From Fusobacteria bacterium ZRK30 (GTDB lineage Bacteria; Fusobacteriota; Fusobacteriia; Fusobacteriales; Fusobacteriaceae), in NCBI GenBank assembly GCA_024628785.1, contig CP102404.1, positions 310,001 through 374,000 on the forward strand: a DNA stretch of 64,000 nt. The letters run 5' to 3'. Numbering within the stretch: the first letter of the stretch is position 1; each line of letters opens with the position of its first letter. The position numbers and the translations under genes were made by a program. Of this stretch, positions 1 through 64,000 are shown piece after piece. The notes under the pieces were generated by a model, which was given only the letters and a program-made list of their open reading frames with translations, made no database searches and was not told the origin of the DNA.

Positions 1-4
1 AAAT

Positions 5-33
5 AAAACTCCCATTAAATATGGAAGTTTTGT
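5..33 (-). terminator. Weak candidate terminator of the ilv operon
   Basis: An imperfect hairpin (AAACT-C-CCAT / ATGG-A-AGTTT, one mismatch, short AT loop) lies downstream of ilvC. On the minus strand it is followed by TTTTATTT. It is the only stem before the window edge and is a plausible end of the ilvEDBNC transcript, but it is weak. Confidence 0.35.
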
Positions 34-79
34 AAAGTCTTAATAATCAGTTTAAGGTTTTGTATTTTGTTTTAGATTT

Positions 80-1039
80 TTATTTTTTAAAAACCATCTT
101 TCTCATCTTTGATCCAACTTCTTCAATTTTAGAGTTAGAATATTTAGACCTTTCCCCCCCCATAAATTTATATCCAGTTTCTGTTTCATCTATAAATTCC
201 TTTGCAAATTTACCATTCTGAATATCTCCTAAAACTTCTTTCATAGCTTCACGAGTTTTACCTGTGATAATTTTTTTACCAGTAACATAATCACCATATT
301 CAGCAGTATTTGATATAGAATCTCTCATCTTAGCAAATCCTTTTTCATATACCATGTCAATTATTAATTTCATCTCATGGACACATTCAAAATATGCTAC
401 CTCAGGATTATACCCTGCTTCTACCAAGGTATCAAATCCAGCCTGCATAAGTTCTGTAACTCCCCCACAGAGTACAGCCTGTTCTCCAAATAGATCTGTT
501 TCAGTTTCCTCTTTAAAGGTAGTTCCTATGATACCAACCTTTCTTCCTACTCCATTTCCCCATGCATCAGCAACTTCTTTGGTATCTCCGCTTATATCTT
601 GATATACTGCTGTTAAGCAGGGAACCCCATGTCCTTTTTCAAATATTTCTCTGACCATATGCCCAGGTCCTTTAGGAGCTACCATAAATACGTTAACTTT
701 TTCATTGGGAATGATTTTTTTATAATGGATATTAAATCCATGGGCAAAACCTAGGTATGCTCCCTCTTTTAGATTATCTTTTATATCTCTTTCGTATACA
801 GTAGGCTGGGCTTCATCTGGAGTTAAAAACATAACTACATCAGCATCTTTTACAGCTTCTGATATTTTTTTTACTTTGACTCCTGCTTTTTCTGCTTTTT
901 CCCAAGATTTAGAGCCTTCCCTTAATCCTACTGTCATATCCATTCCCAAATCTTTTAAGTTAAGTGCATGAGCATGTCCCTGACTTCCATATCCTATTAC
1001 AGTTAATTTTTTCCCTTCTAAAACTTTTAATTCCTTCAT
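80..1039 (-). CDS. ilvC: Ketol-acid reductoisomerase
   Basis: Converts acetolactate (or acetohydroxybutyrate) to the dihydroxy-acid using NAD(P)H and Mg2+, the second common step of valine/isoleucine synthesis. The Rossmann fingerprint [19 protein letters not shown] is near residues 14-32, and the C-terminal knotted domain carries [16 protein letters not shown] with the Mg-binding acidic residues. At 319 residues it is slightly shorter than the usual ~330 because the N-terminal lead is short. The start is supported by GGAAGGAG upstream of the ATG at 1039. It is the last gene of the ilvEDBNC unit, 32 bp after ilvN. Identification is secure. Confidence 0.97.
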
Positions 1040-1071
1040 AATATATATACTCCTTCCAATGTAATTTTTAT

Positions 1072-1557
1072 TTATTGTTTTTCTCCTCTATGCATAGCTG
1101 TTATACCAGTTCTTGAGATCTCCAAGACCTCAAATTTTTGAACTAATTTTAAAAATCCATCGATCTTATCCAGATCTCCAATTAACTCTATAATCAATGA
1201 TTCGTGGGAAATATCAATAATTTTTCCTTTAAATATATCAGCAACTTCAATAAGTTCACTCCGGGTTTTAAAGTCAGTTTTTATTTTGACTAAAATTAAT
1301 TCCCTTTTGATGGTTCTTGTTTTATCAAAAATTTGTACCTCTACTACATCCACAAGTTTTCCAACCTGTTTTTTTATCTGTTCTATAATTTTTTTATTTC
1401 CTATAACAGAGATGGTCATCCTAAAAAAACCATCTCTTTCACTGACACCAGAAGTAATTCCATTGATATTAAAACCTCTTTTAGAAAACAATCCAGAAAT
1501 TTTAGACAATACCCCTGGAATATCTTTCATAATAACTAAAACTTGGTATTCTCTCAT
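1072..1557 (-). CDS. ilvN: Acetolactate synthase small (regulatory) subunit
   Basis: Regulatory subunit that confers valine feedback on the IlvB catalytic subunit. The N-terminal ACT domain begins [28 protein letters not shown], and the C-terminal half is the ALS_ss_C domain. The length of 161 residues is normal. The ATG overlaps the ilvB stop by 4 bp (ATGA), and AAAGGAGG within the ilvB 3' end serves as its ribosome-binding site, so the two subunits are translationally coupled. Confidence 0.95.
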
Positions 1558-3263
1558 CTGTCCTCCTTTGATAAAATCATCTCATGTACAGATTGCCCCG
1601 GCGGAATCATAGGGAATATATTTTCTTCCCTTGTAACAACGGCATCTATTAATACCGGTTTATTAACTTTAAATGCTTTTTCCAAAATATTATCTAGAAG
1701 GGGAATATTTTCCACTCTATATGAATCAATTCTATAAGCTTTTCCTAAAGTTAAAAAATCAGGGTTTACTTCTAGATCAACAAATGAATATCTTCTCTCA
1801 TGAAACATCTCCTGCCACTGCCTGACCATCCCTAGGAATGAATTGTTTACGATGATGATCTTAATATCTAAATTATATTGTGATATGGTCATAAGTTCTT
1901 GGGAGTTCATTTGAAATCCCCCGTCTCCTACAATAGCAACTACTTCCCTATCTGGATGAGCAAGTTTAGCTCCTATGGCAGCAGGTAATCCAAATCCCAT
2001 GGTTCCTGCTCCTCCAGAAGTCACAATACTATTGATTTTGTTAAATTCATAATACTGGGCTGTCCACATCTGGTGTTGTCCAACATCTGTACAGACGATT
2101 GCTTCTCCCTTGGTTATTTCACTTATTTTAGAGATGAGATTTTGCGGACTGATCTCGTCTATAGGAAAGTCCTTTGAGAGGGGAAATGTATTTTTTAACT
2201 CTGAAATCCTGTCTATCCACTGAGGGTTTTGTTTTTCATAATCTGATACTAAAAGTTTTTTTAGTACACAATTTAAATCTCCCACAATATGCAGATTGAC
2301 TTCTTTTATCTTGTTTATTTCAGCTTCATCGATATCTATATGTATAATTTTTGCATTTTTACAAAACCTTTGGACATCTCCGGTAACTCTATCGTCAAAC
2401 CTCATTCCCAAAGCTATCACAAGATCGGCTTCATCTACAGCATAGTTGGCATAGGGGGTCCCGTGCATTCCCAGCATATGAAGGTTATGGATATCATGGT
2501 GGGGCAGGGTTCCTAATCCCAAGAGGGTAGATGTCATTGGGATATCAAATTTTTTAATAACTTTTTTTAATGTTTCCTGTGCTTTTGATTTAACAACCCC
2601 ATTTCCTGAAAGGATAATAGGTCTTTTGCTCTCCTTGATCATATCAATCATAAGATCTATAGATTTTGTTTCTGGACTATCATATAGGTGATGATATGTA
2701 GAGGTCGGATTATTTTCGTCCCTATAAAGTTGTTCAAATTTTTCATAGGAGATCTCCTCCAGCTGGATATTTTTAGGGATATCCACCAATACAGGTCCAG
2801 GTCTTCCTATATTCGTGAGATAGATAGCTTCCTTTAAGATCCTGGGCAGATCTTCAATAGTTCTCACAAGATAGGTATGCTTAGTTATTGGAAGAGAAAT
2901 CCCTGTAATATCAGATTCTTGAAAAGCATCGCTGCCTAGATTCGTACTGGGAACCTGTCCTGTAATAACCAGCAGAGGAGTCGAGTCCATATAAGCAGTC
3001 ATTATTCCAGTAACTGTATTGGTGGCTCCAGGTCCCGAAGTAGCTATTGAAACCCCTGTTTTTTTACTGGCTCTGGCATATCCGTCTGCTGCATGGGTAG
3101 CCCCCTGTTCATGCCTTGTAAAAATATGTTTTATCTTATCTTTATAGTCATAGAGAGCATCATAGAGAGGAATTACTGCTCCACCAGGATAACCAAAGAC
3201 TGTATTTAAGTCATGTCTATATAAAATTTCTAAAATTATTCTAGCTCCATTAATATTTTTCAT
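1554..3263 (-). CDS. ilvB: Acetolactate synthase large (catalytic) subunit
   Basis: ThDP- and FAD-dependent condensation of two pyruvates to acetolactate, or of pyruvate with 2-oxobutyrate. Three domains are visible. The N-terminal PYR domain has [16 protein letters not shown] and the catalytic Glu region [15 protein letters not shown]. The central domain has [19 protein letters not shown]. The C-terminal PP domain has the ThDP motif [12 protein letters not shown]. At 569 residues it is standard for the biosynthetic enzyme. It starts after an AAGGGAG site 43 bp downstream of ilvD and overlaps ilvN. Catabolic AlsS is less likely given the adjacent IlvN. Confidence 0.96.
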
Positions 3264-3306
3264 TAGAATACTCCCTTCTTAACGATATTTGTTGTTATAA
3301 ATAAAA

Positions 3307-4971
3307 TTAATAATTTTTTAAAAGGACAGCTCCCTTGCTGGCTGAACTAACAATTTGCTGGTACCTTCTGAGGTAACTACTTTCTACCTGCTTTATTAGA
3401 GGTTTAAAGTTAGTTTTTCTATCCTCTATCTCACTGTCACTGACTTTTAAAGAGATAGATCTATTAGGGATGTCGATCTCTATAAGATCTCCTTCTTTTA
3501 CAAGACCGATAACTCCTCCATCTGCTGCTTCTGGAGATACATGGCCAACTGCTGCTCCACGACTAGCTCCTGAAAATCTTCCGTCTGTAATAAGAGCACA
3601 ATATTTATCCAATCCCATTCCGGCTAGTGTGGCAGTAGGAGCTAACATCTCCCTCATTCCAGGTCCGCCTTTTGGCCCTTCATATCGAATGACAACTATA
3701 TCGCCTTTTTCTATATGGCCTCCTAAGATAGCTTTTACCGAATCCTCTTCATTTTCAAATACTCTGGCAGGTCCACAATGTTTAATCATTGTTTTATCTA
3801 CTGCTCCAGCTTTTACAATGGCTCCATCGGCTGCTAAATTTCCATATAGAGTGGCTAATCCACCATTTTTATAGTATGCCTTCTCAAAAGTTCTAATAAC
3901 ATCTTTATCTAATACCTTACTTCCTACTGCTACTTCCAGCTGAGATTTTAGCATCACAGTAGAAGCTTCTTTCAAACAATCATTTTGATGTAAAACATTC
4001 ATAACAGCAGAAACTCCTCCTGCCATATGCAGGTCCTCTATAAAATGTTCCCCTGAGGGAGATAATTTACATATCTGTAAAACTTCTTTTGAAACATCAT
4101 CAAATTCTTTTAAAGTCAGTTCTATCCTACATTCATTGGCAATAGCAGGAAGGTGTAAACTTGAATTTGTAGATCCTCCCAGAGCCATATCAACGGCTAT
4201 AGCGTTATAAAAAGCATCTTTTGTCATGATGTCTTTAGGCTTTAAATCTGCTTCCAATAATTTTAAAACCTGCATCCCGGCTGTTTTAGCCAGTCTGATT
4301 CTTTCTGAAAATACAGCTGGAATGGTTCCGTTACCAGATAGTGACATTCCAAGAGCTTCTGTAAGGCAATTCATGGTATTTGCAGTATACATACCGGAAC
4401 AAGATCCACATGTTGGACAGGCAGAATTTTCAGCTTCTGCTAAATCTTCACAGCTCATACTTCCGTTTTCATATTCACCGACATATTCAAAGACATTGCT
4501 TAAACCAATTTTTTTACCTTTAAAGACACCGGCCAACATAGGTCCCCCACTAATAAAAATAGATGGAATATTTAATCTGGCTGCTGCCATGAGCATTCCG
4601 GGAACTACTTTGTCACAACTTGGAATAAATACCATAGCATCAAAGGGCATTGCCGTGGCACTTATCTCTGCAGAGTCAGCTATAATCTCTCTGCTTGGAA
4701 GGGAAAAACTCATCCCATTATGATTCATAGCTAGACCATCACAAACAGCTATGGTACTAAATTCCAGAGGAACTCCTCCAGCTAATCTAACTCCGGTTTT
4801 TACGGCATCGATTATTTTATCCAGGTGCATATGTCCCGGAACTATTTCATTATAGGAACCGGCTATCCCTATAATTGGTCTTTTTATTTCCTCATCTACA
4901 AGCCCTAGAGCTTTTAATAGAGATCTATGGGGAGCTCTCTGGCTCCCTTTTTTTAATTCATTACTTCTCAT
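3307..4971 (-). CDS. ilvD: Dihydroxy-acid dehydratase
   Basis: Fe-S dependent dehydration of 2,3-dihydroxy-3-methylbutanoate (or the methylpentanoate) to the 2-oxo acid. Cluster and Mg ligands appear in the family motifs [17 protein letters not shown] and [19 protein letters not shown], and the C-terminal swivel domain has [19 protein letters not shown]. The length (554) is normal. The start is set by AGGAG 7 bp before the ATG at 4971. It is second in the operon, 52 bp after ilvE. Confidence 0.97.
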
Positions 4972-5023
4972 AGTTATGCTCCTAATTTTAATTTTTTTAT
5001 ATCTAGATGTAACGTCATATTGC

Positions 5024-5941
5024 TTATTTTACATAAGTTAACCAAGAATTATACTCAGATTTTTTTCCTTCTGTCATCTCAAAGAAGGCTTTTTGTATCC
5101 TCTCTGTGACAGGACCTCTTTTACCAATTCCAACTGTTATTTTGTCAACACTGGCTATTGGTGTTATCTCAGCAGCAGTTCCAGAAAAAAACATCTCATC
5201 GGCTGTATATAGAGATTCCCTGGAAATTGTTTCTTCTACAACTTCATAACCTAGGTCACGGGCTATTGTTATTACAGAATTCCGGGTGATACCAATAAGT
5301 GCAGACGACCCTGCCTGGGGAGAATAGATCTTTCCGTTGGAAACTACAAATAAATTTTCCCCGCTTCCCTCACTTACATTTCCTGAGTAATCTAAAGCAA
5401 TACCTTCATCGTAACCATTTTCTAGTGCTTCCATCTTGATAAGTTGGGAACTCAGATAGTTCCCGCCGGCTTTGGCAGCTGTAGGCATTGTATTGGGTGC
5501 TAAACGTCTCCAAGAAGATACACAGACATCTACTCCCTTAGTCAATGCTTCTTCTCCTAGGTATGCTCCCCATTCCCAGGCAGCTATCATAGTTTCAACG
5601 GGACAATTAGATGGATTTACTCCTAAAGATTCATATCCTCTGTATACCAAGGGTCTGATATAGGCAGTTTTAATACCATTGATTTTGATAGTATCAAATA
5701 TAGCTTTTTTCATCTCCTCTTTAGAATATGGGATCTCAGTTCTGTATATTTTACAAGAGTTATATAATCTGTCGATATGTTCATCTAGTCTGAATATAGC
5801 TGTTCCTTCCTCTGTTTTATAAGCTCTGATCCCTTCAAAAAAACTAGTTCCATAGTGCATTACATGGGATAAAACGTGAACCTTAGCATTGTCATGATCG
5901 ATCATCTCACCATTCATCCATATTTTTTTAGTATCTATCAT
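5024..5941 (-). CDS. ilvE: Branched-chain amino-acid aminotransferase
   Basis: PLP-dependent class IV aminotransferase for the last step of Val/Ile/Leu synthesis. Visible are the N-terminal [36 protein letters not shown], the PLP-lysine segment [18 protein letters not shown] and the C-terminal [14 protein letters not shown]. 305 residues is typical. It is the first structural gene of the operon and starts after AGGAGG, about 30 nt beyond the leader terminator. Its transcription should therefore depend on read-through of that attenuator. Confidence 0.96.
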
Positions 5942-5970
5942 CTCTATAACCTCCTGAATTTATTATTTTT

Positions 5971-6010
5971 TTATAAAAAAAGAAGCAGCTAATATTATTA
6001 GCTGCTTCTA
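5971..6010 (-). terminator. Attenuator terminator in the ilvE leader
   Basis: A perfect 12-bp stem, GAAGCAGCTAAT paired with ATTAGCTGCTTC, has a 3-nt loop. On the minus strand it is followed by TTTTTTTAT and sits between the leader peptide and ilvE. The 5' arm (6004-5997, CAGCTAAT) can instead pair with ATTAGTTG in the leader-peptide coding region (6097-6090), seven Watson-Crick pairs plus one G-U. This gives a candidate antiterminator. The terminator is seen directly; the switching is inferred. Confidence 0.88.
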
Positions 6011-6052
6011 TACTACTTTCCCTAAATAATTAATCTTATTAAAAACTATCGT

Positions 6053-6160
6053 TTAAAAAAAATTGGCGGAATTCGTACTATAAAGATCACAACTAATATT
6101 ATTGATTATGTTTATAATTATTATTATAATGACAATAGAAATATTAATTATTGATCTCAT
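6053..6160 (-). CDS. Isoleucine-rich leader peptide of the ilv operon
   Basis: A 35-codon open frame (MRSIINISIVIIIIIINIIN...NFF) contains 13 isoleucines, six of them consecutive at residues 11-16, plus one Val and one Leu. It has a strong ribosome-binding site (ACGGAGG, 8 nt before the ATG) and ends 43 nt before the terminator stem. This is the architecture of ribosome-mediated attenuators such as enteric ilvL. Starvation for charged tRNA-Ile would stall the ribosome on the Ile run, free codons 22-24 and let them pair with the terminator 5' arm. No T-box specifier/antiterminator is visible here. Coding is inferred from frame, start site and composition. Confidence 0.85.
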   Translation of the reverse strand: MRSIINISIVIIIIIINIINNISCDLYSTNSANFF

Positions 6161-6201
6161 ATTTTGACCTCCGTTTTTTGTTTGTTTTTTTTATTGATAC
6201 A

Positions 6202-6230
6202 ACAATAACATTTTTACAGAAGTATGTCAA
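6202..6230 (-). promoter_or_regulatory. Promoter of the ilv operon leader
   Basis: On the minus strand TTGACA (6230-6225) and TATTGT (6207-6202) are separated by 17 nt. Initiation near 6195 would give a leader of about 250 nt ahead of ilvE that includes the leader peptide and the attenuator. Confidence 0.75.
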
Positions 6231-6375
6231 AAAATAATTAAATTTTTTTTTAATAATTTAATTATTTGTTATAAAAGTCTTGATTTTAATGGGAAAGATG
6301 ATGAATATTAAATATATATAATTTTTAGAAAAATTTATGATAAAATAAGAAAAAGAATAAATTATGGAGGAAAAG

Positions 6376-6771
6376 ATGGAAAAAAATAACTATGAAAACT
6401 TAAAAATCGAATTAAAAAAACTTTGGAATGAGGAAAGAGCCTCTAATTTTTTAGAGGAAATATCAGAGAAGATAGATGAAGATCAAATTGAATGTCTCTC
6501 AAAGATGTTTATCTATATAGCTGAAAAGACACCTGATCTAGATGAAATTAAATTAAGAGAGATAGCAAATAACCTGGATACTTTTGATGGTCCATTGGAA
6601 TTTTTAGAGTATTTCTTTAAGATGACCCAGCCGGATCTGGTAGAAAATATCATGGAAAATTTAAAAGCGGATCCTGAAGAAGTAATAGATATGTTGGAAT
6701 CTATTGAGGATCAGGGGATTATTGAATATCTAGTAGGATTTGGATCATTTTATGTATGGTATAAGGGATAG
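6376..6771 (+). CDS. Acidic hypothetical protein
   Basis: A 131-residue, acidic, mostly helical protein of no family I recognise; no membrane segment or signal peptide. The GGAGG at 6366-6370 sits inside an apparent earlier ATG at 6364 and is correctly spaced (5 nt) for the ATG at 6376, so the later start is chosen. Residues about 70-120 are a regular helix-type pattern (FLEYFFKMTQPDLVENIMENL). It is single-cistron, convergent with guaB, with a shared terminator between them. Function unknown. Confidence 0.75.
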   Translation: MEKNNYENLKIELKKLWNEERASNFLEEISEKIDEDQIECLSKMFIYIAEKTPDLDEIKLREIANNLDTFDGPLEFLEYFFKMTQPDLVENIMENLKADPEEVIDMLESIEDQGIIEYLVGFGSFYVWYKG

Positions 6772-6794
6772 AAAGTCAGTAGGTTATTAATATT

Positions 6795-6823
6795 AAAGGG
6801 GATACCGATTGGTATCCCCTTTA
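6795..6823. terminator. Bidirectional terminator between the 131-aa gene and guaB
   Basis: The stem AAAGGGGATACC / GGTATCCCCTTT with loop GATT has T-rich tails on both strands. It serves the convergent ends of the upstream plus-strand gene and guaB. Confidence 0.85.
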
Positions 6824-6845
6824 TTCTATCTTTATACTCTCTATC

Positions 6846-8318
<1,473 letters not shown>

Positions 8319-8397
8319 TTATATTGAAATTAAAATGATAAAAAACTAAATTATTATGATCATAATGTGCTTTTAATTACATCTAAAAAAAGGTATA

Positions 8398-8532
8398 AAA
8401 AAAAGACCGTAGTCCACCCTCTACAAAAACTATGTGTGAAGAGTATAGACTTCTGCCTTTACTTTTCACCCATAGAGGTTAATTTTAGGTTAACCGTAGA
8501 GACACTAGACCATATTTCTAGCTTATATGAGT
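8398..8532 (-). promoter_or_regulatory. Guanine riboswitch of guaB
   Basis: The aptamer spans 8532-8468 on the minus strand. P1 is ACTCATA/TATGGGT, P2 is GCTAG/CTAGT with a purine-aptamer loop, J2/3 reads GTCTCTAC, P3 is GGTTAA/TTAACC, and J3/1 reads TCTATG. The cytosine in J3/1 is the position that pairs with guanine (a uracil there would mean adenine). An imperfect stem (AGTCTATACTCTTC with GTAGAGGGTGGACT) then ends in a run of T near 8400, giving a terminator-type expression platform. Ligand binding should repress guaB. Confidence 0.88.
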
Positions 8533-8559
8533 TATTGATTATTGTTATAAATTTCAATA

Positions 8560-8589
8560 ATCATAACATAAATATAATATTGTTGTCAA
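8560..8589 (-). promoter_or_regulatory. Promoter of the guaB riboswitch transcript
   Basis: TTGACA (8589-8584), an 18-nt spacer and TATGAT (8565-8560) lie on the minus strand. Transcription would start about 20 nt before the aptamer P1. Confidence 0.75.
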
Positions 8590-8647
8590 TAACAAAAATA
8601 TGAGGGAAAAATAAAAAAGTAAGAGATTTTTTTTATAATTTTATAAA

Positions 8648-8674
8648 AAAAGACCGAAAAATTTCGGTCTTTTA
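8648..8674. terminator. Terminator after the outer-membrane protein gene
   Basis: AAAGACCGAAA and TTTCGGTCTTT form an 11-bp stem with a short loop and T/A runs on both sides. It ends the minus-strand outer-membrane protein transcript just before the guaB promoter. Confidence 0.85.
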
Positions 8675-8680
8675 ATCTTT

Positions 8681-9337
8681 TTATAAATTGAATCTATAAC
8701 CGGCAGAAAGAACAAGTCTTCCATAGTCATTGTCTTCTTTTTCGTTTTCACCCTTTATTTCAGATTTAGCTTTATTAAGTGCATACATTAATTCTACTGT
8801 GAAATTATGGTATTCCATTCCTCCACCAATAGCCCAATAAAGACCATTTTCAACCTCTGTCTCTGTTTTTCCACTTTTATTTGCATCTGTAAAAGAATAT
8901 TCTATATCTGAAGAACCCATGTTAAATGAATAACCTAAGTTAGCCTTTAAATATGGTGTGAATTCTGAATCCATATGAAAGTTATATTTAGCGATTAAAT
9001 ATAGTGGGACTGAGTTGTACTCTCCACCTTTAGAATCTAGATTTCCTTGACTTGTTCCATTTGATTTATCTTCCCTATCTCCATGGAATTGGTACGCTAG
9101 ACCTAAACCCAGGTCAAAATTATCTGTTAAACCTCTATATCCCTCAATGGCTATCTCTCCACCAAATCCCTTTGTCTCATTATTTAAGATAGGAACATCT
9201 TCTCCATTATCTTTAGTGTAGATCTTAGTGTATTCAGCTCCTAAATCTCCCCCGAATCTTGCATTTAAATACGTATCTCCCTTAGCACCAAATGATAGTG
9301 CCGATAGTGCTACTAACCCTAATAATACTTTTTTCAT
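8681..9337 (-). CDS. Outer-membrane beta-barrel protein
   Basis: 218 residues with a Sec signal peptide (MKKVLLGLVALSALSFGA, cleavage near residue 18). Alternating amphipathic strands follow, typical of small 8-10 strand barrels (GYRGLTDNFDLGLGLAYQFHG, YNSVPLYLIAKYNFHM, NFTVELMYALNKAKSEI). The terminal strand GRLVLSAGYRFNL ends on an aromatic/hydrophobic pattern that fits BAM recognition. Loops are rich in Asp, Asn, Gly and Lys. It resembles OmpA-barrel/porin-like family proteins; the cargo or ligand is unknown. Its presence shows a diderm cell. It is monocistronic, with its own promoter and terminator. Confidence 0.8.
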   Translation of the reverse strand: MKKVLLGLVALSALSFGAKGDTYLNARFGGDLGAEYTKIYTKDNGEDVPILNNETKGFGGEIAIEGYRGLTDNFDLGLGLAYQFHGDREDKSNGTSQGNLDSKGGEYNSVPLYLIAKYNFHMDSEFTPYLKANLGYSFNMGSSDIEYSFTDANKSGKTETEVENGLYWAIGGGMEYHNFTVELMYALNKAKSEIKGENEKEDNDYGRLVLSAGYRFNL

Positions 9338-9399
9338 ATTTCATTCCTCCCTAGAACAATCTTTGATTTTTAATTGAAATTTAGTCAAAAACCCTTAAA

Positions 9400-9428
9400 A
9401 TTATAATATATATGTTAAAAAAAGTCAA
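9400..9428 (-). promoter_or_regulatory. Promoter of the outer-membrane protein gene
   Basis: TTGACT (9428-9423), a 17-nt spacer and a perfect TATAAT (9405-9400) lie on the minus strand about 60 nt before the start codon. This is one of the strongest promoters in the window, consistent with an abundant envelope protein. Confidence 0.8.
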
Positions 9429-9490
9429 ATTTTGTAATTATTTTTTAATACTTTAGTACTGTTTTAAAGGTAAGATTCATAGTTGAATTA

Positions 9491-9523
9491 AAAAAATTCC
9501 CTGTAAAATACAGGGAATTTTTA
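9491..9523. terminator. Terminator after the YfcC-family transporter
   Basis: AAAAATTCCCTGTA / TACAGGGAATTTTTA forms a stem with T runs at both ends, placed 30 nt after the stop codon of the minus-strand transporter gene. Confidence 0.85.
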
Positions 9524-9551
9524 TTTAGAACTATAATTTATTTTTAAATCT

Positions 9552-11063
9552 TTAGAAATAAACTCCTACAAGAAGTAATCCAGAAGTAAATACCAATAAA
9601 ATTCCTAATAGAGGCATAATAAATTTAAACCACTTATCTAAAGTAACGTTGACCATCATTAGAGAAGCTAAAACCAAACCTGTAGGAGTGATAAATGCCA
9701 TCATTCCCATCCCGTATTGGTAAGCACTGACAATTGATTCACGAGGAATACCAACAACGTCTGCAAGGGGAGCCATGATAGGCATAGATAAAACAGCCAA
9801 TCCAGAAGATGATGGGACAAAGAATGAAAGCCCGGCAAACAAGATCATCATAACATTGATAAATAAACCCTTACCCATACCATCAACTATATTAGAAGTG
9901 TAATATAACATAGTGTCACTGATTAACCCATTATCCATGATCATTGTAACACCTCTGGCAATACCAACGATTAGAGCAACTCCTAAAAGGTCTCTGGCAC
10001 CATTTAAAAACTCAGCTACATAAATTTTTTCATCTATTTTCTCTATAACAGCTACAACTATAGAAGCTACAAAGAATAGTGTAGTCATCTCTAAGAACCA
10101 CCAGTCAAGTTTAGAAACACCGTAGATCATAACTATAAATGAGAGTGCAAATATAGATAAAATTAATTTAGTTCTGATATCAAAAGTTTTAGCTTCTTTA
10201 TCTGTATTAGAGTGTAAAAATCTCTCTTCGATTTCAGCTTTTTGTGAAAAAATAAGAGATTTACTTGGATCTTTTTTTACTTTTTCAGCATATTTAATGA
10301 TATATACTATACAGATAGCTGTTCCGGCTACCAGCATAACTCCCCTTCCTATTATTCCAGATGTCCAGTTAATACCGGCAGCATTAGAAGCCATAATAGT
10401 AGCAAATGGGTTTACGGTAGAAGCCATAGTACCAATAGATGACCCTACATAGATTGCAGCTACTGCTACCATAGCGTCATAACCTACTGCTAAAAATACA
10501 GGAACCAGGATGGGATAAAATGCGATAGTTTCTTCAGCTAATCCAAAAGATGTCCCGCCTAGTGCAATCAATGAAGTGATGATTATGATAAGCCATTTTT
10601 CCTTCCCGTTTAACGTCTTGGCAAGGTGGGAAATTCCCGAATCAAATGCCCCTGTATGATTAACTACACCTATAAATCCACCGATTATTAGGATAAAGAA
10701 GATGATATCCACTCCTCCATACATCCCGTTAATAGGAGACTGGAATAACTGTTTTATTCCCTGTGGATTGGACTCTAATTTAGTATAAGTTCCTGGAATA
10801 CCTATAGGTTTCCAGATATCTCCTCCTATAAATTTATCAAGTTTTGCTTTGATATCAAAATTATCCAGAGTTTCCTGAGTTGGTGGATAATTAGTTGTTT
10901 TACCAGTGGCAGTAGTAACTATAAATACATTTTCATGGGTGTCGTAAGCCAGTGAATCATATTTACCTGCCGGCATGATCCAAGTTAAAATAGCTACTAA
11001 GGCAGCCACAATGAAAAGTATGGTATAAGCTGTTGGAAATTGAAGTTTTTTCTTTGTTGTCAT
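9552..11063 (-). CDS. YfcC-family inner-membrane transporter
   Basis: A 503-residue polytopic membrane protein with about 11-13 hydrophobic segments, starting TAYTILFIVAALVAILTWIMPAGKYD. The conserved YfcC/DcuC-like motifs GGVDIIFFILIIGGFIGVV, GGTSFGLAEETIAFYPILVPV and LSFFVPSSSGLAVLSMPIMAPL are present. Members are annotated as putative basic amino-acid antiporters or C4-dicarboxylate carriers, and the substrate cannot be read from sequence. It has normal family length and GGAG before the ATG, and is alone between its own terminator and the preceding gene. Confidence 0.8.
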   Translation of the reverse strand: MTTKKKLQFPTAYTILFIVAALVAILTWIMPAGKYDSLAYDTHENVFIVTTATGKTTNYPPTQETLDNFDIKAKLDKFIGGDIWKPIGIPGTYTKLESNPQGIKQLFQSPINGMYGGVDIIFFILIIGGFIGVVNHTGAFDSGISHLAKTLNGKEKWLIIIITSLIALGGTSFGLAEETIAFYPILVPVFLAVGYDAMVAVAAIYVGSSIGTMASTVNPFATIMASNAAGINWTSGIIGRGVMLVAGTAICIVYIIKYAEKVKKDPSKSLIFSQKAEIEERFLHSNTDKEAKTFDIRTKLILSIFALSFIVMIYGVSKLDWWFLEMTTLFFVASIVVAVIEKIDEKIYVAEFLNGARDLLGVALIVGIARGVTMIMDNGLISDTMLYYTSNIVDGMGKGLFINVMMILFAGLSFFVPSSSGLAVLSMPIMAPLADVVGIPRESIVSAYQYGMGMMAFITPTGLVLASLMMVNVTLDKWFKFIMPLLGILLVFTSGLLLVGVYF

Positions 11064-11198
11064 AATATGCTCCTTTTTAAATGTGATTATAATATAATTC
11101 TAGTACATTTTTAAGTTATATGCAACAAAAAGCACTATTTTCAAACTTTATTTTAATATTTATATGAAAAATCATAGAAAAGCAGTATTTTTGAACTA

Positions 11199-11231
11199 AA
11201 AAAAGAGTATTCGTAAACGAATACTCTTTTG
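11199..11231. terminator. Terminator hairpin before the 114-aa gene end
   Basis: AAAAGAGTATTCGT (11201-11214) and ACGAATACTCTTTT (11217-11230) pair perfectly around a 2-nt gap. A-rich and T-rich tails flank them, so it terminates the minus-strand transcript ending at 11242. Confidence 0.85.
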
Positions 11232-11241
11232 AAATATTTTT

Positions 11242-11586
11242 TTATTTTTTTAATAAACTTTCAATATTAATATCTGTATTAAAATCCATATCATAGATCT
11301 TGAATTTAAAAAATCCATTCTCGTCACAGGGGATATCGTATTTTGGCATTATCTTTTCATAGATATAATCATAGATTATAACGATAGTTCCATTATTTTT
11401 ATCTTCATCTAAGACATTTTTTAATCCAACTACCCTTTTGGGATTTATTCCCAAGACATTTTTTAAAAGATCCAGTTTTTCTTTTTCATCCAAAAAGGTG
11501 TTTAAAACCTTGTGCAGTGTAGGAGAGATTTTTATTGCAAAGAGAGGTTTAATCGGATCTCTGGGTATAAATTTTATTGTATTCAT
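11242..11586 (-). CDS. Hypothetical protein downstream of parB
   Basis: 114 residues, soluble, with no recognised family. The N-terminus IKFIPRDPIKPLFAIKISPTLHKVLNTFLDEKEK precedes a predicted alpha/beta segment (NNGTIVIIYDYIYEKIMPKYDIP) and ends KK. It is 100 bp downstream of parB on the same strand and followed by a strong terminator, so it may be the last gene of the parAB transcript. Function unknown. Confidence 0.6.
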   Translation of the reverse strand: MNTIKFIPRDPIKPLFAIKISPTLHKVLNTFLDEKEKLDLLKNVLGINPKRVVGLKNVLDEDKNNGTIVIIYDYIYEKIMPKYDIPCDENGFFKFKIYDMDFNTDINIESLLKK

Positions 11587-11687
11587 CTAACCACCTACTT
11601 TTATTTAATCGTTTATAAACTTAATTATGAAAAATCAAACATATATATATTCAATTTATGCTTAATTTGGATACAGCTTTACGTTGC

Positions 11688-12557
11688 TTATTTTATAAAG
11701 GTATAGTCTTCTTTTTCCATCATCTCTTTAATTTTTTCAAAATATTCTTTAACTTCTTGTGGGACTTTTTTCTTTACAGAAAAATTAAATCCCTTGGCAG
11801 TGTATTTTATAGATACCTTTTTTGGTTTTTCCGAGATATTTAAGTTTTTTAACAGATCCCTCAATTCATCCCTGTTAAAATCCTTATATTCTTTTACAAT
11901 ATCAGCTGTAGCTTTTTCTGTTTTTAGTTTAGTGACAACTTTATTTAATAGTTCAGCCTTGTCTGCACCTAAAACTTCTATAATTTCCCTGATCTCCATA
12001 GGGTAGTTAATAGCATTTTTTATCCTATAATAAGTTTTTTTACTGATATTATACCCAGTTATGATATCTTCAATAGATTTATCTTTTCTGGCAGCTTCCT
12101 TATTAAATTTATAGGATTGCTCCAATAGAGTTAAGTTTTTTCTCTTTAAATTTTCATCGATAGAGATGCTGTCTAAGAGGCTGTATGGAGTATTTTTATC
12201 AAAGATAACTACTCTGTCCTTTGCTTTAACTTCTTTTTCCTCTTTATAGAGCTCCTTTATAGCACTGGATCTTCGAAGACCACTGATAATTCTAAATTTT
12301 CCCTCTTCCTTTTCCTGAAGATATATTATATTCAAGAGTCCTATGGCACTAATACTTTCTTTAAGTTCATTTAATTCAGAATCATCCATAGAAAGTCTGT
12401 TTATAAAAGTAATATCCTCGAAATCAATTTGGTCCAAGAGTTCGTGACGCATATGAACCATTCTTCCATATTGTTTTACTATCTTTTCCTTTGGGAGATC
12501 TATCGTTTCTTTTTTCGGCCCCCTACTGAGTAAAGGGTTATTTCCTAATCTACTCAT
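11688..12557 (-). CDS. parB: ParB-family DNA-partition protein
   Basis: 289 residues. The N-terminal ParB/Srx-type domain has residues RLSMDDSELNELKESISAIGLLNIIYLQ and the box-II equivalent GLRRSSAIKEL, where most chromosomal ParBs have GERR. The central KorB/ParB helix-turn-helix follows (LTLLEQSYKFNKEA, YNISKKTYYRIKNAINYP), then a lysine-rich C-terminus. The ATG overlaps the parA stop by one base (TAATG), so they are co-translated. The divergent box II leaves open whether this is the chromosomal or a captured plasmid-type system. No canonical GTTNCACGTGAAAC parS is visible in the window. Confidence 0.85.
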   Translation of the reverse strand: MSRLGNNPLLSRGPKKETIDLPKEKIVKQYGRMVHMRHELLDQIDFEDITFINRLSMDDSELNELKESISAIGLLNIIYLQEKEEGKFRIISGLRRSSAIKELYKEEKEVKAKDRVVIFDKNTPYSLLDSISIDENLKRKNLTLLEQSYKFNKEAARKDKSIEDIITGYNISKKTYYRIKNAINYPMEIREIIEVLGADKAELLNKVVTKLKTEKATADIVKEYKDFNRDELRDLLKNLNISEKPKKVSIKYTAKGFNFSVKKKVPQEVKEYFEKIKEMMEKEDYTFIK

Positions 12558-13330
12558 TAACTCTCCTCCCTTTCAATTATTTCAACACAAAGACCTTTAT
12601 AATCTTTGGCTCCATTACTTCTAGAAGCATAATCAAAGATACTCAGCCCATGGGAAGATGCTTCAGCTACCTTTACATTTCTTCTGATTAAAGTTTTAAA
12701 CATATTATCTCCGAAGAACTCTTTTAGTTGTCCAACAACTTCTATATGAAGTTTTGATCTGGAATCTACCATGGTAGCAAATATTCCGCCAATTCTAAGG
12801 TCATCGTTCATCCTCTGGGTAACGATATCTATAGTGTCCATAAGTTCTACAATTCCTTCTAGAGCATAGAATTCTGTCTGAACCGGGATATATACCTCAT
12901 GAGATGCCATAAGAGCATTAAATGTAAGGGTATCTAAACTAGGGGGACAGTCGATAAGAACATAGTCATATCCATATACATCTTTTAAAATTTCTTTGAG
13001 TAAACTTTCCTTTCCGGGGACTCCTCCTAATTCTAAATTGACCTTTGACATCTTTATATTAGTTGGAAGAATATCGGCAAATGAAGTTTCTATAACTATA
13101 TCATCAAAATTTAATTTACTTGCTCCAAAGGATTTAGCCTTTAGAAGATCATACACTGTATAATCTAAATTTCTTTTGTCTAGACCAAAACCAGAGGTCA
13201 GATTTCCCTGTGGATCAAAGTCGATAGCTAAAACTTTTTTTCCTAGAGCGTGTAAGCCTGCGGCTATATTTTGAGTTGATGTAGTCTTAGCTACTCCACC
13301 TTTTTGATTTAAAATTGAAATTATCTTCAT
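12557..13330 (-). CDS. parA: ParA-family partition ATPase
   Basis: 257 residues. The deviant Walker A KGGVAKTTSTQNIA is near residues 10-23, with Walker A' (VLAIDFDPQGNLTSGFG) and Walker B (YDYVLIDCPPSLDTLTFNAL). It lacks the N-terminal HTH of plasmid type Ia ParA, matching Soj/chromosomal type Ib-like ATPases. It acts with ParB to segregate origin-proximal DNA or a replicon. It is divergent from mrp; a 16-bp palindrome lies in the shared intergenic region. Confidence 0.9.
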   Translation of the reverse strand: MKIISILNQKGGVAKTTSTQNIAAGLHALGKKVLAIDFDPQGNLTSGFGLDKRNLDYTVYDLLKAKSFGASKLNFDDIVIETSFADILPTNIKMSKVNLELGGVPGKESLLKEILKDVYGYDYVLIDCPPSLDTLTFNALMASHEVYIPVQTEFYALEGIVELMDTIDIVTQRMNDDLRIGGIFATMVDSRSKLHIEVVGQLKEFFGDNMFKTLIRRNVKVAEASSHGLSIFDYASRSNGAKDYKGLCVEIIEREES

Positions 13331-13500
13331 TTACCCACCTTCCATATATTTTATTTTTTTGTTTATTTAAATTATTAATTAAACTTTTTGTCGCAGTAGA
13401 CGCCTTTAAAATAACAGACTTCTCCACTTTAAACTACCATTAATATTAGCATATAATTAATCATTTTACAAACCAATCCATCATTTTTACTCAATATCTA

Positions 13501-13529
13501 TTGACAAATTTTTTAAATAGGAGTATATT
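13501..13529 (+). promoter_or_regulatory. Promoter of the mrp transcript
   Basis: TTGACA (13501-13506), a 17-nt spacer and TATATT (13524-13529). The predicted start, near 13536, falls inside the adjacent palindrome. Confidence 0.75.
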
Positions 13530-13533
13530 CAAC

Positions 13534-13549
13534 TTGTGCATATGCACAA
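13534..13549. promoter_or_regulatory. 16-bp palindrome between parA and mrp
   Basis: TTGTGCATATGCACAA is a perfect palindrome overlapping the predicted mrp transcription start. Either it is the operator for a dimeric repressor controlling mrp, or it is a centromere-like (parS) site for the adjacent divergent parAB. Sequence alone cannot decide. Confidence 0.6.
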
Positions 13550-13605
13550 AACTATAGGGAGTATTTAAAGATAGAATTAAGAATAAAAAAGGAGATGTTT
13601 TAAGG

Positions 13606-14421
13606 ATGGATCCACAAACAATGAAAAAAATCAAAGAGGAAGATGCCAGGATACAGGAAAATATCAAGGGGATAAAGCATAAAGTCGTTGTAATGAGCGG
13701 GAAGGGAGGGGTAGGAAAATCAACTCTTTCTACAAATATAGCCTATGGTCTTGCAATGTCCGGGAAAAAGGTTGGTCTTTTGGATGCAGATCTACATGGA
13801 CCGAATATCCCAATTATGTTAGGAGTAGAGGGAAAAACATTACCTTCATTGAGGGAACCCTTGAGAATTAATGAAAATTTAAAGGTAGTTTCATTGAGTT
13901 TTTATTTAAAGGATTCCAACAATCCGATTATTTGGAGGGGACCTGCAAAAACAGGAGCGATAAAACAGCTTTTAGGAGATGTAAATTGGGGAGATATAGA
14001 TTATCTTGTAGTGGATCTGCCTCCCGGGACAGGGGATGAATCTCTCACTGTTGCCCAAACTTTAGGAAAGGTAGATGGAAGTGTGATAGTTACAACTCCT
14101 CAGGATGTTGCTATTTTGGATTCCAGAAAATCTATAAAATTTTCTAAACTGGTAAATATGCCGGTTTTGGGAATAGTAGAAAATATGAGTGGATTTGTAT
14201 GCCCTCATTGCGATGAAAGGATAGACATCTTTAAAAGCGGAGGAGGGGAAAAGGTATCTAAAGATATGAATATAGACTTTTTAGGGAAAATACCATTAAC
14301 TCCAGAGATGGTGGAAACAGGAGACCAGGGAAAACCTTATATCTTTTCTAAAAAAGCAGGAGCTGCATATGAATCATTAAATACTGTAATCTCTGAAATT
14401 GTAAAAAAAGTAGAAGGTTAA
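13606..14421 (+). CDS. mrp: Mrp/NBP35-family Fe-S carrier ATPase
   Basis: 271 residues. The P-loop MSGKGGVGKSTLSTNIAYGLA carries the deviant Walker A, followed by LLDADLHGPNIPIMLG and Walker B (DYLVVDLPPGTGDESLTVAQ). The CPHC pair in NMSGFVCPHCDERIDIF bridges the 4Fe-4S cluster in dimers. The usual N-terminal DUF59 domain is absent, as in short Mrp proteins. It likely delivers Fe-S clusters to apoproteins in the cytoplasm. It is followed by a DUF1858 protein and a cobalamin adenosyltransferase on the same strand. Confidence 0.9.
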   Translation: MDPQTMKKIKEEDARIQENIKGIKHKVVVMSGKGGVGKSTLSTNIAYGLAMSGKKVGLLDADLHGPNIPIMLGVEGKTLPSLREPLRINENLKVVSLSFYLKDSNNPIIWRGPAKTGAIKQLLGDVNWGDIDYLVVDLPPGTGDESLTVAQTLGKVDGSVIVTTPQDVAILDSRKSIKFSKLVNMPVLGIVENMSGFVCPHCDERIDIFKSGGGEKVSKDMNIDFLGKIPLTPEMVETGDQGKPYIFSKKAGAAYESLNTVISEIVKKVEG

Positions 14422-14445
14422 TAAATATAATAGTTTTAAAAGAGA

Positions 14446-14472
14446 GCTGATCTAAAGATCAGTTTTCTTTAA
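14446..14472 (+). terminator. Hairpin between mrp and the DUF1858 gene
   Basis: GCTGATC / GATCAGTT with loop TAAA is followed by TTCTTT. It could partially terminate mrp transcripts and lower expression of the two following genes. Confidence 0.5.
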
Positions 14473-14515
14473 AATGAATACTCAGCAATTCAAAATATTT
14501 AGGAGGGATATAGTT

Positions 14516-14761
14516 ATGATGGAGAAAAATCTATTTTTAAAGATGAATATTCAAGACCTTTTTACAGAGTACCCCTTTGTTACTAAAATATTTGAAAAAT
14601 TCGGATTAAAGTGCAGCTCCTGCACATTTTCTAAAAATGTAAGTTTAGAAGATGCTCTTCAGAGTTCAGGGCTGTCTTCAAATGAAATTGTTGAGGAGAT
14701 AATAGAGCGTCTAGAGGGAGAAGGTAAAGATGAAGGGATATATACACGTATACACAGGTAA
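14516..14761 (+). CDS. DUF1858 redox-disulfide domain protein
   Basis: 81 residues. The protein shows the DUF1858 pattern (MNIQDLFTEYPFVTKIFEKFGLKCSSCTF, then SLEDALQ) with the CxxC pair at KCSSC. This family is associated with hybrid-cluster proteins and other redox enzymes, but its biochemical role is unclear. The start at 14516 is chosen for AGGAGG 9 nt upstream; an in-frame ATG at 14474 has no such site. Its 3' end overlaps the next gene by 32 bp in another frame. Confidence 0.75.
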   Translation: MMEKNLFLKMNIQDLFTEYPFVTKIFEKFGLKCSSCTFSKNVSLEDALQSSGLSSNEIVEEIIERLEGEGKDEGIYTRIHR

Positions 14762-15245
14762 CGGGAAGGGGAAAACTACAGCAGGTATGGGACTTATGAT
14801 AAGAGCTTTGGGGCATGGACTAAAAGTTTATATGGGGCAGTTTATGAAGGGGCAGAGATACGGTGAACTGAATACTCTGGAAAAATTAGGGATATCAATA
14901 GAAAGGTTTGGGACGGAAAACTGTATCATATCACCTGAACATGTGACAGATTTTGATCTGGCTAAAGCAAAGGAAGGGTATAAAAAAGTAGAGGAAGTTT
15001 TGCTAAGTAAAAAATATGATTTGGTTGTATTAGATGAAGTCTGTGTATCTACATATTTTAATTTGATAACTGTGGATGAGATCTTACATCTGATGAAGAT
15101 CAAGCCGGAGGAGACCGAATTGGTATTAACCGGGAGGTATGCTCCTAAGGAAGTTATAGAAGCGGCAGATCTGGTTACAGAGATGAAAGAGATCAAACAT
15201 TATTATAACTGCGGAGTTATGGCTAGAGACGGGATAGAAAGATAG
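14730..15245 (+). CDS. cobA: Cob(I)alamin adenosyltransferase, CobA/BtuR type
   Basis: 171 residues. The N-terminal P-loop GNGKGKTTAGMGLMIRALGHG is the CobA/CobO nucleotide site, followed by VYMGQFMKGQ and the Walker-B-like DLVVLDEVCVSTYF, and NCGVMARDGIER at the C-terminus. It transfers the adenosyl group of ATP to Co(I) corrinoid, making AdoCbl, the coenzyme needed by mutases such as the one at 35347-37098. The start is preceded by GGAGAAGG within the 3' end of the upstream gene, implying translational coupling. Confidence 0.88.
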   Translation: MKGYIHVYTGNGKGKTTAGMGLMIRALGHGLKVYMGQFMKGQRYGELNTLEKLGISIERFGTENCIISPEHVTDFDLAKAKEGYKKVEEVLLSKKYDLVVLDEVCVSTYFNLITVDEILHLMKIKPEETELVLTGRYAPKEVIEAADLVTEMKEIKHYYNCGVMARDGIER

Positions 15246-15287
15246 TTTCACCTTTAAATAATAGAAAAATTAAATTATTCTAATATA

Positions 15288-15316
15288 TTGACAACTAAGA
15301 AAATACGTGGTAATAT
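15288..15316 (+). promoter_or_regulatory. Promoter of the guaA riboswitch transcript
   Basis: TTGACA (15288-15293), a 17-nt spacer and TAATAT (15311-15316). The predicted start near 15323 is about 18 nt ahead of the aptamer. Confidence 0.8.
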
Positions 15317-15340
15317 TCTTTAAAATTTATTATTAATATA

Positions 15341-15500
15341 ACTCATATAAATCGGAAATAGGGTCCGATGTATCTACGACTAACCTTAAATTAGTATCTA
15401 TGAGTGAATTCTAACCCAAAGTCTAAGCTCTAAAAGTATAGACTCCATTTGGATAGGTTCACTGTAGGTACAGAGAGCTTATTTATATGGAGTTTTTTTT
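15341..15500 (+). promoter_or_regulatory. Guanine riboswitch of guaA
   Basis: The aptamer at 15341-15405 has P1 ACTCATA/TATGAGT, P2 ATCGG/CCGAT, J2/3 GTATCTAC, P3 ACTAA/TTAGT, and J3/1 ATCTATG with the guanine-specific C. It is the same length (65 nt) as the guaB copy. The expression platform contains GTCTA/TAGAC, and ACTCCAT (near 15446) pairs with ATGGAGT before a run of eight T at 15493-15500. That gives a terminator directly ahead of the guaA ribosome-binding site. Confidence 0.9.
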
Positions 15501-15517
15501 ATTATAGGAGGATGAAA

Positions 15518-17056
15518 ATGAAACAGAATAGTATAGTTATTTTAGATTTTGGTTCTCAATATAACCAATTGATTGCAAGAAGAGTAAGGGAAATGGGTGT
15601 TTATGCCGAGGTCGTTCCTTATTTCGAAGATTTAGAGAAGATAAAAGCTAGAAATCCAAAGGGAATTATCCTATCTGGAGGACCTGCATCTGTATATTTA
15701 GAGGGAGCTCCTACAGTAGATAAAGAGATGTTTGACTTAGATATACCTATCCTTGGAATCTGTTATGGAATGCAGCTTACTCAACACTTATTAGGTGGAG
15801 AAGTAGCTAAAGCAGATAAGCAGGAATTTGGAAAAGCTGAAGTAATGATAGATGATAAAAAATCTCCTTTCTTCTACGGAATAGAAGACAATACCCAGGT
15901 ATGGATGTCTCATGGAGATCACGTTACAAAGATAGCTCCAGGATTTGAAAAGATAGCTCATACAGATTCATCTATAGCTACACTATACAATGCTGAAAGA
16001 AATATCTATAATGTACAATTTCATCCTGAAGTAACTCATTCAGTAGATGGTCATCAAATGCTTAGAAACTTCGTATTCGATGTATGTAAATGTGAGGAAA
16101 ACTGGTCTATGGGGAACTATATAGAGCAGACTGTAAAAGAGATAAAAGAGACTGTAGGAGATAAGAAAGTAATCTTAGCTCTATCTGGTGGAGTAGACTC
16201 ATCGGTAGCTGCAGTACTTATCCATAAAGCTATTGGAGATCAGCTTAGCTGTTTCTTCGTAGATACAGGTCTTATGAGAAAAAATGAGGCTGAAAAAGTA
16301 ATGAAAACTTATGGGGAACACTACCATATGAATATAGAGTGTGTAGATGCAGAAGACAGATTCTTAAACAAATTAAAGGGAGTTTCAGATCCTGAAACTA
16401 AGAGAAAGATAATCGGACATGAATTTATCGAAATTTTTGATGAACAAAAACAAAAGATGAAAGATGCAGAATTCTTGGCTCAAGGTACTATCTACCCAGA
16501 CGTTATTGAATCTCAATCTGTAAAGGGACCATCTGCTACGATCAAATCTCACCATAATGTAGGTGGATTACCAGAAGAGATGGATTTCAAATTATTAGAG
16601 CCACTTAGAGAATTATTTAAAGATGAAGTAAGAAAAGTTGGAAGAGAATTAGGTATCCCAGATCATATGATCGACAGACATCCATTCCCAGGACCTGGTC
16701 TAGGGATCAGAATTTTAGGAGCTGTAGATAAGGAAAAAGCTGATATCTTAAGAGAAGCAGACGATATCTTTATCTCAGAATTAAGAGCTGCTAACTTATA
16801 TGAAAAAGTAAGTCAGGCCTTTGTAGTACTTTTACCTGTAAAATCTGTAGGAGTAATGGGAGACGAAAGAACCTATGAATATACAGCAGTATTAAGATCT
16901 GCTGATACAATAGACTTTATGACTGCTACATGGTCACACCTTCCATATGAGTTCTTAGGAAGAGTATCCAATAGAATCATAAATGAAGTTAAAGGAATCA
17001 ACAGATTAACTTACGATATATCTTCTAAACCACCTGCAACTATTGAGTGGGAATAA
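15518..17056 (+). CDS. guaA: GMP synthase (glutamine-hydrolysing)
   Basis: Amination of XMP to GMP. The N-terminal class I amidotransferase has the catalytic Cys in [12 protein letters not shown] and the HPE motif [11 protein letters not shown]. The ATP-pyrophosphatase domain has the loop [15 protein letters not shown], and the C-terminal dimerisation domain ends PPATIEWE. The protein is 512 residues. The start at 15518 follows AGGAGG; an in-frame upstream start at 15449 lies inside the riboswitch and is rejected. The last 12 bp (GAGTGGGAATAA) form the left attachment repeat of the island, so insertion left the protein intact. Confidence 0.98.
17045..17056 (+). repeat. attL: 12-bp direct repeat at the guaA 3' end
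   Basis: GAGTGGGAATAA, the last codons of guaA, recurs exactly at 39894-39905. An integrase gene lies directly beside it. The guaA 3' end is a documented integration hotspot, so this is read as the left junction core. Confidence 0.8.
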
Positions 17057-17063
17057 TTAATAA

Positions 17064-17108
17064 AACTCCTATAATCCTTTTAAATTAAGGGTTGTAGGAG
17101 TTCTTTTT
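17064..17108 (+). terminator. Terminator following guaA, carried by the island
   Basis: AACTCCTATAATCC pairs with GGTTGTAGGAGTT around an AT loop and is followed by eight T. It lies inside the left end of the island and so restores a terminator to guaA after insertion. The pre-insertion one is probably at 39988-40020. Confidence 0.85.
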
Positions 17109-17116
17109 TTTAATAG

Positions 17117-17134
17117 AGTACTAAAAACGTACTA
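17117..17134. repeat. Left copy of the 18-bp subterminal repeat
   Basis: AGTACTAAAAACGTACTA, itself an inverted repeat AGTAC/GTACT, is identical to 39775-39792 at the other end of the island. It is a likely arm-type binding site for integrase or Xis. Confidence 0.7.
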
Positions 17135-17137
17135 TTT

Positions 17138-18226
17138 TTATTTTTCACTATTCTTTTCTATGGTATTTGTTATCAAATTTTGTAATTTATCAGCCACCTC
17201 ACCATGCTTATTCGGATAAAGGTGGGAATAGGTATTTAAGGTTGTTTCTATATTTTCATGTCCTAGCCTTTCAGAGATTAGTAATGGGGAAAATCCCATT
17301 TCAATCAATAAGGAAGCGTGGGAGTGTCTAAGATCATGAACTCTAATTTTTTTTAAATTAGCATTTTTAGTTCCACGTTTCATCTCATGATGAAGATAAT
17401 ATTTTGTCACTGGAAACAGTCTTTCATTAGATTGATAGTCATACAACTTAGAAATATATTCTTGAATGATATCACAGAGAAATTGAGGGATTGTAATAAT
17501 TCTCTTACTTTTAGGTGTTTTAGGTTGTAAAATCAAATCCTCCCCATCATGTCTTGCGTAATTTTTATTGATGGACATAGTTTTATTTTCAAAATCAAAG
17601 TCATCTTGAGTTAGGGCTAATAGTTCACCAGACCTTATCCCAGTCCAAAACAATATGTTGAAAATTGTTTTAGAAGCAGGCTTATTAGATATAACATTTA
17701 AAAATCTATTAAATTCTTCGGTAATCCAAAATGACATGGATTCAGCATTCTTCTTTCCCATACTACCACAAACACGTGCTGGATTAGAAGATAATTTATA
17801 ATATTTCATAGCAAAATTAAATATAGCCGAGAGCTGGTTATTAACTGTCTTTAAATATGTAGGACTGTATTTGTTTTCATGATTTATAAATTGATTTTGC
17901 CATACTCTAATAGTTGCAGATTCTATTTTATTGATTTGTAAATTCTCAAAATATGGGAGGACTTTGGTATTAATAACATATTCTTTGTTTGCATAAGTTG
18001 TTGGTTTCAGTCTTGACTTACAATCTTCCATATATAAACTTACAAGAGTTTTAAATGTCATCTCAGGGCTTGCCTGAGATCTCTCTAGGAATTCACGTTC
18101 AAATGTTTTGGCATCTCTTTGAGTTTTAAATCCTTCCTTTTTCTTCTTCTTCCTCTTTCCAGTCCAGTCACTATAATAAAATGATACATACCATGTTCCA
18201 CGATTTTTATTTTTATAAACTGCCAT
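17138..18226 (-). CDS. int: Tyrosine recombinase (integrase) of the island
   Basis: 362 residues. There is an N-terminal arm-binding segment (RGTWYVSFYYSDWTGKRKKKK), a SAM-like core-binding domain (FKTLVSLYMEDCKSRLKPTTY) and a catalytic domain. Arg is in WTGIRSGELLAL, Lys in QPKTPKSKRII, the HxxR box in RVHDLRHSHASLL, the second His in RLGHENIETTLNTY and the nucleophile Tyr in the same segment. All catalytic residues are present, so it is probably active. It is transcribed towards attL, the usual arrangement for site-specific integration modules. Confidence 0.95.
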   Translation of the reverse strand: MAVYKNKNRGTWYVSFYYSDWTGKRKKKKKEGFKTQRDAKTFEREFLERSQASPEMTFKTLVSLYMEDCKSRLKPTTYANKEYVINTKVLPYFENLQINKIESATIRVWQNQFINHENKYSPTYLKTVNNQLSAIFNFAMKYYKLSSNPARVCGSMGKKNAESMSFWITEEFNRFLNVISNKPASKTIFNILFWTGIRSGELLALTQDDFDFENKTMSINKNYARHDGEDLILQPKTPKSKRIITIPQFLCDIIQEYISKLYDYQSNERLFPVTKYYLHHEMKRGTKNANLKKIRVHDLRHSHASLLIEMGFSPLLISERLGHENIETTLNTYSHLYPNKHGEVADKLQNLITNTIEKNSEK

Positions 18227-18235
18227 ACTACCCTC

Positions 18236-18418
18236 CTACATATAAATTTTTTCTTCAAAATATCTTCTACTAACTTTTCCAGCCAATGTTATTTTCCCCA
18301 TTTCTTCTAGTTCACAGTTTAATTTTTTTATTATTCTGTACGAAGAACTTACTGAGATATCTAGTGAATCCGCGACCTCTTTAGCATTAATGAATTTTTT
18401 TTCTTCTCTTTTAATCAT
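18236..18418 (-). CDS. xis: Excisionase-like helix-turn-helix protein
   Basis: 60 residues. It has a basic MerR/Xis-type winged helix-turn-helix (FINAKEVADSLDISVSSSYRIIKKLNCEL) and ends just 9 bp before the integrase start. Size, fold and position fit a recombination directionality factor or a regulator of integrase; which of the two is inference. Confidence 0.65.
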   Translation of the reverse strand: MIKREEKKFINAKEVADSLDISVSSSYRIIKKLNCELEEMGKITLAGKVSRRYFEEKIYM

Positions 18419-18557
18419 AATTGATCCTCCTCTAAAATTAGTAGCTCATGTTAATCTTAGTTTTTATCAAAATATAACTTTTAATAAAATATCTTTATCT
18501 GATATTGGTGCTAAAAATAACTCTACTATTTTCCGCCACCACGGGTATTATAATCTT

Positions 18558-19514
18558 TTAAAATTGTTTATAAATACCACCCTGAGCTATATAATGATTA
18601 AATTTTTTACATAGAATATTTCCCAATTCATTATCTACAGAATGACATTTAAACCCTATTTCTTTTAAAATCTTCTTTTCTAACTCTTCAACTTTTGATT
18701 TTCCTAATTTAATTGACATAAATTTAATTTTATCCTTTCGTTTAATTTCTTTTGGAAGAATATTTCTTACTTTTTTATAGTCACCGTCTCTTAATATGGC
18801 TACAAGTAATCCTGGAGTTATATCCTTCTTCTTGAGTATCATAAAAGAAATAGCAGCCTCTACTTCCTTAAGATTTCTATTAGAGAATTTAGCGATATTC
18901 TTTAGTGTATTTGGGTTAATATTGGTTACAGATGACTTTGAAAAAAGTTCTTTTAGTTCCTTGATGAAATCATTAGAAGCAGCAGTGGTCTCTTTACTAC
19001 TACTACTATTTTTTGGAGTATTATTACTTGGAGTATTAAGAGCCGACTTTTCATCCGAGATATAACCGACTTTTTGTCCGAACCCAACCGACTTTTCATC
19101 CGAGATAGGTATAAGCCCCATCTTTTTAAGTTGCTCTTCTAGTTCTTCATCCGTACCTTGACTTTTAGTGAACTCAAATAAATTATAGAATTCTTCTTTT
19201 AAACAAAAGAAAGTATAAGATCCATTCATTGTTTTGTGAACATGTTTATCAAGAAGCCTCAAATCCTGATATTTTTTAAATTTTCTATATATTGTATCTA
19301 ATGATTTAATTTTTAATACTGGAAGATAGGTTATTAGCTTTTTATAATCTACCCAGATAAAAAATCGACCATTTATTTTCTTTCTTACAATTTTTTTTAG
19401 GGGACTTATATCTTTTAAATAGGTAAGAATAAAAGCATCTTTTATATCGAGCCCTAACTTTAATAGTTTATCTTGTTGTACACCTGCTATAGTATATTTT
19501 TGATATTTTGATAT
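18558..19514 (-). CDS. Replication-initiator-like protein with an apparent AUA start
   Basis: About 318 codons. Residues 1-110 look like a winged-helix DNA-binding region (YTIAGVQQDKLLKLGLDIKD, SLDTIYRKFKKYQDLRLLDKHVH). A Ser/Thr/Asn-rich linker and a helical C-terminal part follow, as in plasmid/phage replisome-organiser proteins; the family name is tentative. AGGAGGGG at 19521-19528 points to ATA at 19512-19514 as the initiation codon. The preceding in-frame codon is TAA, and the next near-cognate codon is TTG at 19262, which would remove the whole N-terminal domain and has no ribosome-binding site. Confidence 0.55.
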   Translation of the reverse strand: MSKYQKYTIAGVQQDKLLKLGLDIKDAFILTYLKDISPLKKIVRKKINGRFFIWVDYKKLITYLPVLKIKSLDTIYRKFKKYQDLRLLDKHVHKTMNGSYTFFCLKEEFYNLFEFTKSQGTDEELEEQLKKMGLIPISDEKSVGFGQKVGYISDEKSALNTPSNNTPKNSSSSKETTAASNDFIKELKELFSKSSVTNINPNTLKNIAKFSNRNLKEVEAAISFMILKKKDITPGLLVAILRDGDYKKVRNILPKEIKRKDKIKFMSIKLGKSKVEELEKKILKEIGFKCHSVDNELGNILCKKFNHYIAQGGIYKQF

Positions 19515-19640
19515 TTAAATCCCCTCCTATTAATGTTATTTAAATTACCAATTTTCTTACAATATTTTTGTAATGATACAAGTGTTTTTGTAATCAAAAA
19601 TCACTATAAAAAAAACACTTGTTTGATGATCCCTTAGATA

Positions 19641-20300
19641 TTACTCACAATTCTTATAACTTTTAAGCACCTCATAAAATTTATATCTAGAAATACCTTT
19701 TCTAATATCCTTTCCAACCCTGTATTCTATTTCTTTACAAGTTTGAGCTACATTTAATTTTCGTTCTTTCCAAAGCTGATAATAATTATCAAAATTTATA
19801 ATTTCTATTTTTTTCCTTCCAAGTTTAACTCCTTTTGCTACAGCTCTCTCCCTTCCCTCTGAGGTCCTTCTTATAATTTTATTTCTCTCTTCTTCAGCAA
19901 CCAATAAAGCAAAATCAATGATCAAATCCCCCACTGATTCCATTATTTTATTTGTAAAACTTTTAATAGGAGAAATCTTCTTTTCCAAAAAATCCTCTAC
20001 ATATGGCATATCTAAGACAACTAACCTATGACCTTTTTCTAAGATACACTTTGTTATAAACTCTTTAGTCTCATCTCTGTTTCTTCCGAGCCTGTCTAAT
20101 TCTTTTATTATCACCCTGTGATAACCTAAAAAATCAGATAGATCTTTTAAAAGTAGGTCTAGCCCATTTCTTTTTAATGTTGTTCCTGTGTATTGATCTG
20201 TGTGAATAAACCTCTCTTCCACACCAAAATCCTTAAGAGCCTTTAACTGCCTATCCAAATTTTGGCTTTTAGTTGATGTCCGTGCATACCCAAAATCCAT
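19641..20300 (-). CDS. Serine recombinase (resolvase/invertase)
   Basis: 219 residues. The N-terminal catalytic domain has the nucleophile Ser in GYARTSTKSQNLDRQL, then IIKELDRLGRNRDET and the helix-E region EERNKIIRRTSEGRERAVAKG. The C-terminal DNA-binding stretch (LGRKKIEIINFDNYYQLWKERKLNVAQTCKE) completes a small resolvase. The start at 20300 is preferred to an earlier ATG (20318) because GGGGTGA precedes it. It may resolve multimers or invert DNA within the island. Confidence 0.88.
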   Translation of the reverse strand: MDFGYARTSTKSQNLDRQLKALKDFGVEERFIHTDQYTGTTLKRNGLDLLLKDLSDFLGYHRVIIKELDRLGRNRDETKEFITKCILEKGHRLVVLDMPYVEDFLEKKISPIKSFTNKIMESVGDLIIDFALLVAEEERNKIIRRTSEGRERAVAKGVKLGRKKIEIINFDNYYQLWKERKLNVAQTCKEIEYRVGKDIRKGISRYKFYEVLKSYKNCE

Positions 20301-20570
20301 TTTTTTATCACCCCACATTATTATCCAAAATTAAATAATTACTTAATTTTGAATTTTTTTGGTTTTTATAATAAGAGTATATCTATTTTTTTATTAAAAA
20401 TCAAGTATTTTTAGATTTTTTTCACTAATTGTTTCATCTTAAAACATATTAAATAGTTTAGTTTTTCAAAAAAATACATTTATAAGTTTAAAAATATATT
20501 AAAAGTAAATTATATAGTTTAAATTTACGTATATTTAACCAAAAAAATTTTTTTAAAAATTTTAAAAAAA

Positions 20571-20600
20571 TTGACATGTAATATCAAAGCTTGTTATAAT
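20571..20600 (+). promoter_or_regulatory. Consensus promoter of the 298-aa orphan gene
   Basis: TTGACA (20571-20576), an 18-nt spacer and TATAAT (20595-20600) match both hexamers perfectly. It ends a 330-bp AT-rich stretch (20301-20633) in which I see no gene. Confidence 0.85.
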
Positions 20601-20633
20601 TTCTATCATTTAGAAGATATGGAGGTTATATTT

Positions 20634-21530
20634 TTGGAAAAACTTATAAAGAGCAACCCAGAAAATTTAATAAGAGAACTTTTAACTAGTAAATATAATA
20701 CACTAGATAATGCATGCAAAATTTTAGAACTCGGTAGTAGCCAAGGTTTAAATAACAACCTCAAGAGATGGTCAAATCAAGAAGGCACCTTTAAAGCTTT
20801 TTATAAAATAATTTCAAAACTTCAATATAAAATCGAGTATCATGCTTTCCCAATATTACCTTCAGAATTTGATTATGAAAAATTTTCAAAACTATTGGAT
20901 GATGGAAAGTTTGCACAAGCTTCGAGATTAATAGATTTTGCATATAACAGCGAAAATCAATCTATATATACAGCAGAATATGCAGTACTTAGAAATCAGT
21001 TGGAAAATAGAAAAAGCTATGTTGAAAATAAGTATCGTATAATTACTACTTTTTCAGAAAAACAATTAAATTTTATAATTAAAACAAATAAATCTTTTGA
21101 ATTCACAAAAAATTTAGAGCTTATTGTAGATGGTTATTCTAAAATAAAGGATATTTTTGAAGATATAGAAAATATTATTGAAATTTCAAATGTAGACAAT
21201 AAAGAGGAAATTCAGAAAAAGTTTAGAGACGGATTTTTTGGAACTATTGGACATGAGGAAAATTATTTCGTAGAAAAAGTATTTGTCGATGATGAAGCTG
21301 TATGGGTAAAATTAAAGAATGGTAAAATGTATGATATTACATATTTTTTTGAAAAAAATTCTTTATTAAAATTTAAAGTAAGAAAAAATCAAACAAAATT
21401 AAAAATAGAATATTTAAATATTACAGATAATACTAATACTATCAACATGGTTAATTGTATCTATGATGGTAACCCATTCTTAGGTAAATATAATTATATG
21501 ACAAAAGAGCTAAAAAAAGTTAATTTTTAA
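20634..21530 (+). CDS. Orphan protein of unknown function, TTG start
   Basis: 298 residues, no recognised family. The first 130 residues are helical with a repeat-like DNA-binding or scaffold look (LIRELLTSKYNTLDNACKILELGSSQGLNNNLKRW); then comes a middle coiled region (LENRKSYVENKYRIITTFSEKQ). The C-terminal third is beta-rich (AVWVKLKNGKMYDITYFF...LKFKVRKNQTKLKIEYLNI). TTG at 20634 is chosen because GGAGG precedes it by 8 nt, while the upstream ATG at 20571-20580 overlaps the promoter. It is single, strongly promoted and strongly terminated within the island, a pattern common for cargo such as immunity or defence genes. That role is speculative. Confidence 0.7.
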   Translation: MEKLIKSNPENLIRELLTSKYNTLDNACKILELGSSQGLNNNLKRWSNQEGTFKAFYKIISKLQYKIEYHAFPILPSEFDYEKFSKLLDDGKFAQASRLIDFAYNSENQSIYTAEYAVLRNQLENRKSYVENKYRIITTFSEKQLNFIIKTNKSFEFTKNLELIVDGYSKIKDIFEDIENIIEISNVDNKEEIQKKFRDGFFGTIGHEENYFVEKVFVDDEAVWVKLKNGKMYDITYFFEKNSLLKFKVRKNQTKLKIEYLNITDNTNTINMVNCIYDGNPFLGKYNYMTKELKKVNF

Positions 21531-21584
21531 TAAAAAATTTCTAATCATTGTTGTATAGTTTATGGTTATCTCACATTTATTATA

Positions 21585-21634
21585 AACCTTTAAATTTATG
21601 TAAACTACAATTACATTAATTTGAAGGTTTTTTT
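21585..21634 (+). terminator. Terminator of the 298-aa orphan gene
   Basis: AACCTTTAAATTTATGTAA pairs with TTACATTAATTTGAAGGTT, almost perfect over 17 bp, and is followed by seven or more T. Confidence 0.85.
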
Positions 21635-21741
21635 GGTAAAATTTGAATCTGGGTTAAAAATGATACAATGTAAAAAGGATTTTTTAAAGTTATTAAGTAT
21701 ATATAATATGAAAATTTTTAAAATCTTTAGGAGGGATTTTC

Positions 21742-21903
21742 ATGAGTAAAAAAGAAGATAAAATTTTTAAAAGAAAAAAAATACCCGAACCTACTGACGG
21801 TCCTACTGGTCCTTTTTTTAGAAAAATATGGAAAGAGAATATGAAAAGGTTGTTAAAAGACTTTAATAAAGGTAATGAAGAATTTAAAAATAATAAAGAC
21901 TAA
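21742..21903 (+). CDS. Small basic protein (53 aa)
   Basis: The frame starts MSKKEDKIFKRKKIPEPTDG and continues with a Pro/Gly turn (PTDGPTGPFF) and a basic helix (RKIWKENMKRLLKDFNKGNEEF). AGGAGG lies 9 nt ahead of the ATG. No family is recognised. It lies between the orphan gene and the IS110 element. Coding is supported by start signal and composition only. Confidence 0.55.
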   Translation: MSKKEDKIFKRKKIPEPTDGPTGPFFRKIWKENMKRLLKDFNKGNEEFKNNKD

Positions 21904-21999
21904 CTATATGAAGTCAAGTAAAAATAGTTAATATATTTTTTAATTGGAATCCTAAAAAATTGCATTACAAAAAAAGTGAGACATTTTAATTTTTTTAAG

Positions 22000-23169
22000 T
22001 TAACTACAGATGAACTTTTCGCCTGTTTTTAATAAATGAAATATCACTCTTAATAATTTTTTAGCTGTATGACTCATGGCTACTAAGTAATGTTTTCCTT
22101 GAGATTTTTTTAAATATAAGTATTCTTTAAAAACAGGAACTCTTATACTAACTGTCCTAGCTGCTTGTAATAGTGCCCAACGAAGATATTTAGAGCCTCT
22201 TTTAACCATTCTAGCCATAGTTGCAGTATAATTGCCTGATTGATGAGTTGAAGGGTCTAATCCCGCGAAAGCTAATAATTTTCCAGAATTTGAAAAGTTT
22301 TTAACATTTCCAATTTCAGATAGAATAATGCTAGCTAAAACATAGGATATTCCTGGAATTGTTAATAATGGTGTTTTAGTTGCTATGACAGCTTCTTTTA
22401 TTTTTTTATCTAAAAGATCTATTTCATATTGGATGTTTTGGATTAGCCTTATGCTTTGTTGTAATTCAAAACCAATTGACCATTCGCTTGTACCGATAGA
22501 ATTAGTTGCAAGGATTTTAATTTCTTTAGCTTTTTCTTTACCATAGCGCCCATGAGAATTTTTAGATAAGATATTTGTTACCTTTGTTAAATGACCTTTT
22601 GAAAGATCTTTTACTGTAGGAAATTCTAATAATAAAGCATAAGAAGATTTTTGATGTATTGACCAAACTACATTACTTAGCTCAGGGAAAGCAAGATCTA
22701 ATATCCTTGTTACAGATATTTTTAACTTCCCGCGATGATTTACCAACCTATATCTATGTCTTGCTAGTGATTTTAACTCATTTATGTTGTAATCTATAGG
22801 TAGGTAGGAATTAGAATCATCGCTGAAAAGCATTTGAGCTATAATTTGAGCGTCAATTTTATCGGTTTTAGTCTTTCGAAGTGTCATAGCTTTACGATAA
22901 AGGTTTACAGCAAGCGGGTTAAATATTTTTAACTCCAGACTGTTTTTGCGAATGAAATTGATAATATTATTGCCATAATGCCCAGTTGATTCTATTCCTA
23001 CTTTTATATTGGAAAAATCATCAGAATATGAAGATAAAACATTTTTAAAAGTTGTAAACCCTTCAAAAGAATTTAGAAAAGAAAATTTTGTTTCAACTAT
23101 TTCTTTTGAAGAGTCAAAAATATAGCAATCATGTTTATTTTTAGCAACATCGATACCAACAAAAATCAT
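22000..23169 (-). CDS. IS110-family transposase (DEDD recombinase)
   Basis: 389 residues. The N-terminal RuvC-like DEDD domain has D in FVGIDVAKNKHD, E in GIESTGHYGNNII and D..D in KTKTDKIDAQIIAQML. The C-terminal Transposase_20 domain has LLTIPGISYVLASIILSEIGNV, LLAFAGLDPSTHQSGNY and the serine-containing end RMVKRGSKYLRWALLQAA. The ATG at 23169 follows AAGGAG; an in-frame GTG 9 nt earlier is less likely. The frame is complete. IS110 elements lack terminal inverted repeats, so the ends are not fixed by eye. Confidence 0.93.
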   Translation of the reverse strand: MIFVGIDVAKNKHDCYIFDSSKEIVETKFSFLNSFEGFTTFKNVLSSYSDDFSNIKVGIESTGHYGNNIINFIRKNSLELKIFNPLAVNLYRKAMTLRKTKTDKIDAQIIAQMLFSDDSNSYLPIDYNINELKSLARHRYRLVNHRGKLKISVTRILDLAFPELSNVVWSIHQKSSYALLLEFPTVKDLSKGHLTKVTNILSKNSHGRYGKEKAKEIKILATNSIGTSEWSIGFELQQSIRLIQNIQYEIDLLDKKIKEAVIATKTPLLTIPGISYVLASIILSEIGNVKNFSNSGKLLAFAGLDPSTHQSGNYTATMARMVKRGSKYLRWALLQAARTVSIRVPVFKEYLYLKKSQGKHYLVAMSHTAKKLLRVIFHLLKTGEKFICS

Positions 23170-23365
23170 AGTTACCACTCCTTAAATAATTTATTTGACG
23201 TTGTGCTCCATAAAAACTATGTTAACGTATCCTTGCTACATATAAAACATCGAGTGTTATCTAACTAATTAACAATTGAACATAGAACTATGGTTAGAGC
23301 CTTAATGAAATAGTCTAAGCTATAGGAGGAAGAACTAATCCACAGCGTCTATGTTAATTATATAT
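23170..23365 (-). ncRNA. Candidate bridge-RNA region of the IS110 element
   Basis: About 200 nt of non-coding sequence lies upstream of the transposase, between its start codon and the next gene. In IS110-group elements this left-end segment encodes the bridge RNA that pairs donor and target DNA. Local inverted segments exist (for example around 23280-23330), but I could not assign the two loops or the CT core by eye. The assignment rests on position and family knowledge. Confidence 0.4.
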
Positions 23366-23428
23366 TAAAAATTAAATAAACTAGAAATAGTGCTTATACA
23401 GTTCTATTTCATTATACAAGGAGGAAAA

Positions 23429-23701
23429 ATGGATTTTAAAGAAGAAATTCTTAAAGTAATTACTGGGCAATTAGATATTGAAAAAATTCTAGATAAGGTA
23501 GGTAGAACTTATGGAGCGATTCATAAAACACGACCGATAATATATGGTGGAATAAAGGGAGTCTTAATCTGGGATTATATTGTATGGAATGAGTTGACTT
23601 TTTTAGATGAAAATAAGAAAATAACAAGTTTAAAAACTAGTTTTTCAGATGAAGAAATGGAAAAAGAATTTAACTATCATTTAGAAAAATATGGGATTTA
23701 A
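23429..23701 (+). CDS. Hypothetical protein (90 aa)
   Basis: 90 residues. The protein begins MDFKEEILKVITGQLDIEKILDKVGRTYG, has a hydrophobic middle (GGIKGVLIWDYIVWNELTFL) and an acidic end. The ATG at 23429 follows AAGGAGG, so the longer frame beginning at 23390 is not used. It is followed by a strong terminator. Function unknown. Confidence 0.6.
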   Translation: MDFKEEILKVITGQLDIEKILDKVGRTYGAIHKTRPIIYGGIKGVLIWDYIVWNELTFLDENKKITSLKTSFSDEEMEKEFNYHLEKYGI

Positions 23702-23706
23702 ATTAA

Positions 23707-23742
23707 TAGGTATCTATTTAGTACCCAGATACCTATTTTTTT
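23707..23742 (+). terminator. Terminator of the 90-aa gene
   Basis: TAGGTATCT and AGATACCTA form a 9-bp stem followed by seven T. Confidence 0.85.
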
Positions 23743-23750
23743 AATTTACA

Positions 23751-24728
23751 TTAAATTTTCCTACTTTGCTCTAATATCGCCATCATGATTTCATTAAGAT
23801 CCTTACCTATATTCTCATAAACCATTTCTGTTTCACTAGCAGTATCTCTAAGAGCTTTTCTGGAGCTCTGTTTACCTCTCTCACTAAGATTAGTTTTTTT
23901 TATAGCAGCATTAAAAATATCACTTGAAATAACTTGACCAGGGTCTATAATTTTATTCATCATGAGGTTTTTCCACTTGATGTTTCCTGGATATTTTTCT
24001 TCTAAACATCTATTTAAATTCTCTATTTGGATTTTTATGCCTTCATCGATGCTTCTTTTATTAAATATCCCATTTGCTAAATAACTAGCGTATTTTCTTT
24101 TTATTTTCCCTAAGTCTAGTCTTAGAGATTTACCATCTAAAATATTAACCTCTTCTTTAAAGGCTATCTCTATTCTCATACGCCTTTCCAAGTTAGGGAA
24201 CTTATTTATAGTATCTTCATAACTTGACGCTTTACTTTCCTTAATCTTTATAGCCTGATTATAAATCATTACCCTCTTGGAAAAATTATTTGTGTTTGTG
24301 GTGTTGGTAAAAATTACTGTTTCTTTTTCATCTCTAACAATACTCCCATAATATTTACTATTTCCTGCTGGATTTGCCTTTTTTATAATACCTACTAAAC
24401 GGAATAATTCAAAATAACTGTTAAATGTCCTTCCTTCAGGCATATTAAAAGTAAATGGATAATCTATCCGTTTGGTATAAGCCTCTTGTATATGATAATT
24501 TTCAAAGATTCTAATCACATCATGTAAGACCATATCTACCTCTCTCTGTGTCTCTACTAAGTAAGCATTGTTGATAGGGTAAAAGAATTTAGGGAAACTT
24601 ATTACAAAAGAGCATTTATTTTCCTTGTATCCTAACTTGCTAATCCATTTAATATTTTCTTTAATATATTTTATTTTTTGTTCATCTAGGGGTCTCCCTA
24701 GTATAAGTCTGATATCTATTGTATCCAT
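23751..24728 (-). CDS. Plasmid/phage replication-type protein (tentative)
   Basis: 325 residues. The opening MDTIDIRLILGRPL and the conserved-looking KRIDYPFTFNMPEG resemble single-stranded-DNA replicon proteins of the gene II/X or Rep type, but no HUH motif pair is obvious. The C-terminus is basic and helical (SERGKQSSRKALRDTASETEMVYENIGKDLNEI). The gene is preceded by a 337-bp non-coding stretch, where a replication origin might lie. A protein of the island of unknown function is the safe description. Confidence 0.4.
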   Translation of the reverse strand: MDTIDIRLILGRPLDEQKIKYIKENIKWISKLGYKENKCSFVISFPKFFYPINNAYLVETQREVDMVLHDVIRIFENYHIQEAYTKRIDYPFTFNMPEGRTFNSYFELFRLVGIIKKANPAGNSKYYGSIVRDEKETVIFTNTTNTNNFSKRVMIYNQAIKIKESKASSYEDTINKFPNLERRMRIEIAFKEEVNILDGKSLRLDLGKIKRKYASYLANGIFNKRSIDEGIKIQIENLNRCLEEKYPGNIKWKNLMMNKIIDPGQVISSDIFNAAIKKTNLSERGKQSSRKALRDTASETEMVYENIGKDLNEIMMAILEQSRKI

Positions 24729-25065
24729 TTTATTACCTCCTAATTTTTTATATTCATGTTAGAAGTAAAATTAAAAATTACACAGTTTTTTATGTGTACC
24801 ACAGTATAGGGCATTAAAAACTCCCTGCAATCAGCAGGGAAATTATCTGATTTCAATACCGCATTAATTTATGTGGGTTTTTAATATAAAATTTTAATTT
24901 ACTTCGAGTAGCATGAGATGAAAAATTTTTCAAGTGTACTGAATAATATATATAATATTACCCCCTTCTTTTTGTCTTTAATCTTTCATTATCTTATATA
25001 TCTATTACCCTTATTACTATATATACTTATATCTTATAATTAAATATATGTTAGTTAAAAATATT
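24729..25065. other. Non-coding gap with a minus-strand terminator hairpin
   Basis: 337 bp without a gene. TCCCTGC (24822-24828) pairs with GCAGGGA (24834-24840); on the minus strand it is followed by GTTTTTA, so it can terminate the transcript of the gene ending at 25066. The rest is very AT-rich. It could hold an origin for the neighbouring replication-type protein, but no iterons are visible. Confidence 0.5.
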
Positions 25066-25803
25066 TTATAATTTACATTTTTTACTTTTCTTTTTACCTT
25101 TTAATATTTGATAGATCTCTTCTATGAGATCTTCCTGATTCTCATAACTTCTCTTGGTGAATCCCTTTTTAATCATAGTGAGAAGACTATCTAGTTGTTC
25201 TTTTTTATTATAAAAGCTATCTGGACTTGTATATATGAGTTCTTCTACTTTACTTAAACTTTTGATCTCTCCTTTTATATAACCTATAAATACCTCTCGG
25301 ATAAAACTTTCATTAATACCATCTTTGGTGAAAAGGCATATAGCTCTCTCTTTAATATTTTCATTTATATATTGAAAATAATCAGGTCCCACTATTTTAT
25401 ACAGCTTATAATACTTCCTATATAAAGATACATCTTTTGTACTTAATTCCATTGCTTTATATTCGATCTTAAACTCTCTTACATCCTCCTTATATTTACG
25501 AATCCCCTTTGATTCGTGATTAAACTCGGTATATTCTTGCCTTATAACTTCTAGAACTTCACCAACATATATTTTATGCTTTAAATCATGATCATCCAGT
25601 TTTAAATACTCACTGTTCTTTTGAGCCAAATAATAATTGTTCAGAATATAGTTATCCCTGGGGAAGAAAGATTTATTTTCAAAAGATTCATGGCGATCGA
25701 TTACACAGATCCCTTGATTTTTATCAATTCTCTTTATCGGCGTTATTTGTTCACGTATAATAGGATTAAAATATTCTTTTTTTGTTGCATCTATTGAGTT
25801 CAT
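25066..25803 (-). CDS. Hypothetical protein of the island (245 aa)
   Basis: 245 residues, charged, no recognised family. An N-terminal beta segment (KNQGICVIDRHESFENKSFFPRDNYIL) is followed by long helices (EVIRQEYTEFNHESKGIRKYKEDVREFKIEYKAM) and a basic tail GKKKSKKCKL. It is the same strand as the replication-type gene and may form an early transcript with it. Good ribosome-binding site (AGGAGAG). Function unknown. Confidence 0.6.
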   Translation of the reverse strand: MNSIDATKKEYFNPIIREQITPIKRIDKNQGICVIDRHESFENKSFFPRDNYILNNYYLAQKNSEYLKLDDHDLKHKIYVGEVLEVIRQEYTEFNHESKGIRKYKEDVREFKIEYKAMELSTKDVSLYRKYYKLYKIVGPDYFQYINENIKERAICLFTKDGINESFIREVFIGYIKGEIKSLSKVEELIYTSPDSFYNKKEQLDSLLTMIKKGFTKRSYENQEDLIEEIYQILKGKKKSKKCKL

Positions 25804-25879
25804 ATTTCTACACTCTCCTTTTTAAAATTTTTTATATGCATGGATATTTTGCTTAGTTGATTATCTTTTAAAAAATAAA

Positions 25880-25924
25880 AAAACCGAAAAAAATCCATCA
25901 GAATTAATGGAATCTTTTCGGCAT
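25880..25924 (-). terminator. Minus-strand terminator in the 25.8-26.4 kb gap
   Basis: CCGAAAA...TTTTCGG with an inner TCCAT/ATGGA stem; on the minus strand it is followed by TTTTTTTATTTTT. No minus-strand gene of normal size lies upstream, so it may terminate a small RNA starting within 25925-26340. Confidence 0.7.
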
Positions 25925-26173
25925 GTGTCTTTTATAAAAAAGGTCTCATGTAATGCCCTTGAGCCTAATATTATAGAATGGCTTCAAATTCATGAGTAAT
26001 ATTATTTTTTAATTTTGTATATATTTCATTATACAAATTATGATCACAAATTTCAATGCTTTTTCAAAAATTAAAGATCTCCTTATTCTATTTACCGACA
26101 TTCAAATAATTTTTTTATGTAAATTTTTGGATCTTCAGATTATTATAACTCCATATCAGAGGCACAAAAAAAC

Positions 26174-26285
26174 GTCGAATAATATATTAAATTCGCAAAT
26201 AATAGCACCCTGGAAATTATCCAAATCAAAGGAACCCACCGAGGTACTTCCCTGCAACTAAAATTATTCTATTCGACCTTTTTAA
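26174..26285. other. Possible structured RNA with terminal stem
   Basis: GTCGAATA (26174-26181) pairs with TATTCGAC (26270-26277) around about 90 nt of comparatively GC-rich sequence (CACCCTGG...CCGAGGTACTTCCCTGC). T runs follow on both strands (CTTTTT on plus, GTTTTTTT on minus). It lies in a 570-bp gap without a convincing gene. It resembles a small regulatory or copy-control RNA, but orientation and role are unknown. Confidence 0.4.
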
Positions 26286-26371
26286 ATAACATGCGAAGTT
26301 TAAAACTGTCAAAAATTAAATTAATAACTATATATTATAAAAGTGGAACATTATAAAAATGAGGTGATTTG

Positions 26372-26449
26372 ATGAACTGGGGAAAACTATTTGTTATTGT
26401 TGGTATAGTCCTAAGATATTTAGACGACGTATTTGATGAAAAAAAATAA
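26372..26449 (+). CDS. Small hydrophobic peptide, type I toxin-like
   Basis: 25 residues (MNWGKLFVIVGIVLRYLDDV...). There is one short hydrophobic helix and a charged C-terminus. It has a GAGGTGA ribosome-binding site and an immediately following intrinsic terminator. Size and layout match membrane-acting type I toxins, and a candidate structured RNA lies just upstream. No homology to a named toxin is recognised, and it might simply be a leader for the operon that follows. Confidence 0.4.
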   Translation: MNWGKLFVIVGIVLRYLDDVFDEKK

Positions 26450-26464
26450 ACCCGAAAATAATGT

Positions 26465-26490
26465 GACCTCCGTACGAACGGAGGTTATTT
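26465..26490 (+). terminator. Terminator after the small peptide
   Basis: ACCTCCGT (26466-26473) and ACGGAGGT (26478-26485) pair perfectly around ACGA and are followed by TATTTTAA. It separates the peptide from the Gp157 gene. Confidence 0.8.
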
Positions 26491-26551
26491 TAATGTTAAG
26501 AAGGAGTAAGAAATTTTAATGAGAGTAAATAGTATTGAGGGAGGAATAATT

Positions 26552-27046
26552 ATGAAATTATATGAGGCAAGAAATGCAATGGTCGATTCTTTGGATATCT
26601 TTCTAGAATCTGATCAAGATAACATGGATCAAGAGATGTATAAGGAAAATATGGAATATTTAAGAACTGAGTTAGCCAATAAAAGTTCAAATATAATTAA
26701 ATACATATTTAACATTAATTCAGATGTTTCAGGGATTAAAGAGGAGCTTGATAGATTAACTAAGCTTAAAAAGAGCAAGGAAAGTAAAATGAAAAATTTA
26801 AAGGGATATCTAGTCTCTACAATGGAGTCTCTTAACAAATTAAAGATTGAAACAGATTTAGGTGTATATGGTCTTCGACGGTCATCAAAAGTCGATATAT
26901 TCAATATAGACCTCATCCCAGAGGGGTATATTAGGGAGAAGAGAGAGGTTTCTTTTGACAAAAAATCTATAGGTGCCGATATAAAATCAGGAAAATTAGT
27001 TGAAGGTGCCAGAATAATTGAAAATTATTCACTCCAATTAAGATAA
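26552..27046 (+). CDS. Siphovirus Gp157-family protein
   Basis: 164 residues with the Gp157 layout: an N-terminal helix, central coiled coil (IKEELDRLTKLKKSKESKMKNLKGYLVSTMESL) and C-terminal core FNIDLIPEGYIREKREVSFDKKSIGADIKSG. Gp157 proteins occur in early regions of siphophages near recombination genes; in Streptococcus thermophilus one has been linked to phage resistance. The ATG at 26552 follows GGGAGG, and an upstream in-frame ATG (26519) lacks a site. It heads a plus-strand set running to the Rad52-like gene. Confidence 0.8.
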   Translation: MKLYEARNAMVDSLDIFLESDQDNMDQEMYKENMEYLRTELANKSSNIIKYIFNINSDVSGIKEELDRLTKLKKSKESKMKNLKGYLVSTMESLNKLKIETDLGVYGLRRSSKVDIFNIDLIPEGYIREKREVSFDKKSIGADIKSGKLVEGARIIENYSLQLR

Positions 27047-27064
27047 ATTAAATAGGAGGAATTT

Positions 27065-27364
27065 ATGATTAGGGTTAAATTTACAGATGAGATATTAAAA
27101 GAAATTTACAAAAAGGCTCAGCTAGAAGGCAGAGCTATATTGGGAATTATCTATTCTGAATATATTGGAATTTATTTTCCTCTAATAGAAACTCTAAATC
27201 CTAAAAACATATACTGTTCTGCTAACTTTATCTCTAAACTCCTAGATTTAGATAAGAAGATCATAGGTGATGAAGCTAATACTATCTATATGCAGTATGC
27301 CCCTTCTATCTTTAATTTCAAAACGTTTAGCATAGAGGAAAATGAAATTATAGCTGGTGTATGA
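27065..27364 (+). CDS. Hypothetical protein (99 aa)
   Basis: 99 residues, alpha/beta, no recognised family (VKFTDEILKEIYKKAQLEGRAILGIIYSEYIGIYFPLIE). It starts after AGGAGG 18 bp behind the Gp157 gene, so it is co-transcribed. A terminator-type hairpin follows before ArdC. Function unknown. Confidence 0.6.
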   Translation: MIRVKFTDEILKEIYKKAQLEGRAILGIIYSEYIGIYFPLIETLNPKNIYCSANFISKLLDLDKKIIGDEANTIYMQYAPSIFNFKTFSIEENEIIAGV

Positions 27365-27396
27365 CAAAATTATTTATATTGAATTTAACTTATGAA

Positions 27397-27425
27397 GAGA
27401 CTAGCCTTAGGGTTGGTCTCTTTTT
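27397..27425 (+). terminator. Intrinsic hairpin ahead of the ArdC-like gene
   Basis: GAGACTAGCC and GGTTGGTCTC form a 10-bp stem with two G-U pairs, followed by five T and 8 nt later the ArdC ribosome-binding site. It can terminate the upstream transcript or attenuate ArdC. Confidence 0.7.
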
Positions 27426-27444
27426 ACATTCTGGAGGTAATCAA

Positions 27445-28323
27445 ATGAAACATACAAAAGAAGAAAAAAGAGAATTCTTTAAAAAACAAATGGACGAGCT
27501 CAAAAGAAATATAGAAGATAAGATACAAAATTTTATGTCTGACTCAGAGGAGCTGAAGAAATTTATCTCATTTAGAAGAAAACATTTCTACAGCTATAGC
27601 TTAAATAATACTCTACTAATCTACAGACAGATGCCAGGAGCTACATTTGTAACTGGATATAAGAAATGGCAAGAGCTAGGTTATACAGTAAAAAAAGGAG
27701 CTAAAGCATTAGCTATAATGATTCCTATGATAAAAAAGGTTGAGGACAAGGTAACAGGGAAAATTGAATCAAAGATATTCGGATTTAAGAAAGGAAATAT
27801 ATTTGATGTGAGTCAAGTAGAAGCTACGGAGGAATCAGTAGAATTACCAAGTATTGATGTTAGTCTAAAAGTCACCAAAAGTACCCTGTATAAGCCTCAG
27901 GAGCTCCTATATGGCACAAAAGCCTTCATTGAGCAGCATTGCCTTATAATTGAATCTAAAGACCTAGAACAAGCTCTTGGAATGACTGATGGGAAAAATA
28001 TATACATTAAGCCAACAAAGAACAGAGTGGATATGGCAGGAATATTAATCCATGAGTTTACCCACTATTATAATCATTTCAAAGAGAATAGAAAGGAACT
28101 AAATAAGGATCTAAAGGAAAGTGAGGCGGAATTATGCACTCTTATCTTTGGATCCTATTTTAATTTAAATATCGAAGGTGCCTACAAGTATCTATCCATG
28201 TATAAAGATGACAGAGATTTAATCAAATGTTTCGAGACTGCATATAAGACTTTTGAGTATATATTAGATGGCTCAGAAAACCATAAGGGCTTAGAATCAA
28301 TTTTAGAAGGTCAGAAAAATTAA
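27445..28323 (+). CDS. ArdC-like antirestriction/ssDNA-binding protein
   Basis: 292 residues. The N-terminal ArdC ssDNA-binding domain has YSLNNTLLIYRQMPGATFVTGYKKWQELGYTVKKGAKALAI. The C-terminal zincin-like domain has the zinc motif HEFTHYYNH and a downstream ESEAELC segment. ArdC-type proteins protect incoming single-stranded plasmid DNA, a typical early gene of conjugative or mobilisable elements. Start at 27445 after GGAGG; a longer frame beginning at 27361 runs through the hairpin and is rejected. Confidence 0.85.
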   Translation: MKHTKEEKREFFKKQMDELKRNIEDKIQNFMSDSEELKKFISFRRKHFYSYSLNNTLLIYRQMPGATFVTGYKKWQELGYTVKKGAKALAIMIPMIKKVEDKVTGKIESKIFGFKKGNIFDVSQVEATEESVELPSIDVSLKVTKSTLYKPQELLYGTKAFIEQHCLIIESKDLEQALGMTDGKNIYIKPTKNRVDMAGILIHEFTHYYNHFKENRKELNKDLKESEAELCTLIFGSYFNLNIEGAYKYLSMYKDDRDLIKCFETAYKTFEYILDGSENHKGLESILEGQKN

Positions 28324-28355
28324 GAATATCAAATAACTATAACGGAGGTAAAAAA

Positions 28356-28631
28356 ATGAGCCAAATCTACGTAACGCACAACATTAACCAAAATCTAGAT
28401 CTAAGAATCTTAACTTTTATCACAGGTGAAATATCTCATATGGATAGAAAAGTTGACTACCTTCAAGTGTTTGATCTTGAAGATGAGATACTAACTCATT
28501 CATCAGAGCAACCAGAATACAAGAAAGTCTATCCTCTAGGTAGAAAATATGGTGATTGTAAAATATTTGCAATCAGAACTGAAGAGGAGAAGAGAAGTTT
28601 TTGGACTATCATGTATAGCGAAGAGTATTGA
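28356..28631 (+). CDS. DUF960 family protein
   Basis: 91 residues matching the DUF960 pattern (YVTHNINQNLDLRILTFITGEI, DYLQVFDLED, PEYKKVYPL, and IMYSEEY at the C-terminus). The family is common on Gram-positive plasmids and phages, and its function is unknown. It has a strong GGAGG start, 33 bp after ArdC in the same transcript. Confidence 0.75.
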   Translation: MSQIYVTHNINQNLDLRILTFITGEISHMDRKVDYLQVFDLEDEILTHSSEQPEYKKVYPLGRKYGDCKIFAIRTEEEKRSFWTIMYSEEY

Positions 28632-28691
28632 TACTACTAAGTCACTTTATAATCACGTACAAATATACTAAAAAATTAGGAGGAACACATT

Positions 28692-29069
28692 ATGAATATT
28701 TTAATCACTATGGATTCTAACGGAATTCTTAAAAATATAGAACCAAAAGATATCAAAGATTTTATTAAAAATGAATGGACAGAAGAGGAGAAAGAGTTAC
28801 TTCTAGAGACTGAAGAATTTAACTCTACAGAACTATGGGAAAAACTTGAACTCCAATTAGAAAACGAAGGTAAAGAGATCGAGAAATTTTTAACTGATAA
28901 TCTTTCACCTCATACCATTTTAAAAGCTATGGATGAGAGTGATCTCGTGGATTATGTAGATAATCATACTGAGTATTATATTTCAGATGATATTCCAGAG
29001 CTGATGGAGCAGATACATAAGAGTGGCAATATGGATGAAGTAGTAGATATGTTTACAATTAAGTATTGA
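28692..29069 (+). CDS. Acidic hypothetical protein (125 aa)
   Basis: 125 residues, strongly acidic, possibly DNA-mimicking or a binding partner (EWTEEEKELLLETEEFNSTELWEKLELQLENEGKEIEKFL). AGGAGG start; co-directional with DUF960 and the Rad52-like gene. No family recognised. High acidity next to ArdC fits an anti-restriction-type accessory, but that is only suggestive. Confidence 0.6.
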   Translation: MNILITMDSNGILKNIEPKDIKDFIKNEWTEEEKELLLETEEFNSTELWEKLELQLENEGKEIEKFLTDNLSPHTILKAMDESDLVDYVDNHTEYYISDDIPELMEQIHKSGNMDEVVDMFTIKY

Positions 29070-29083
29070 TGGGAGGTTAAATT

Positions 29084-29755
29084 ATGGATAAGTCTATAGA
29101 GATAATAATACAACAACTAAAAGAACCATTTGTAGAAGATCAATTAGAATTTAAAGTTGGTGCTACAAATAAAGATAAAACAATGGGGTTGGCTCTAGCA
29201 TATGTAGAAGCTAGATCTATCCAAGACAGATTAGATGAAGTTGTAGGATTTAATAGCTGGAAGGTCAGCTATAGGGAAGTAAAAGATGGGTTTCTATGCT
29301 CCTTATCTCTCAGGATTAATAATGAATGGATAAGTAAAGAGGATGGTGCTCAACTAACAGATTATGAATTTGTCAAAGGGGGCATATCATCTGCCTTTAA
29401 GAGAGTAGCTTCTAGTGGATTTGGTATAGGTAGGTATCTATATGGAGTCAGAAATCAATGGTTTCCTATAGTTCCCAAAGGTAAGGGATATGACTTTGCT
29501 ATAACCCCTATAATAGATTTTAAAGATTTAGGTACAATTTCTAAATCTAAAAACACTAAACCTATCACTGAAAACCCAAAGGATAGACTTCAAAGAGCTA
29601 GATTGATGAAACTTACTTTCGGTAAATATAGCGGGAAGACTTTAGGAGAAATATTTGAGAATGATAGAAGGTATTTTGATTACCTCAAAGATAAGGGACA
29701 AGATCCAAACCTAATCAATGCTTGTAAATATCTGGAAACTCTAATGGTTAGTTAA
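29084..29755 (+). CDS. Rad52/22-like annealing protein with ExoX-C-like tail
   Basis: 223 residues. Residues 1-150 show the Rad52/DdrA-type single-strand annealing domain (LALAYVEARSIQDRLDEVVGFNSWKVSY, GGISSAFKRVASSGFGIGRYLY). Residues 175-220 match the ExoX C-terminal/DUF3820-like module (LTFGKYSGKTLGEIFENDRRYFDYLKDKG). It would anneal ssDNA during element replication or recombination. It is the last gene of the plus-strand early set. Confidence 0.75.
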   Translation: MDKSIEIIIQQLKEPFVEDQLEFKVGATNKDKTMGLALAYVEARSIQDRLDEVVGFNSWKVSYREVKDGFLCSLSLRINNEWISKEDGAQLTDYEFVKGGISSAFKRVASSGFGIGRYLYGVRNQWFPIVPKGKGYDFAITPIIDFKDLGTISKSKNTKPITENPKDRLQRARLMKLTFGKYSGKTLGEIFENDRRYFDYLKDKGQDPNLINACKYLETLMVS

Positions 29756-29779
29756 AAAAAGAATAACAAAAATTTTGAC

Positions 29780-29807
29780 ACGGGTTCAATTCCCGTCACT
29801 TCCACCA
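29780..29807 (+). tRNA. Partial tRNA/tmRNA 3' end (T-arm and acceptor)
   Basis: T-stem ACGGG/CCCGT, T-loop TTCAATT, acceptor strand CACTTCC, discriminator A and CCA are all in register. No 5' half precedes it, so it is a displaced 3' fragment such as an integration event at a tRNA or tmRNA gene would leave. The CTTCCACCA end resembles tmRNA 3' ends. It is not a functional RNA gene. Confidence 0.65.
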
Positions 29808-29858
29808 ACAAATCCACGACTGCAAATGTTCTAGAAATTTGTAGGAGTTTAAAATAGA
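29794..29858 (+). repeat. First copy of a 65-bp imperfect repeat
   Basis: It starts in the tRNA-like acceptor strand and continues through GACTGCAAATGTTCTAGA...TTTGTAGGAGTTTAAAATAGA. It matches 31153-31217 with few differences. It contains a hairpin CTGCAAAT/ATTTGTAG. The two copies flank the cyclase-like gene. Confidence 0.8.
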
Positions 29859-29860
29859 GA

Positions 29861-29892
29861 AAGGAGTTAGGCAATTGTCTGACTCCTTTTTT
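29861..29892 (+). terminator. Terminator after the first 65-bp repeat
   Basis: AAGGAGTTAGGCA pairs with TGTCTGACTCCTT, including G-U pairs, and a run of T follows. It insulates the next gene from the Rad52 transcript. Confidence 0.7.
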
Positions 29893-30042
29893 AGTTAAAT
29901 TTAATTAATCTTTAATTTATGATTTAAAAGTGCTATTATGTATTTAAAATAAGAAAAGAAGATGTCCCGAGCGTCTTCTTTTTGGATAGAGAGTTAGGCT
30001 GGTGGTGGAGTACTCTACTTAAATTCACAAAGGGGGAAAAAA

Positions 30043-31047
30043 TTGAAAATAGTAAAAAATTTTTGTATGTGGAGTGACCTATTAGGATATGGAGCACCAT
30101 TAAAAAAAAGTAAATGGCAATTAAATACAAAAGATGCAAAAGAAAACTTATTGAGAATAACATTGTTAGAACCACATTTTCATGTAAGGAATAACTCAGA
30201 AGAAGTATCTTTAGTTTTAAATGATGGAATAATAAGATCTTTAGATTTTAAGGGAGAATTAGATTATTATGAAAGAAAATACTTATCATGGTTAAGTAGA
30301 GCTATATTGAATTATAATATACTAAATGAAAGTGATATAAAAAATAATTTTTACGGATTGAGAAGTGTTTTGAGTATAGGTGATAGATTCTCTTACATGA
30401 ATGAGAGAGTCTCTATGGCTTCAAATACTATAGCACATAGTTCAGTAATAGAAACGTTAAAGAAAAAAACAGCTATCTATTCACCTAAGGAATTTCAAAT
30501 GAATATGGCTTTTTCTAAAGCTTATATAATGGAAAGTAGTGGGAGTAGGGCAGGGTTAAATGGAAATAACCTTTTTATAGATATAGATGTATTAAATTTT
30601 ATTAAAGATTATTATGAAGATAATGGTCATAAATGGAATAGGATGAAAACGATAGACCATGATGATGGAATATCATCAACAATCGTAAGCGATTGGGTCT
30701 CTGTAAGTTATAAAATAAATGAAAAGATGACGGAAAAGAACTTTGTTTGGAGTGTAGATATGTTCATGGAAGGTAAACAATATACTTTAATGACACTTTG
30801 GTTTGATAAAGAAAAAATAGAATATAATGATAATGATATACAAACAGAGTTGTATATATTAGAAAAATATAGTCCAGAAGATGAAGATGAAAATTTTGTT
30901 ATAGAAATGAAAACAACTCCGAATAAAAAAAAGAAAGAATTAACAGAAACGGAGATTGAAGAGATGTTAAAGCATCTTGAAGAATCCTATAAAGAACGAC
31001 AAAGAGTATTATCTAATTTTAAAAATTATAAAGAAGAAGAATCTTAA
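30043..31047 (+). CDS. Class III nucleotidyl-cyclase-like protein
   Basis: 334 residues, TTG start after GGGGG. The motif order matches stand-alone class III cyclase-like domains: SDLLGYG (Asp12, first metal-site position), LVLNDGIIRS (Asp61, second), FYGLRSVLSIGDRF (107-115; often RGxIxxG) and FQMNMAFSKAYIMESSG (151-167; the usual GPAxxxAYxLE segment). The C-terminal 90 residues are acidic/basic helical. Homologues of this fold include pyrimidine cyclases of Pycsar defence, but activity or product cannot be predicted. It is alone between two 65-bp repeats, each next to an RNA-gene remnant. Fold assignment is by eye. Confidence 0.5.
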   Translation: MKIVKNFCMWSDLLGYGAPLKKSKWQLNTKDAKENLLRITLLEPHFHVRNNSEEVSLVLNDGIIRSLDFKGELDYYERKYLSWLSRAILNYNILNESDIKNNFYGLRSVLSIGDRFSYMNERVSMASNTIAHSSVIETLKKKTAIYSPKEFQMNMAFSKAYIMESSGSRAGLNGNNLFIDIDVLNFIKDYYEDNGHKWNRMKTIDHDDGISSTIVSDWVSVSYKINEKMTEKNFVWSVDMFMEGKQYTLMTLWFDKEKIEYNDNDIQTELYILEKYSPEDEDENFVIEMKTTPNKKKKELTETEIEEMLKHLEESYKERQRVLSNFKNYKEEES

Positions 31048-31152
31048 ATTAATTGAACTTAGAGAGTGGTTGTTAATTATGCTTATGAGTGAGCATAAAA
31101 TTAAGTAAAACTCTTATTTTTACTATTCTAGAGCATTTTTTCTTTGGCATAT

Positions 31153-31217
31153 CGTACTTCCATCAACAAGCCCATGACTGCAAATGTTCTAGACGTTTGT
31201 AGGAGTTTAAAATAGAA
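31153..31217 (+). repeat. Second copy of the 65-bp imperfect repeat
   Basis: Contains CTTCCATCAACAAGCCC (a degraded acceptor/CCA end), then GACTGCAAATGTTCTAGA...GTTTGTAGGAGTTTAAAATAGA. Relative to copy 1, changes in the hairpin arms (CTGCAAATG/CGTTTGTAG) keep pairing. Confidence 0.8.
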
Positions 31218-31282
31218 AGAAATAACAAAAAAATAGAAAAAATTCCTTAGGGGAATGTCTTTTTTAAAAGAGAGGGATAACT

Positions 31283-31534
31283 ATGAATGAAAAGAAAAGA
31301 TTAGTAATGCGTTTTTTAGATAATTCTACTTCGACCTGGATAAAAGAAAGAGAGTTAAGAAGTAAAGGTATAGACATATCTAAAGAATTAATCAACTTAG
31401 AAAGAGAAGGAAAAGTGATAAGAGGTGTAAGTAGAAGAACAAACGAAAGAATTTATACAACAGTTAAAAAGTATAAGAATGAGGGGTTTATTACAAGAAT
31501 GTTAGATAGCTCTAAAGGAGTGATAAAAAGATGA
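31283..31534 (+). CDS. Small winged-helix-like protein (83 aa)
   Basis: 83 residues, basic. The pattern KRLVMRFLDNSTSTWIKERELRSKGIDISKELINLEREGKVIRGVS...RIYTT reads as a compact winged helix with a wing strand. It has an AGAGGGATA ribosome-binding site. Its stop overlaps the start of the next membrane protein by 4 bp (ATGA), so the two are coupled. Possibly the regulator of the pair. Confidence 0.55.
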   Translation: MNEKKRLVMRFLDNSTSTWIKERELRSKGIDISKELINLEREGKVIRGVSRRTNERIYTTVKKYKNEGFITRMLDSSKGVIKR

Positions 31535-31890
31535 TGGAATTTTTATCTATGCTAAAAACAACAGATTTTTTTAAAAATTTACCTGATTTTAATAATACAA
31601 TATCGCTTTTTATAGGGGTTATTTTTTCAAGGGCTGCAACTTACTTCTCTTCAGAAGAGAGAATATCCACAAAGACAATGTTGATTAATTTTATTCCAAA
31701 CTTATTTAGTTTAGCATTGGAACTTTTCATTGCTGTTATTTGCTATATAATTCTTTCTTTAAAGAAAGAATTAAGTTTCATTTGGATACTTTTGATAGGT
31801 GCAGTAGCTAAGCAACTAGCCTCATTTATACTAGAACTTGCTTCAAAAAAAGGTAAAAAAATATTAGAAGCTATATTTCAAGGAGAATAA
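31531..31890 (+). CDS. Small membrane protein, holin-like
   Basis: 119 residues with three hydrophobic segments (about 25-42, 57-80, 88-107: ISLFIGVIFSRAATYF, LFSLALELFIAVICYIILSL, FIWILLIGAVAKQLASFIL) and a basic C-terminus. Size and topology fit phage holins. A membrane-acting effector paired with the upstream HTH protein or the cyclase-like gene is another possibility. It is translationally coupled to the 83-aa gene. Confidence 0.55.
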   Translation: MMEFLSMLKTTDFFKNLPDFNNTISLFIGVIFSRAATYFSSEERISTKTMLINFIPNLFSLALELFIAVICYIILSLKKELSFIWILLIGAVAKQLASFILELASKKGKKILEAIFQGE

Positions 31891-31976
31891 ATAATAATTA
31901 TAGATTAGCTAACTATCAAGGGAGCTAGCCATTTTAAACAAAAAATAATAAAAATGAAGAAAAATAGAATTGCTGA

Positions 31977-32222
31977 AAAAACACAAACTTTAATAAAGAA
32001 AATTATATCAATACCTTATACTGTAGTACAGTATGTACTACAACTTTAGGGTTCGAAGATATCTATCCTATTACAAATTTGACAAAAGTTTTAGTAACTA
32101 TAGAAATATTATTAGGAGTAATCTTTATAGGTGTATTTTTTAATTTTCTTTCTTTAAGAACAATAAAACATTTAGATTTGTAGAAATTTCAAATAGAAAT
32201 CTTTGCACCAAAACCCTATAGT
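31977..32222 (+). pseudogene. Remnant of a two-TM potassium-channel gene
   Basis: An 81-codon open stretch without a start reads ...LYCSTVCTTTLGFEDIYPITNLTKVL followed by the inner helix VTIEILLGVIFIGVFFNFLSL. This is the Ion_trans_2 pore: TTLGF(G)D selectivity filter, DIYP turn and pore-lining helix. The filter Gly is Glu (GFED), and the first TM helix is missing after a TGA at 31974, so the gene is decayed. Confidence 0.65.
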
Positions 32223-32370
32223 ATAAGTGAGTGAAAAAAGGTATACTATATATTATGTAATGCTTTATAATTATTTTATACGTATATAAAAACTGATACA
32301 TTCAAAATTTTGATAAAAACCAAATAGCATAAAAAAATATGAAAAGTAACAATTAAATTGGAGGTTAAAA

Positions 32371-32592
32371 TTGAAAAAAATATTCTCTATTATTTTTGGG
32401 GTTGTATTATTAATAGTTTTAAATAGATATTTCCCATACTTGACTAATACTTTTGGTAATATCTTAGGCGTCATCATTTTAACTATTCTTATAATTCCTA
32501 ATTTGAGTTTAAAGACTTTATTTCCCAAAAAAATATTTTTAAAGAAGTTGCACTGGTGCTATACTCTTTTAGTAGACACTTTTCATTCGTAA
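32371..32592 (+). pseudogene. Small membrane protein truncated by the IS150-like element
   Basis: A TTG-started frame (KKIFSIIFGVVLLIVLNRYF, IILTILIIPNLSL) after GGAGG encodes two hydrophobic helices. From about codon 62 the sequence is the left end of the IS150-like element (32554 on), so the natural C-terminus is lost. Identity unknown. Confidence 0.45.
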
Positions 32593-32627
32593 ATATATAA
32601 TATATTTAAAAGGAAGGTGTATGTCTA

Positions 32628-32900
32628 ATGGCAAAATATGATAATGAATTTAAGAAGGAAATCGCTGAATTAGTTCATAACAAAATAAAAAGTAGATCAG
32701 AGATTAAACGCGAATATGGAATAGCTCCTAGCACTGTAGTTGGTTGGGAAAAACAATTCTTTGGAGAATTAAAAAAAAGAGATGATCTTTCACCTCAAGA
32801 ATTAGAAATAATAAAACTAAAAAAATTATTAAAAGAAAAAGAAGAGGAAAATGATATTTTAAAAAAGGCTACAGCCATATTCTCAAGGAACTTAAAGTAA
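32628..32900 (+). CDS. IS150-like transposase OrfA
   Basis: 90 residues. The N-terminal HTH (YDNEFKKEIAELVHNKIKSRSEIKREYGIAPSTVVGWEKQF) and C-terminal leucine-zipper-like helix (ELEIIKLKKLLKEKEEENDILKKA) are typical of IS3-family OrfA (HTH_Tnp_1). It is normally expressed alone as a regulator or, after frameshift, as part of OrfAB transposase. Confidence 0.88.
   Translation: MAKYDNEFKKEIAELVHNKIKSRSEIKREYGIAPSTVVGWEKQFFGELKKRDDLSPQELEIIKLKKLLKEKEEENDILKKATAIFSRNLK
32861..32867 (+). promoter_or_regulatory. Programmed -1 frameshift heptamer in the IS
   Basis: A AAA AAG is in register with the orfA frame (TTA AAA AAG). Slipping -1 joins orfA to orfB, continuing GYSHILKELKVKNKT. This is the canonical slippery site of IS3-family elements. 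Confidence 0.8.
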
Positions 32901-32971
32901 AGAATAAAACTATCTTTAAATTCATTAAAAATCACAGGAAAGCTCATAGTATAAAGCGGTTATGTGGTACT

Positions 32972-33799
32972 TTGGGGGTTTCTAAAAGTGGATTTTACAA
33001 GCAACTTCACCAGAAGGAGACTAAGACTTATAGAGATAAGTTAATGATCTTGGAATATATTAATAACATTAGAAAGAATAAGCATAAGAAAGCCTATGGG
33101 GCGCCTAGATTAAAAACTCAGTTACTGGATGAATACAAAATAAAAACAACAATTAAAAGAATTTCAAAGATAATGAGAGAATATGGCATAAAAGTTAATG
33201 GAATCAAAAAGTTTAAAGCTAGTTCAGCCTCTTCAAAACCACCGCAAAATATCAAAGAGAATTTACTAAAGCAAAATTTTAAAGCAGAAAGAAAAAATCA
33301 AATTTGGGTAACAGACATAACATATATTTGGACTAAAGATGGATGGCTATACTTAAGTAGTATCCTAGATTTGTGGAGCAAAAAAATAGTTCATTATGAG
33401 ATTAGGAATACAATGGATAAGAAACTTGTAATAGATACACTAGAAAAAGCGTACTTAAAAGAGCAGCCTGAGTTAGAAACAATAATTCATAGTGATCAAG
33501 GGTCACAATATACAAGTAATGATTATTGTAAGTTGATTGAACAGCTGAAAATGAAGCAGTCTATGAGTAGAAGAGGTAACTGTTATGATAATGCAGTTAT
33601 TGAGTAATTTCATGCGAGTATAAAAAAAGAAATGATCTATTTACAAGGTGTAATTAGTGCGAAAGAGATGAAATTAAGAGTTTTTGATTACATTGAAGGA
33701 TTTTATAATAGGGAAAGATTGCATAGTGCAAACGGGAATATGAGTCCCTTAAAATTTGAGGAAAAATACGAAGAAAAGTTGTCCACTATATTGACATAA
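32972..33799 (+). pseudogene. IS150-like transposase OrfB with a nonsense mutation
   Basis: The integrase core reads NQIWVTDITYIWTKDGWLYLSSILDLWSKKIVHY (first Asp), then IIHSDQGSQYTSNDY (second Asp) and SRRGNCYDNAVIE. There TAA (33605-33607) replaces the Ser codon that normally follows the catalytic Glu. The same frame continues FHASIKKEMIYL...RLHSANGNMSPL to TAA at 33797-33799. TCA to TAA is a single-base change, so the IS is recently inactivated unless the stop is suppressed. The frame is open upstream of 32972 to the frameshift site. Confidence 0.85.
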
Positions 33800-33954
33800 G
33801 ACCAGCCAAGAAGCCTTTTTTTAAAGGCTTGCTTGACATGCTAAAATTTAGAACTTATATTTGAATTAATAAAAATTCATGATTTTTTATCATGTTAAAA
33901 ATTATCATAGAAACTATTTTTTATTTGGAGACTTTTCTGTACACCCTCCAAAAC

Positions 33955-35340
33955 TTATAACTCTTTCAATTCTTTTTTCAAAATTCTTAGAGCAATATTG
34001 GGAGCCACTTCTCGAAGTAATCCCATAGAATAAAGAATATATTTTTTATCTAAATATAATTTAGAGGTCATAGGCAATAAAAAATTTTCTTCTTTTTTAC
34101 CACTTTTAAATACTGATGATAGTACTTTTTTGGGGTCTTTGTTGTGGATTATTGGACCGCCTGTGCCTATTATATTTTTTACAGTAGTAATATTTTTACC
34201 TACCTGTAATAATTTACAATTTGCTGAATGTACATGTTCAATACGTCCTGCATGTCTTCGTGTAGAAGACCTAGCAGCAATCTCGGCTAAAACCTCATCT
34301 AAATGCTTTTCATCTTCAGTATCGGGAATATATCCATTAACTACTACACGATGTTCAATGGAATCTTTTATCCATTCTACCTTTTTTCCACAAGTTTCTG
34401 ATAATTTTTCAATACCAACTTCATTAAGCATAAGCCCGGATGATTCCCGAACTCCTAAATCGCTTTCTACAGTACGTTTCGAATATGATTCTTTAGCTCC
34501 TGATAATCTGGCTCCTTTGTATGAAGTTTGTTCAGCGAATGAATGTACATCAGTAGTAGCTCCGCCTATATCAATTATCATCAGTTCACCAATTCCACTT
34601 TCACTTTCAGTTCCTTTTGTCAGTAATTCCCCGGCTGAAAGCACAGCTGATGGGGTAGGCATCAAGATATCATCTAATGTTTTTTTTACTTTATCTAATC
34701 CCTTCATATTAACTATTCTCTGAAGGAAAACTTCCCTGACTATATCCTCAGCCATTGCAGTATTTAATTGTCTAATATCTGGGATAAGATTATTTGCTAT
34801 AAAACATTCTTTTCTTCCTATTCGCATTAAACCTCTAACACTAGGAACGATTGCACTATTACCTGCATATATAATTGGGATTCTTAGATTACTTTCAGCC
34901 AAGATAGCTGCATTATGTAATACAATTGTTTCATTCCCATTTTCATATCCACCACAAAATAAAACAATTTCCACTTTTGCATCGACAAATTCTTGAACTT
35001 GTTCAGGTGTTATTTTTCCCGAAAGTGTGAACAAAATCTTTCCACCTGCTCCAAATGCTGTATTTCTTCCAGCTTTTATACTCAAGCTTTGGCTAAGACC
35101 TATTACTGCCATTCTTAATCCACCAGCTGCACTTGAAGAAGCTAATTTAATTGCTTTTTCAAATTTATCTTCTGATAGTACACTTTTTGCACTGTCTAAA
35201 CATTGTTGCAATCCAACTCTAGCATCTGTTTTTACTGTTGAAGCAAAACAGTTAGTATGAAGAATCTTCTCTTCTTTTAATGAAACAACGACAACTTTTG
35301 TATGGGTACTCCCAAAATCTAATAAAATAGCATTATCCAT
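33955..35340 (-). CDS. MutL/GlmL-type accessory ATPase of the B12 mutase
   Basis: 461 residues of the ASKHA fold. Phosphate-1 is LLDFGSTHTKVVVV; the later nucleotide motif is MIIDIGGATTDVHS; adenosine-type motif IGTGGPIIHNKDP. This is the GlmL/MutL family encoded beside AdoCbl carbon-skeleton mutases such as glutamate mutase, where it is thought to protect or reactivate the corrinoid site. It lies 6 bp after the mutase gene on the same strand. A MutL implies the partner is a mutase, which supports the neighbour's assignment. The name here does not refer to the mismatch-repair MutL. Confidence 0.88.
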   Translation of the reverse strand: MDNAILLDFGSTHTKVVVVSLKEEKILHTNCFASTVKTDARVGLQQCLDSAKSVLSEDKFEKAIKLASSSAAGGLRMAVIGLSQSLSIKAGRNTAFGAGGKILFTLSGKITPEQVQEFVDAKVEIVLFCGGYENGNETIVLHNAAILAESNLRIPIIYAGNSAIVPSVRGLMRIGRKECFIANNLIPDIRQLNTAMAEDIVREVFLQRIVNMKGLDKVKKTLDDILMPTPSAVLSAGELLTKGTESESGIGELMIIDIGGATTDVHSFAEQTSYKGARLSGAKESYSKRTVESDLGVRESSGLMLNEVGIEKLSETCGKKVEWIKDSIEHRVVVNGYIPDTEDEKHLDEVLAEIAARSSTRRHAGRIEHVHSANCKLLQVGKNITTVKNIIGTGGPIIHNKDPKKVLSSVFKSGKKEENFLLPMTSKLYLDKKYILYSMGLLREVAPNIALRILKKELKEL

Positions 35341-35346
35341 AACACT

Positions 35347-37098
35347 CTACCCTACTACACTGTAAATTTTTTCTACAATATCTATTGTAAGATCCATGTT
35401 GTTATCACAATTTACTCCTAAATCCTTAACTTGAACTGTTACATCTTCTGCAAGACTTCCACCATCTAAATTTTCATTGAGTAATCCACCCATAACGAGC
35501 TGCACATCTAAACCAGCTTTTTTAATTTTTTCAACAACTTCTTTTGAATAAGTAAGAGCAATACCATTATAAGTACTGATAATTATCACCTTAGCTTCAG
35601 TCTCAAGAACTGTTTCAATCAGTTCATCTGGAGTAACATAAGTACCTAGGTCAAATACTGTTGCACCTGCCTTAGCAACTATTGTTTTTACTATTTCTTT
35701 ACCATAATCGTGAATATCAGTTGTCCCAACGATTACTTTTTTCCCCTCCAAACGTTTTTTTAAATTTCCAATTCTATCTAGAGCAATCGACTTTTTATCC
35801 ATTAAAATTTTAGTCATATCTGTAGGTCTCACTGGGATTCTCTCTCTCAATCCATCTTTTTCTCTAGTTCCAACACCAAAATTATCCTCTAATTGTTTAG
35901 GTCCAATAGCTTTAAGTGCTGCCATCATTTGACCAGGATGCTTTATATCTACACCTAAATTTTCTAAACCATCCATCATTCTTTCAAAGAATAAACTTCC
36001 TGCAGCTATATAAACATCAGTTTCAGCTTCAACTTTTTCCCAGTTGATATATGGCTCCATAAATTTAGATTTTTCAATCATCATATCTATACAAAGGTGA
36101 CCATCGACAATTTCTTGAGCAGTTGGTACACGGATAGCTTCTGTTACTGGAACTGAAGCTACTGAATGACCTGTAGGACAGTGACGTTGAAATATTGCAT
36201 CTGCTAATGAAAATGATGACAAAGCTCCAAAATTACGTTCAATATCCAAACCATAATCAACTGTATTACCAAAAATCATAGTACCAGGAGTTTTATATTT
36301 ATTTAATCTATCCATGGTATTGTGCATAATAATTCTTCCCATTGGGTCACTAAATAAGTTACCATAAGCATGAGATAACCTAGCTCCTAAAAGTTCTTCA
36401 ACGATATATCTCTCCATCATTGCCCAACCTGTTATACTCACTAAATCTGTAAATTGATTACCAAAACCATCATCAATATTTGAATGAACAACAGTACCTT
36501 CATATTTTCCCATCAGATAGAATGCTTTCATTGAATTCCAAGTACGATCATACTCTAAATCAACTCCTGGATATTCATAAGTAAAGTAATGAGATACATT
36601 ACCTATGGAAGTAGCTCCAGCCTTAAGAGCATAAACTGTATTTTCCCAAGCATTTGGGCAACCAATCATATGATCGGATAAGTGGGGTTGAACAGGCACT
36701 ACTTGTCCTAATGCAGCCCATTCTTCTGGTGTCTCCAAACAAAGCCCAGTACCTTTTGGAAGTTTATGTCTATACTCTTTAGGAACACCCATTACCCAAT
36801 CACATATAAATCCAAAACGTGTAATATGACTTCCACGTTTTTTTAACTCATTATATATAAATTCAATGTTTTTTGCTGTTTCGTCCCAACTATTCCAACC
36901 AACATGAGAATGTTTAGTTAATTCTCCATTTTTCATGCACTTTAATTTGTATTCATTCTCAGATTTCACACCATATTCTTTAAAAAATAAAGTTTCTCCA
37001 ATTTTGATATCTTTGGCAGCAGCATCAACTTCACGACGCATTGTATCCATATCAGGTAAATCTTTCCATTCAAATCTCTTATCAAATTTAATATTCAT
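35347..37098 (-). CDS. Single-chain AdoCbl-dependent mutase, substrate unknown
   Basis: 583 residues. Residues about 1-440 look like a TIM barrel (YTFEYP-type and HVGWNSWDETAKN segments, HPGQMMAALKAIGP). The C-terminal 125 residues are a B12-binding domain with the base-off/His-on signature D461-x-H463-x-x-G466 (TDIHDYGK), STYNG in place of the SxL segment, and VMGG. Glutamate mutase splits these domains into two subunits; a fused order with MutL recalls 2-methyleneglutarate mutase, but the barrel does not match any mutase I can name. It lies in an island with a dedicated permease and regulator, suggesting a catabolic mutase for an imported acid or amino acid. Good AGGAG start. Confidence 0.75.
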   Translation of the reverse strand: MNIKFDKRFEWKDLPDMDTMRREVDAAAKDIKIGETLFFKEYGVKSENEYKLKCMKNGELTKHSHVGWNSWDETAKNIEFIYNELKKRGSHITRFGFICDWVMGVPKEYRHKLPKGTGLCLETPEEWAALGQVVPVQPHLSDHMIGCPNAWENTVYALKAGATSIGNVSHYFTYEYPGVDLEYDRTWNSMKAFYLMGKYEGTVVHSNIDDGFGNQFTDLVSITGWAMMERYIVEELLGARLSHAYGNLFSDPMGRIIMHNTMDRLNKYKTPGTMIFGNTVDYGLDIERNFGALSSFSLADAIFQRHCPTGHSVASVPVTEAIRVPTAQEIVDGHLCIDMMIEKSKFMEPYINWEKVEAETDVYIAAGSLFFERMMDGLENLGVDIKHPGQMMAALKAIGPKQLEDNFGVGTREKDGLRERIPVRPTDMTKILMDKKSIALDRIGNLKKRLEGKKVIVGTTDIHDYGKEIVKTIVAKAGATVFDLGTYVTPDELIETVLETEAKVIIISTYNGIALTYSKEVVEKIKKAGLDVQLVMGGLLNENLDGGSLAEDVTVQVKDLGVNCDNNMDLTIDIVEKIYSVVG

Positions 37099-38210
37099 TA
37101 TGCTACCTCCGATTTTATATTTCCACTCATACGTATTCTTATGTTTTTAACAATGATGAAACCTAATAAAACAATACCTGCGTAACCATTAACTACATAT
37201 ACAAAGTTTAGTAATTTATTAAATGGTACTTTTAAGGCAATTAAATAACCTATTGGCGCTAAAGTAAGTGTTAATATATAAAACGCTTTTGATTTTTCTT
37301 TTGCAAAACGAGATGTAGCTGTCCATAGTAATGGAACTGATGTCGTATAGATTGCAAGAAATACAACGATTGCAAATATAGGAGCAAATATTGGCATCAA
37401 TTTATTTACTAATACTAAGTTTGGTATTTGTGCACTTTTTACTAATTCAACATTGGCGGTTAAAGCAAATCCACTTACTATAATTGCTAATGTATTAAAA
37501 ATTGCTGCTGCTATAACTGCTATGGTAACTTCTTTACGTTTATTCTCAGATCCTATTTTTGCCATAAAACCACCAAACCAAAGCATACAGAAACCTGCAT
37601 ATGAACCTCCGGCTAATAACCAATGAGAAGATGCCTGCATTACTTTAACTTCACCTGAGTTAATCTTCTGAACTGCTACGGGTATATTTCCACCATCGTT
37701 AATTAATGCGTAAATACCTACAACTGTGCAAATTATAACGATTAAAGGACCTATTTTTCCGATAATGTTAACAAGTGAATTTAATCCCATAGTTACTGTT
37801 GTTGCTGCTAAAACTGTAATAATAAATCCTCCAATATATGTTGGAACGCCATACTGTTGCTGTAATGTTGCAGCTCCTCCACCAATCATAACTATAAATG
37901 ACATATAGCAAAATCCGACAGAGAACACATCATAAGCAGTCCCCACAACATTTCCACAGAAATATCTATAAACATCTGCACCTTTATCAAACTTTCCAAT
38001 ATTCCCTGCCCTAGCATACGCATAATTAGAATAGCCAAAGATAATTAAGAAAACTAAACCTACCAGTAAACCTTGATATCCATAAGAAGTAATAAATTGA
38101 ACTACCTCTTGCCCAGTAGAGTAACCCGAGCCTATTGAAAATGCCAATATTGCTCCTACCAATGTAAAAATTGTGCCATAATTTAACTTGCTTCCGTCGT
38201 TGTTGACCAC
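37098..38210 (-). CDS. YkvI-type membrane transporter
   Basis: 370 residues, about 10-11 TM segments. It opens YGTIFTLVGAILAFSIGSGYSTGQEVVQFI; the helix-1 break GSGYSTGQE is typical of YkvI/LeuT-like amino-acid transporters. Later segments include LAGGSYAGFCMLWFGGF and VNGYAGIVLLGFIIVKNI. Its stop overlaps the mutase start (1 bp), so transporter, mutase and MutL form one transcript. The likely job is uptake of the mutase substrate or export of its product (inference). Confidence 0.75.
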   Translation of the reverse strand: MVNNDGSKLNYGTIFTLVGAILAFSIGSGYSTGQEVVQFITSYGYQGLLVGLVFLIIFGYSNYAYARAGNIGKFDKGADVYRYFCGNVVGTAYDVFSVGFCYMSFIVMIGGGAATLQQQYGVPTYIGGFIITVLAATTVTMGLNSLVNIIGKIGPLIVIICTVVGIYALINDGGNIPVAVQKINSGEVKVMQASSHWLLAGGSYAGFCMLWFGGFMAKIGSENKRKEVTIAVIAAAIFNTLAIIVSGFALTANVELVKSAQIPNLVLVNKLMPIFAPIFAIVVFLAIYTTSVPLLWTATSRFAKEKSKAFYILTLTLAPIGYLIALKVPFNKLLNFVYVVNGYAGIVLLGFIIVKNIRIRMSGNIKSEVA

Positions 38211-38671
38211 ATTTTTCCTCCTATGTAAAATTATTTTAAAAGTTAAATTTTCTTATTAATTATTTTTTAAAGAAATATATTGAAACTTTTAGATTACACC
38301 TATTTGTATTATATTTTTATTATAATAAAAATATAATAGATTTTTTTAGGGTTATGGAGTTTTTTTTTTATTTGAATAAAATTCACATTATGTATTATTA
38401 GTTATATTTTAAAAATAGAGAATTGTCAAATTTTTATTTTATTCCATTAGAATGAATTAAAAAAATTATTTGATATTTGAACGAATGTCTTAGTTTAAAA
38501 TACTTAAATTGCTTATTATGTTGACAGAAGTTTACGTAAGTATTTATAATGATGTTATATTTAATTTATGTGACTACCTCTGTCTTATAAATTTATTTAT
38601 AAAAGATAACTACAAAAATTATAATTTTTTTACAATGTTGCATTATATTAAGCAAAAATGGGAGAAATAAA
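38211..38671. other. Divergent control region of the mutase cluster and regulator
   Basis: 461 bp without a gene. The plus-strand promoter of the XRE-cupin gene is at 38521-38550. The AT-rich segment 38290-38350 (repeated TATAAT-like words) probably holds the minus-strand promoter of the permease-mutase operon. TTACGTAA (38532-38539), an 8-bp palindrome inside the regulator promoter, is a possible autoregulatory operator. No B12 riboswitch is visible. Confidence 0.5.
38521..38550 (+). promoter_or_regulatory. Promoter of the XRE-cupin regulator
   Basis: TTGACA (38521-38526), an 18-nt spacer and TATAAT (38545-38550). The spacer contains the palindrome TTACGTAA. The 5' leader would be about 115 nt. 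Confidence 0.8.
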
Positions 38672-39235
38672 ATGTTTTCAATTGGAACTAGAATTAAATA
38701 TTATAGAAAGAAAAAAACTTTAACTTTACAAAAATTATCGCAAAGAACATCATTATCTATTGCATATTTAAGTAATATAGAACGAGAAGTGACTAGTCCT
38801 ACATTACAAAATATTCAAATTATTTGTCAAGCTATGGCTATTAATGCAGTGGATTTAATAAATGAAAGTATTTCTTTTAAACCTGTAATTAAAAAAGCTG
38901 AAAGAGAATCGGTTTATAGCAAAGATTATGGAATAAATTATGAATATTGGACAGATAGTAATCAAAGATTAGTTGGGAAAGTACAAACATTAACAAATGA
39001 TGCAAAAGGTACTAAAAACTGGGGTCATGACACTGACGAAATTGGAATAGTTATAAAAGGAACGTTAAAAATAGAAATTTATGGTTCCACTTTTATTCTT
39101 GAAGAAGGAGATTCTATATATGTAAAAGCATTTTCAGAGCATTTTATAACAAAAATCTCTGAAAGCGATTGTGTAAGTTATTGGGCTGCTATGAACACTC
39201 TTAAAAGTATTGATAGTTGTAATAATATATTGTAA
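38672..39235 (+). CDS. XRE-cupin transcriptional regulator
   Basis: 187 residues. The N-terminal HTH_3 is IGTRIKYYRKKKTLTLQKLSQRTSLSIAYLSNIEREVTSP. The C-terminal cupin (DEIGIVIKGTLKIEIYGSTFILEEGDSIYVKAFSEHFI) probably binds the inducer. This family usually represses adjacent small-molecule operons. It is divergent from the permease-mutase-MutL operon, so it is the likely sensor of that pathway. Confidence 0.85.
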   Translation: MFSIGTRIKYYRKKKTLTLQKLSQRTSLSIAYLSNIEREVTSPTLQNIQIICQAMAINAVDLINESISFKPVIKKAERESVYSKDYGINYEYWTDSNQRLVGKVQTLTNDAKGTKNWGHDTDEIGIVIKGTLKIEIYGSTFILEEGDSIYVKAFSEHFITKISESDCVSYWAAMNTLKSIDSCNNIL

Positions 39236-39445
39236 CTTTTATTAAGGAAATTAAAAAAAGAGTGGGACAATAATTTATGAAACTAAAAAGTGTAAATTGC
39301 AAATTTAACTGGGGGACTGTCCCAAAAAATATGTAAATAAAGTATGAAGGAATAGCTTTCTATGATAATAATTTTAATAAAGGAAGCTATTTTTTATAGC
39401 AAAACAAAAATAAAATGATTTATTTGATGGAAAAAACAAATTATT

Positions 39446-39646
39446 GCTGGATTGTTGAATGAATATCAAAGAAGTGTTTTTTCTTCAGATACTGCTCTAC
39501 TTAAAGCATTGTGTCTAGCAACTCAAATAGCTACTAAAAAATGGACTTATTCCCTTAGAAATTGGGGTGAAATCTATGGAGAGTTCTTGATAATGTATGC
39601 TGATAGAACCCCAGAATATAGTAAAAAATATGCCAACAAGCCTTGA
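39446..39646 (+). pseudogene. C-terminal remnant of an IS256-family transposase
   Basis: The last 60 residues (FSSDTALLKALCLATQIATKKWTYSLRNWGEIYGEFLIMYADR) match the conserved IS256/Mutator C-terminus. The catalytic D, D and E domains are absent. The region 39236-39445 before it holds only an imperfect TGGGACA/TGTCCCA inverted pair (39264-39270 and 39319-39325), perhaps the other end of the decayed IS. No intact copy is in the window. Confidence 0.75.
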
Positions 39647-39712
39647 AGATAGAATACCAGAGGAATATAAAAATAGAAAAAGCTTAGGTTCTGCTCTAAA
39701 ACTCTATTTTAT

Positions 39713-39740
39713 TGGTGCCACCTACTGGAGTTGAACTTTC
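39713..39740 (-). tRNA. Degenerate tRNA-like 3' end near the island's right end
   Basis: On the minus strand a CCA end, discriminator A, acceptor AGGTGGC and T-loop TTCAACT are in tRNA register, but the two T-stem strands (GAAAG and CCAGT) no longer pair. Either it is a decayed attachment fragment or a chance resemblance. Confidence 0.3.
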
Positions 39741-39774
39741 GGTCTTATCATAGTAGTTAATTATATTAAAATAA

Positions 39775-39792
39775 AGTACTAAAAACGTACTA
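39775..39792. repeat. Right copy of the 18-bp subterminal repeat
   Basis: AGTACTAAAAACGTACTA, identical to 17117-17134, in direct orientation. It lies 102 bp inside the right repeat; the left copy lies 60 bp inside the left one. Confidence 0.7.
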
Positions 39793-39893
39793 ATATTTTT
39801 AGAAACATAAATAAAAAATTGATTTCAGTGAGAATAGTGAGATATAAAGTGTTAAAAATAGAGGTTGAGAGCACAAAAAAGATTAAAATTACA

Positions 39894-39905
39894 GAGTGGG
39901 AATAA
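39894..39905 (+). repeat. attR: right copy of the 12-bp guaA repeat
   Basis: GAGTGGGAATAA repeats the guaA 3' end exactly. The sequence beyond is interpreted as chromosome that originally followed guaA. Confidence 0.75.
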
Positions 39906-39987
39906 GAGCTAAACTATAAATTTTATTGAAAATAAAGAGATTGAAGAGAGTTTATTTTAAAAAATGCTCTTAAATTATATATAACAA

Positions 39988-40020
39988 GAAAAGTCTACCG
40001 GTTTAAGGTAGACTTTTTTA
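39988..40020 (+). terminator. Terminator beyond attR, likely the ancestral guaA terminator
   Basis: AAAAGTCTACC and GGTAGACTTTTTT pair perfectly around GGTTTAA. No plus-strand gene lies immediately upstream except across the island, so it was probably the guaA terminator before insertion. Confidence 0.75.
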
Positions 40021-40444
40021 GTAGAAACAATTTATTTATCCTTTTTTTCACTAAAGTATTTTGTCTAAATAAATTAATATCGAGTCCCATCTTTAAAGTT
40101 TCCTTCTCCCTTTATTTTAACTCTCATTTAAGTATGTTTGACAATATTTTAAAATTCAAATAAAAAAGGGACATTTTAAAATATCCCTTTTACACTATTC
40201 TTTATATTTACAAAATAAACTCTTTATTGAATTAGCCCTCCTAAAAATTTTAAATTCTAATCCTTTTCCTTGGATTTTAAGTCCTCCAAATCCAGCGACA
40301 CCTTATATTTATTGAGTTCACTATTTATCTAGTCATTAGAGGTTAAATTGATATCCCCATTAACCCTTCGGCAAAATCAAAGAGTATCTTATAAGTTGTA
40401 TTCCTTTCCTCTTCACAATGATCATTATGAACCTATCTTTTAAT
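40021..40444. other. Gene-free stretch between the terminator and the LRR gene
   Basis: 424 bp with no convincing frame. It contains a hairpin AAAAGGGA/TCCCTTTT (40164-40191) with A/T tails, a possible terminator for either strand. It also holds a 29-bp segment (40317-40345) that recurs at 41855-41883 on the other side of the LRR gene. Confidence 0.5.
40317..40345. repeat. 29-bp repeat flanking the LRR gene (copy 1)
   Basis: TTCACTATTTATCT then AGTCATTAGAGGTTA; matches 41855-41883 with four differences. Confidence 0.5.
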
Positions 40445-41539
40445 CTATCTAGGAATAAAATTGATGTGTGGGTTATCTGCCTCTATCTTAACTATTACCG
40501 TACGGTACTCTGAACTCTCTGTGATAGGATTGCTACGCATACAGACATGAAAAAATTTATTAAGTTTGGAGAACACTTTTTCGAATCCTGCAATTGTATC
40601 TATTTGGTTATTAGAAAGATCGAGATTCTGTAGATTATCAGGGAACTTCACATCCTCCAAGGTCGTTATCTGGTTGCTGAGGAGATCGAGATTCTGTAGA
40701 TTATTAGGGAACTTTACCCCCTCTAAGCTCGTTATTTTATTGCTAAGAAGGTCAAGAGTTTGCAGGCTATTGGGAAACTTTACTACCTTTAGGTTTGTTA
40801 TATTGTTGCTAAAAAGATGGAGAGTTGTCAAGCTATCGGGGAACTTTATCCCTTCGAGATTCGTTATCTTGTTGTTATTAAGACCAAGAACTGTCAGGTT
40901 ATCAAGATTGGTAAAGTCTAGACCCTCCAAACTAGCTATCTGGTTACTAAAAAGATGGAGAGTTGTCAGGCTATGGGGGAACTTCATCCCCTCGAGACTA
41001 GCTATCTTGTTGTTATTAAGACCAAGAACTGTCAGGTTATCAAGACCGGTAAAGTCTAGACCCTCCAAGCTAGCTATCTGATTGTGCTTGAGATTAAGTT
41101 CTATTAGACCACCGGGGAACTTTACCCCCTCGAGACTAGCTATCTTGTTATTATTAAGATCAAGGGTTGTCAGGCTATCAGGAAACTTTACACCTTTCAG
41201 GTTCGCGATCTTGTTGTGATTGAGATTAAGTTCTGTTAGGCTGCCAGGGAACTTCACCCCTTCCATATTTACTATCTTATTTTGACTAAGATTAAGTTCT
41301 TTCAGATTTACGAGATGATCTATCCACTTCAGTTCTATAATTCCTTTATTTATTGCAGTCAACTTTGTTATCAGCATCAGTTCATGTGTGAACAAGTTAT
41401 AAGGGTTGGATGAGAGAGTGATTCCTTTCTCAGCTGCTGCTAACTTCAATGCCTCCCAGATTAAATCTCTAAGGGTTTCGTTATCTATCATTACGGCCGT
41501 CCACTTAATTTCTACTACTTTTGATATTGGTAAAATCAT
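40445..41539 (-). CDS. Leucine-rich-repeat protein
   Basis: 364 residues. After a 70-residue helical cap (LIWEALKLAAAEKGITLS) there are about 12 LRRs of 21-23 residues with the internalin-like consensus LTxLxLxxNxIxxLEGVKFPxS, then a C-terminal cap (FHVCMRSNPI). There is no signal peptide or membrane anchor, so it is probably cytoplasmic and protein-binding. The start at 41539 follows GAGGAGGG; an earlier in-frame start (41566) precedes that site. Repeats are duplicated at DNA level with a period of about 138 bp (two LRRs), most clearly between 40810 and 41090. Confidence 0.85.
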   Translation of the reverse strand: MILPISKVVEIKWTAVMIDNETLRDLIWEALKLAAAEKGITLSSNPYNLFTHELMLITKLTAINKGIIELKWIDHLVNLKELNLSQNKIVNMEGVKFPGSLTELNLNHNKIANLKGVKFPDSLTTLDLNNNKIASLEGVKFPGGLIELNLKHNQIASLEGLDFTGLDNLTVLGLNNNKIASLEGMKFPHSLTTLHLFSNQIASLEGLDFTNLDNLTVLGLNNNKITNLEGIKFPDSLTTLHLFSNNITNLKVVKFPNSLQTLDLLSNKITSLEGVKFPNNLQNLDLLSNQITTLEDVKFPDNLQNLDLSNNQIDTIAGFEKVFSKLNKFFHVCMRSNPITESSEYRTVIVKIEADNPHINFIPR

Positions 41540-41892
41540 TTTTATCCCTCCTCTTGATACCACCAATTATGCACTAAATATTTATTCTTATAATATACAA
41601 TTACTTTTTTTTATTCCTCTTCTGGAGTTACTAAATTGTTCATAAAAAATATTATTGCTTATCGTAACAGGCTATAATTACTTAGGTAAACACATGGTTC
41701 TGATGCAACTATTATGGAGAATCTAAAATTTATTTAATGTTTTTTTCCTGTCATACACAGAGAATCGCTACTTTAGGAATAAATTTTTAGTTGTTCAAGA
41801 AATTATTTAGAATTTCTAGTAAAAAGAAGTAAATGAAATGTTTTATTTATCTAATTCACTGTCTATCTGATCATTAGAGGTTAGTAACTACC
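41540..41892. other. Gene-free stretch between the LRR gene and nadK
   Basis: 353 bp, AT-rich, with no frame or RNA signature I can support. Its end carries the second copy of the 29-bp repeat (41855-41883), abutting the nadK stop codon. Confidence 0.5.
41855..41883. repeat. 29-bp repeat flanking the LRR gene (copy 2)
   Basis: TTCACTGTCTATCT then GATCATTAGAGGTTA, in direct orientation relative to 40317-40345. Confidence 0.5.
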
Positions 41893-42696
41893 TTAGTATA
41901 GTTTATTTCCCCACTTAAGTTTTTCTCTTAATACATCATAATAATCTCTATTTTTAGGTAAAACTAATTTTAGAGTTTTATCTGAATACTTTATCTTTAT
42001 TTTGCTTTCAGGTAATATTTTACAAATTTGTTCTCCATCTATTGTTAGGTATCCCAGTCCATCTAAATCTTGAATAGAACAAACTAATTCTTCGTTTCCA
42101 TCTATAACTACAGGTCTAAGACTTAAATTATGAGGAGCAATTGGAGTCACGAGCATTGCATTTAATGTAGGTTTTATGATGGGACCACCTGCTGACAGAG
42201 AATATCCTGTAGAACCTGTGGGTGTTGCTACAATAACTCCATCAGCTCTGTAAGTATTCACAAGATCTCCATTAGAATAGACCCCTATGCCGACCAACTT
42301 GGTGAGAATACCTCCTTTAGAAATAACTGCCTCATTGATTGCGAAAAGGGTCTTTGTTCCTATAGTTATCTCCATCACACGTCTTTCTTCTAATTTGTAG
42401 TCTCCTTTAAGTACCTCTTCGTATATTTCAAAAGCTTCCTGGACTTTTATTTCCGTAAGAAAACCCAGGCTCCCCATATTTACAGCTATTACAAAAATAT
42501 CGTTGTTAACAATGAGTTTCTTACCTGCTCTTAAAAGAGTCCCGTCCCCTCCTATTACTACGGCAAAATCACAACTTTTTACTTTTTCTATGGGACATAC
42601 TTCAAGTCCATTTTTTTCAAAATATGCTACGGTTTTCTCATAAAAATTAAGGGTTTCTTTTTTATTGTGATTGTAAATTATACATACTTTTTTCAT
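41893..42696 (-). CDS. nadK: NAD kinase
   Basis: ATP- or polyphosphate-dependent phosphorylation of NAD to NADP. The 267 residues include the GGDGTLLRAGK nucleotide motif, NMGSLGFLTE, the conserved NE region ALFAINEAVISKGG and the glycine-rich GVIVATPTGSTGYSLSAGGPII. It starts after AGGAGA. It is preceded by a hairpin that separates it from the alcohol dehydrogenase gene. Confidence 0.95.
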   Translation of the reverse strand: MKKVCIIYNHNKKETLNFYEKTVAYFEKNGLEVCPIEKVKSCDFAVVIGGDGTLLRAGKKLIVNNDIFVIAVNMGSLGFLTEIKVQEAFEIYEEVLKGDYKLEERRVMEITIGTKTLFAINEAVISKGGILTKLVGIGVYSNGDLVNTYRADGVIVATPTGSTGYSLSAGGPIIKPTLNAMLVTPIAPHNLSLRPVVIDGNEELVCSIQDLDGLGYLTIDGEQICKILPESKIKIKYSDKTLKLVLPKNRDYYDVLREKLKWGNKLY

Positions 42697-42742
42697 CTCT
42701 TTCTCCTGTTCATTTATTCTGAGTAATTTTCTTAATTATTTT

Positions 42743-42776
42743 AATGCCCCTAAAGTCAATTGACCTTAGGGGCATT
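42743..42776. terminator. Hairpin between the alcohol dehydrogenase gene and nadK
   Basis: AATGCCCCTAA and TTAGGGGCATT pair, with an inner GTCAATTGAC. The T run is better on the plus strand than the minus, so termination of the dehydrogenase transcript is likely but not strong. Confidence 0.6.
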
Positions 42777-42865
42777 TTGAAATAATTTTCTTAAATTTTT
42801 TAGAGCTAATTGATGAGTATAAATCAATTGATGTGTTGCTTGATAGTCTCAATTTTCTCTCTAAA

Positions 42866-44038
42866 TTAGAATGTTACTTTTTCACCGTAGTAAACGGCTT
42901 TGAATAAGTTTTTCATCTCTTCTACAGATATCTCCCTTGGGTTTGTACCTGTACATGGATCTGCTACAGATGTTCTAGAGATCTCATCTAAGTTAGCCAA
43001 GAAGAACTCTTCTTCTACTCCAAATTCTTTTAATGAATGAGGCATATCCATCTGTTCTCTTAATTCTTTAACTAAGTTTACCAATGATTCTACTAATTCA
43101 GTTTCATTGTTTCCAGCTAATCCTATTGTCTTGGCTGCATGGGCATATTGTGCTTTTCCTACTTTATCTTTTGCATTGAATTCAATAGCATAAGAAAGGT
43201 AGATTGCATTGGCTAATCCATGAGCTATGTTTAATACCTTACCAGTTTTATGAGCCATCGAATGAACTATACCAAGGATAGCGTTTGAGAATGCCATTCC
43301 TGCTAAGTTTTGTGCAATATGCATATCTTTTCTAGACTGGTCTTCTCCATTGTAAGAGTTGATTAAAGTATCTGCGATCATCTCGATAGATTTCATTGCA
43401 AGTGCATCTGTAAATGGATTTCTAGCTTTAGAAACATAAGCTTCTAGTGCATGAGTTAATGCATCCATTCCTGTGTTTGCAACTAATCCCTTAGGCATTG
43501 TCTGTACTAAGTTAGTATCTACTATAGCTACATCTGGTGTGATGTTGTAGTCTGCGATTGGATATTTGATATTAGTTTCATTATCTGTGATTACAGAAAA
43601 TGATGTAACTTCTGTAGCTGTACCACTTGTAGTAGGAACTGCTATAAATTTAGCTTTATTTCTTAATTCTGGTAAGTTAAATGGTTTTGCAGCTTCTTCA
43701 AATGTGAATGTTGGGTGCTCATAGAAGATCCACATAGCTTTGGCAGCGTCGATTGGTGAACCTCCACCGATTCCTATTATTACATCTGGCTGAAATTTGT
43801 TCATAGCTTCTACACCCTTCATAACAGTGGCTACTGAAGGGTCATTTTCTACACCTACGAATAATTCGCTCTCTATTCCAGCTGCTTTTAAATATTCAAC
43901 AGCACTAGGTACTGTCCCGTCATTTACTAATCTTTGTGATCCTATAACGATAAAGGCCTTAGTTCCTTTAATAGTATTTAAGTGTGATAGTGCGTCCTCT
44001 CCGAAATATAGATCTCTTGGTATTGTAAATCTTTGCAT
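42866..44038 (-). CDS. Iron-containing alcohol dehydrogenase
   Basis: 390 residues. Rossmann GIGGGSPIDAAKAMW. Metal ligands are in GMDALTHALEAYVS (Asp and His) and GIVHSMAHKTGKVLNIAHGLANAI (two His). PTTSGTATEVTSFSVI is present. This is the DhaT/butanol dehydrogenase group (1,3-propanediol or butanol dehydrogenase, lactaldehyde reductase); the substrate is not resolvable. GAGGAAA start. It probably reoxidises NADH in fermentation. Confidence 0.92.
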   Translation of the reverse strand: MQRFTIPRDLYFGEDALSHLNTIKGTKAFIVIGSQRLVNDGTVPSAVEYLKAAGIESELFVGVENDPSVATVMKGVEAMNKFQPDVIIGIGGGSPIDAAKAMWIFYEHPTFTFEEAAKPFNLPELRNKAKFIAVPTTSGTATEVTSFSVITDNETNIKYPIADYNITPDVAIVDTNLVQTMPKGLVANTGMDALTHALEAYVSKARNPFTDALAMKSIEMIADTLINSYNGEDQSRKDMHIAQNLAGMAFSNAILGIVHSMAHKTGKVLNIAHGLANAIYLSYAIEFNAKDKVGKAQYAHAAKTIGLAGNNETELVESLVNLVKELREQMDMPHSLKEFGVEEEFFLANLDEISRTSVADPCTGTNPREISVEEMKNLFKAVYYGEKVTF

Positions 44039-44360
44039 ATTTGTTTCCTCCTAAAATTCTTTAATATTTTCTACATGGGATTAGTATATATTAAAATTTT
44101 CAGAAAAAAAAGAAGGCACTTTTCGGTGGTGTAGTTACCAAAAGGTAGGAATTGGAGGATTAAAAGGCTTTAGATAGACAAAAAAATTATTAAAATTCAA
44201 AAAAACAGGAAAATCAATTCCTAATTTTACTTAATTTTTATTTTTTATTCCTCCTCTTTAACAATGAAGAGAGATCAGGAAATGTTTTTATTAACCTCTT
44301 ACCATATATTTATTCAATCAGAAAAGAAGAATATTCAAAAGAGTTATTATATTATATAAC

Positions 44361-44389
44361 TTGTTATATTTTATTAAAAATGATACAAT
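44361..44389 (+). promoter_or_regulatory. Promoter of the candidate sRNA
   Basis: TTGTTA (44361-44366), a 17-nt spacer and TACAAT (44384-44389). Confidence 0.6.
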
Positions 44390-44395
44390 ATTTCT

Positions 44396-44474
44396 GAGAC
44401 GTTAGCCTGTCCGATAAGTTGAAGTACCGAGTTACTTCAACACTTGTGCGATACTTTTGTATCGCACTTTTTTT
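44396..44474 (+). ncRNA. Candidate small RNA (about 79 nt)
   Basis: No open frame. After a 25-nt single-stranded lead come GTTGAAGTA/TACTTCAAC (loop CCGAGT-type) and a terminator GTGCGATAC/GTATCGCAC with loop TTTT and seven T. The promoter sits directly upstream. This is the layout of a stand-alone trans-acting sRNA. It lies in a 520-bp gap between the alcohol dehydrogenase and cold-shock genes, and the rest of that gap (44039-44360) shows nothing recognisable. Confidence 0.55.
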
Positions 44475-44512
44475 ATACCTATAAATCCGATGATATTTTC
44501 TAAATAATAAAA

Positions 44513-44538
44513 AAAGTGGTAGAAATTTCTACCACTTT
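44513..44538 (-). terminator. Terminator of the cold-shock gene
   Basis: AAAGTGGTAGAAA and TTTCTACCACTTT form a perfect stem; on the minus strand it is followed by TTTTTTATTATT. Confidence 0.85.
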
Positions 44539-44560
44539 GAATATTCAAAATTATATATAA

Positions 44561-44761
44561 TTATACAGTTTCGATGTTTGAAGCTTGAGGACCTTTATCA
44601 CCTTGAGTGATTTCGAAAGTTACTTCATCTCCCTCGTTCAAAGTTTTAAATCCTTCTTTTTTAATTTGAGAAAAGTGTGCAAAGTAATCGTTCCCGTCTT
44701 CTGCTGAAATAAATCCAAATCCTTTATCATCGTTAAACCATTTAACTGTTCCTTTTAACAT
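44561..44761 (-). CDS. cspA: Cold-shock protein (CspA family)
   Basis: 66 residues. The single OB fold has RNP1 [10 protein letters not shown] and RNP2 DYFAHFSQI, with [13 protein letters not shown] at the N-terminus. It binds single-stranded RNA/DNA as an RNA chaperone. The family letter cannot be fixed. It starts after GGAGGT and has a long leader. Confidence 0.93.
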
Positions 44762-44882
44762 GTGTTACCTCCGTAAAATTTTAATACAGATAAGTTTTTC
44801 TTAAAATCCATTTAACTTTCAACCCTATGAAGGGTTTCTTAACCAATGAAGCTCTTGTCTGACTCTCTGTTACTAACAATAT
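44762..44882 (-). promoter_or_regulatory. Long 5' leader of the cold-shock gene
   Basis: About 120 nt of non-coding sequence precedes the csp start. It contains a stem AACCCT/AGGGTT (44819-44836 region). A weak promoter (TTTACT, 17 nt, TATCAT) ends near 44885. Long structured leaders of csp mRNAs act as thermosensors in other bacteria; that role here is inferred from position only. Confidence 0.35.
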
Positions 44883-44946
44883 GATATCATAAACGTTACA
44901 AGAAGTAAAGTTTTATTTTATAGTAAGGTTTTAATTTAGAATAAGT

Positions 44947-46296
44947 CTATATTTCACCTTTATAAATCATACGGTTATAAGCATGTTTAAATCCGAGCCT
45001 TTTATACAGTTTTTTAGCTCCTTTATTATCTAAATCTACATGCAATGATAAATTCCCATGGGTTAGATCGATGGCACGCTGTATCAATTCAGTTCCAACT
45101 CCCCTGCCTTTACTCGCTTTATTAGTTCCGATATATGCCAAATGATATTTTGGTATGAATTCTTCAAATCCCAGATTGACAATAATACAGACACCTTGAT
45201 ATATACCATTACGAGAAGCTAATAATATAAACCCTTTATTGATAGCATTTTTTATTGCATCCTCTGTCTCCGCTACAGAATCTGAGTATTCTACCAGTAA
45301 TTCCCGGGTTAATTTGACTAATTTGTCTTTAGAAACCTCATCATAGTCATTTAAATTTTCAATATTTATGATACTCTTCCCCTCATTTAGGATGATTACA
45401 TGCCTTCCGTTTTTTATTTTTTTATCTTTAACTAATTTATAAAAAGCTGCAAAAGAGTATACTTCCTGTTCATTTGCTTTTATCTGCTCTTTCTGTCTTA
45501 AAATTTTTACACTTTCTTTCAACAGTTCTTTATTGATGGAAATAACTGCACCATCGGTTTCATTGATGTCTAGAAAAGTCTGTTCCAATAATTCTATATC
45601 CAATAATATATGGTTCCTGGATAACTCCTGATCCTTAAATCCTTGAAGAACGTTATTTTTAATTTCTTTAGTCCTTTGAAAGTATTGGAATACTGCATTT
45701 CCTTTTCCCCAGGTTCCGCATATAATATTTGAAAAATTTTCGATTTCACCATTCATCCATTTTTTTAGTAAGTAGTTATGTATACTAGTTAATGTATATC
45801 CATAGCTTAACTGAGTATATATAGTATCTACTCTGTAATTCAGTTTTTTAAAAATTTCATCTGTCAGGTTTTCCAGAATCATTTGACTTATATGAGTATT
45901 GGTATAACCTTCAGCTGCCAGATAATAATTTTTATCCTCTGCAGTTTTTGTTATTATTTCTAATTGTGATCTATATTTTAAATATCTTAAATCCAGAATT
46001 CCCTTATCCTTAAATTTTACAATTTTCCATCTTTCTCCCTTAAACAACGGAATCACAACCTCTAAATTTTCCAGAGCAGCATAATATAGGATAGAATTAA
46101 TATAGCTGACGGAACCATTTACAACAATTCCTGTATATTTGTGAGCAATGGCATCTTTTACTAAAACCTCAGCTATCCTGTCATGCTTATGACCCGCTGG
46201 ATTTGCACCTTCTAATTTTATATAGATCTCTCCTACATCTAACAGTTTTTCAAGTTTACGGGCTCTCAATAAGGGTGTTCTTCCGCTTTTTAACAT
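44947..46296 (-). CDS. PLP-fold type II domain fused to a GNAT acetyltransferase
   Basis: 449 residues. Residues 1-300 resemble threonine-synthase/tryptophan-synthase-beta fold enzymes (SGRTPLLRARKLEKLLDVGEIYIKLEGANPAG, then VVNGSVSYINSILYYAALENLEVVIP). The expected lysine motif GSFKDR reads GHKHDR: the lysine is K37, one position early, and His38 takes its place. Residues 325-449 form a GNAT domain with the acetyl-CoA loop NKASKGRGVGTELIQRA. There is no neighbour with an evident shared pathway. It may be an amino-acid-modifying enzyme with altered or lost PLP chemistry. Confidence 0.75.
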   Translation of the reverse strand: MLKSGRTPLLRARKLEKLLDVGEIYIKLEGANPAGHKHDRIAEVLVKDAIAHKYTGIVVNGSVSYINSILYYAALENLEVVIPLFKGERWKIVKFKDKGILDLRYLKYRSQLEIITKTAEDKNYYLAAEGYTNTHISQMILENLTDEIFKKLNYRVDTIYTQLSYGYTLTSIHNYLLKKWMNGEIENFSNIICGTWGKGNAVFQYFQRTKEIKNNVLQGFKDQELSRNHILLDIELLEQTFLDINETDGAVISINKELLKESVKILRQKEQIKANEQEVYSFAAFYKLVKDKKIKNGRHVIILNEGKSIINIENLNDYDEVSKDKLVKLTRELLVEYSDSVAETEDAIKNAINKGFILLASRNGIYQGVCIIVNLGFEEFIPKYHLAYIGTNKASKGRGVGTELIQRAIDLTHGNLSLHVDLDNKGAKKLYKRLGFKHAYNRMIYKGEI

Positions 46297-47203
46297 AGTA
46301 TATCCTCCTTTCTCAGCAGTTAATAATAATTAAAACTCATGTATATTATTACGGAATGAGCAACCTAAATCCTCTAAGATCTATATCAGATTTTATTTAA
46401 GTCATTGGATATCCTTTTTAAGAAATACGATAGTTAAATTTATATAAATACTAAAAAAACTGATTTTATAATTTTGGTATTTTTTAAAATTGTGCTACAA
46501 AAAATACAGATGTAATAATAAATAAATATTTTTAAATTAGAATTCGGTTATAAAGGCATTAAAAAGATGTTAAAAATAAATAAAAATAAAAATATTATAT
46601 TTTAAATTAATTGTTATCTGTTTCACTCAAAGAAAAAAATAAATAAAAATATTAAATTTAAAAGGGCAAAAAAACAGAGTATTTTACATTTTAGTATCAT
46701 TTTAGAGTACGATTTTAGAAAAAATAAAAAATTAGTTAAAATATCCTAATATAGGTTAGATTAAATATCGTTATAGATATTAATATAGTAATCGATGACT
46801 AAAAAATTGTTTATTATAAATAACTAATAAACTGAGATATTAGTCGATAAAACAATCAAAAATATAAGAAAAAAAGTATAAAAAAATATCTAAAATTGAC
46901 AATTTAAATAAAAAATATTTCAGATCATATAGTTGCTTATTTTTTTATTTATATTGTATTAAAAAGTGTCCTCAAGAGCATTATGATACTAAAATTTGAA
47001 ACTTTGCTACCCTTTACTATAGAAGTCTATTTTTTTGAAAAAAAATCACAACCTATAACATTCAAGAAAAAACTGTGCTAAAAATAAGTCTGAGTGTCCA
47101 TATTTTGTTTTTGACATTCACTAAAAGTGAGGTTAACCTCTTAGTAGCAGACAGGTGGAATTAAGAATTTTATATTTATTGTTGAAATTACTTAGGAGGT
47201 TTT
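46297..47203. other. 907-bp gene-free region upstream of the alanine symporter
   Basis: Very AT-rich, with stop codons in all frames and no recognised riboswitch. Near its end a promoter (TTGACA 47111-47116, 17 nt, TAACCT 47134-47139) is overlaid by two dyads: CACTAAAAGTG in the spacer and the perfect palindrome GAGGTTAACCTC (47129-47140) across the -10. These are candidate repressor sites for the symporter gene. Confidence 0.5.
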
Positions 47204-48742
47204 ATGGGGAATTTAGTTAATCTGTTAAATAGTATTGTTTGGTCACCGGTGCTTATATATCTTTGCTTAGGTGCAGGATTATTTTTCACTTTAAAAACAA
47301 GTGGTGTTCAATTTATAATGATAAAGGAAATGGTAAGATTGTTATTGGGAAAAGATGTGAAAAAAGGAGAAAGGTCTAAGGATTCAATAAGTGGATTTGA
47401 AGCACTGTGTATGTCTGTTTCTGCAAGGGTGGGGACTGGAAATATTGCAGGAGTGGCCACAGCCATATCATTGGGAGGACCTGGGTCGATATTCTGGTTA
47501 TGGATGATTTCATTGCTAGGTGCGGCATCATCATATATTGAGTCTACATTGGGCCAACTATATAAAGAAAAATTTGAAGGCGGATATAGAGGTGGACCTG
47601 CTTATTATTTCCAAAAAGGATTATTAGGAGGAAAAGCCTGGTATGGAAATTTATTTGCTCTGTCTACAATATTGGCCATGCTTATATGTATGCCGTCTAC
47701 TCAATCACATGTAATTGCAGGGACTTTTAAAGTAGCAGCAGGGGTTCCCCAATGGATTACAGGAACAATTATTGTAGGTCTCTTAGCAATCATTATTTTG
47801 GGAGGAGCTAAAAGGTTGGCAACATTTGCCGGGATAGTAGTTCCATTTATGGCAGTGGCATATGTGGTTATTGCAGTGATAGTGCTGGCACTTAATGCAG
47901 AGAATATTATTCCAACGTTAACTTTAATTGTTAAATCTGCATTTGGAAGAGAAGAAGCATTTGCAGGGATAGTAGGGTCAGCGATATCCTGGGGTGTAAA
48001 AAGAGGTGTTTATTCAAATGAAGCAGGGCAGGGAACAGGACCGGGTGCAGCAGCAGCAGCAGATACATCACATCCTGCTAAACAAGGGCTGGTACAGGCA
48101 TTTTCAATTTATATTGATTCAATATTCATATGTACAGCAACAGCATTGATGATTATTATTACAGGTGCATATAAAGTATTTGATGGAACTGGCAAGGCAA
48201 TTTATGCTGGACCTGGAGCAACAGCTAGTATGAGTGTCGGGACAGTAGGAGCAGCCAATACATCTACAGCATTGGATATTGGTATTGGATATGGTGCATA
48301 TATAGTAGCTATAGCCATTGCATTCTTTGCTTTCACTAGTTTATTAGGATTTTTTTGGAATGGAGAGACAGCATTGATCTATTTAACTAAAAACAGTGAA
48401 AAAGGGAAAAAAATTAGATATATTTTAATGTTCATATTCTTTGGATGTACATTTTTAGGCTCTCTACTTGCAGGAGGGATGGCTTGGACTGTTGGAGATA
48501 TTGGGATAGGAACAATGGCTTGGATAAATATAATAGGGATTTTAATTATGCACAAACCTGCTATCGCTTGTTTAAAAGACTATCGAATAAGGATGAAAGA
48601 GGGAAGAGCAGATGATTGGGACTTTAATCCAAATAAAATTGGAATTCAAGGAGAATTTGCGGTTTGGGATGAAGTAAGGAAGGAAAAAAGAGGAGGAGTG
48701 GTAACGGTTGAACAAGGTGCAGTAGAATTAAAAACATCATAG
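47204..48742 (+). CDS. Sodium:alanine symporter (AGCS family)
   Basis: 512 residues, about 10-11 TM segments. AGCS motifs: GFEALCMSVSARVGTGNIAGVATAISLGGPGSIFWLW, GGYRGGPAYYFQKGLL, and SWGVKRGVYSNEAGQGTGPGAAAAADTSHPAKQG. It imports alanine or glycine with Na+, fitting a marine anaerobe with sodium energetics (inference). It starts after AGGAGG; a terminator follows. Confidence 0.93.
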   Translation: MGNLVNLLNSIVWSPVLIYLCLGAGLFFTLKTSGVQFIMIKEMVRLLLGKDVKKGERSKDSISGFEALCMSVSARVGTGNIAGVATAISLGGPGSIFWLWMISLLGAASSYIESTLGQLYKEKFEGGYRGGPAYYFQKGLLGGKAWYGNLFALSTILAMLICMPSTQSHVIAGTFKVAAGVPQWITGTIIVGLLAIIILGGAKRLATFAGIVVPFMAVAYVVIAVIVLALNAENIIPTLTLIVKSAFGREEAFAGIVGSAISWGVKRGVYSNEAGQGTGPGAAAAADTSHPAKQGLVQAFSIYIDSIFICTATALMIIITGAYKVFDGTGKAIYAGPGATASMSVGTVGAANTSTALDIGIGYGAYIVAIAIAFFAFTSLLGFFWNGETALIYLTKNSEKGKKIRYILMFIFFGCTFLGSLLAGGMAWTVGDIGIGTMAWINIIGILIMHKPAIACLKDYRIRMKEGRADDWDFNPNKIGIQGEFAVWDEVRKEKRGGVVTVEQGAVELKTS

Positions 48743-48790
48743 TCTTGCATTTAATTTAAAAATATAGTTAATATATAGTCAAAAAAATAA

Positions 48791-48835
48791 AGACCTCTTA
48801 CCTGTAATAGTCACACAGTTAAGAGGTTTTTATTT
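48791..48835 (+). terminator. Terminator of the alanine symporter gene
   Basis: ACCTCTTACCTGT pairs with ACAGTTAAGAGGT (one bulge), followed by TTTTTATTTTT. Confidence 0.85.
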
Positions 48836-49162
48836 TTATATTTTATTTTAAGGAAAGAAAGAAATGAAAAAATTACTATTTTCATTTGCTTATATCTATC
48901 AGACGCCACTTAGGTGGAAAAAGTTTAAATTTTTTTTATTTTTTGTAATAAAAAATGTCTTTCTAACAAATCTTTAGAAATCCTGGATATATATTAAAAA
49001 AAAGGAGAGTAAATATCTATCCTCAGGTGGGTCACGAGGGGGATTTAATATCTTTTTTCACTTTTATTTGAAGGAATTATTATCTCATATCCGAATAATA
49101 TTTCGAAAGCAGAGAGATATTTTGGTCTATTTTAATAAAATAAATAAATGGGAGAGGATAAA
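48836..49162. other. Gene-free stretch before the VWA gene
   Basis: 327 bp. It contains a short dyad CCACTTAGGTGG (48907-48918) and a GGAGAGT...CCTCAGGTGGG...GAGGGGGATT tract (49002-49045). The tract looks structured but matches no riboswitch class I know. No frame. Confidence 0.4.
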
Positions 49163-49768
49163 ATGAAAAAAGATTATCATGAAGTGATATGTATAATTGA
49201 TCGTTCTGGGTCTATGGATGAGATCAAAAGTGATGCTATAGGAGGAGTTAATTTTTTTATAAGATCACAAAAAGAATTTGAAGGTGAGACAGCCCTTTCT
49301 CTTATTTTATTCAACGATAACTACGATGTTGTATATGATGGCAGAGATATAAAAGAAGTTCCTTTATTAGATGAAAAAAGTTACATACCAAATGGGACAA
49401 CTGCTATGCTTGATGCTGTAGGTACAACCATAGATAGGGTAGGAGAAAGACTTTTTAAAACTTCTGAAGCAGAGAGACCGGAAAAGGTAATTGTTGCCAT
49501 TCTTACAGATGGTCTTGAAAATGCAAGTAAGGAATACAGTTACGAAGAAATAGCCAATAAGGTTAAATTACAGCAGGAAACTTATAACTGGGAGTTTGTA
49601 TTCCTGGCAGCAAATCAGGATGCAGTGGTGACAGCTGAAAAAATTGCCATAAGGCAGGAAGATGCTGTTAATTTTGAAGCAAGTTCTCAAGGGACCTCTG
49701 AAGCTTTCAACCTTATGGAAAAAATGGTTACCCATAAAAGAAGGAAGAAGAAAAGAAGAAAAAAATAA
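49163..49768 (+). CDS. Von Willebrand factor A domain protein
   Basis: 201 residues. The MIDAS motif DRSGSMDEIKSDAIGG (DxSxS) is at about residues 12-16, with the Thr position in NGTTAMLDAVG and the Asp in LTDGLENAS; the C-terminus is strongly basic (HKRRKKKRRKK). It is a soluble, cytoplasmic single VWA domain, probably metal-dependent and protein-binding. The start follows GAGAGG; an ATG 15 nt earlier precedes that site. Partner unknown. Confidence 0.85.
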   Translation: MKKDYHEVICIIDRSGSMDEIKSDAIGGVNFFIRSQKEFEGETALSLILFNDNYDVVYDGRDIKEVPLLDEKSYIPNGTTAMLDAVGTTIDRVGERLFKTSEAERPEKVIVAILTDGLENASKEYSYEEIANKVKLQQETYNWEFVFLAANQDAVVTAEKIAIRQEDAVNFEASSQGTSEAFNLMEKMVTHKRRKKKRRKK

Positions 49769-49778
49769 ACAAGATAAA

Positions 49779-49808
49779 GGAACTCTATTTCAGAGTTCCC
49801 TTTTTTTT
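49779..49808 (+). terminator. Terminator of the VWA gene
   Basis: GGAACTC and GAGTTCC pair around TATTTCA, followed by eight T. Confidence 0.85.
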
Positions 49809-49816
49809 AGTTAAAT

Positions 49817-51193
49817 CTAGTGGGAATTGTATTTATCTCTATTATTTAATTTATCAACTAACATATTTGCCTTAGTGCTTATTTTTAATTCATCAACATT
49901 TACAAGTTTTCCATCTTTAACAACAACTTTACCACTAACTATAGTATAATCAACACTTCCTTTTACACCTATTGTTCCCAGAATAGCTTTATAATCATAG
50001 TGAGAACCTACAAGTTCCATTCTATTAGAATCGATCATAAATAAATCTCCTGCCATACCTACTGACAGCTGGCCAAGATCTTTTCTTCCCAGAACATCTG
50101 CACCACCTCTGGTAGCCATTTTTAACATCTCATATCCACTCACTGATTCATTGCTGTATTTTAATCTTTGTAATAGGAATCCTACTCTAATCTCTTCTAA
50201 AATATTTGATCCATCATTACTTGCACTTCCATCTACTGCTATTCCAACAGATATACCTATCTTTTGCATCTCTGATACTCTTGCAATTCCTGAGGATAAT
50301 TTCATATTAGATATAGGACAATGGGCTATTCCAGTCTTAGTTTCTGCTAGTTTTTCTAGTTCTTCATCATTGAAGTGGATACCATGTGCGAACCAGACAT
50401 CTTCACCTAACCATCCCAGGCTCTCCATATATTCCAGAGGTCTCATCCCAAATTTTTCTAAGGTAAAGTTTTCTTCGTCTATAGTTTCGCATAGATGAGT
50501 GTGTAATCTTACACTGTATTGTCTTGCTAATACTGCTGTTTTCTCCATTAACTCACTTGTTACACTAAATGGAGAACATGGTGCAAGAACGATTTGCCTC
50601 ATTGAATTAAAACCGGAATCATGATACTTTTTGATCAGCCTTTCAGAGTCAGCTAAGATTTCATCCACACTCTGCACCACTTCATCTGGTGGAAGTCCTC
50701 CATCTTTTTTACTTAGAGACATACTGCCTCTAGAAGAGTGCATTCTAATTCCAAGTTCTGCTGCTGCCTCAAACTGTAAATCAATCAAATTATCTCCCGC
50801 ATCGTTAGGAAATATATAATGATGATCAAAACAAGTTGTACATCCTGTTTTTAATAACTCTCCCATTCCTACAAGGGAACTGTATTTAATTGTATCTTCA
50901 TCTAAATTTTTCCAGATTTCATAGAGGTAAAGCAGCCAGGGAAACAGCTCCATATTTTGTACTTCCGGTAAATTTCTTGTAAATATCTGGTATAAATGGT
51001 GGTGTGTATTTATAAGTCCCGGATAAATTAGCATTCCTGTAGCATCTATAACTTCATCAGCGTCCCTTAAATTATTATCTATATATTTAATAACCCCGTC
51101 TTCCATCAATATATTTGCACCCTCAAATACCCGATCTTTATCATCACAGGTAATAATAGCTTTTGCATTTTTAATTAATAGTCTTCTTCCCAT
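49817..51193 (-). CDS. Amidohydrolase, 8-oxoguanine deaminase-like
   Basis: 458 residues. Metal ligands: HHH motif PGLINTHHHLYQ, later His in LHTHLCETIDE and AHGIHF, and Asp in IAVDGSASNDG. The pattern SSRGSMSLSKKDGGLPPDEVV matches the 8-oxoguanine deaminase/AtzA-like subgroup that hydrolyses exocyclic amines of purines and triazines. The start at 51193 is taken after GAGGAGCGAGAGG. It is divergent from a DMT exporter; a shared palindromic operator suggests joint control. Confidence 0.85.
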   Translation of the reverse strand: MGRRLLIKNAKAIITCDDKDRVFEGANILMEDGVIKYIDNNLRDADEVIDATGMLIYPGLINTHHHLYQIFTRNLPEVQNMELFPWLLYLYEIWKNLDEDTIKYSSLVGMGELLKTGCTTCFDHHYIFPNDAGDNLIDLQFEAAAELGIRMHSSRGSMSLSKKDGGLPPDEVVQSVDEILADSERLIKKYHDSGFNSMRQIVLAPCSPFSVTSELMEKTAVLARQYSVRLHTHLCETIDEENFTLEKFGMRPLEYMESLGWLGEDVWFAHGIHFNDEELEKLAETKTGIAHCPISNMKLSSGIARVSEMQKIGISVGIAVDGSASNDGSNILEEIRVGFLLQRLKYSNESVSGYEMLKMATRGGADVLGRKDLGQLSVGMAGDLFMIDSNRMELVGSHYDYKAILGTIGVKGSVDYTIVSGKVVVKDGKLVNVDELKISTKANMLVDKLNNRDKYNSH

Positions 51194-51383
51194 CCTCTCG
51201 CTCCTCAAATTTTTTTATTTAGCTTATTTCTATTATGTTTTCTGTTAATTTTGTTTCATATAATATTTTTTAAAATTTCAGATATTACCTCCATTTCATT
51301 GTTTTAGTATATATATATAATCATATAAATCCTTTTTTTTATTCAATATTTTTACTGTGTCTTAATTTCATCAGGTTGCTTTG

Positions 51384-51412
51384 TTGACTTGTGTGAATTT
51401 ATGAACTATAAC
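51384..51412 (+). promoter_or_regulatory. Promoter of the DMT transporter
   Basis: TTGACT (51384-51389), a 17-nt spacer and TATAAC (51407-51412); start near 51419. Confidence 0.7.
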
Positions 51413-51424
51413 CTTACTAATAAG

Positions 51425-51438
51425 TTAATCGCGATTAA
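51425..51438. promoter_or_regulatory. 14-bp palindromic operator
   Basis: TTAATCGCGATTAA is a perfect palindrome just downstream of the predicted DMT transcription start. It is placed as a repressor roadblock; the regulator is not identified. Confidence 0.55.
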
Positions 51439-51526
51439 AAAAAGAAAGATGGAATTTTTATTCTAAGAGAGTTGTATTGAAAGAATATTTTGAGAAATTA
51501 TATTTTTAAACAAGGAGGGAGATAAA

Positions 51527-52426
51527 GTGGCCAATTTATATGGGACTGTATTATTGATATTTGCTTCATTAATCTGGGGGAGTGCCTATCCTTCCATGGA
51601 ATATTCTTTTAATCTAGGGGTAGGAGTCTTCTCTTTATTAACTGTTAGGTTTTTTATTGGTGGACTGATATTATCTATAATATATTTTAAAGAACTTAAA
51701 GGGTTAAATATAGAGGAGATAAAAATATGTTTTTGGTCATCTGTATTTGTATTTATAATGTTCTTTACTATGAGTTATGGGCTGCTGTATATATCATCGG
51801 CGAGAGGTGCTGCACTATTTTCTTCCTATTTAATATTTACCTTAATAATTAAAAGAGTTTTAAAAAAAGTACAATTTAGTGTAATAAATATATCCTATTC
51901 ACTTCTCATAATAATTGGGATCTTCTATGTCAATAAAAATGGTCTTTCTCTCAATGGATTTAGTATAGGGGACTTCTATTCGATTTTAAGCGGTTTTTGT
52001 TTTGCTTTAAACATAGTATATTTAGAACAAAATTCCAATAAGATGTCCTATAAAAAACTTTCTGTTATCCAGATGTTTTTATGCGGCCTTTTTTCTCTGA
52101 TATTTATTGGCGTATTTAATGAAAAGCCTTTTCCTCTGACGAGAGCTTTAACAATGAATATATTATATCTGAGTATTGTAGTTACAGCTTTTGCATACAC
52201 AGCACAGAACCAGGCATTAAAATTTGTAGATGCTGAAAAAGCTTCTGTGATATTGTCTACCCAGAGTATTTCTACTATTTTTATTTCTGTTATAGTTTTC
52301 GGAGAAGTTTTAAGTACAAATATGATTATAGGAATTATCTTCATTGGATTAGGTATTTTTCTGTATAGTATGAGCACTGGACAGAAGAATAAAAAAATAA
52401 CTGCTTCTGAGCGTAAGAGAGCATAA
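51527..52426 (+). CDS. EamA/DMT-family transporter
   Basis: 299 residues, ten TM helices in two EamA repeats (LLIFASLIWGSAYPSMEYSFNLGVGVFSLLTVRFFIGGLIL in the first; ILSGFCFALNIVYLEQNS and LSTQSISTIFISVIVFGEVLSTNMIIGIIFIGLGIFL in the second). It likely exports metabolites or amino acids. GTG start after AAGGAGGGAG. The exported substrate is unknown. Confidence 0.88.
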   Translation: MANLYGTVLLIFASLIWGSAYPSMEYSFNLGVGVFSLLTVRFFIGGLILSIIYFKELKGLNIEEIKICFWSSVFVFIMFFTMSYGLLYISSARGAALFSSYLIFTLIIKRVLKKVQFSVINISYSLLIIIGIFYVNKNGLSLNGFSIGDFYSILSGFCFALNIVYLEQNSNKMSYKKLSVIQMFLCGLFSLIFIGVFNEKPFPLTRALTMNILYLSIVVTAFAYTAQNQALKFVDAEKASVILSTQSISTIFISVIVFGEVLSTNMIIGIIFIGLGIFLYSMSTGQKNKKITASERKRA

Positions 52427-52463
52427 AAAAATCCATCTAGGAATCTACCTAGATGGATTTTTT
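52427..52463 (+). terminator. Terminator of the DMT transporter gene
   Basis: AAATCCATCTAGG and CCTAGATGGATTT pair around AATCTA, followed by TTTTT. It may serve both directions. Confidence 0.85.
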
Positions 52464-52535
52464 ATAGTATAGGAAACAATGAAATTTATTTAGGCTTCTA
52501 AAAATAATTTTTTTGATAAAAAAGTCTGTTAATAA

Positions 52536-53510
52536 TTAGGAACTATTCCTTTGGATGAATATAGGATCTAACAAAATCCTTTTATTATCTTTATTTTTTA
52601 TAACTTCATTAAAGGCTAGCTTAGCCATTTCTCCGATGGGTTGTTTTATCGTAGATAACCCGACTCCTAAAATTCTAGAAATTGGACTATCATCAAATCC
52701 AATAACAGCTACATCTTCTGGGACTCTTATATTTAATTCTTTTAATTTTTTTATGGCTCCCATTGCAATAACGTCATTAAAAGCAATAATTGAGTCGAAT
52801 TTTATCTTTTTCTTTAAAAGTTCTTCTACTAATAAGTAGCCATCCTTTCTAATTTCATGTGAGTTTGCTACAAGCTTAGGATCAAAGAGACTATTATTTT
52901 GTAAAATATCCTTAAAGGCAGTAAATCTTTCTTCATTGGCAAAAAGCTCTTTTCCTCCTCCGAGGTAAGCAATATTTTTTTTATTTTTTGCTAAAAGATG
53001 AAAAATAGCTATTTTTATAGCTTTATAGTTATCTACCTGGATGGACTTAACCTCTATTTTTTTTAAACTAGAACCTATAAATATAATTCGAGTATCATAT
53101 TTTAGAGCAGTTTCTAAAAAACTTATATCATTGGATGTGGGGATCATAATGATACCATCTACCCTTCTTTCTATTAATTTTTTTACATAATCTCTTGTCC
53201 GCTCTTTACTCCAGTTAGTATTACATAAAAATATTGTATACCCGGCCCGGTTGGAAACTATTTCAATCTCCTTTGCCAACTCTGCCATAAAACCATCTGT
53301 TATATCTGGAAGAATAAGACCAAGAGTTTTTGTTTTTTTCATAACTAATCCCTGGGCTATTGAATTTGGGACATATCCCATAGAATCGGCAGTCTCTTTT
53401 ACCAGCTTTCGAGTAGAAGGTTTTATCTCTTTGTGATTATTTAAAGCCCTGGATACCGTAGTATAGGATAAACCCAACTGGCTGGCAATATTTTTAAGTG
53501 TGACTCCCAT
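52536..53510 (-). CDS. LacI-family repressor of the inositol operon
   Basis: 324 residues. The N-terminal LacI HTH is VTLKNIASQLGLSYTTVSRALNNHKEI with the hinge helix NSIAQGLVMKK. The C-terminal periplasmic-binding-like effector domain runs from TKTLGLILPDITDGFMAELAKEIE to VIGFDDSPISRILGVGLSTI. The start at 53510 follows GGGGGAGAG. It is divergent from the iol operon, with AAAACGTTTT sites in front of both, so it probably represses iol genes and itself until inositol or an intermediate binds. This differs from the DeoR-type IolR of Bacillus. Confidence 0.88.
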   Translation of the reverse strand: MGVTLKNIASQLGLSYTTVSRALNNHKEIKPSTRKLVKETADSMGYVPNSIAQGLVMKKTKTLGLILPDITDGFMAELAKEIEIVSNRAGYTIFLCNTNWSKERTRDYVKKLIERRVDGIIMIPTSNDISFLETALKYDTRIIFIGSSLKKIEVKSIQVDNYKAIKIAIFHLLAKNKKNIAYLGGGKELFANEERFTAFKDILQNNSLFDPKLVANSHEIRKDGYLLVEELLKKKIKFDSIIAFNDVIAMGAIKKLKELNIRVPEDVAVIGFDDSPISRILGVGLSTIKQPIGEMAKLAFNEVIKNKDNKRILLDPIFIQRNSS

Positions 53511-53558
53511 GATACTCTCCCCCAATAATTTAATTAATTCTTATTTTAAAATTATAAC

Positions 53559-53585
53559 TTAAAACGTTTTAAATAGCAAACGTTT
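53559..53585. promoter_or_regulatory. LacI-type operators near the regulator gene
   Basis: The palindrome TTAAAACGTTTTAA (53559-53572) and a second half-conserved AAACGTTT (53578-53585) carry the CG-centred core typical of LacI-family operators. They are positioned for autoregulation of the lacI-type gene. Confidence 0.75.
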
Positions 53586-53722
53586 CCAAAGTTTTTGTTA
53601 AAAAAATAACTTTAAATATTTTTTTAGATTATAATAATAAATTTTAGTCAATAAAATATTAGTTTTATCGAGTTTAGTGTCTGTTATTAATGTATTTTGT
53701 CCAAAAATCAGTAAAATTAAAT

Positions 53723-53751
53723 TTGACAAATTAAAAAAAAAGAAGTATTTA
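53723..53751 (+). promoter_or_regulatory. Promoter of the iol operon
   Basis: TTGACA (53723-53728), a 17-nt spacer and TATTTA (53746-53751). The operator at 53766-53781 sits just after the predicted start. Confidence 0.65.
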
Positions 53752-53765
53752 ATATTATAAAATAA

Positions 53766-53781
53766 TTTAAAACGTTTTAAA
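53766..53781. promoter_or_regulatory. LacI-type operator of the iol operon
   Basis: TTTAAAACGTTTTAAA, a perfect 16-bp palindrome sharing its core with 53559-53572, lies between the iol promoter and the first gene. Occupancy would block initiation or elongation. Confidence 0.8.
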
Positions 53782-53810
53782 TTTTGAAAAAACTTTTAGG
53801 AGGATGAATA

Positions 53811-54833
53811 ATGAAAAAAATTAAGTTTGGAATGGTAGGTCTTGGAAGACTTGGAATTCAACATGCTGAAAACATTGCTTTTAAAATTCCTGAAGCAGAA
53901 TTAACTGCTATTTGTGCAATTGAAGAGGAAAGAGTGGAAGAAGTTAAAACAAAATGGGGTATTCCATATGGATATACTGATTTTGATGAGATGATTAAAA
54001 ACAATGAATTAGATGCTGTGTTTCTATGTTCACCATCACATCTGCACTGTGACCAGATTGAAAAAGCATTAGAGGCAGGGCTGCATGTTTTTTCTGAAAA
54101 GCCTCTGGGGACGACATTGGAAGAGTGTAAAAGAGCAGAAAAAGCCATTGAAAACCATCCAGATAAAATATTTATGCTGGGATTCATGAGACGTTATGAT
54201 CCTTCATATGTATATGCTAAAAAGATGATAGACCAGGGGAAAATAGGGAAACCATTTTTATTTAGAGGGTACAGCCAAGATCCAGAATCTGCAATAGCTG
54301 GAGCAATTGCCTATGCAGGCCATTCAGGAGGACAATTCATTGATATGGCAGTACACGATATAGATCTTTCCAGATGGCTTTTGAATTCTGAACCCATCCA
54401 AACATGGGGAATAGGTGGCTGTTATAAACATGATGAATTTGGAAAACATAAAGACGGGGATAATGTATCTGCACTTTTAAAATTTAAAAATGATGCAATG
54501 GCATTTATTTTTGCTGGAAGAACGGCTCCTCATGGATATAATGTTGAAACTGAAATTATTGGAACGGAAGGAATATTAAGGATTGCCAATGTACCTCAGA
54601 AAAATTTAGTGGAAGTTTTGGACCCTAGTGGTGTAAGAAAAGAATGTTCTCAGGATTTTTTGGAAAGGTTTGAAGTTGCATATGTAGATGAATTAAAAGA
54701 ATTTGTAGACTGTATTATAAATAAAAGAAAACCAGAGGTAACTGTATATGACGGGACAAGAACTACAATTGTAGCCTATGCCTGCAAGGAGTCATTTGAG
54801 ACAGGGAAACTTATTGATATTCAAGAAAATTAA
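53811..54833 (+). CDS. iolG: Inositol 2-dehydrogenase-like Gfo/Idh/MocA oxidoreductase
   Basis: 340 residues. The NAD-binding Rossmann motif is GMVGLGRLGIQHAENIA; SEKPLG is the conserved Lys/Pro motif; the catalytic His is in GGQFIDMAVHDIDLSRWLL. It oxidises myo-inositol (or a stereoisomer such as scyllo-inositol) to the inosose. It is the first gene of the operon, with a second paralogue at 62277; the two may divide inositol isomers. AGGAGG start. Confidence 0.88.
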   Translation: MKKIKFGMVGLGRLGIQHAENIAFKIPEAELTAICAIEEERVEEVKTKWGIPYGYTDFDEMIKNNELDAVFLCSPSHLHCDQIEKALEAGLHVFSEKPLGTTLEECKRAEKAIENHPDKIFMLGFMRRYDPSYVYAKKMIDQGKIGKPFLFRGYSQDPESAIAGAIAYAGHSGGQFIDMAVHDIDLSRWLLNSEPIQTWGIGGCYKHDEFGKHKDGDNVSALLKFKNDAMAFIFAGRTAPHGYNVETEIIGTEGILRIANVPQKNLVEVLDPSGVRKECSQDFLERFEVAYVDELKEFVDCIINKRKPEVTVYDGTRTTIVAYACKESFETGKLIDIQEN

Positions 54834-54899
54834 TAGTATAGATGTTGGATAGAAATTTTGTTATTGTAACTTCATAATTTTAACTTAGGAGGAAAATTA

Positions 54900-55868
54900 A
54901 TGAAAAAATTATTAATGATAATAGGGTTAGTTTTGACGATGGGATTATTCCAGGGGTGCGGAGAATCATCCAAAGAGGAAGCTAAGAACACAGACAATGA
55001 AAAACCAACAGTTGCTTACGTTATCAATAATTTAAATGACACATTCCAGACCTTTATATTAGATGCTGCAGAAGCCTATGCAAAAGAAAATGATGTTAAT
55101 TTTATTATAGAAAATGCAAAAGAAGATGTTATTAAACAACAGGATTTAGTAAATTCACTTATAGAAAGAGACGTAGACGCTATAATCGTGGTTCCTACCG
55201 ACACAAGTGCTATGGGACCTATTACCGATGCTGCCATGGATGCCAAAATTCCACTGTGTTATGTAAATAGAAATCCATATGCAGGAAAAGAAGATAAAAT
55301 GCCTGAAAATGTTTATTATGTGGGGGCCAATGAAATTACAGGTGGACAAATGCAGATGGATTTTATAGGAAAAGAGATAAACGGTAAGGGAAATATTGCA
55401 ATTCTTATGGGGATTTTAGGAAATGAAGGTGCCCTAAAAAGAACTCTTGGTGTAAAAGAAGTAATAAAAGAAAAATATCCTAATGTTAAAGTTCTTGCAG
55501 AAGAAACTGGGTTATGGCAAAGAGATAAAGGGTTAGCAATTGCTGAAAACTGGATTACAACATATGGAGATGATCTTTCTGCAATTATTTCAAATAATGA
55601 TGAAATGGCATTGGGTGCAATTCAAGCTTTAAAAAATAATGGTTTACTTGAATATGTTGAGGTTATTGGATTAGATGCTACACCTGATGCTCTTAATTCC
55701 GTAGAAAAAGGAGAACTTAGTGCTACGGTATTTCAAGATGCTAAAGGTCAGGGAGCAACAGCAGCCAAAAATGTTATTGATGTTATCAAAGGAAAAACAG
55801 TTGAAAATAAAATAACTTATATTCCATTTAAACTTATTACAAAAGAAAATTTAAATGATTTTAAGTAA
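54900..55868 (+). CDS. Sugar/inositol ABC transporter binding lipoprotein
   Basis: 322 residues. The lipoprotein signal MKKLLMIIGLVLTMGLFQGC has its acylated Cys at 20. It is followed by a periplasmic-binding-protein 1/4 fold (PTVAYVINNLNDTFQTFILDAAEAYAKEN, AIIVVPTDTSAMGPITDAAMDAKIPLCYVNR). In the operon it is the high-affinity receptor, probably for inositol. A hairpin terminator after the gene would make it more abundant than the rest of the transporter. Confidence 0.88.
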   Translation: MKKLLMIIGLVLTMGLFQGCGESSKEEAKNTDNEKPTVAYVINNLNDTFQTFILDAAEAYAKENDVNFIIENAKEDVIKQQDLVNSLIERDVDAIIVVPTDTSAMGPITDAAMDAKIPLCYVNRNPYAGKEDKMPENVYYVGANEITGGQMQMDFIGKEINGKGNIAILMGILGNEGALKRTLGVKEVIKEKYPNVKVLAEETGLWQRDKGLAIAENWITTYGDDLSAIISNNDEMALGAIQALKNNGLLEYVEVIGLDATPDALNSVEKGELSATVFQDAKGQGATAAKNVIDVIKGKTVENKITYIPFKLITKENLNDFK

Positions 55869-55885
55869 AAAATATTATTTGAAAG

Positions 55886-55923
55886 AATGTTAACTTAAAA
55901 CAATATTTTAAGTTAACATTCTT
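55886..55923 (+). terminator. Internal terminator between the binding protein and ATPase genes
   Basis: AGAATGTTAACTTAAAA and TTTTAAGTTAACATTCT pair perfectly over 17 bp and end in TTTG. It should terminate part of the transcript and favour binding-protein production. Confidence 0.75.
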
Positions 55924-55953
55924 TGAATTTTAAATAGGATAAGGAGTGATGTA

Positions 55954-57507
55954 GTGGAGGTTAATGAATATATTTTAGAGATGGATAAGATAGTTAAGAA
56001 ATTTCCAGGTGTAATGGCATTGAAAGGGGTTAATTTAAAAGTTAAAGCTGGAGAAATTCATGCTCTGATGGGAGAAAATGGTGCCGGAAAATCAACTATT
56101 ATGAAGTGCATAATAGGGATACACAGACAGACATCGGGAGAGATTATTTTTAACGGTAAAAAAATGAAAAAATATGATACAGAAACGGCATTAAAATTAG
56201 GAATTTCAATGATACATCAGGAATTAAGTCCAATATTATACAGGTCTGTTATGGAAAATATATGGCTTGGCAGGGAACCCAAGAATAAACTGGGATTAAT
56301 AGATCATAAAGCTATGTATAAAAAGACTGTAGAAGTATTGAAGATGATAAATCTAGACATAAATCCTAAAACTTTGATGAAAGACTTAAGTATTGCAAAA
56401 ATACAAATGATAGAAATAGCAAAAGCAATCTCATATGATGCCAAGTTAATTATAATGGATGAACCTACTTCGGCACTTACAGACAGAGAAATAGACCAGT
56501 TATTTAAAATAATATTTAAATTAAAATCTGAGGGAAGAAGCATAATATATACCTCCCATAAATTAGATGAGATATTTAAAATAGCGGATACAATTACTGT
56601 TTTTCGTGACGGGGATTATATAGGTAGTAAACCTAGCAAAGATATGTCCATGGATGAAATGATCAAGATGATGGTAGGCCGTGATGTAGATGACTTATTT
56701 CCTAAAACACCCAGTGAAATATCCGGAGTAAAATTAGAAGTGAAAAGTTTAAGTGACGGAAATCATTTTAAAAATATTTCTTTTAACTTAAAAAAAGGAG
56801 AAATCTTAGGTTTTGCCGGGTTGATCGGTGCCGGTAGAACAGAAGTCATGGAAGCTCTGTTTGGTGTTCGTTCTATTATTAATGGAGAGGTTTTAATTGA
56901 CAATGAAAAAATAAAAATTGATTCCTCATCTGCAGCCGTTAAGAATAAAATGGCCTTATTGACAGAGGACAGGAGGGAAACGGGTATCTTCCCGATGTTG
57001 TCGATAAAAGACAATATGACTATAGTCAATATAGATAAATATATAAACCCCAACAAGTTAATAAACTATAAAAAAATGAAAGAAGATGGGGAAAAATATA
57101 TATCTGCATTGGGAATAAAAACACCAAGTTTAAATCATAAAATTGGAAATTTAAGCGGAGGAAACCAGCAAAAGGTATTGATAGCAAGATGGCTTTTAAC
57201 AGATCCGGATATACTTATTTTGGATGAACCTACAAGGGGAATAGATGTAGGGGCAAAATCTGAAATTCACAGATTAATATCAAAATTAGCCTGTGAAGGG
57301 AAAAGTGTAATAATGATTTCTTCGGAACTGCCTGAAATTTTGGGGATGGCTGACCGTGTGGTAGTGATGCATGAGGGGAAAATTACAGGTATTCTTGATA
57401 ATGATGGCGAATTGACCCAGGAAGAACTCATGGAATATGCAACCAATAAAAAAAATGATTATAGAAATATAACAAATAAAGAAAAACTAAAATTGACATT
57501 AATATAA
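55954..57507 (+). CDS. Sugar ABC transporter ATP-binding protein (RbsA/MglA type)
   Basis: 517 residues, two ABC domains. The first has Walker A GENGAGKST, Q-loop ISMIHQEL and Walker B LIIMDEPTSALTDREID, with the signature degraded to LSIAKIQMIEIAKA. The second has GLIGAGRTEVMEALFG, signature LSGGNQQKVLIARWL and LILDEPTRGIDVGAK. This asymmetry is normal for the family. GTG start after AAGGAGTGATGTA. It powers the permease encoded next. Confidence 0.92.
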   Translation: MEVNEYILEMDKIVKKFPGVMALKGVNLKVKAGEIHALMGENGAGKSTIMKCIIGIHRQTSGEIIFNGKKMKKYDTETALKLGISMIHQELSPILYRSVMENIWLGREPKNKLGLIDHKAMYKKTVEVLKMINLDINPKTLMKDLSIAKIQMIEIAKAISYDAKLIIMDEPTSALTDREIDQLFKIIFKLKSEGRSIIYTSHKLDEIFKIADTITVFRDGDYIGSKPSKDMSMDEMIKMMVGRDVDDLFPKTPSEISGVKLEVKSLSDGNHFKNISFNLKKGEILGFAGLIGAGRTEVMEALFGVRSIINGEVLIDNEKIKIDSSSAAVKNKMALLTEDRRETGIFPMLSIKDNMTIVNIDKYINPNKLINYKKMKEDGEKYISALGIKTPSLNHKIGNLSGGNQQKVLIARWLLTDPDILILDEPTRGIDVGAKSEIHRLISKLACEGKSVIMISSELPEILGMADRVVVMHEGKITGILDNDGELTQEELMEYATNKKNDYRNITNKEKLKLTLI

Positions 57508-57523
57508 TTAAGGAGGCTAAAAG

Positions 57524-58546
57524 ATGGCAGTAGAAACTGTTATAAAAAATGAAAAAAAATCTTTACTGAATGAAAATACAAATGAATTACTAAAAAAATA
57601 CGGAATAGTTTTGATTCTTATGGGGATGATATTAGTTTTATCTATTTTAAGACCTAATTTTCTGTCCGTTAGAAATATATTTAATTTAATAACCCAGTCT
57701 TCTATCTACGGGATATTGGCATTGGGAATGCTTCTTGTAATTGTTTCTAAGGGAATAGACCTTTCTGTAGGATCGGTTCTTGCATTTGCTGGAGTTGTAG
57801 CAGGTAGTTTAGGACAGACGATGGATGCCTTTGACAGGATGTTTCCGGGATTACCGGAACTGCCGATAATAGTGCCGATAATAGTAGCCTTATTATTGGG
57901 AGCCTTATGCGGAGCCATAAATGGCGGTTTGATAGCTTATACTGGGGTGCCGGCTTTTATCGCGACATTGGGAATGTATACTGCAGCAAGGGGAGCAGCA
58001 CTTATGTATACAAGCGGAAAACCCATAAGCAGTATCAATGACTCGATAACATTTTTTGGATCCAGGATATTCAATGTTATTCCTGTTCCGGTTATTATCT
58101 ATGGAATTATGATAATTATTACATTTATTATTATGAATTATTCAAAATTTGGAAAAAGTGTTTATGCAATTGGCGGGAATATAAATGCAGCCAAAATATC
58201 AGGAATAAAGGTTAAGAGAAATACAGTAATTATCTATGCATATGCCGGATTAATGGCCGGCCTGTGTGCAATAATCTTTATGGGAAGAACAGGAGGAAGT
58301 ATTCAGCCGGCAGCAGCAACTGGAATCGAACTTACAGCAATAGCAGCAGCAACAATAGGAGGAACCAGCCATTCCGGAGGGATAGGAACTGTATGGGGTG
58401 TTGTAATAGGAGCATTAATATTAGGGGTGATGGCAAATGGATTTACTCTTTTAGGAATTAATGCATTTATACAGCAAATTGTAGAGGGGTTTATTATAGT
58501 TGCAGCAGTTGTATTTGATATGAGAAAGAATAAAATTAAATCTTAA
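57524..58546 (+). CDS. Sugar/inositol ABC transporter permease (RbsC type)
   Basis: 340 residues, about 8-10 TM segments (IVLILMGMILVLSILRPNFLS; LALGMLLVIVSKGIDLSVGSVLAFAGVVAG; TAIAAATIGGTSHSGGIGTVWGVVIGALILGVMANGFTLLG). BPD_transp_2 family. It starts 16 bp after the ATPase gene. It completes the importer with the binding protein and ATPase. Confidence 0.92.
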   Translation: MAVETVIKNEKKSLLNENTNELLKKYGIVLILMGMILVLSILRPNFLSVRNIFNLITQSSIYGILALGMLLVIVSKGIDLSVGSVLAFAGVVAGSLGQTMDAFDRMFPGLPELPIIVPIIVALLLGALCGAINGGLIAYTGVPAFIATLGMYTAARGAALMYTSGKPISSINDSITFFGSRIFNVIPVPVIIYGIMIIITFIIMNYSKFGKSVYAIGGNINAAKISGIKVKRNTVIIYAYAGLMAGLCAIIFMGRTGGSIQPAAATGIELTAIAAATIGGTSHSGGIGTVWGVVIGALILGVMANGFTLLGINAFIQQIVEGFIIVAAVVFDMRKNKIKS

Positions 58547-58587
58547 ATTAAAAGAAAAATTATAAAATTAAAAAGGAGAAACTAATT

Positions 58588-59382
58588 ATGCTTGAGCATC
58601 AAAGTAATAATGAACTTAAATATGGATATAATTCGATATCAAAAGATGACGGGAAAAATAGATCAATGCTTATGGATTTTGGTATATATAAGATGAAAGC
58701 TGGAGAAAAAGTAGAACTTTACGATCGTGATAAGGAGATGGCTATAATTTTATTTGAAGGAAAAATTAAGTTTTTATGGGAAGGAAAAGACCTTGTTGCT
58801 GAAAGGGAAAATGTTTTTGATTGTGGACCTTATACACTGCATGTTTCAAATGATAAGAAGGTAATTATAGAATTTATGAAAGATGGGGAAATAGGGGTTC
58901 AAAAAACCATAAATCATAATTTATTTGATTCTAAATTATATACACCGGAAGACTGCAAAGATAATATTTTTGGGGACGGGGTAATGGATGGAACTGCAAG
59001 GAGACTTGTAAGAGATATTTTTAAATATGAAAATGCTCCTTATTCAAATATGGTTTTAGGAGAAGTAATAACATATCCTGGAAAATGGTCAAGTTACCCT
59101 CCTCATAGTCATGCCCAGCCGGAGATTTACTTTTATAAATTTACAAAGCCTCAGGGTTTTGGAGGAGCTTTTGTAGGAGAAAATGTATATAAGATACAAA
59201 ATAACTCGGCTTTAATGATAAATGGTGGTTTTACACATCCTCAAACATCAGCCCCGGGATATGGGATGTATTATTGTTGGATGATCAGACATTTAGATGG
59301 GAATCCTTGGACAAAGCGAGTTGATGACGATGCACATACGTGGCTGCATGATAAGGAGAATAAAATTTGGCCTGAAAAATAA
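58588..59382 (+). CDS. iolB: 5-deoxy-glucuronate isomerase
   Basis: 264 residues, bicupin. HSHAQPEIYFYKF carries the metal-binding His and Glu residues in the C-terminal cupin, and TSAPGYGMYYCWMIRHLDGNPW is typical of IolB. It converts 5-deoxy-glucuronate to 5-dehydro-2-deoxygluconate, the fourth step of inositol breakdown. AGGAGA start. Confidence 0.92.
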   Translation: MLEHQSNNELKYGYNSISKDDGKNRSMLMDFGIYKMKAGEKVELYDRDKEMAIILFEGKIKFLWEGKDLVAERENVFDCGPYTLHVSNDKKVIIEFMKDGEIGVQKTINHNLFDSKLYTPEDCKDNIFGDGVMDGTARRLVRDIFKYENAPYSNMVLGEVITYPGKWSSYPPHSHAQPEIYFYKFTKPQGFGGAFVGENVYKIQNNSALMINGGFTHPQTSAPGYGMYYCWMIRHLDGNPWTKRVDDDAHTWLHDKENKIWPEK

Positions 59383-59424
59383 AATATTAGGTTAAAATAT
59401 CAAATCTAAATAGGAAGGGTAAAT

Positions 59425-61347
59425 ATGAATACAATTAAATTAACAACAGCTCAAGCTCTTGTTAAATTTTTAGATAATCAATATGTTGAATTTGATGGGA
59501 AAGAGAGTAAATTTATAGAAGGAATTTTTACAATCTTCGGCCATGGTAATGTTCTTGGACTAGGACAGGCCTTAGAAGAAAAAAATCACAGTTTAAAAGT
59601 TTATCAGGGAAGGAATGAGCAGGGAATGGCTCATGCAGCAACTGCCTTTGCAAAACAAAAAAAGAGAAAAAAAATAATGGTCTGCACTAGTTCTGTAGGA
59701 CCGGGAGCTGCAAATATGGTGACAGCTGCAGCAACTGCATCTGCAAACAGGATACCATTACTTTTGCTGCCTGGAGATGTATTTGCAACTAGACAGCCAG
59801 ATCCGGTATTACAGCAAATTGAACAATTCCATGATTTAACGATATCAACAAATGATGCTTTTAAACCCGTGTCTAAATACTGGGACAGAGTCAGCAGACC
59901 GGAACAGCTTATGACAGCTCTATTAAATGCCATGAGAGTGTTAACGGACCCTGTCAATACAGGAGCCGTGACAATAGCACTGCCTCAAGATGTACAGGGA
60001 GAAAATTATGAGTATCCACTGGAGTTTTTTAAAAAAAGAATTCACAGGATGGAAAGAACTCTTCCTACAGATTCAATGATAAAGGAGGCTGTTGAAGCTA
60101 TTACCTCAGCTAAAAAACCTATGTTAATCTGTGGAGGAGGAGTTAAATATTCCGAGGCAGAAGAAACTTTTAGAGAGTTCAGTGAGATGTTTAATATTCC
60201 ATTTGGTGAAACTCAAGCTGGAAAAGGAGCTGTTTCCTCATGTCATAATCTGAATCTGGGAGGGATGGGAACAACTGGGAATTTGGCAGCTAACAGGATA
60301 GCCAGAGATGCAGATCTTGTAATAGGTGTCGGGACCAGATACACTGATTTTACAACTGCCTCTAAATGGATCTTCCAAAATCCACATGTAAAGTTTTTAA
60401 ATATTAATATTGCAAATTTTGATTCACATAAATTAGATGGGATTAAAATTACTGCTGATGCAGAGAAAACGTTAAAAAAGCTGGGTAAAGGGTTAAAAGA
60501 CAGCTATAGATCAGAATATAAAAATGAAGTTAGAGATGTCAAAGAACTTTGGGAAAAAGAGTGGAATAGATTAGTGGATATAACTTATGGTGAAAACTTT
60601 ATTCCGGAAGTAAGAGGTTTAGATCATGTATTGGAAGAATTTAAAAAAAATACTGATTCATCTTTAACCCAGACTAATGTTTTAGGAATATTAAATAAAA
60701 ATTTAGAGAACTCTATAATTGTAGGAGCTGCCGGAAGTTTACCTGGGGACCTACAGAGAATTTGGAAAAGCAGAGGTGAAAATGACTATCATGTAGAATA
60801 CGGGTATTCTTGTATGGGGTATGAAATTAGTGGAGCTCTGGGAGTTAAAATAGCTGAACCGACTAAAGAGGTATATGCCCTGGTTGGAGATGGATCATAT
60901 CAGATGCTGCACTCGGAATTGGTTACTTCTATTCAAGAAAGACAAAAGATAAACATAATCTTAATGGATAATATGGCATTTGGTTGTATAAATAATCTTC
61001 AAATGGGAAATGGGATGGGAAGTTTTGGAACTGAATTTAGGTATAGAAATGCAGAAACAGGAAACTTAGACGGGGAACTGATCCCTATTGATTTTGCTAT
61101 GAATGCAAGATCTTATGGATGCAAGACATATAATGTTAAAAATGAGAAGGAGTTAATAGAGGCACTGGAAGACAGTAAAAAGCAGAGAGTATCGACATTA
61201 ATAGATGTAAAAGTACTACCTAAAACTATGACAGATGGATATGACTCATGGTGGCATGTGGGAAATGCTTCGGTATCTGATAATGAAAAAATAAATAAGG
61301 CATATGAAGCATCAAAGCAGGAAAAGAAAAAAATAAAAAAATATTAA
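59425..61347 (+). CDS. iolD: 3D-(3,5/4)-trihydroxycyclohexane-1,2-dione hydrolase
   Basis: 640 residues, ThDP-dependent ring-opening hydrolase. The acetolactate-synthase-like fold has [19 protein letters not shown] (catalytic Glu) and the ThDP motif [19 protein letters not shown]; the C-terminus ends in lysines. It produces 5-deoxy-glucuronate, the IolB substrate. AGGAAGGG start. The size is normal for IolD and distinguishes it from the biosynthetic ilvB at 1554. Confidence 0.93.
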
Positions 61348-61359
61348 TGGAGGAGTAAA

Positions 61360-62256
61360 ATGGATTCTAAAAAAGTAAAATTAGGAATTGCACCAATCGC
61401 TTGGACAAATGATGACCTACCTGAACTAGGGAGTGAAAATACTTTCGAGCAGTGTGTATCTGAAATGGCATTAGCTGGATTTACTGGAAGTGAGGTAGGA
61501 AATAAATATCCTAAAGATACTGATCTTTTAAAAGAAAAGTTAAATATTAGAGGAATTCAAATTTGTAATGCATGGTTTAGTACCTTCTTTGCTGTAGGAA
61601 AAGAAGGGGAAACTATTGCCGAATTTATTAAACATAGAGATTTTTTACATACTATGGGTGCTAAAGTTATAGGGTGTTCCGAGCAGTCACACAGTATTCA
61701 GGGACTGGATAAATCGATATTCAATGAAAAGCCTGTTTTTACAGGTGAAGAATGGGGCAGAGTGGCTGTTGGATACAATAAATTAGCTAAATTAGCTGAA
61801 GAAAAAGGGATGAAAGTGTCGCTGCATCACCATATGGGGACAGGCATTCAGACTCCGGAAGAAGTGGATAAATTCATGGAAACAACAAACAGTAATGTTT
61901 ATTTATTATTTGATTCAGGCCATATGTACTATTCTGAAGGAACTCAATCTTCAGTTGAAAACGTTTTAAATAAATATATAGATAGAATTGCTCATGTTCA
62001 TTTGAAAGATGTGAGAGAAAATATATTAGGAGAAGTTAAAGAAAACAACCTTTCTTTTTTAACAGGGGTAAAAAAAGGGGCATTTACTATTCCCGGGGAT
62101 GGAATAATTAATTTTGATCCTATATTCAAAACATTAAAAGATGCTGATTATACCGGTTGGATGGTAGTAGAAGCAGAACAGGATCCTGCACTTGCTAACC
62201 CATTTGAATATGCTGTAAGAGCTAGAAAATTTATTGCTGAAAAAACAGGTCTTTAA
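61360..62256 (+). CDS. iolE: Inosose dehydratase
   Basis: 298 residues of the xylose-isomerase-like TIM barrel. [15 protein letters not shown] is at the N-terminus; metal-site residues lie in [42 protein letters not shown] and [18 protein letters not shown]. It dehydrates scyllo-inosose to the dione used by IolD. It starts 12 bp after iolD, following GGAGGAG. Confidence 0.93.
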
Positions 62257-62276
62257 TAAAGGGAGGAATCAAAAAA

Positions 62277-63287
62277 ATGTTAAAATTAGGAATTATAGGA
62301 GCCGGAAGAATCGGGCAGGTACATGCAACAAGTATCACCAACAATGTAAAAAATGCCACTGTTCATATGATTGCAGATCCATTTATGAATGAAGATAAAA
62401 TAAAATGGATCAATGAACTTGGAATAGAAAATATAACTACTGATTATAAAGAAATATTGGAAAATAAAGATATCGATGCTGTTTTAATCTGTTCTTCAAC
62501 AGATACTCATTCATCTATATCAATAGAGGCAGCAAGAGCTAACAAACATATCTTCTGTGAAAAACCAATAGACCATGATTTAAGAAAGATCCAGATGGTT
62601 TTAGATGAAGTGGAAAAATCCGGGGTAAAATATCAGGTTGGGTTTAATAGAAGGTTTGATAATAATTTCAAGGCTATAAAAGATGCTGTTACAGAAGGAA
62701 AAATTGGGACACCTCATATCATAAAGGTAACTTCCAGAGATCCTGAAGCTCCAGGAATTGACTATGTTAAGGTATCTGGTGGAATGTTTTTGGATATGAC
62801 TATCCATGACTTTGATATGGTCAGATATTTGTCTAGAAGTGAAGTAGAAGAAGTCTATGCTGTTGGAGGAGTACTTGTAAATCCTGAGATTGGAGAAGCC
62901 GGTGATATAGATACAGCCATTATAACATTAAAATTAAAAAATGGAGCTCTAGGTGTAATTGATAACTCCAGAGAGGCAGCTTATGGATATGACCAGAGAG
63001 CAGAGGTGTTCGGATCACTTGGTTCGGTATCTATCTCAAATGACAGTGGATCAAAGGCAGTTATCTCTACAAAAGATGGTATTATATCGGAAAAACCACT
63101 TTATTTCTTCCTGGAGAGATATATGCAATCATTTGGTGAAGAAGTAAATCAATTTGTAGAGGCAATAGTTAACGATAAAGATGTACCTGTTAATGCGAAC
63201 GACGGATTACAACCTGTATTAATTGGGTTAGCGGCAAAAAAATCTTTAGAAGAAAAGAGACCTGTGAAGATCTCTGAAATACTTTAG
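62277..63287 (+). CDS. iolG: Inositol 2-dehydrogenase
   Basis: 336 residues. Rossmann GIIGAGRIGQVHATSI; FCEKPIDHD; catalytic region GGMFLDMTIHDFDMVRYLSR with Asp/His. It is closer to classical IolG than the paralogue at 53811 in its motifs, and is placed directly after iolE. It oxidises myo-inositol to 2-keto-myo-inositol with NAD. GGGAGGA start. Confidence 0.93.
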   Translation: MLKLGIIGAGRIGQVHATSITNNVKNATVHMIADPFMNEDKIKWINELGIENITTDYKEILENKDIDAVLICSSTDTHSSISIEAARANKHIFCEKPIDHDLRKIQMVLDEVEKSGVKYQVGFNRRFDNNFKAIKDAVTEGKIGTPHIIKVTSRDPEAPGIDYVKVSGGMFLDMTIHDFDMVRYLSRSEVEEVYAVGGVLVNPEIGEAGDIDTAIITLKLKNGALGVIDNSREAAYGYDQRAEVFGSLGSVSISNDSGSKAVISTKDGIISEKPLYFFLERYMQSFGEEVNQFVEAIVNDKDVPVNANDGLQPVLIGLAAKKSLEEKRPVKISEIL

Positions 63288-63296
63288 GAGGAAAAG

Positions 63297-64000
63297 ATGA
63301 AATATAATGAAATTAAAAATTATTTAAATGGTAAGTTTGTGTCAGGAATGGGAGAAAAATATGATGTATATGCTCCTATCAATGGAGAAATTATTGGTGA
63401 GTTTAAAGCAGCTACTAAAACTCAATTGGACGAAGTCGTAGCTAAAGCTAAAGTTGCTCAAGAAGCTTGGGCAGGTTTAACTGCAAAATCGAGATCTAAG
63501 GTTATTTATAAATATAGAGAATTACTTATGAAATATAGGGAAGAATTATCAGTAGTTAACTGTGAAGAAAATGGGAAATCGATGGAAGAGGCCTATGCCG
63601 GTGTAGATAAAGCTATTGAATTAACAGAATTTGCTTGTTCTATTCCACAATTAATTTCTGGGAAAACCCAGGATGTCAGCAGAGGAGTCAACTGTAAGGA
63701 AGAGAGAAGACCCCTAGGAGTTGTAGCATCTATCACTCCGTTTAACTTCCCGGTAATGGTTCCCCATTGGACTGTTCCAAATGCAATAGCTCTAGGAAAT
63801 GCAATAATCTTAAAGCCATCGGAGCTAACACCTATTTCAGCAATGAAAATGGCAGAACTCTGGGAGGAGGCAGGATTACCTGAAGGGATATTCAATGTAG
63901 TTAACGGTGGAAAAGAGATTGTTGAAGGGATTTGTGACAATCAAGATATCGTAGCTGTATCATTTGTGGGATCAACTCCTGTAGCTGAAATCGTTCATAA
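63297..64000 (+). CDS. iolA: Methylmalonate-semialdehyde dehydrogenase (acylating), 5' part
   Basis: The first 234 codons are present; the frame runs off the window edge. It starts after AGGAGG, 9 bp behind iolG. Visible: NYLNGKFVSG, the family signature SITPFNFPVMVPHWTVPNAIALGNAIILKPSE and the NAD-binding FVGSTPVA. The catalytic Cys lies beyond the edge. It converts malonate semialdehyde from inositol to acetyl-CoA and CO2. Partial only because of the window. Confidence 0.92.
   Translation, partial: MKYNEIKNYLNGKFVSGMGEKYDVYAPINGEIIGEFKAATKTQLDEVVAKAKVAQEAWAGLTAKSRSKVIYKYRELLMKYREELSVVNCEENGKSMEEAYAGVDKAIELTEFACSIPQLISGKTQDVSRGVNCKEERRPLGVVASITPFNFPVMVPHWTVPNAIALGNAIILKPSELTPISAMKMAELWEEAGLPEGIFNVVNGGKEIVEGICDNQDIVAVSFVGSTPVAEIVH

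Follow-up and report, generated by a model that had tools for sequence, protein, structure and literature searches.

We analysed a 64,000-nucleotide stretch of contig CP102404.1 from Fusobacteria bacterium ZRK30 (hereafter the window), in which three consecutive genes encode a permease, a B12-binding protein and a MutL-type chaperone. The features considered here are as follows.

14730..15245, plus strand: BtuR/CobO corrinoid adenosyltransferase (PF02572, 213 bits), outside the island
17117..17134, plus strand: left 18-bp direct repeat AGTACTAAAAACGTACTA, att-like, perfect repeat
17138..18226, minus strand: tyrosine integrase of the island (PF00589, PF14659, PF14657)
33955..35340, minus strand: MutL (GlmL-family reactivase/chaperone) of a dedicated clade (PF13941, TIGR01319, tree)
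35347..37098, minus strand: putative single-chain AdoCbl-type mutase, 583 aa, with a predicted GlmE-like barrel (about residues 1-440) and a C-terminal B12 domain (about residues 450-583)
37098..38210, minus strand: YkvI-type permease, 370 aa, GTG start, with homologues beside sarcosine reductase genes
38672..39235, plus strand: divergent XRE-cupin gene, probable local regulator (HTH_3 and Cupin_2, Pfam)
39775..39792, plus strand: right 18-bp direct repeat, att-like, a perfect copy of the left one

The three genes are transcribed from the minus strand in the order permease, mutase, MutL. The permease and mutase genes share 1 nt in a TAATG overlap, 6 nt separate the mutase gene from the start of the downstream MutL gene, and GGAGG-type ribosome sites precede both the permease and the mutase genes. 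The initial annotation had described a 583-residue protein that overlaps or abuts these two partners and ends in a B12 domain with D461-x-H463-x-x-G466; the arrangement is as described, and the motif is exact. The permease matches no Pfam or NCBIfam model. Comparison with G044, a genome of another genus that carries the same genes, gave dN 0.042 and dS 0.92 for the mutase and dN 0.075 and dS 0.77 for MutL, and these low dN values relative to dS indicate that both genes are maintained under purifying selection. The corrinoid adenosyltransferase gene that the annotation had recognised at 14730-15245 is confirmed by its Pfam match, and it is a possible source of the coenzyme.

The XRE-cupin regulator had been counted as completing the set, a view that the homologous loci do not bear out. 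Its position is taken by a GntR-FCD gene in Lutispora and by an S24/CI-type repressor in a Desulfovibrio MAG, no regulator adjoins the mutase trio in G044, and the XRE-cupin gene is absent from the homologous loci.

The module occupies the right end of an island of about 22.7 kb between the 18-bp repeats, with the integrase beside the left copy. Only these two copies of the repeat occur in the window (chance expectation 0.00). The island also contains a resolvase, an IS110-type transposase, an ArdC-like gene, a Rad52-like gene and a split IS3 element, and its G+C is lower across most of the left part. No empty island site was found in relatives, which match guaA and diverge about where guaA ends. 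The proposal that the module is cargo of a mobile element holds for the window, where the integrase and the repeat speak for it, but not as a property of the module, which in G044 lies in the chromosome with no integrase nearby.

Beside the MutL gene, the IS3-family element (window 32628-33607) consists of two ORFs, the second of which stops early relative to the family model. A leucine-rich-repeat gene just outside the right repeat (window 40445-41566) contains tandem units of 66 and 138 nt, with similar DNA in relatives' genomes. Two purine riboswitches (window 8453-8550 and 15323-15420) lie upstream of IMP dehydrogenase-like and GMP synthase-like genes.

Domain analysis of the mutase, with Pfam matches considered at E up to 1, revealed only the B12-binding domain PF02310 (47.7 bits against a cut-off of 32.1, residues 459-539), and NCBIfam likewise recognised nothing else. 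PDB sequence searches, with the single sequence and with a nine-member profile, gave significant matches to B12 domains only. The AdoCbl mutase test pattern DxHxxG-x41-SxL-x26-28-GG is present with Tyr replacing Leu; D461, H463, G466, S508 and GG537-538 thus follow the spacing DxHxxG-x41-S-x-[LY]-x26-GG, and DxHxxG-S-GG spacing is common to AdoCbl mutases and corrinoid methyltransferases. The C-terminal B12 domain is fused in all nine family members. In carrying a barrel ahead of a C-terminal B12 domain within one chain, the protein resembles the methylmalonyl-CoA mutase family; it differs from that family in having no PF01642 match and no CoA genes beside the module. The chaperone of methylmalonyl-CoA mutases is MeaB, not MutL.

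Residues 1-440 have no sequence match in Pfam, NCBIfam or the PDB, and at E up to 1 the mutase matches none of PF06368 (glutamate mutase E), PF09043 (lysine 5,6-aminomutase alpha) and PF01642 (MM-CoA mutase). An AlphaFold model built from the single sequence reached a pLDDT of 35, and one built with three family members (59-64% identical) showed a beta-alpha succession at mean pLDDT 52.8 and pTM 0.47, with much of residues 238-445 below pLDDT 50. Foldseek with the mutase model returned B12 enzymes as top matches. Using VIA-align, this low-confidence model matched glutamate mutase E first (Z 20.7, rmsd 4.4, 344 residues aligned), with a second glutamate mutase E match at Z 20.3 over 326 residues. 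The next barrel was lysine 5,6-aminomutase alpha (Z 17.1), the remaining high rows were mostly B12 domains, and MetH folate barrels fitted more poorly than GlmE, at rmsd 10-20.

Profile comparison also pointed to GlmE. Aligned by hhalign with a diverse set of 12 GlmE sequences, the barrel family scored 35.3 (E 0.0015), colinear across the whole barrel. Column shuffles averaged about 17 and peaked at 29.5, so that none of the 250 equalled the real alignment, and a reversed control gave 19.0. Thin alignments of GlmE (Fusobacteriia only) and of MCM gave no signal, and a thin LAM alpha alignment scored 18.4 against 16.3 for shuffles; with profiles this thin, the low MCM and LAM scores do not speak against either family, and sequence comparison does not single out GlmE over them. 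Together, fold and diverse-profile comparison support a predicted relationship between the mutase barrel and glutamate mutase E. The barrel had initially been said to fit no nameable mutase, and comparison of residues 1-440 with profiles and structures had been suggested. That statement stands for the family models, none of which matched, but not for fold and profile, with the GlmE fold ranked first and the hhalign score above all shuffles.

The rank of LAM alpha as second-best barrel bears on another reading, in which the protein would be of the lysine 5,6-/ornithine 4,5-aminomutase type and use AdoCbl together with PLP to shift an amino group. These enzymes are likewise TIM-barrel B12 radical mutases, and an aminomutase locus with a MutL is present in the same genome. 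However, their arrangement differs from that of the window mutase, in which no PLP site was identified, the thin LAM alpha alignment gave no profile signal, and PF09043 does not match; we regard an aminomutase as improbable.

The residues of the arginine claw with which glutamate mutase binds glutamate are named in PMC9545868. In the profile alignment, which is good to a few residues, GlmE R66, R100 and R149 fall on mutase H65, F97 (or D100) and H139; a nearby invariant arginine, R94, could be a shifted R100. GlmE E330 and the IPT motif fall on the invariant E320 and P325. Because the claw positions are taken by His, Phe and His, glutamate is an unlikely substrate. This weighs against a divergent glutamate mutase that converts glutamate to 3-methylaspartate, a reading that would account for GlmE as the nearest barrel fold and for a GlmL-family partner. 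The window mutase does resemble the GlmES/GlmL system of the methylaspartate pathway in its predicted barrel fold, its DxHxxG B12 domain, its MutL partner and the aligned E330/IPT region. Unlike GlmES, however, it is one chain rather than two, no methylaspartase adjoins the module, no citramalate genes lie nearby, and the genome already has GlmS, GlmL and GlmE together, so that a glutamate mutase at this locus appears most improbable. We file the protein outside glutamate mutase because the defining features tested (a PF06368 match, the claw and a separate GlmS) were not found.

Two further GlmE homologues are unusual in their own right. On Fusobacterium vincentii pSB055A, a GlmE homologue adjoining a MutL gene (L085:301-1728) has Y, K, D and H in place of R66, R149, E171 and Y177, four residues kept in 11 of the 11 other GlmE sequences fetched; judged by its sequence, it is possibly a second non-glutamate mutase. 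A Roseibium GlmE (L084) is longer than usual at about 665 aa, and an amino acid racemase gene adjoins it.

The window MutL matched PF13941 with 439.8 bits (cut-off 27) and TIGR01319 with 350 bits (cut-off 204); against the GlmL equivalog NF040745 it scored 453.8 bits, just under the cut-off of 475. Phylogenetic analysis with GlmL and other MutL proteins revealed that the MutL proteins of four modules, from hosts in three phyla, form one clade with support of 100/100. Ranked by sequence divergence, the MutL proteins of these hosts fall in the same sequence as their mutases. The genome encodes two more MutL proteins: the gene for the first accompanies GlmS and GlmE, and that for the second adjoins an aminomutase. 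A separate, fully supported clade alongside two other MutL genes in the genome thus suggests that the mutase module brings its own dedicated reactivase. The B12-enzyme partners of MutL that we saw were glutamate mutase and the aminomutase locus of this genome.

To chart the distribution of the family, we surveyed 98 genomes of the class, in which, besides the window, a full-length homologue occurs in G044 only (92% identical, same three genes). A close-relative pattern scan of 84,980 species genomes added Lutispora saccharofermentans (65%), in which mutase, MutL and YkvI genes are consecutive, and the Desulfovibrio MAG (59%), in which mutase and MutL are followed by the contig end. The neighbourhood survey proposed at the outset therefore shows a recurring association, mutase-MutL-YkvI in G044 and Lutispora and mutase-MutL in Desulfovibrio. 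Three scans of viral contigs turned up no relatives, and phage records yielded a single weak match to part of the protein (residues 393-538), for the most part its B12 domain.

Plasmid records, in turn, revealed full-length relatives (33-36%) with an intact B12 motif in Shinella, Sinorhizobium, Neorhizobium and Phyllobacterium. These rhizobial mutases adjoin a P5CR-like reductase, GntR regulators and branched-chain or polar amino-acid ABC transporters, and the Shinella, Sinorhizobium and Neorhizobium clusters also encode a KstD-like flavoprotein and a conserved 285-aa protein. No MutL was found near the rhizobial mutases or elsewhere on the plasmids searched; a rhizobial chromosome may carry one. 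The 285-aa protein (L037:20150-21007, L040:15773-16627) has no NCBIfam model, and its Neorhizobium copy has no Pfam model either. In Rhizobium lentis, a gene annotated DUF1349 (L082:7833-8798) is 38% identical to the C-terminal part of the mutase family and adjoins an IS66 element; it is probably a truncated copy of a mutase-family gene.

Hints about the substrate come from the permease and from the rhizobial clusters. YkvI permeases 40-47% identical to that of the window adjoin sarcosine reductase genes in five Fusobacteriia genomes (ZRK30 included) and in Peptoclostridium, which suggests that these homologues import sarcosine or glycine-like compounds. Among the sarcosine reductase neighbours, grdG exceeds the curated cut-off in one, and grdF is interrupted at a UGA that is presumably read through as in a selenoprotein; genes for component B of sarcosine reductase adjoin YkvI-type permeases at L122, L123, L124, L125, L126 and L079. 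Among more distant YkvI permeases, one neighbours a serine ammonia-lyase gene and another a 3-hydroxy-D-aspartate aldolase-like gene. The permease-based hint is weak, since the module permeases form a poorly supported clade (65/48). The gene content of the rhizobial clusters, meanwhile, suggests breakdown of amino or imino acids. Permease context, the non-arginine claw and these clusters, none of them conclusive, point towards a small amino or imino acid as substrate.

The link between the permease family and sarcosine could also fit a corrinoid methyltransferase in which a TIM barrel and a corrinoid domain share one chain and the methyl group comes from an N-methyl amino acid, for example sarcosine. 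The resemblance of the B12 domain to methyltransferase corrinoid proteins and the rhizobial members without a neighbouring MutL agree with this reading, which we nevertheless judge very unlikely: the module has a dedicated MutL, a protein that we encountered alongside mutases, neither a methyltransferase acceptor nor a RamA-type activator is encoded nearby, and the MetH folate barrel is a poorer match to the barrel than GlmE.

The known mutase that has a barrel followed by a B12 domain in a single chain is 2-methyleneglutarate mutase (Mgm) of Eubacterium barkeri. On the strength of this shared domain order, the window mutase might belong to the Mgm family and act on 2-methyleneglutarate or a close analogue. 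However, the four loci compared (the window, G044, Lutispora and the Desulfovibrio contig) have no other nicotinate-pathway genes around the module, as the initial annotation had already observed for the window, and the permease family is tied to small amino acids. In gene context, the window mutase differs from Mgm in being paired with MutL and YkvI rather than placed in a nicotinate-fermentation cluster. As of 2009, Mgm had been reported from E. barkeri only (PMC2667541), and a rare family would fit that record. Taken together, we consider membership of the Mgm family rather unlikely. A 'novel B12-dependent family' described in the same paper (PMC2667541) is a different protein: its B12 domain is N-terminal, and it lies beside opine dehydrogenases.

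Collectively, the fold and profile comparisons, the B12 motif and the gene context make it probable that the protein is an AdoCbl-dependent radical mutase belonging to the structural class of glutamate mutase, its barrel and B12 domain joined in a single polypeptide, and that it is accompanied by a MutL reactivase and an importer. Gene order, the B12 motif, the dedicated MutL clade and purifying selection are read directly from the sequences, and the GlmE-like barrel with non-arginine residues at the aligned claw positions is supported by model and profile. We infer AdoCbl rather than methylcobalamin as the cofactor, as well as the mutase chemistry, the kind of substrate (a small amino acid) and what MutL and the permease do here. 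In the proposed mechanism, the YkvI permease would import the substrate, more probably a small amino or imino acid than a dicarboxylate like glutamate. The mutase would hold AdoCbl base-off/His-on through His463, and Co-C homolysis would yield a 5'-deoxyadenosyl radical that abstracts a substrate hydrogen and allows a group to migrate. The rearranged product would then pass into ordinary metabolism, while MutL would swap out inactivated cofactor. Of the import-rearrange-sense module first envisaged, the conserved mutase, MutL and permease sustain the first two functions, but the XRE-cupin sensor is not conserved.

The family is an uncharacterised one and not glutamate mutase proper; its separation from Mgm is tentative. 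In open-licence papers we found neither the mutase family nor the function of YkvI described. It is possible, though less likely than not, that the family constitutes a new AdoCbl mutase class, with a non-dicarboxylate amino-acid substrate, a His/Asp-lined barrel mouth replacing the arginine claw and an undescribed rearrangement, spread as a permease-mutase-reactivase module and with an aerobic rhizobial branch. This novelty would diminish if the family proved close to 2-methyleneglutarate mutase.

To our knowledge, few kinds of B12 radical rearrangement exist, each of which opened a new metabolic branch, and new substrate types are seldom found. The compact importer-mutase-reactivase set, whose enzyme would by itself make up nearly all of the pathway, narrows the candidate substrates to compounds imported by one permease and one rearrangement away from common metabolism. 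The compact module and the larger amino-acid catabolic clusters of aerobic rhizobia offer two independent contexts for the substrate search. Furthermore, the replaced claw residues would provide a natural test of how specificity is set in the glutamate-mutase barrel.
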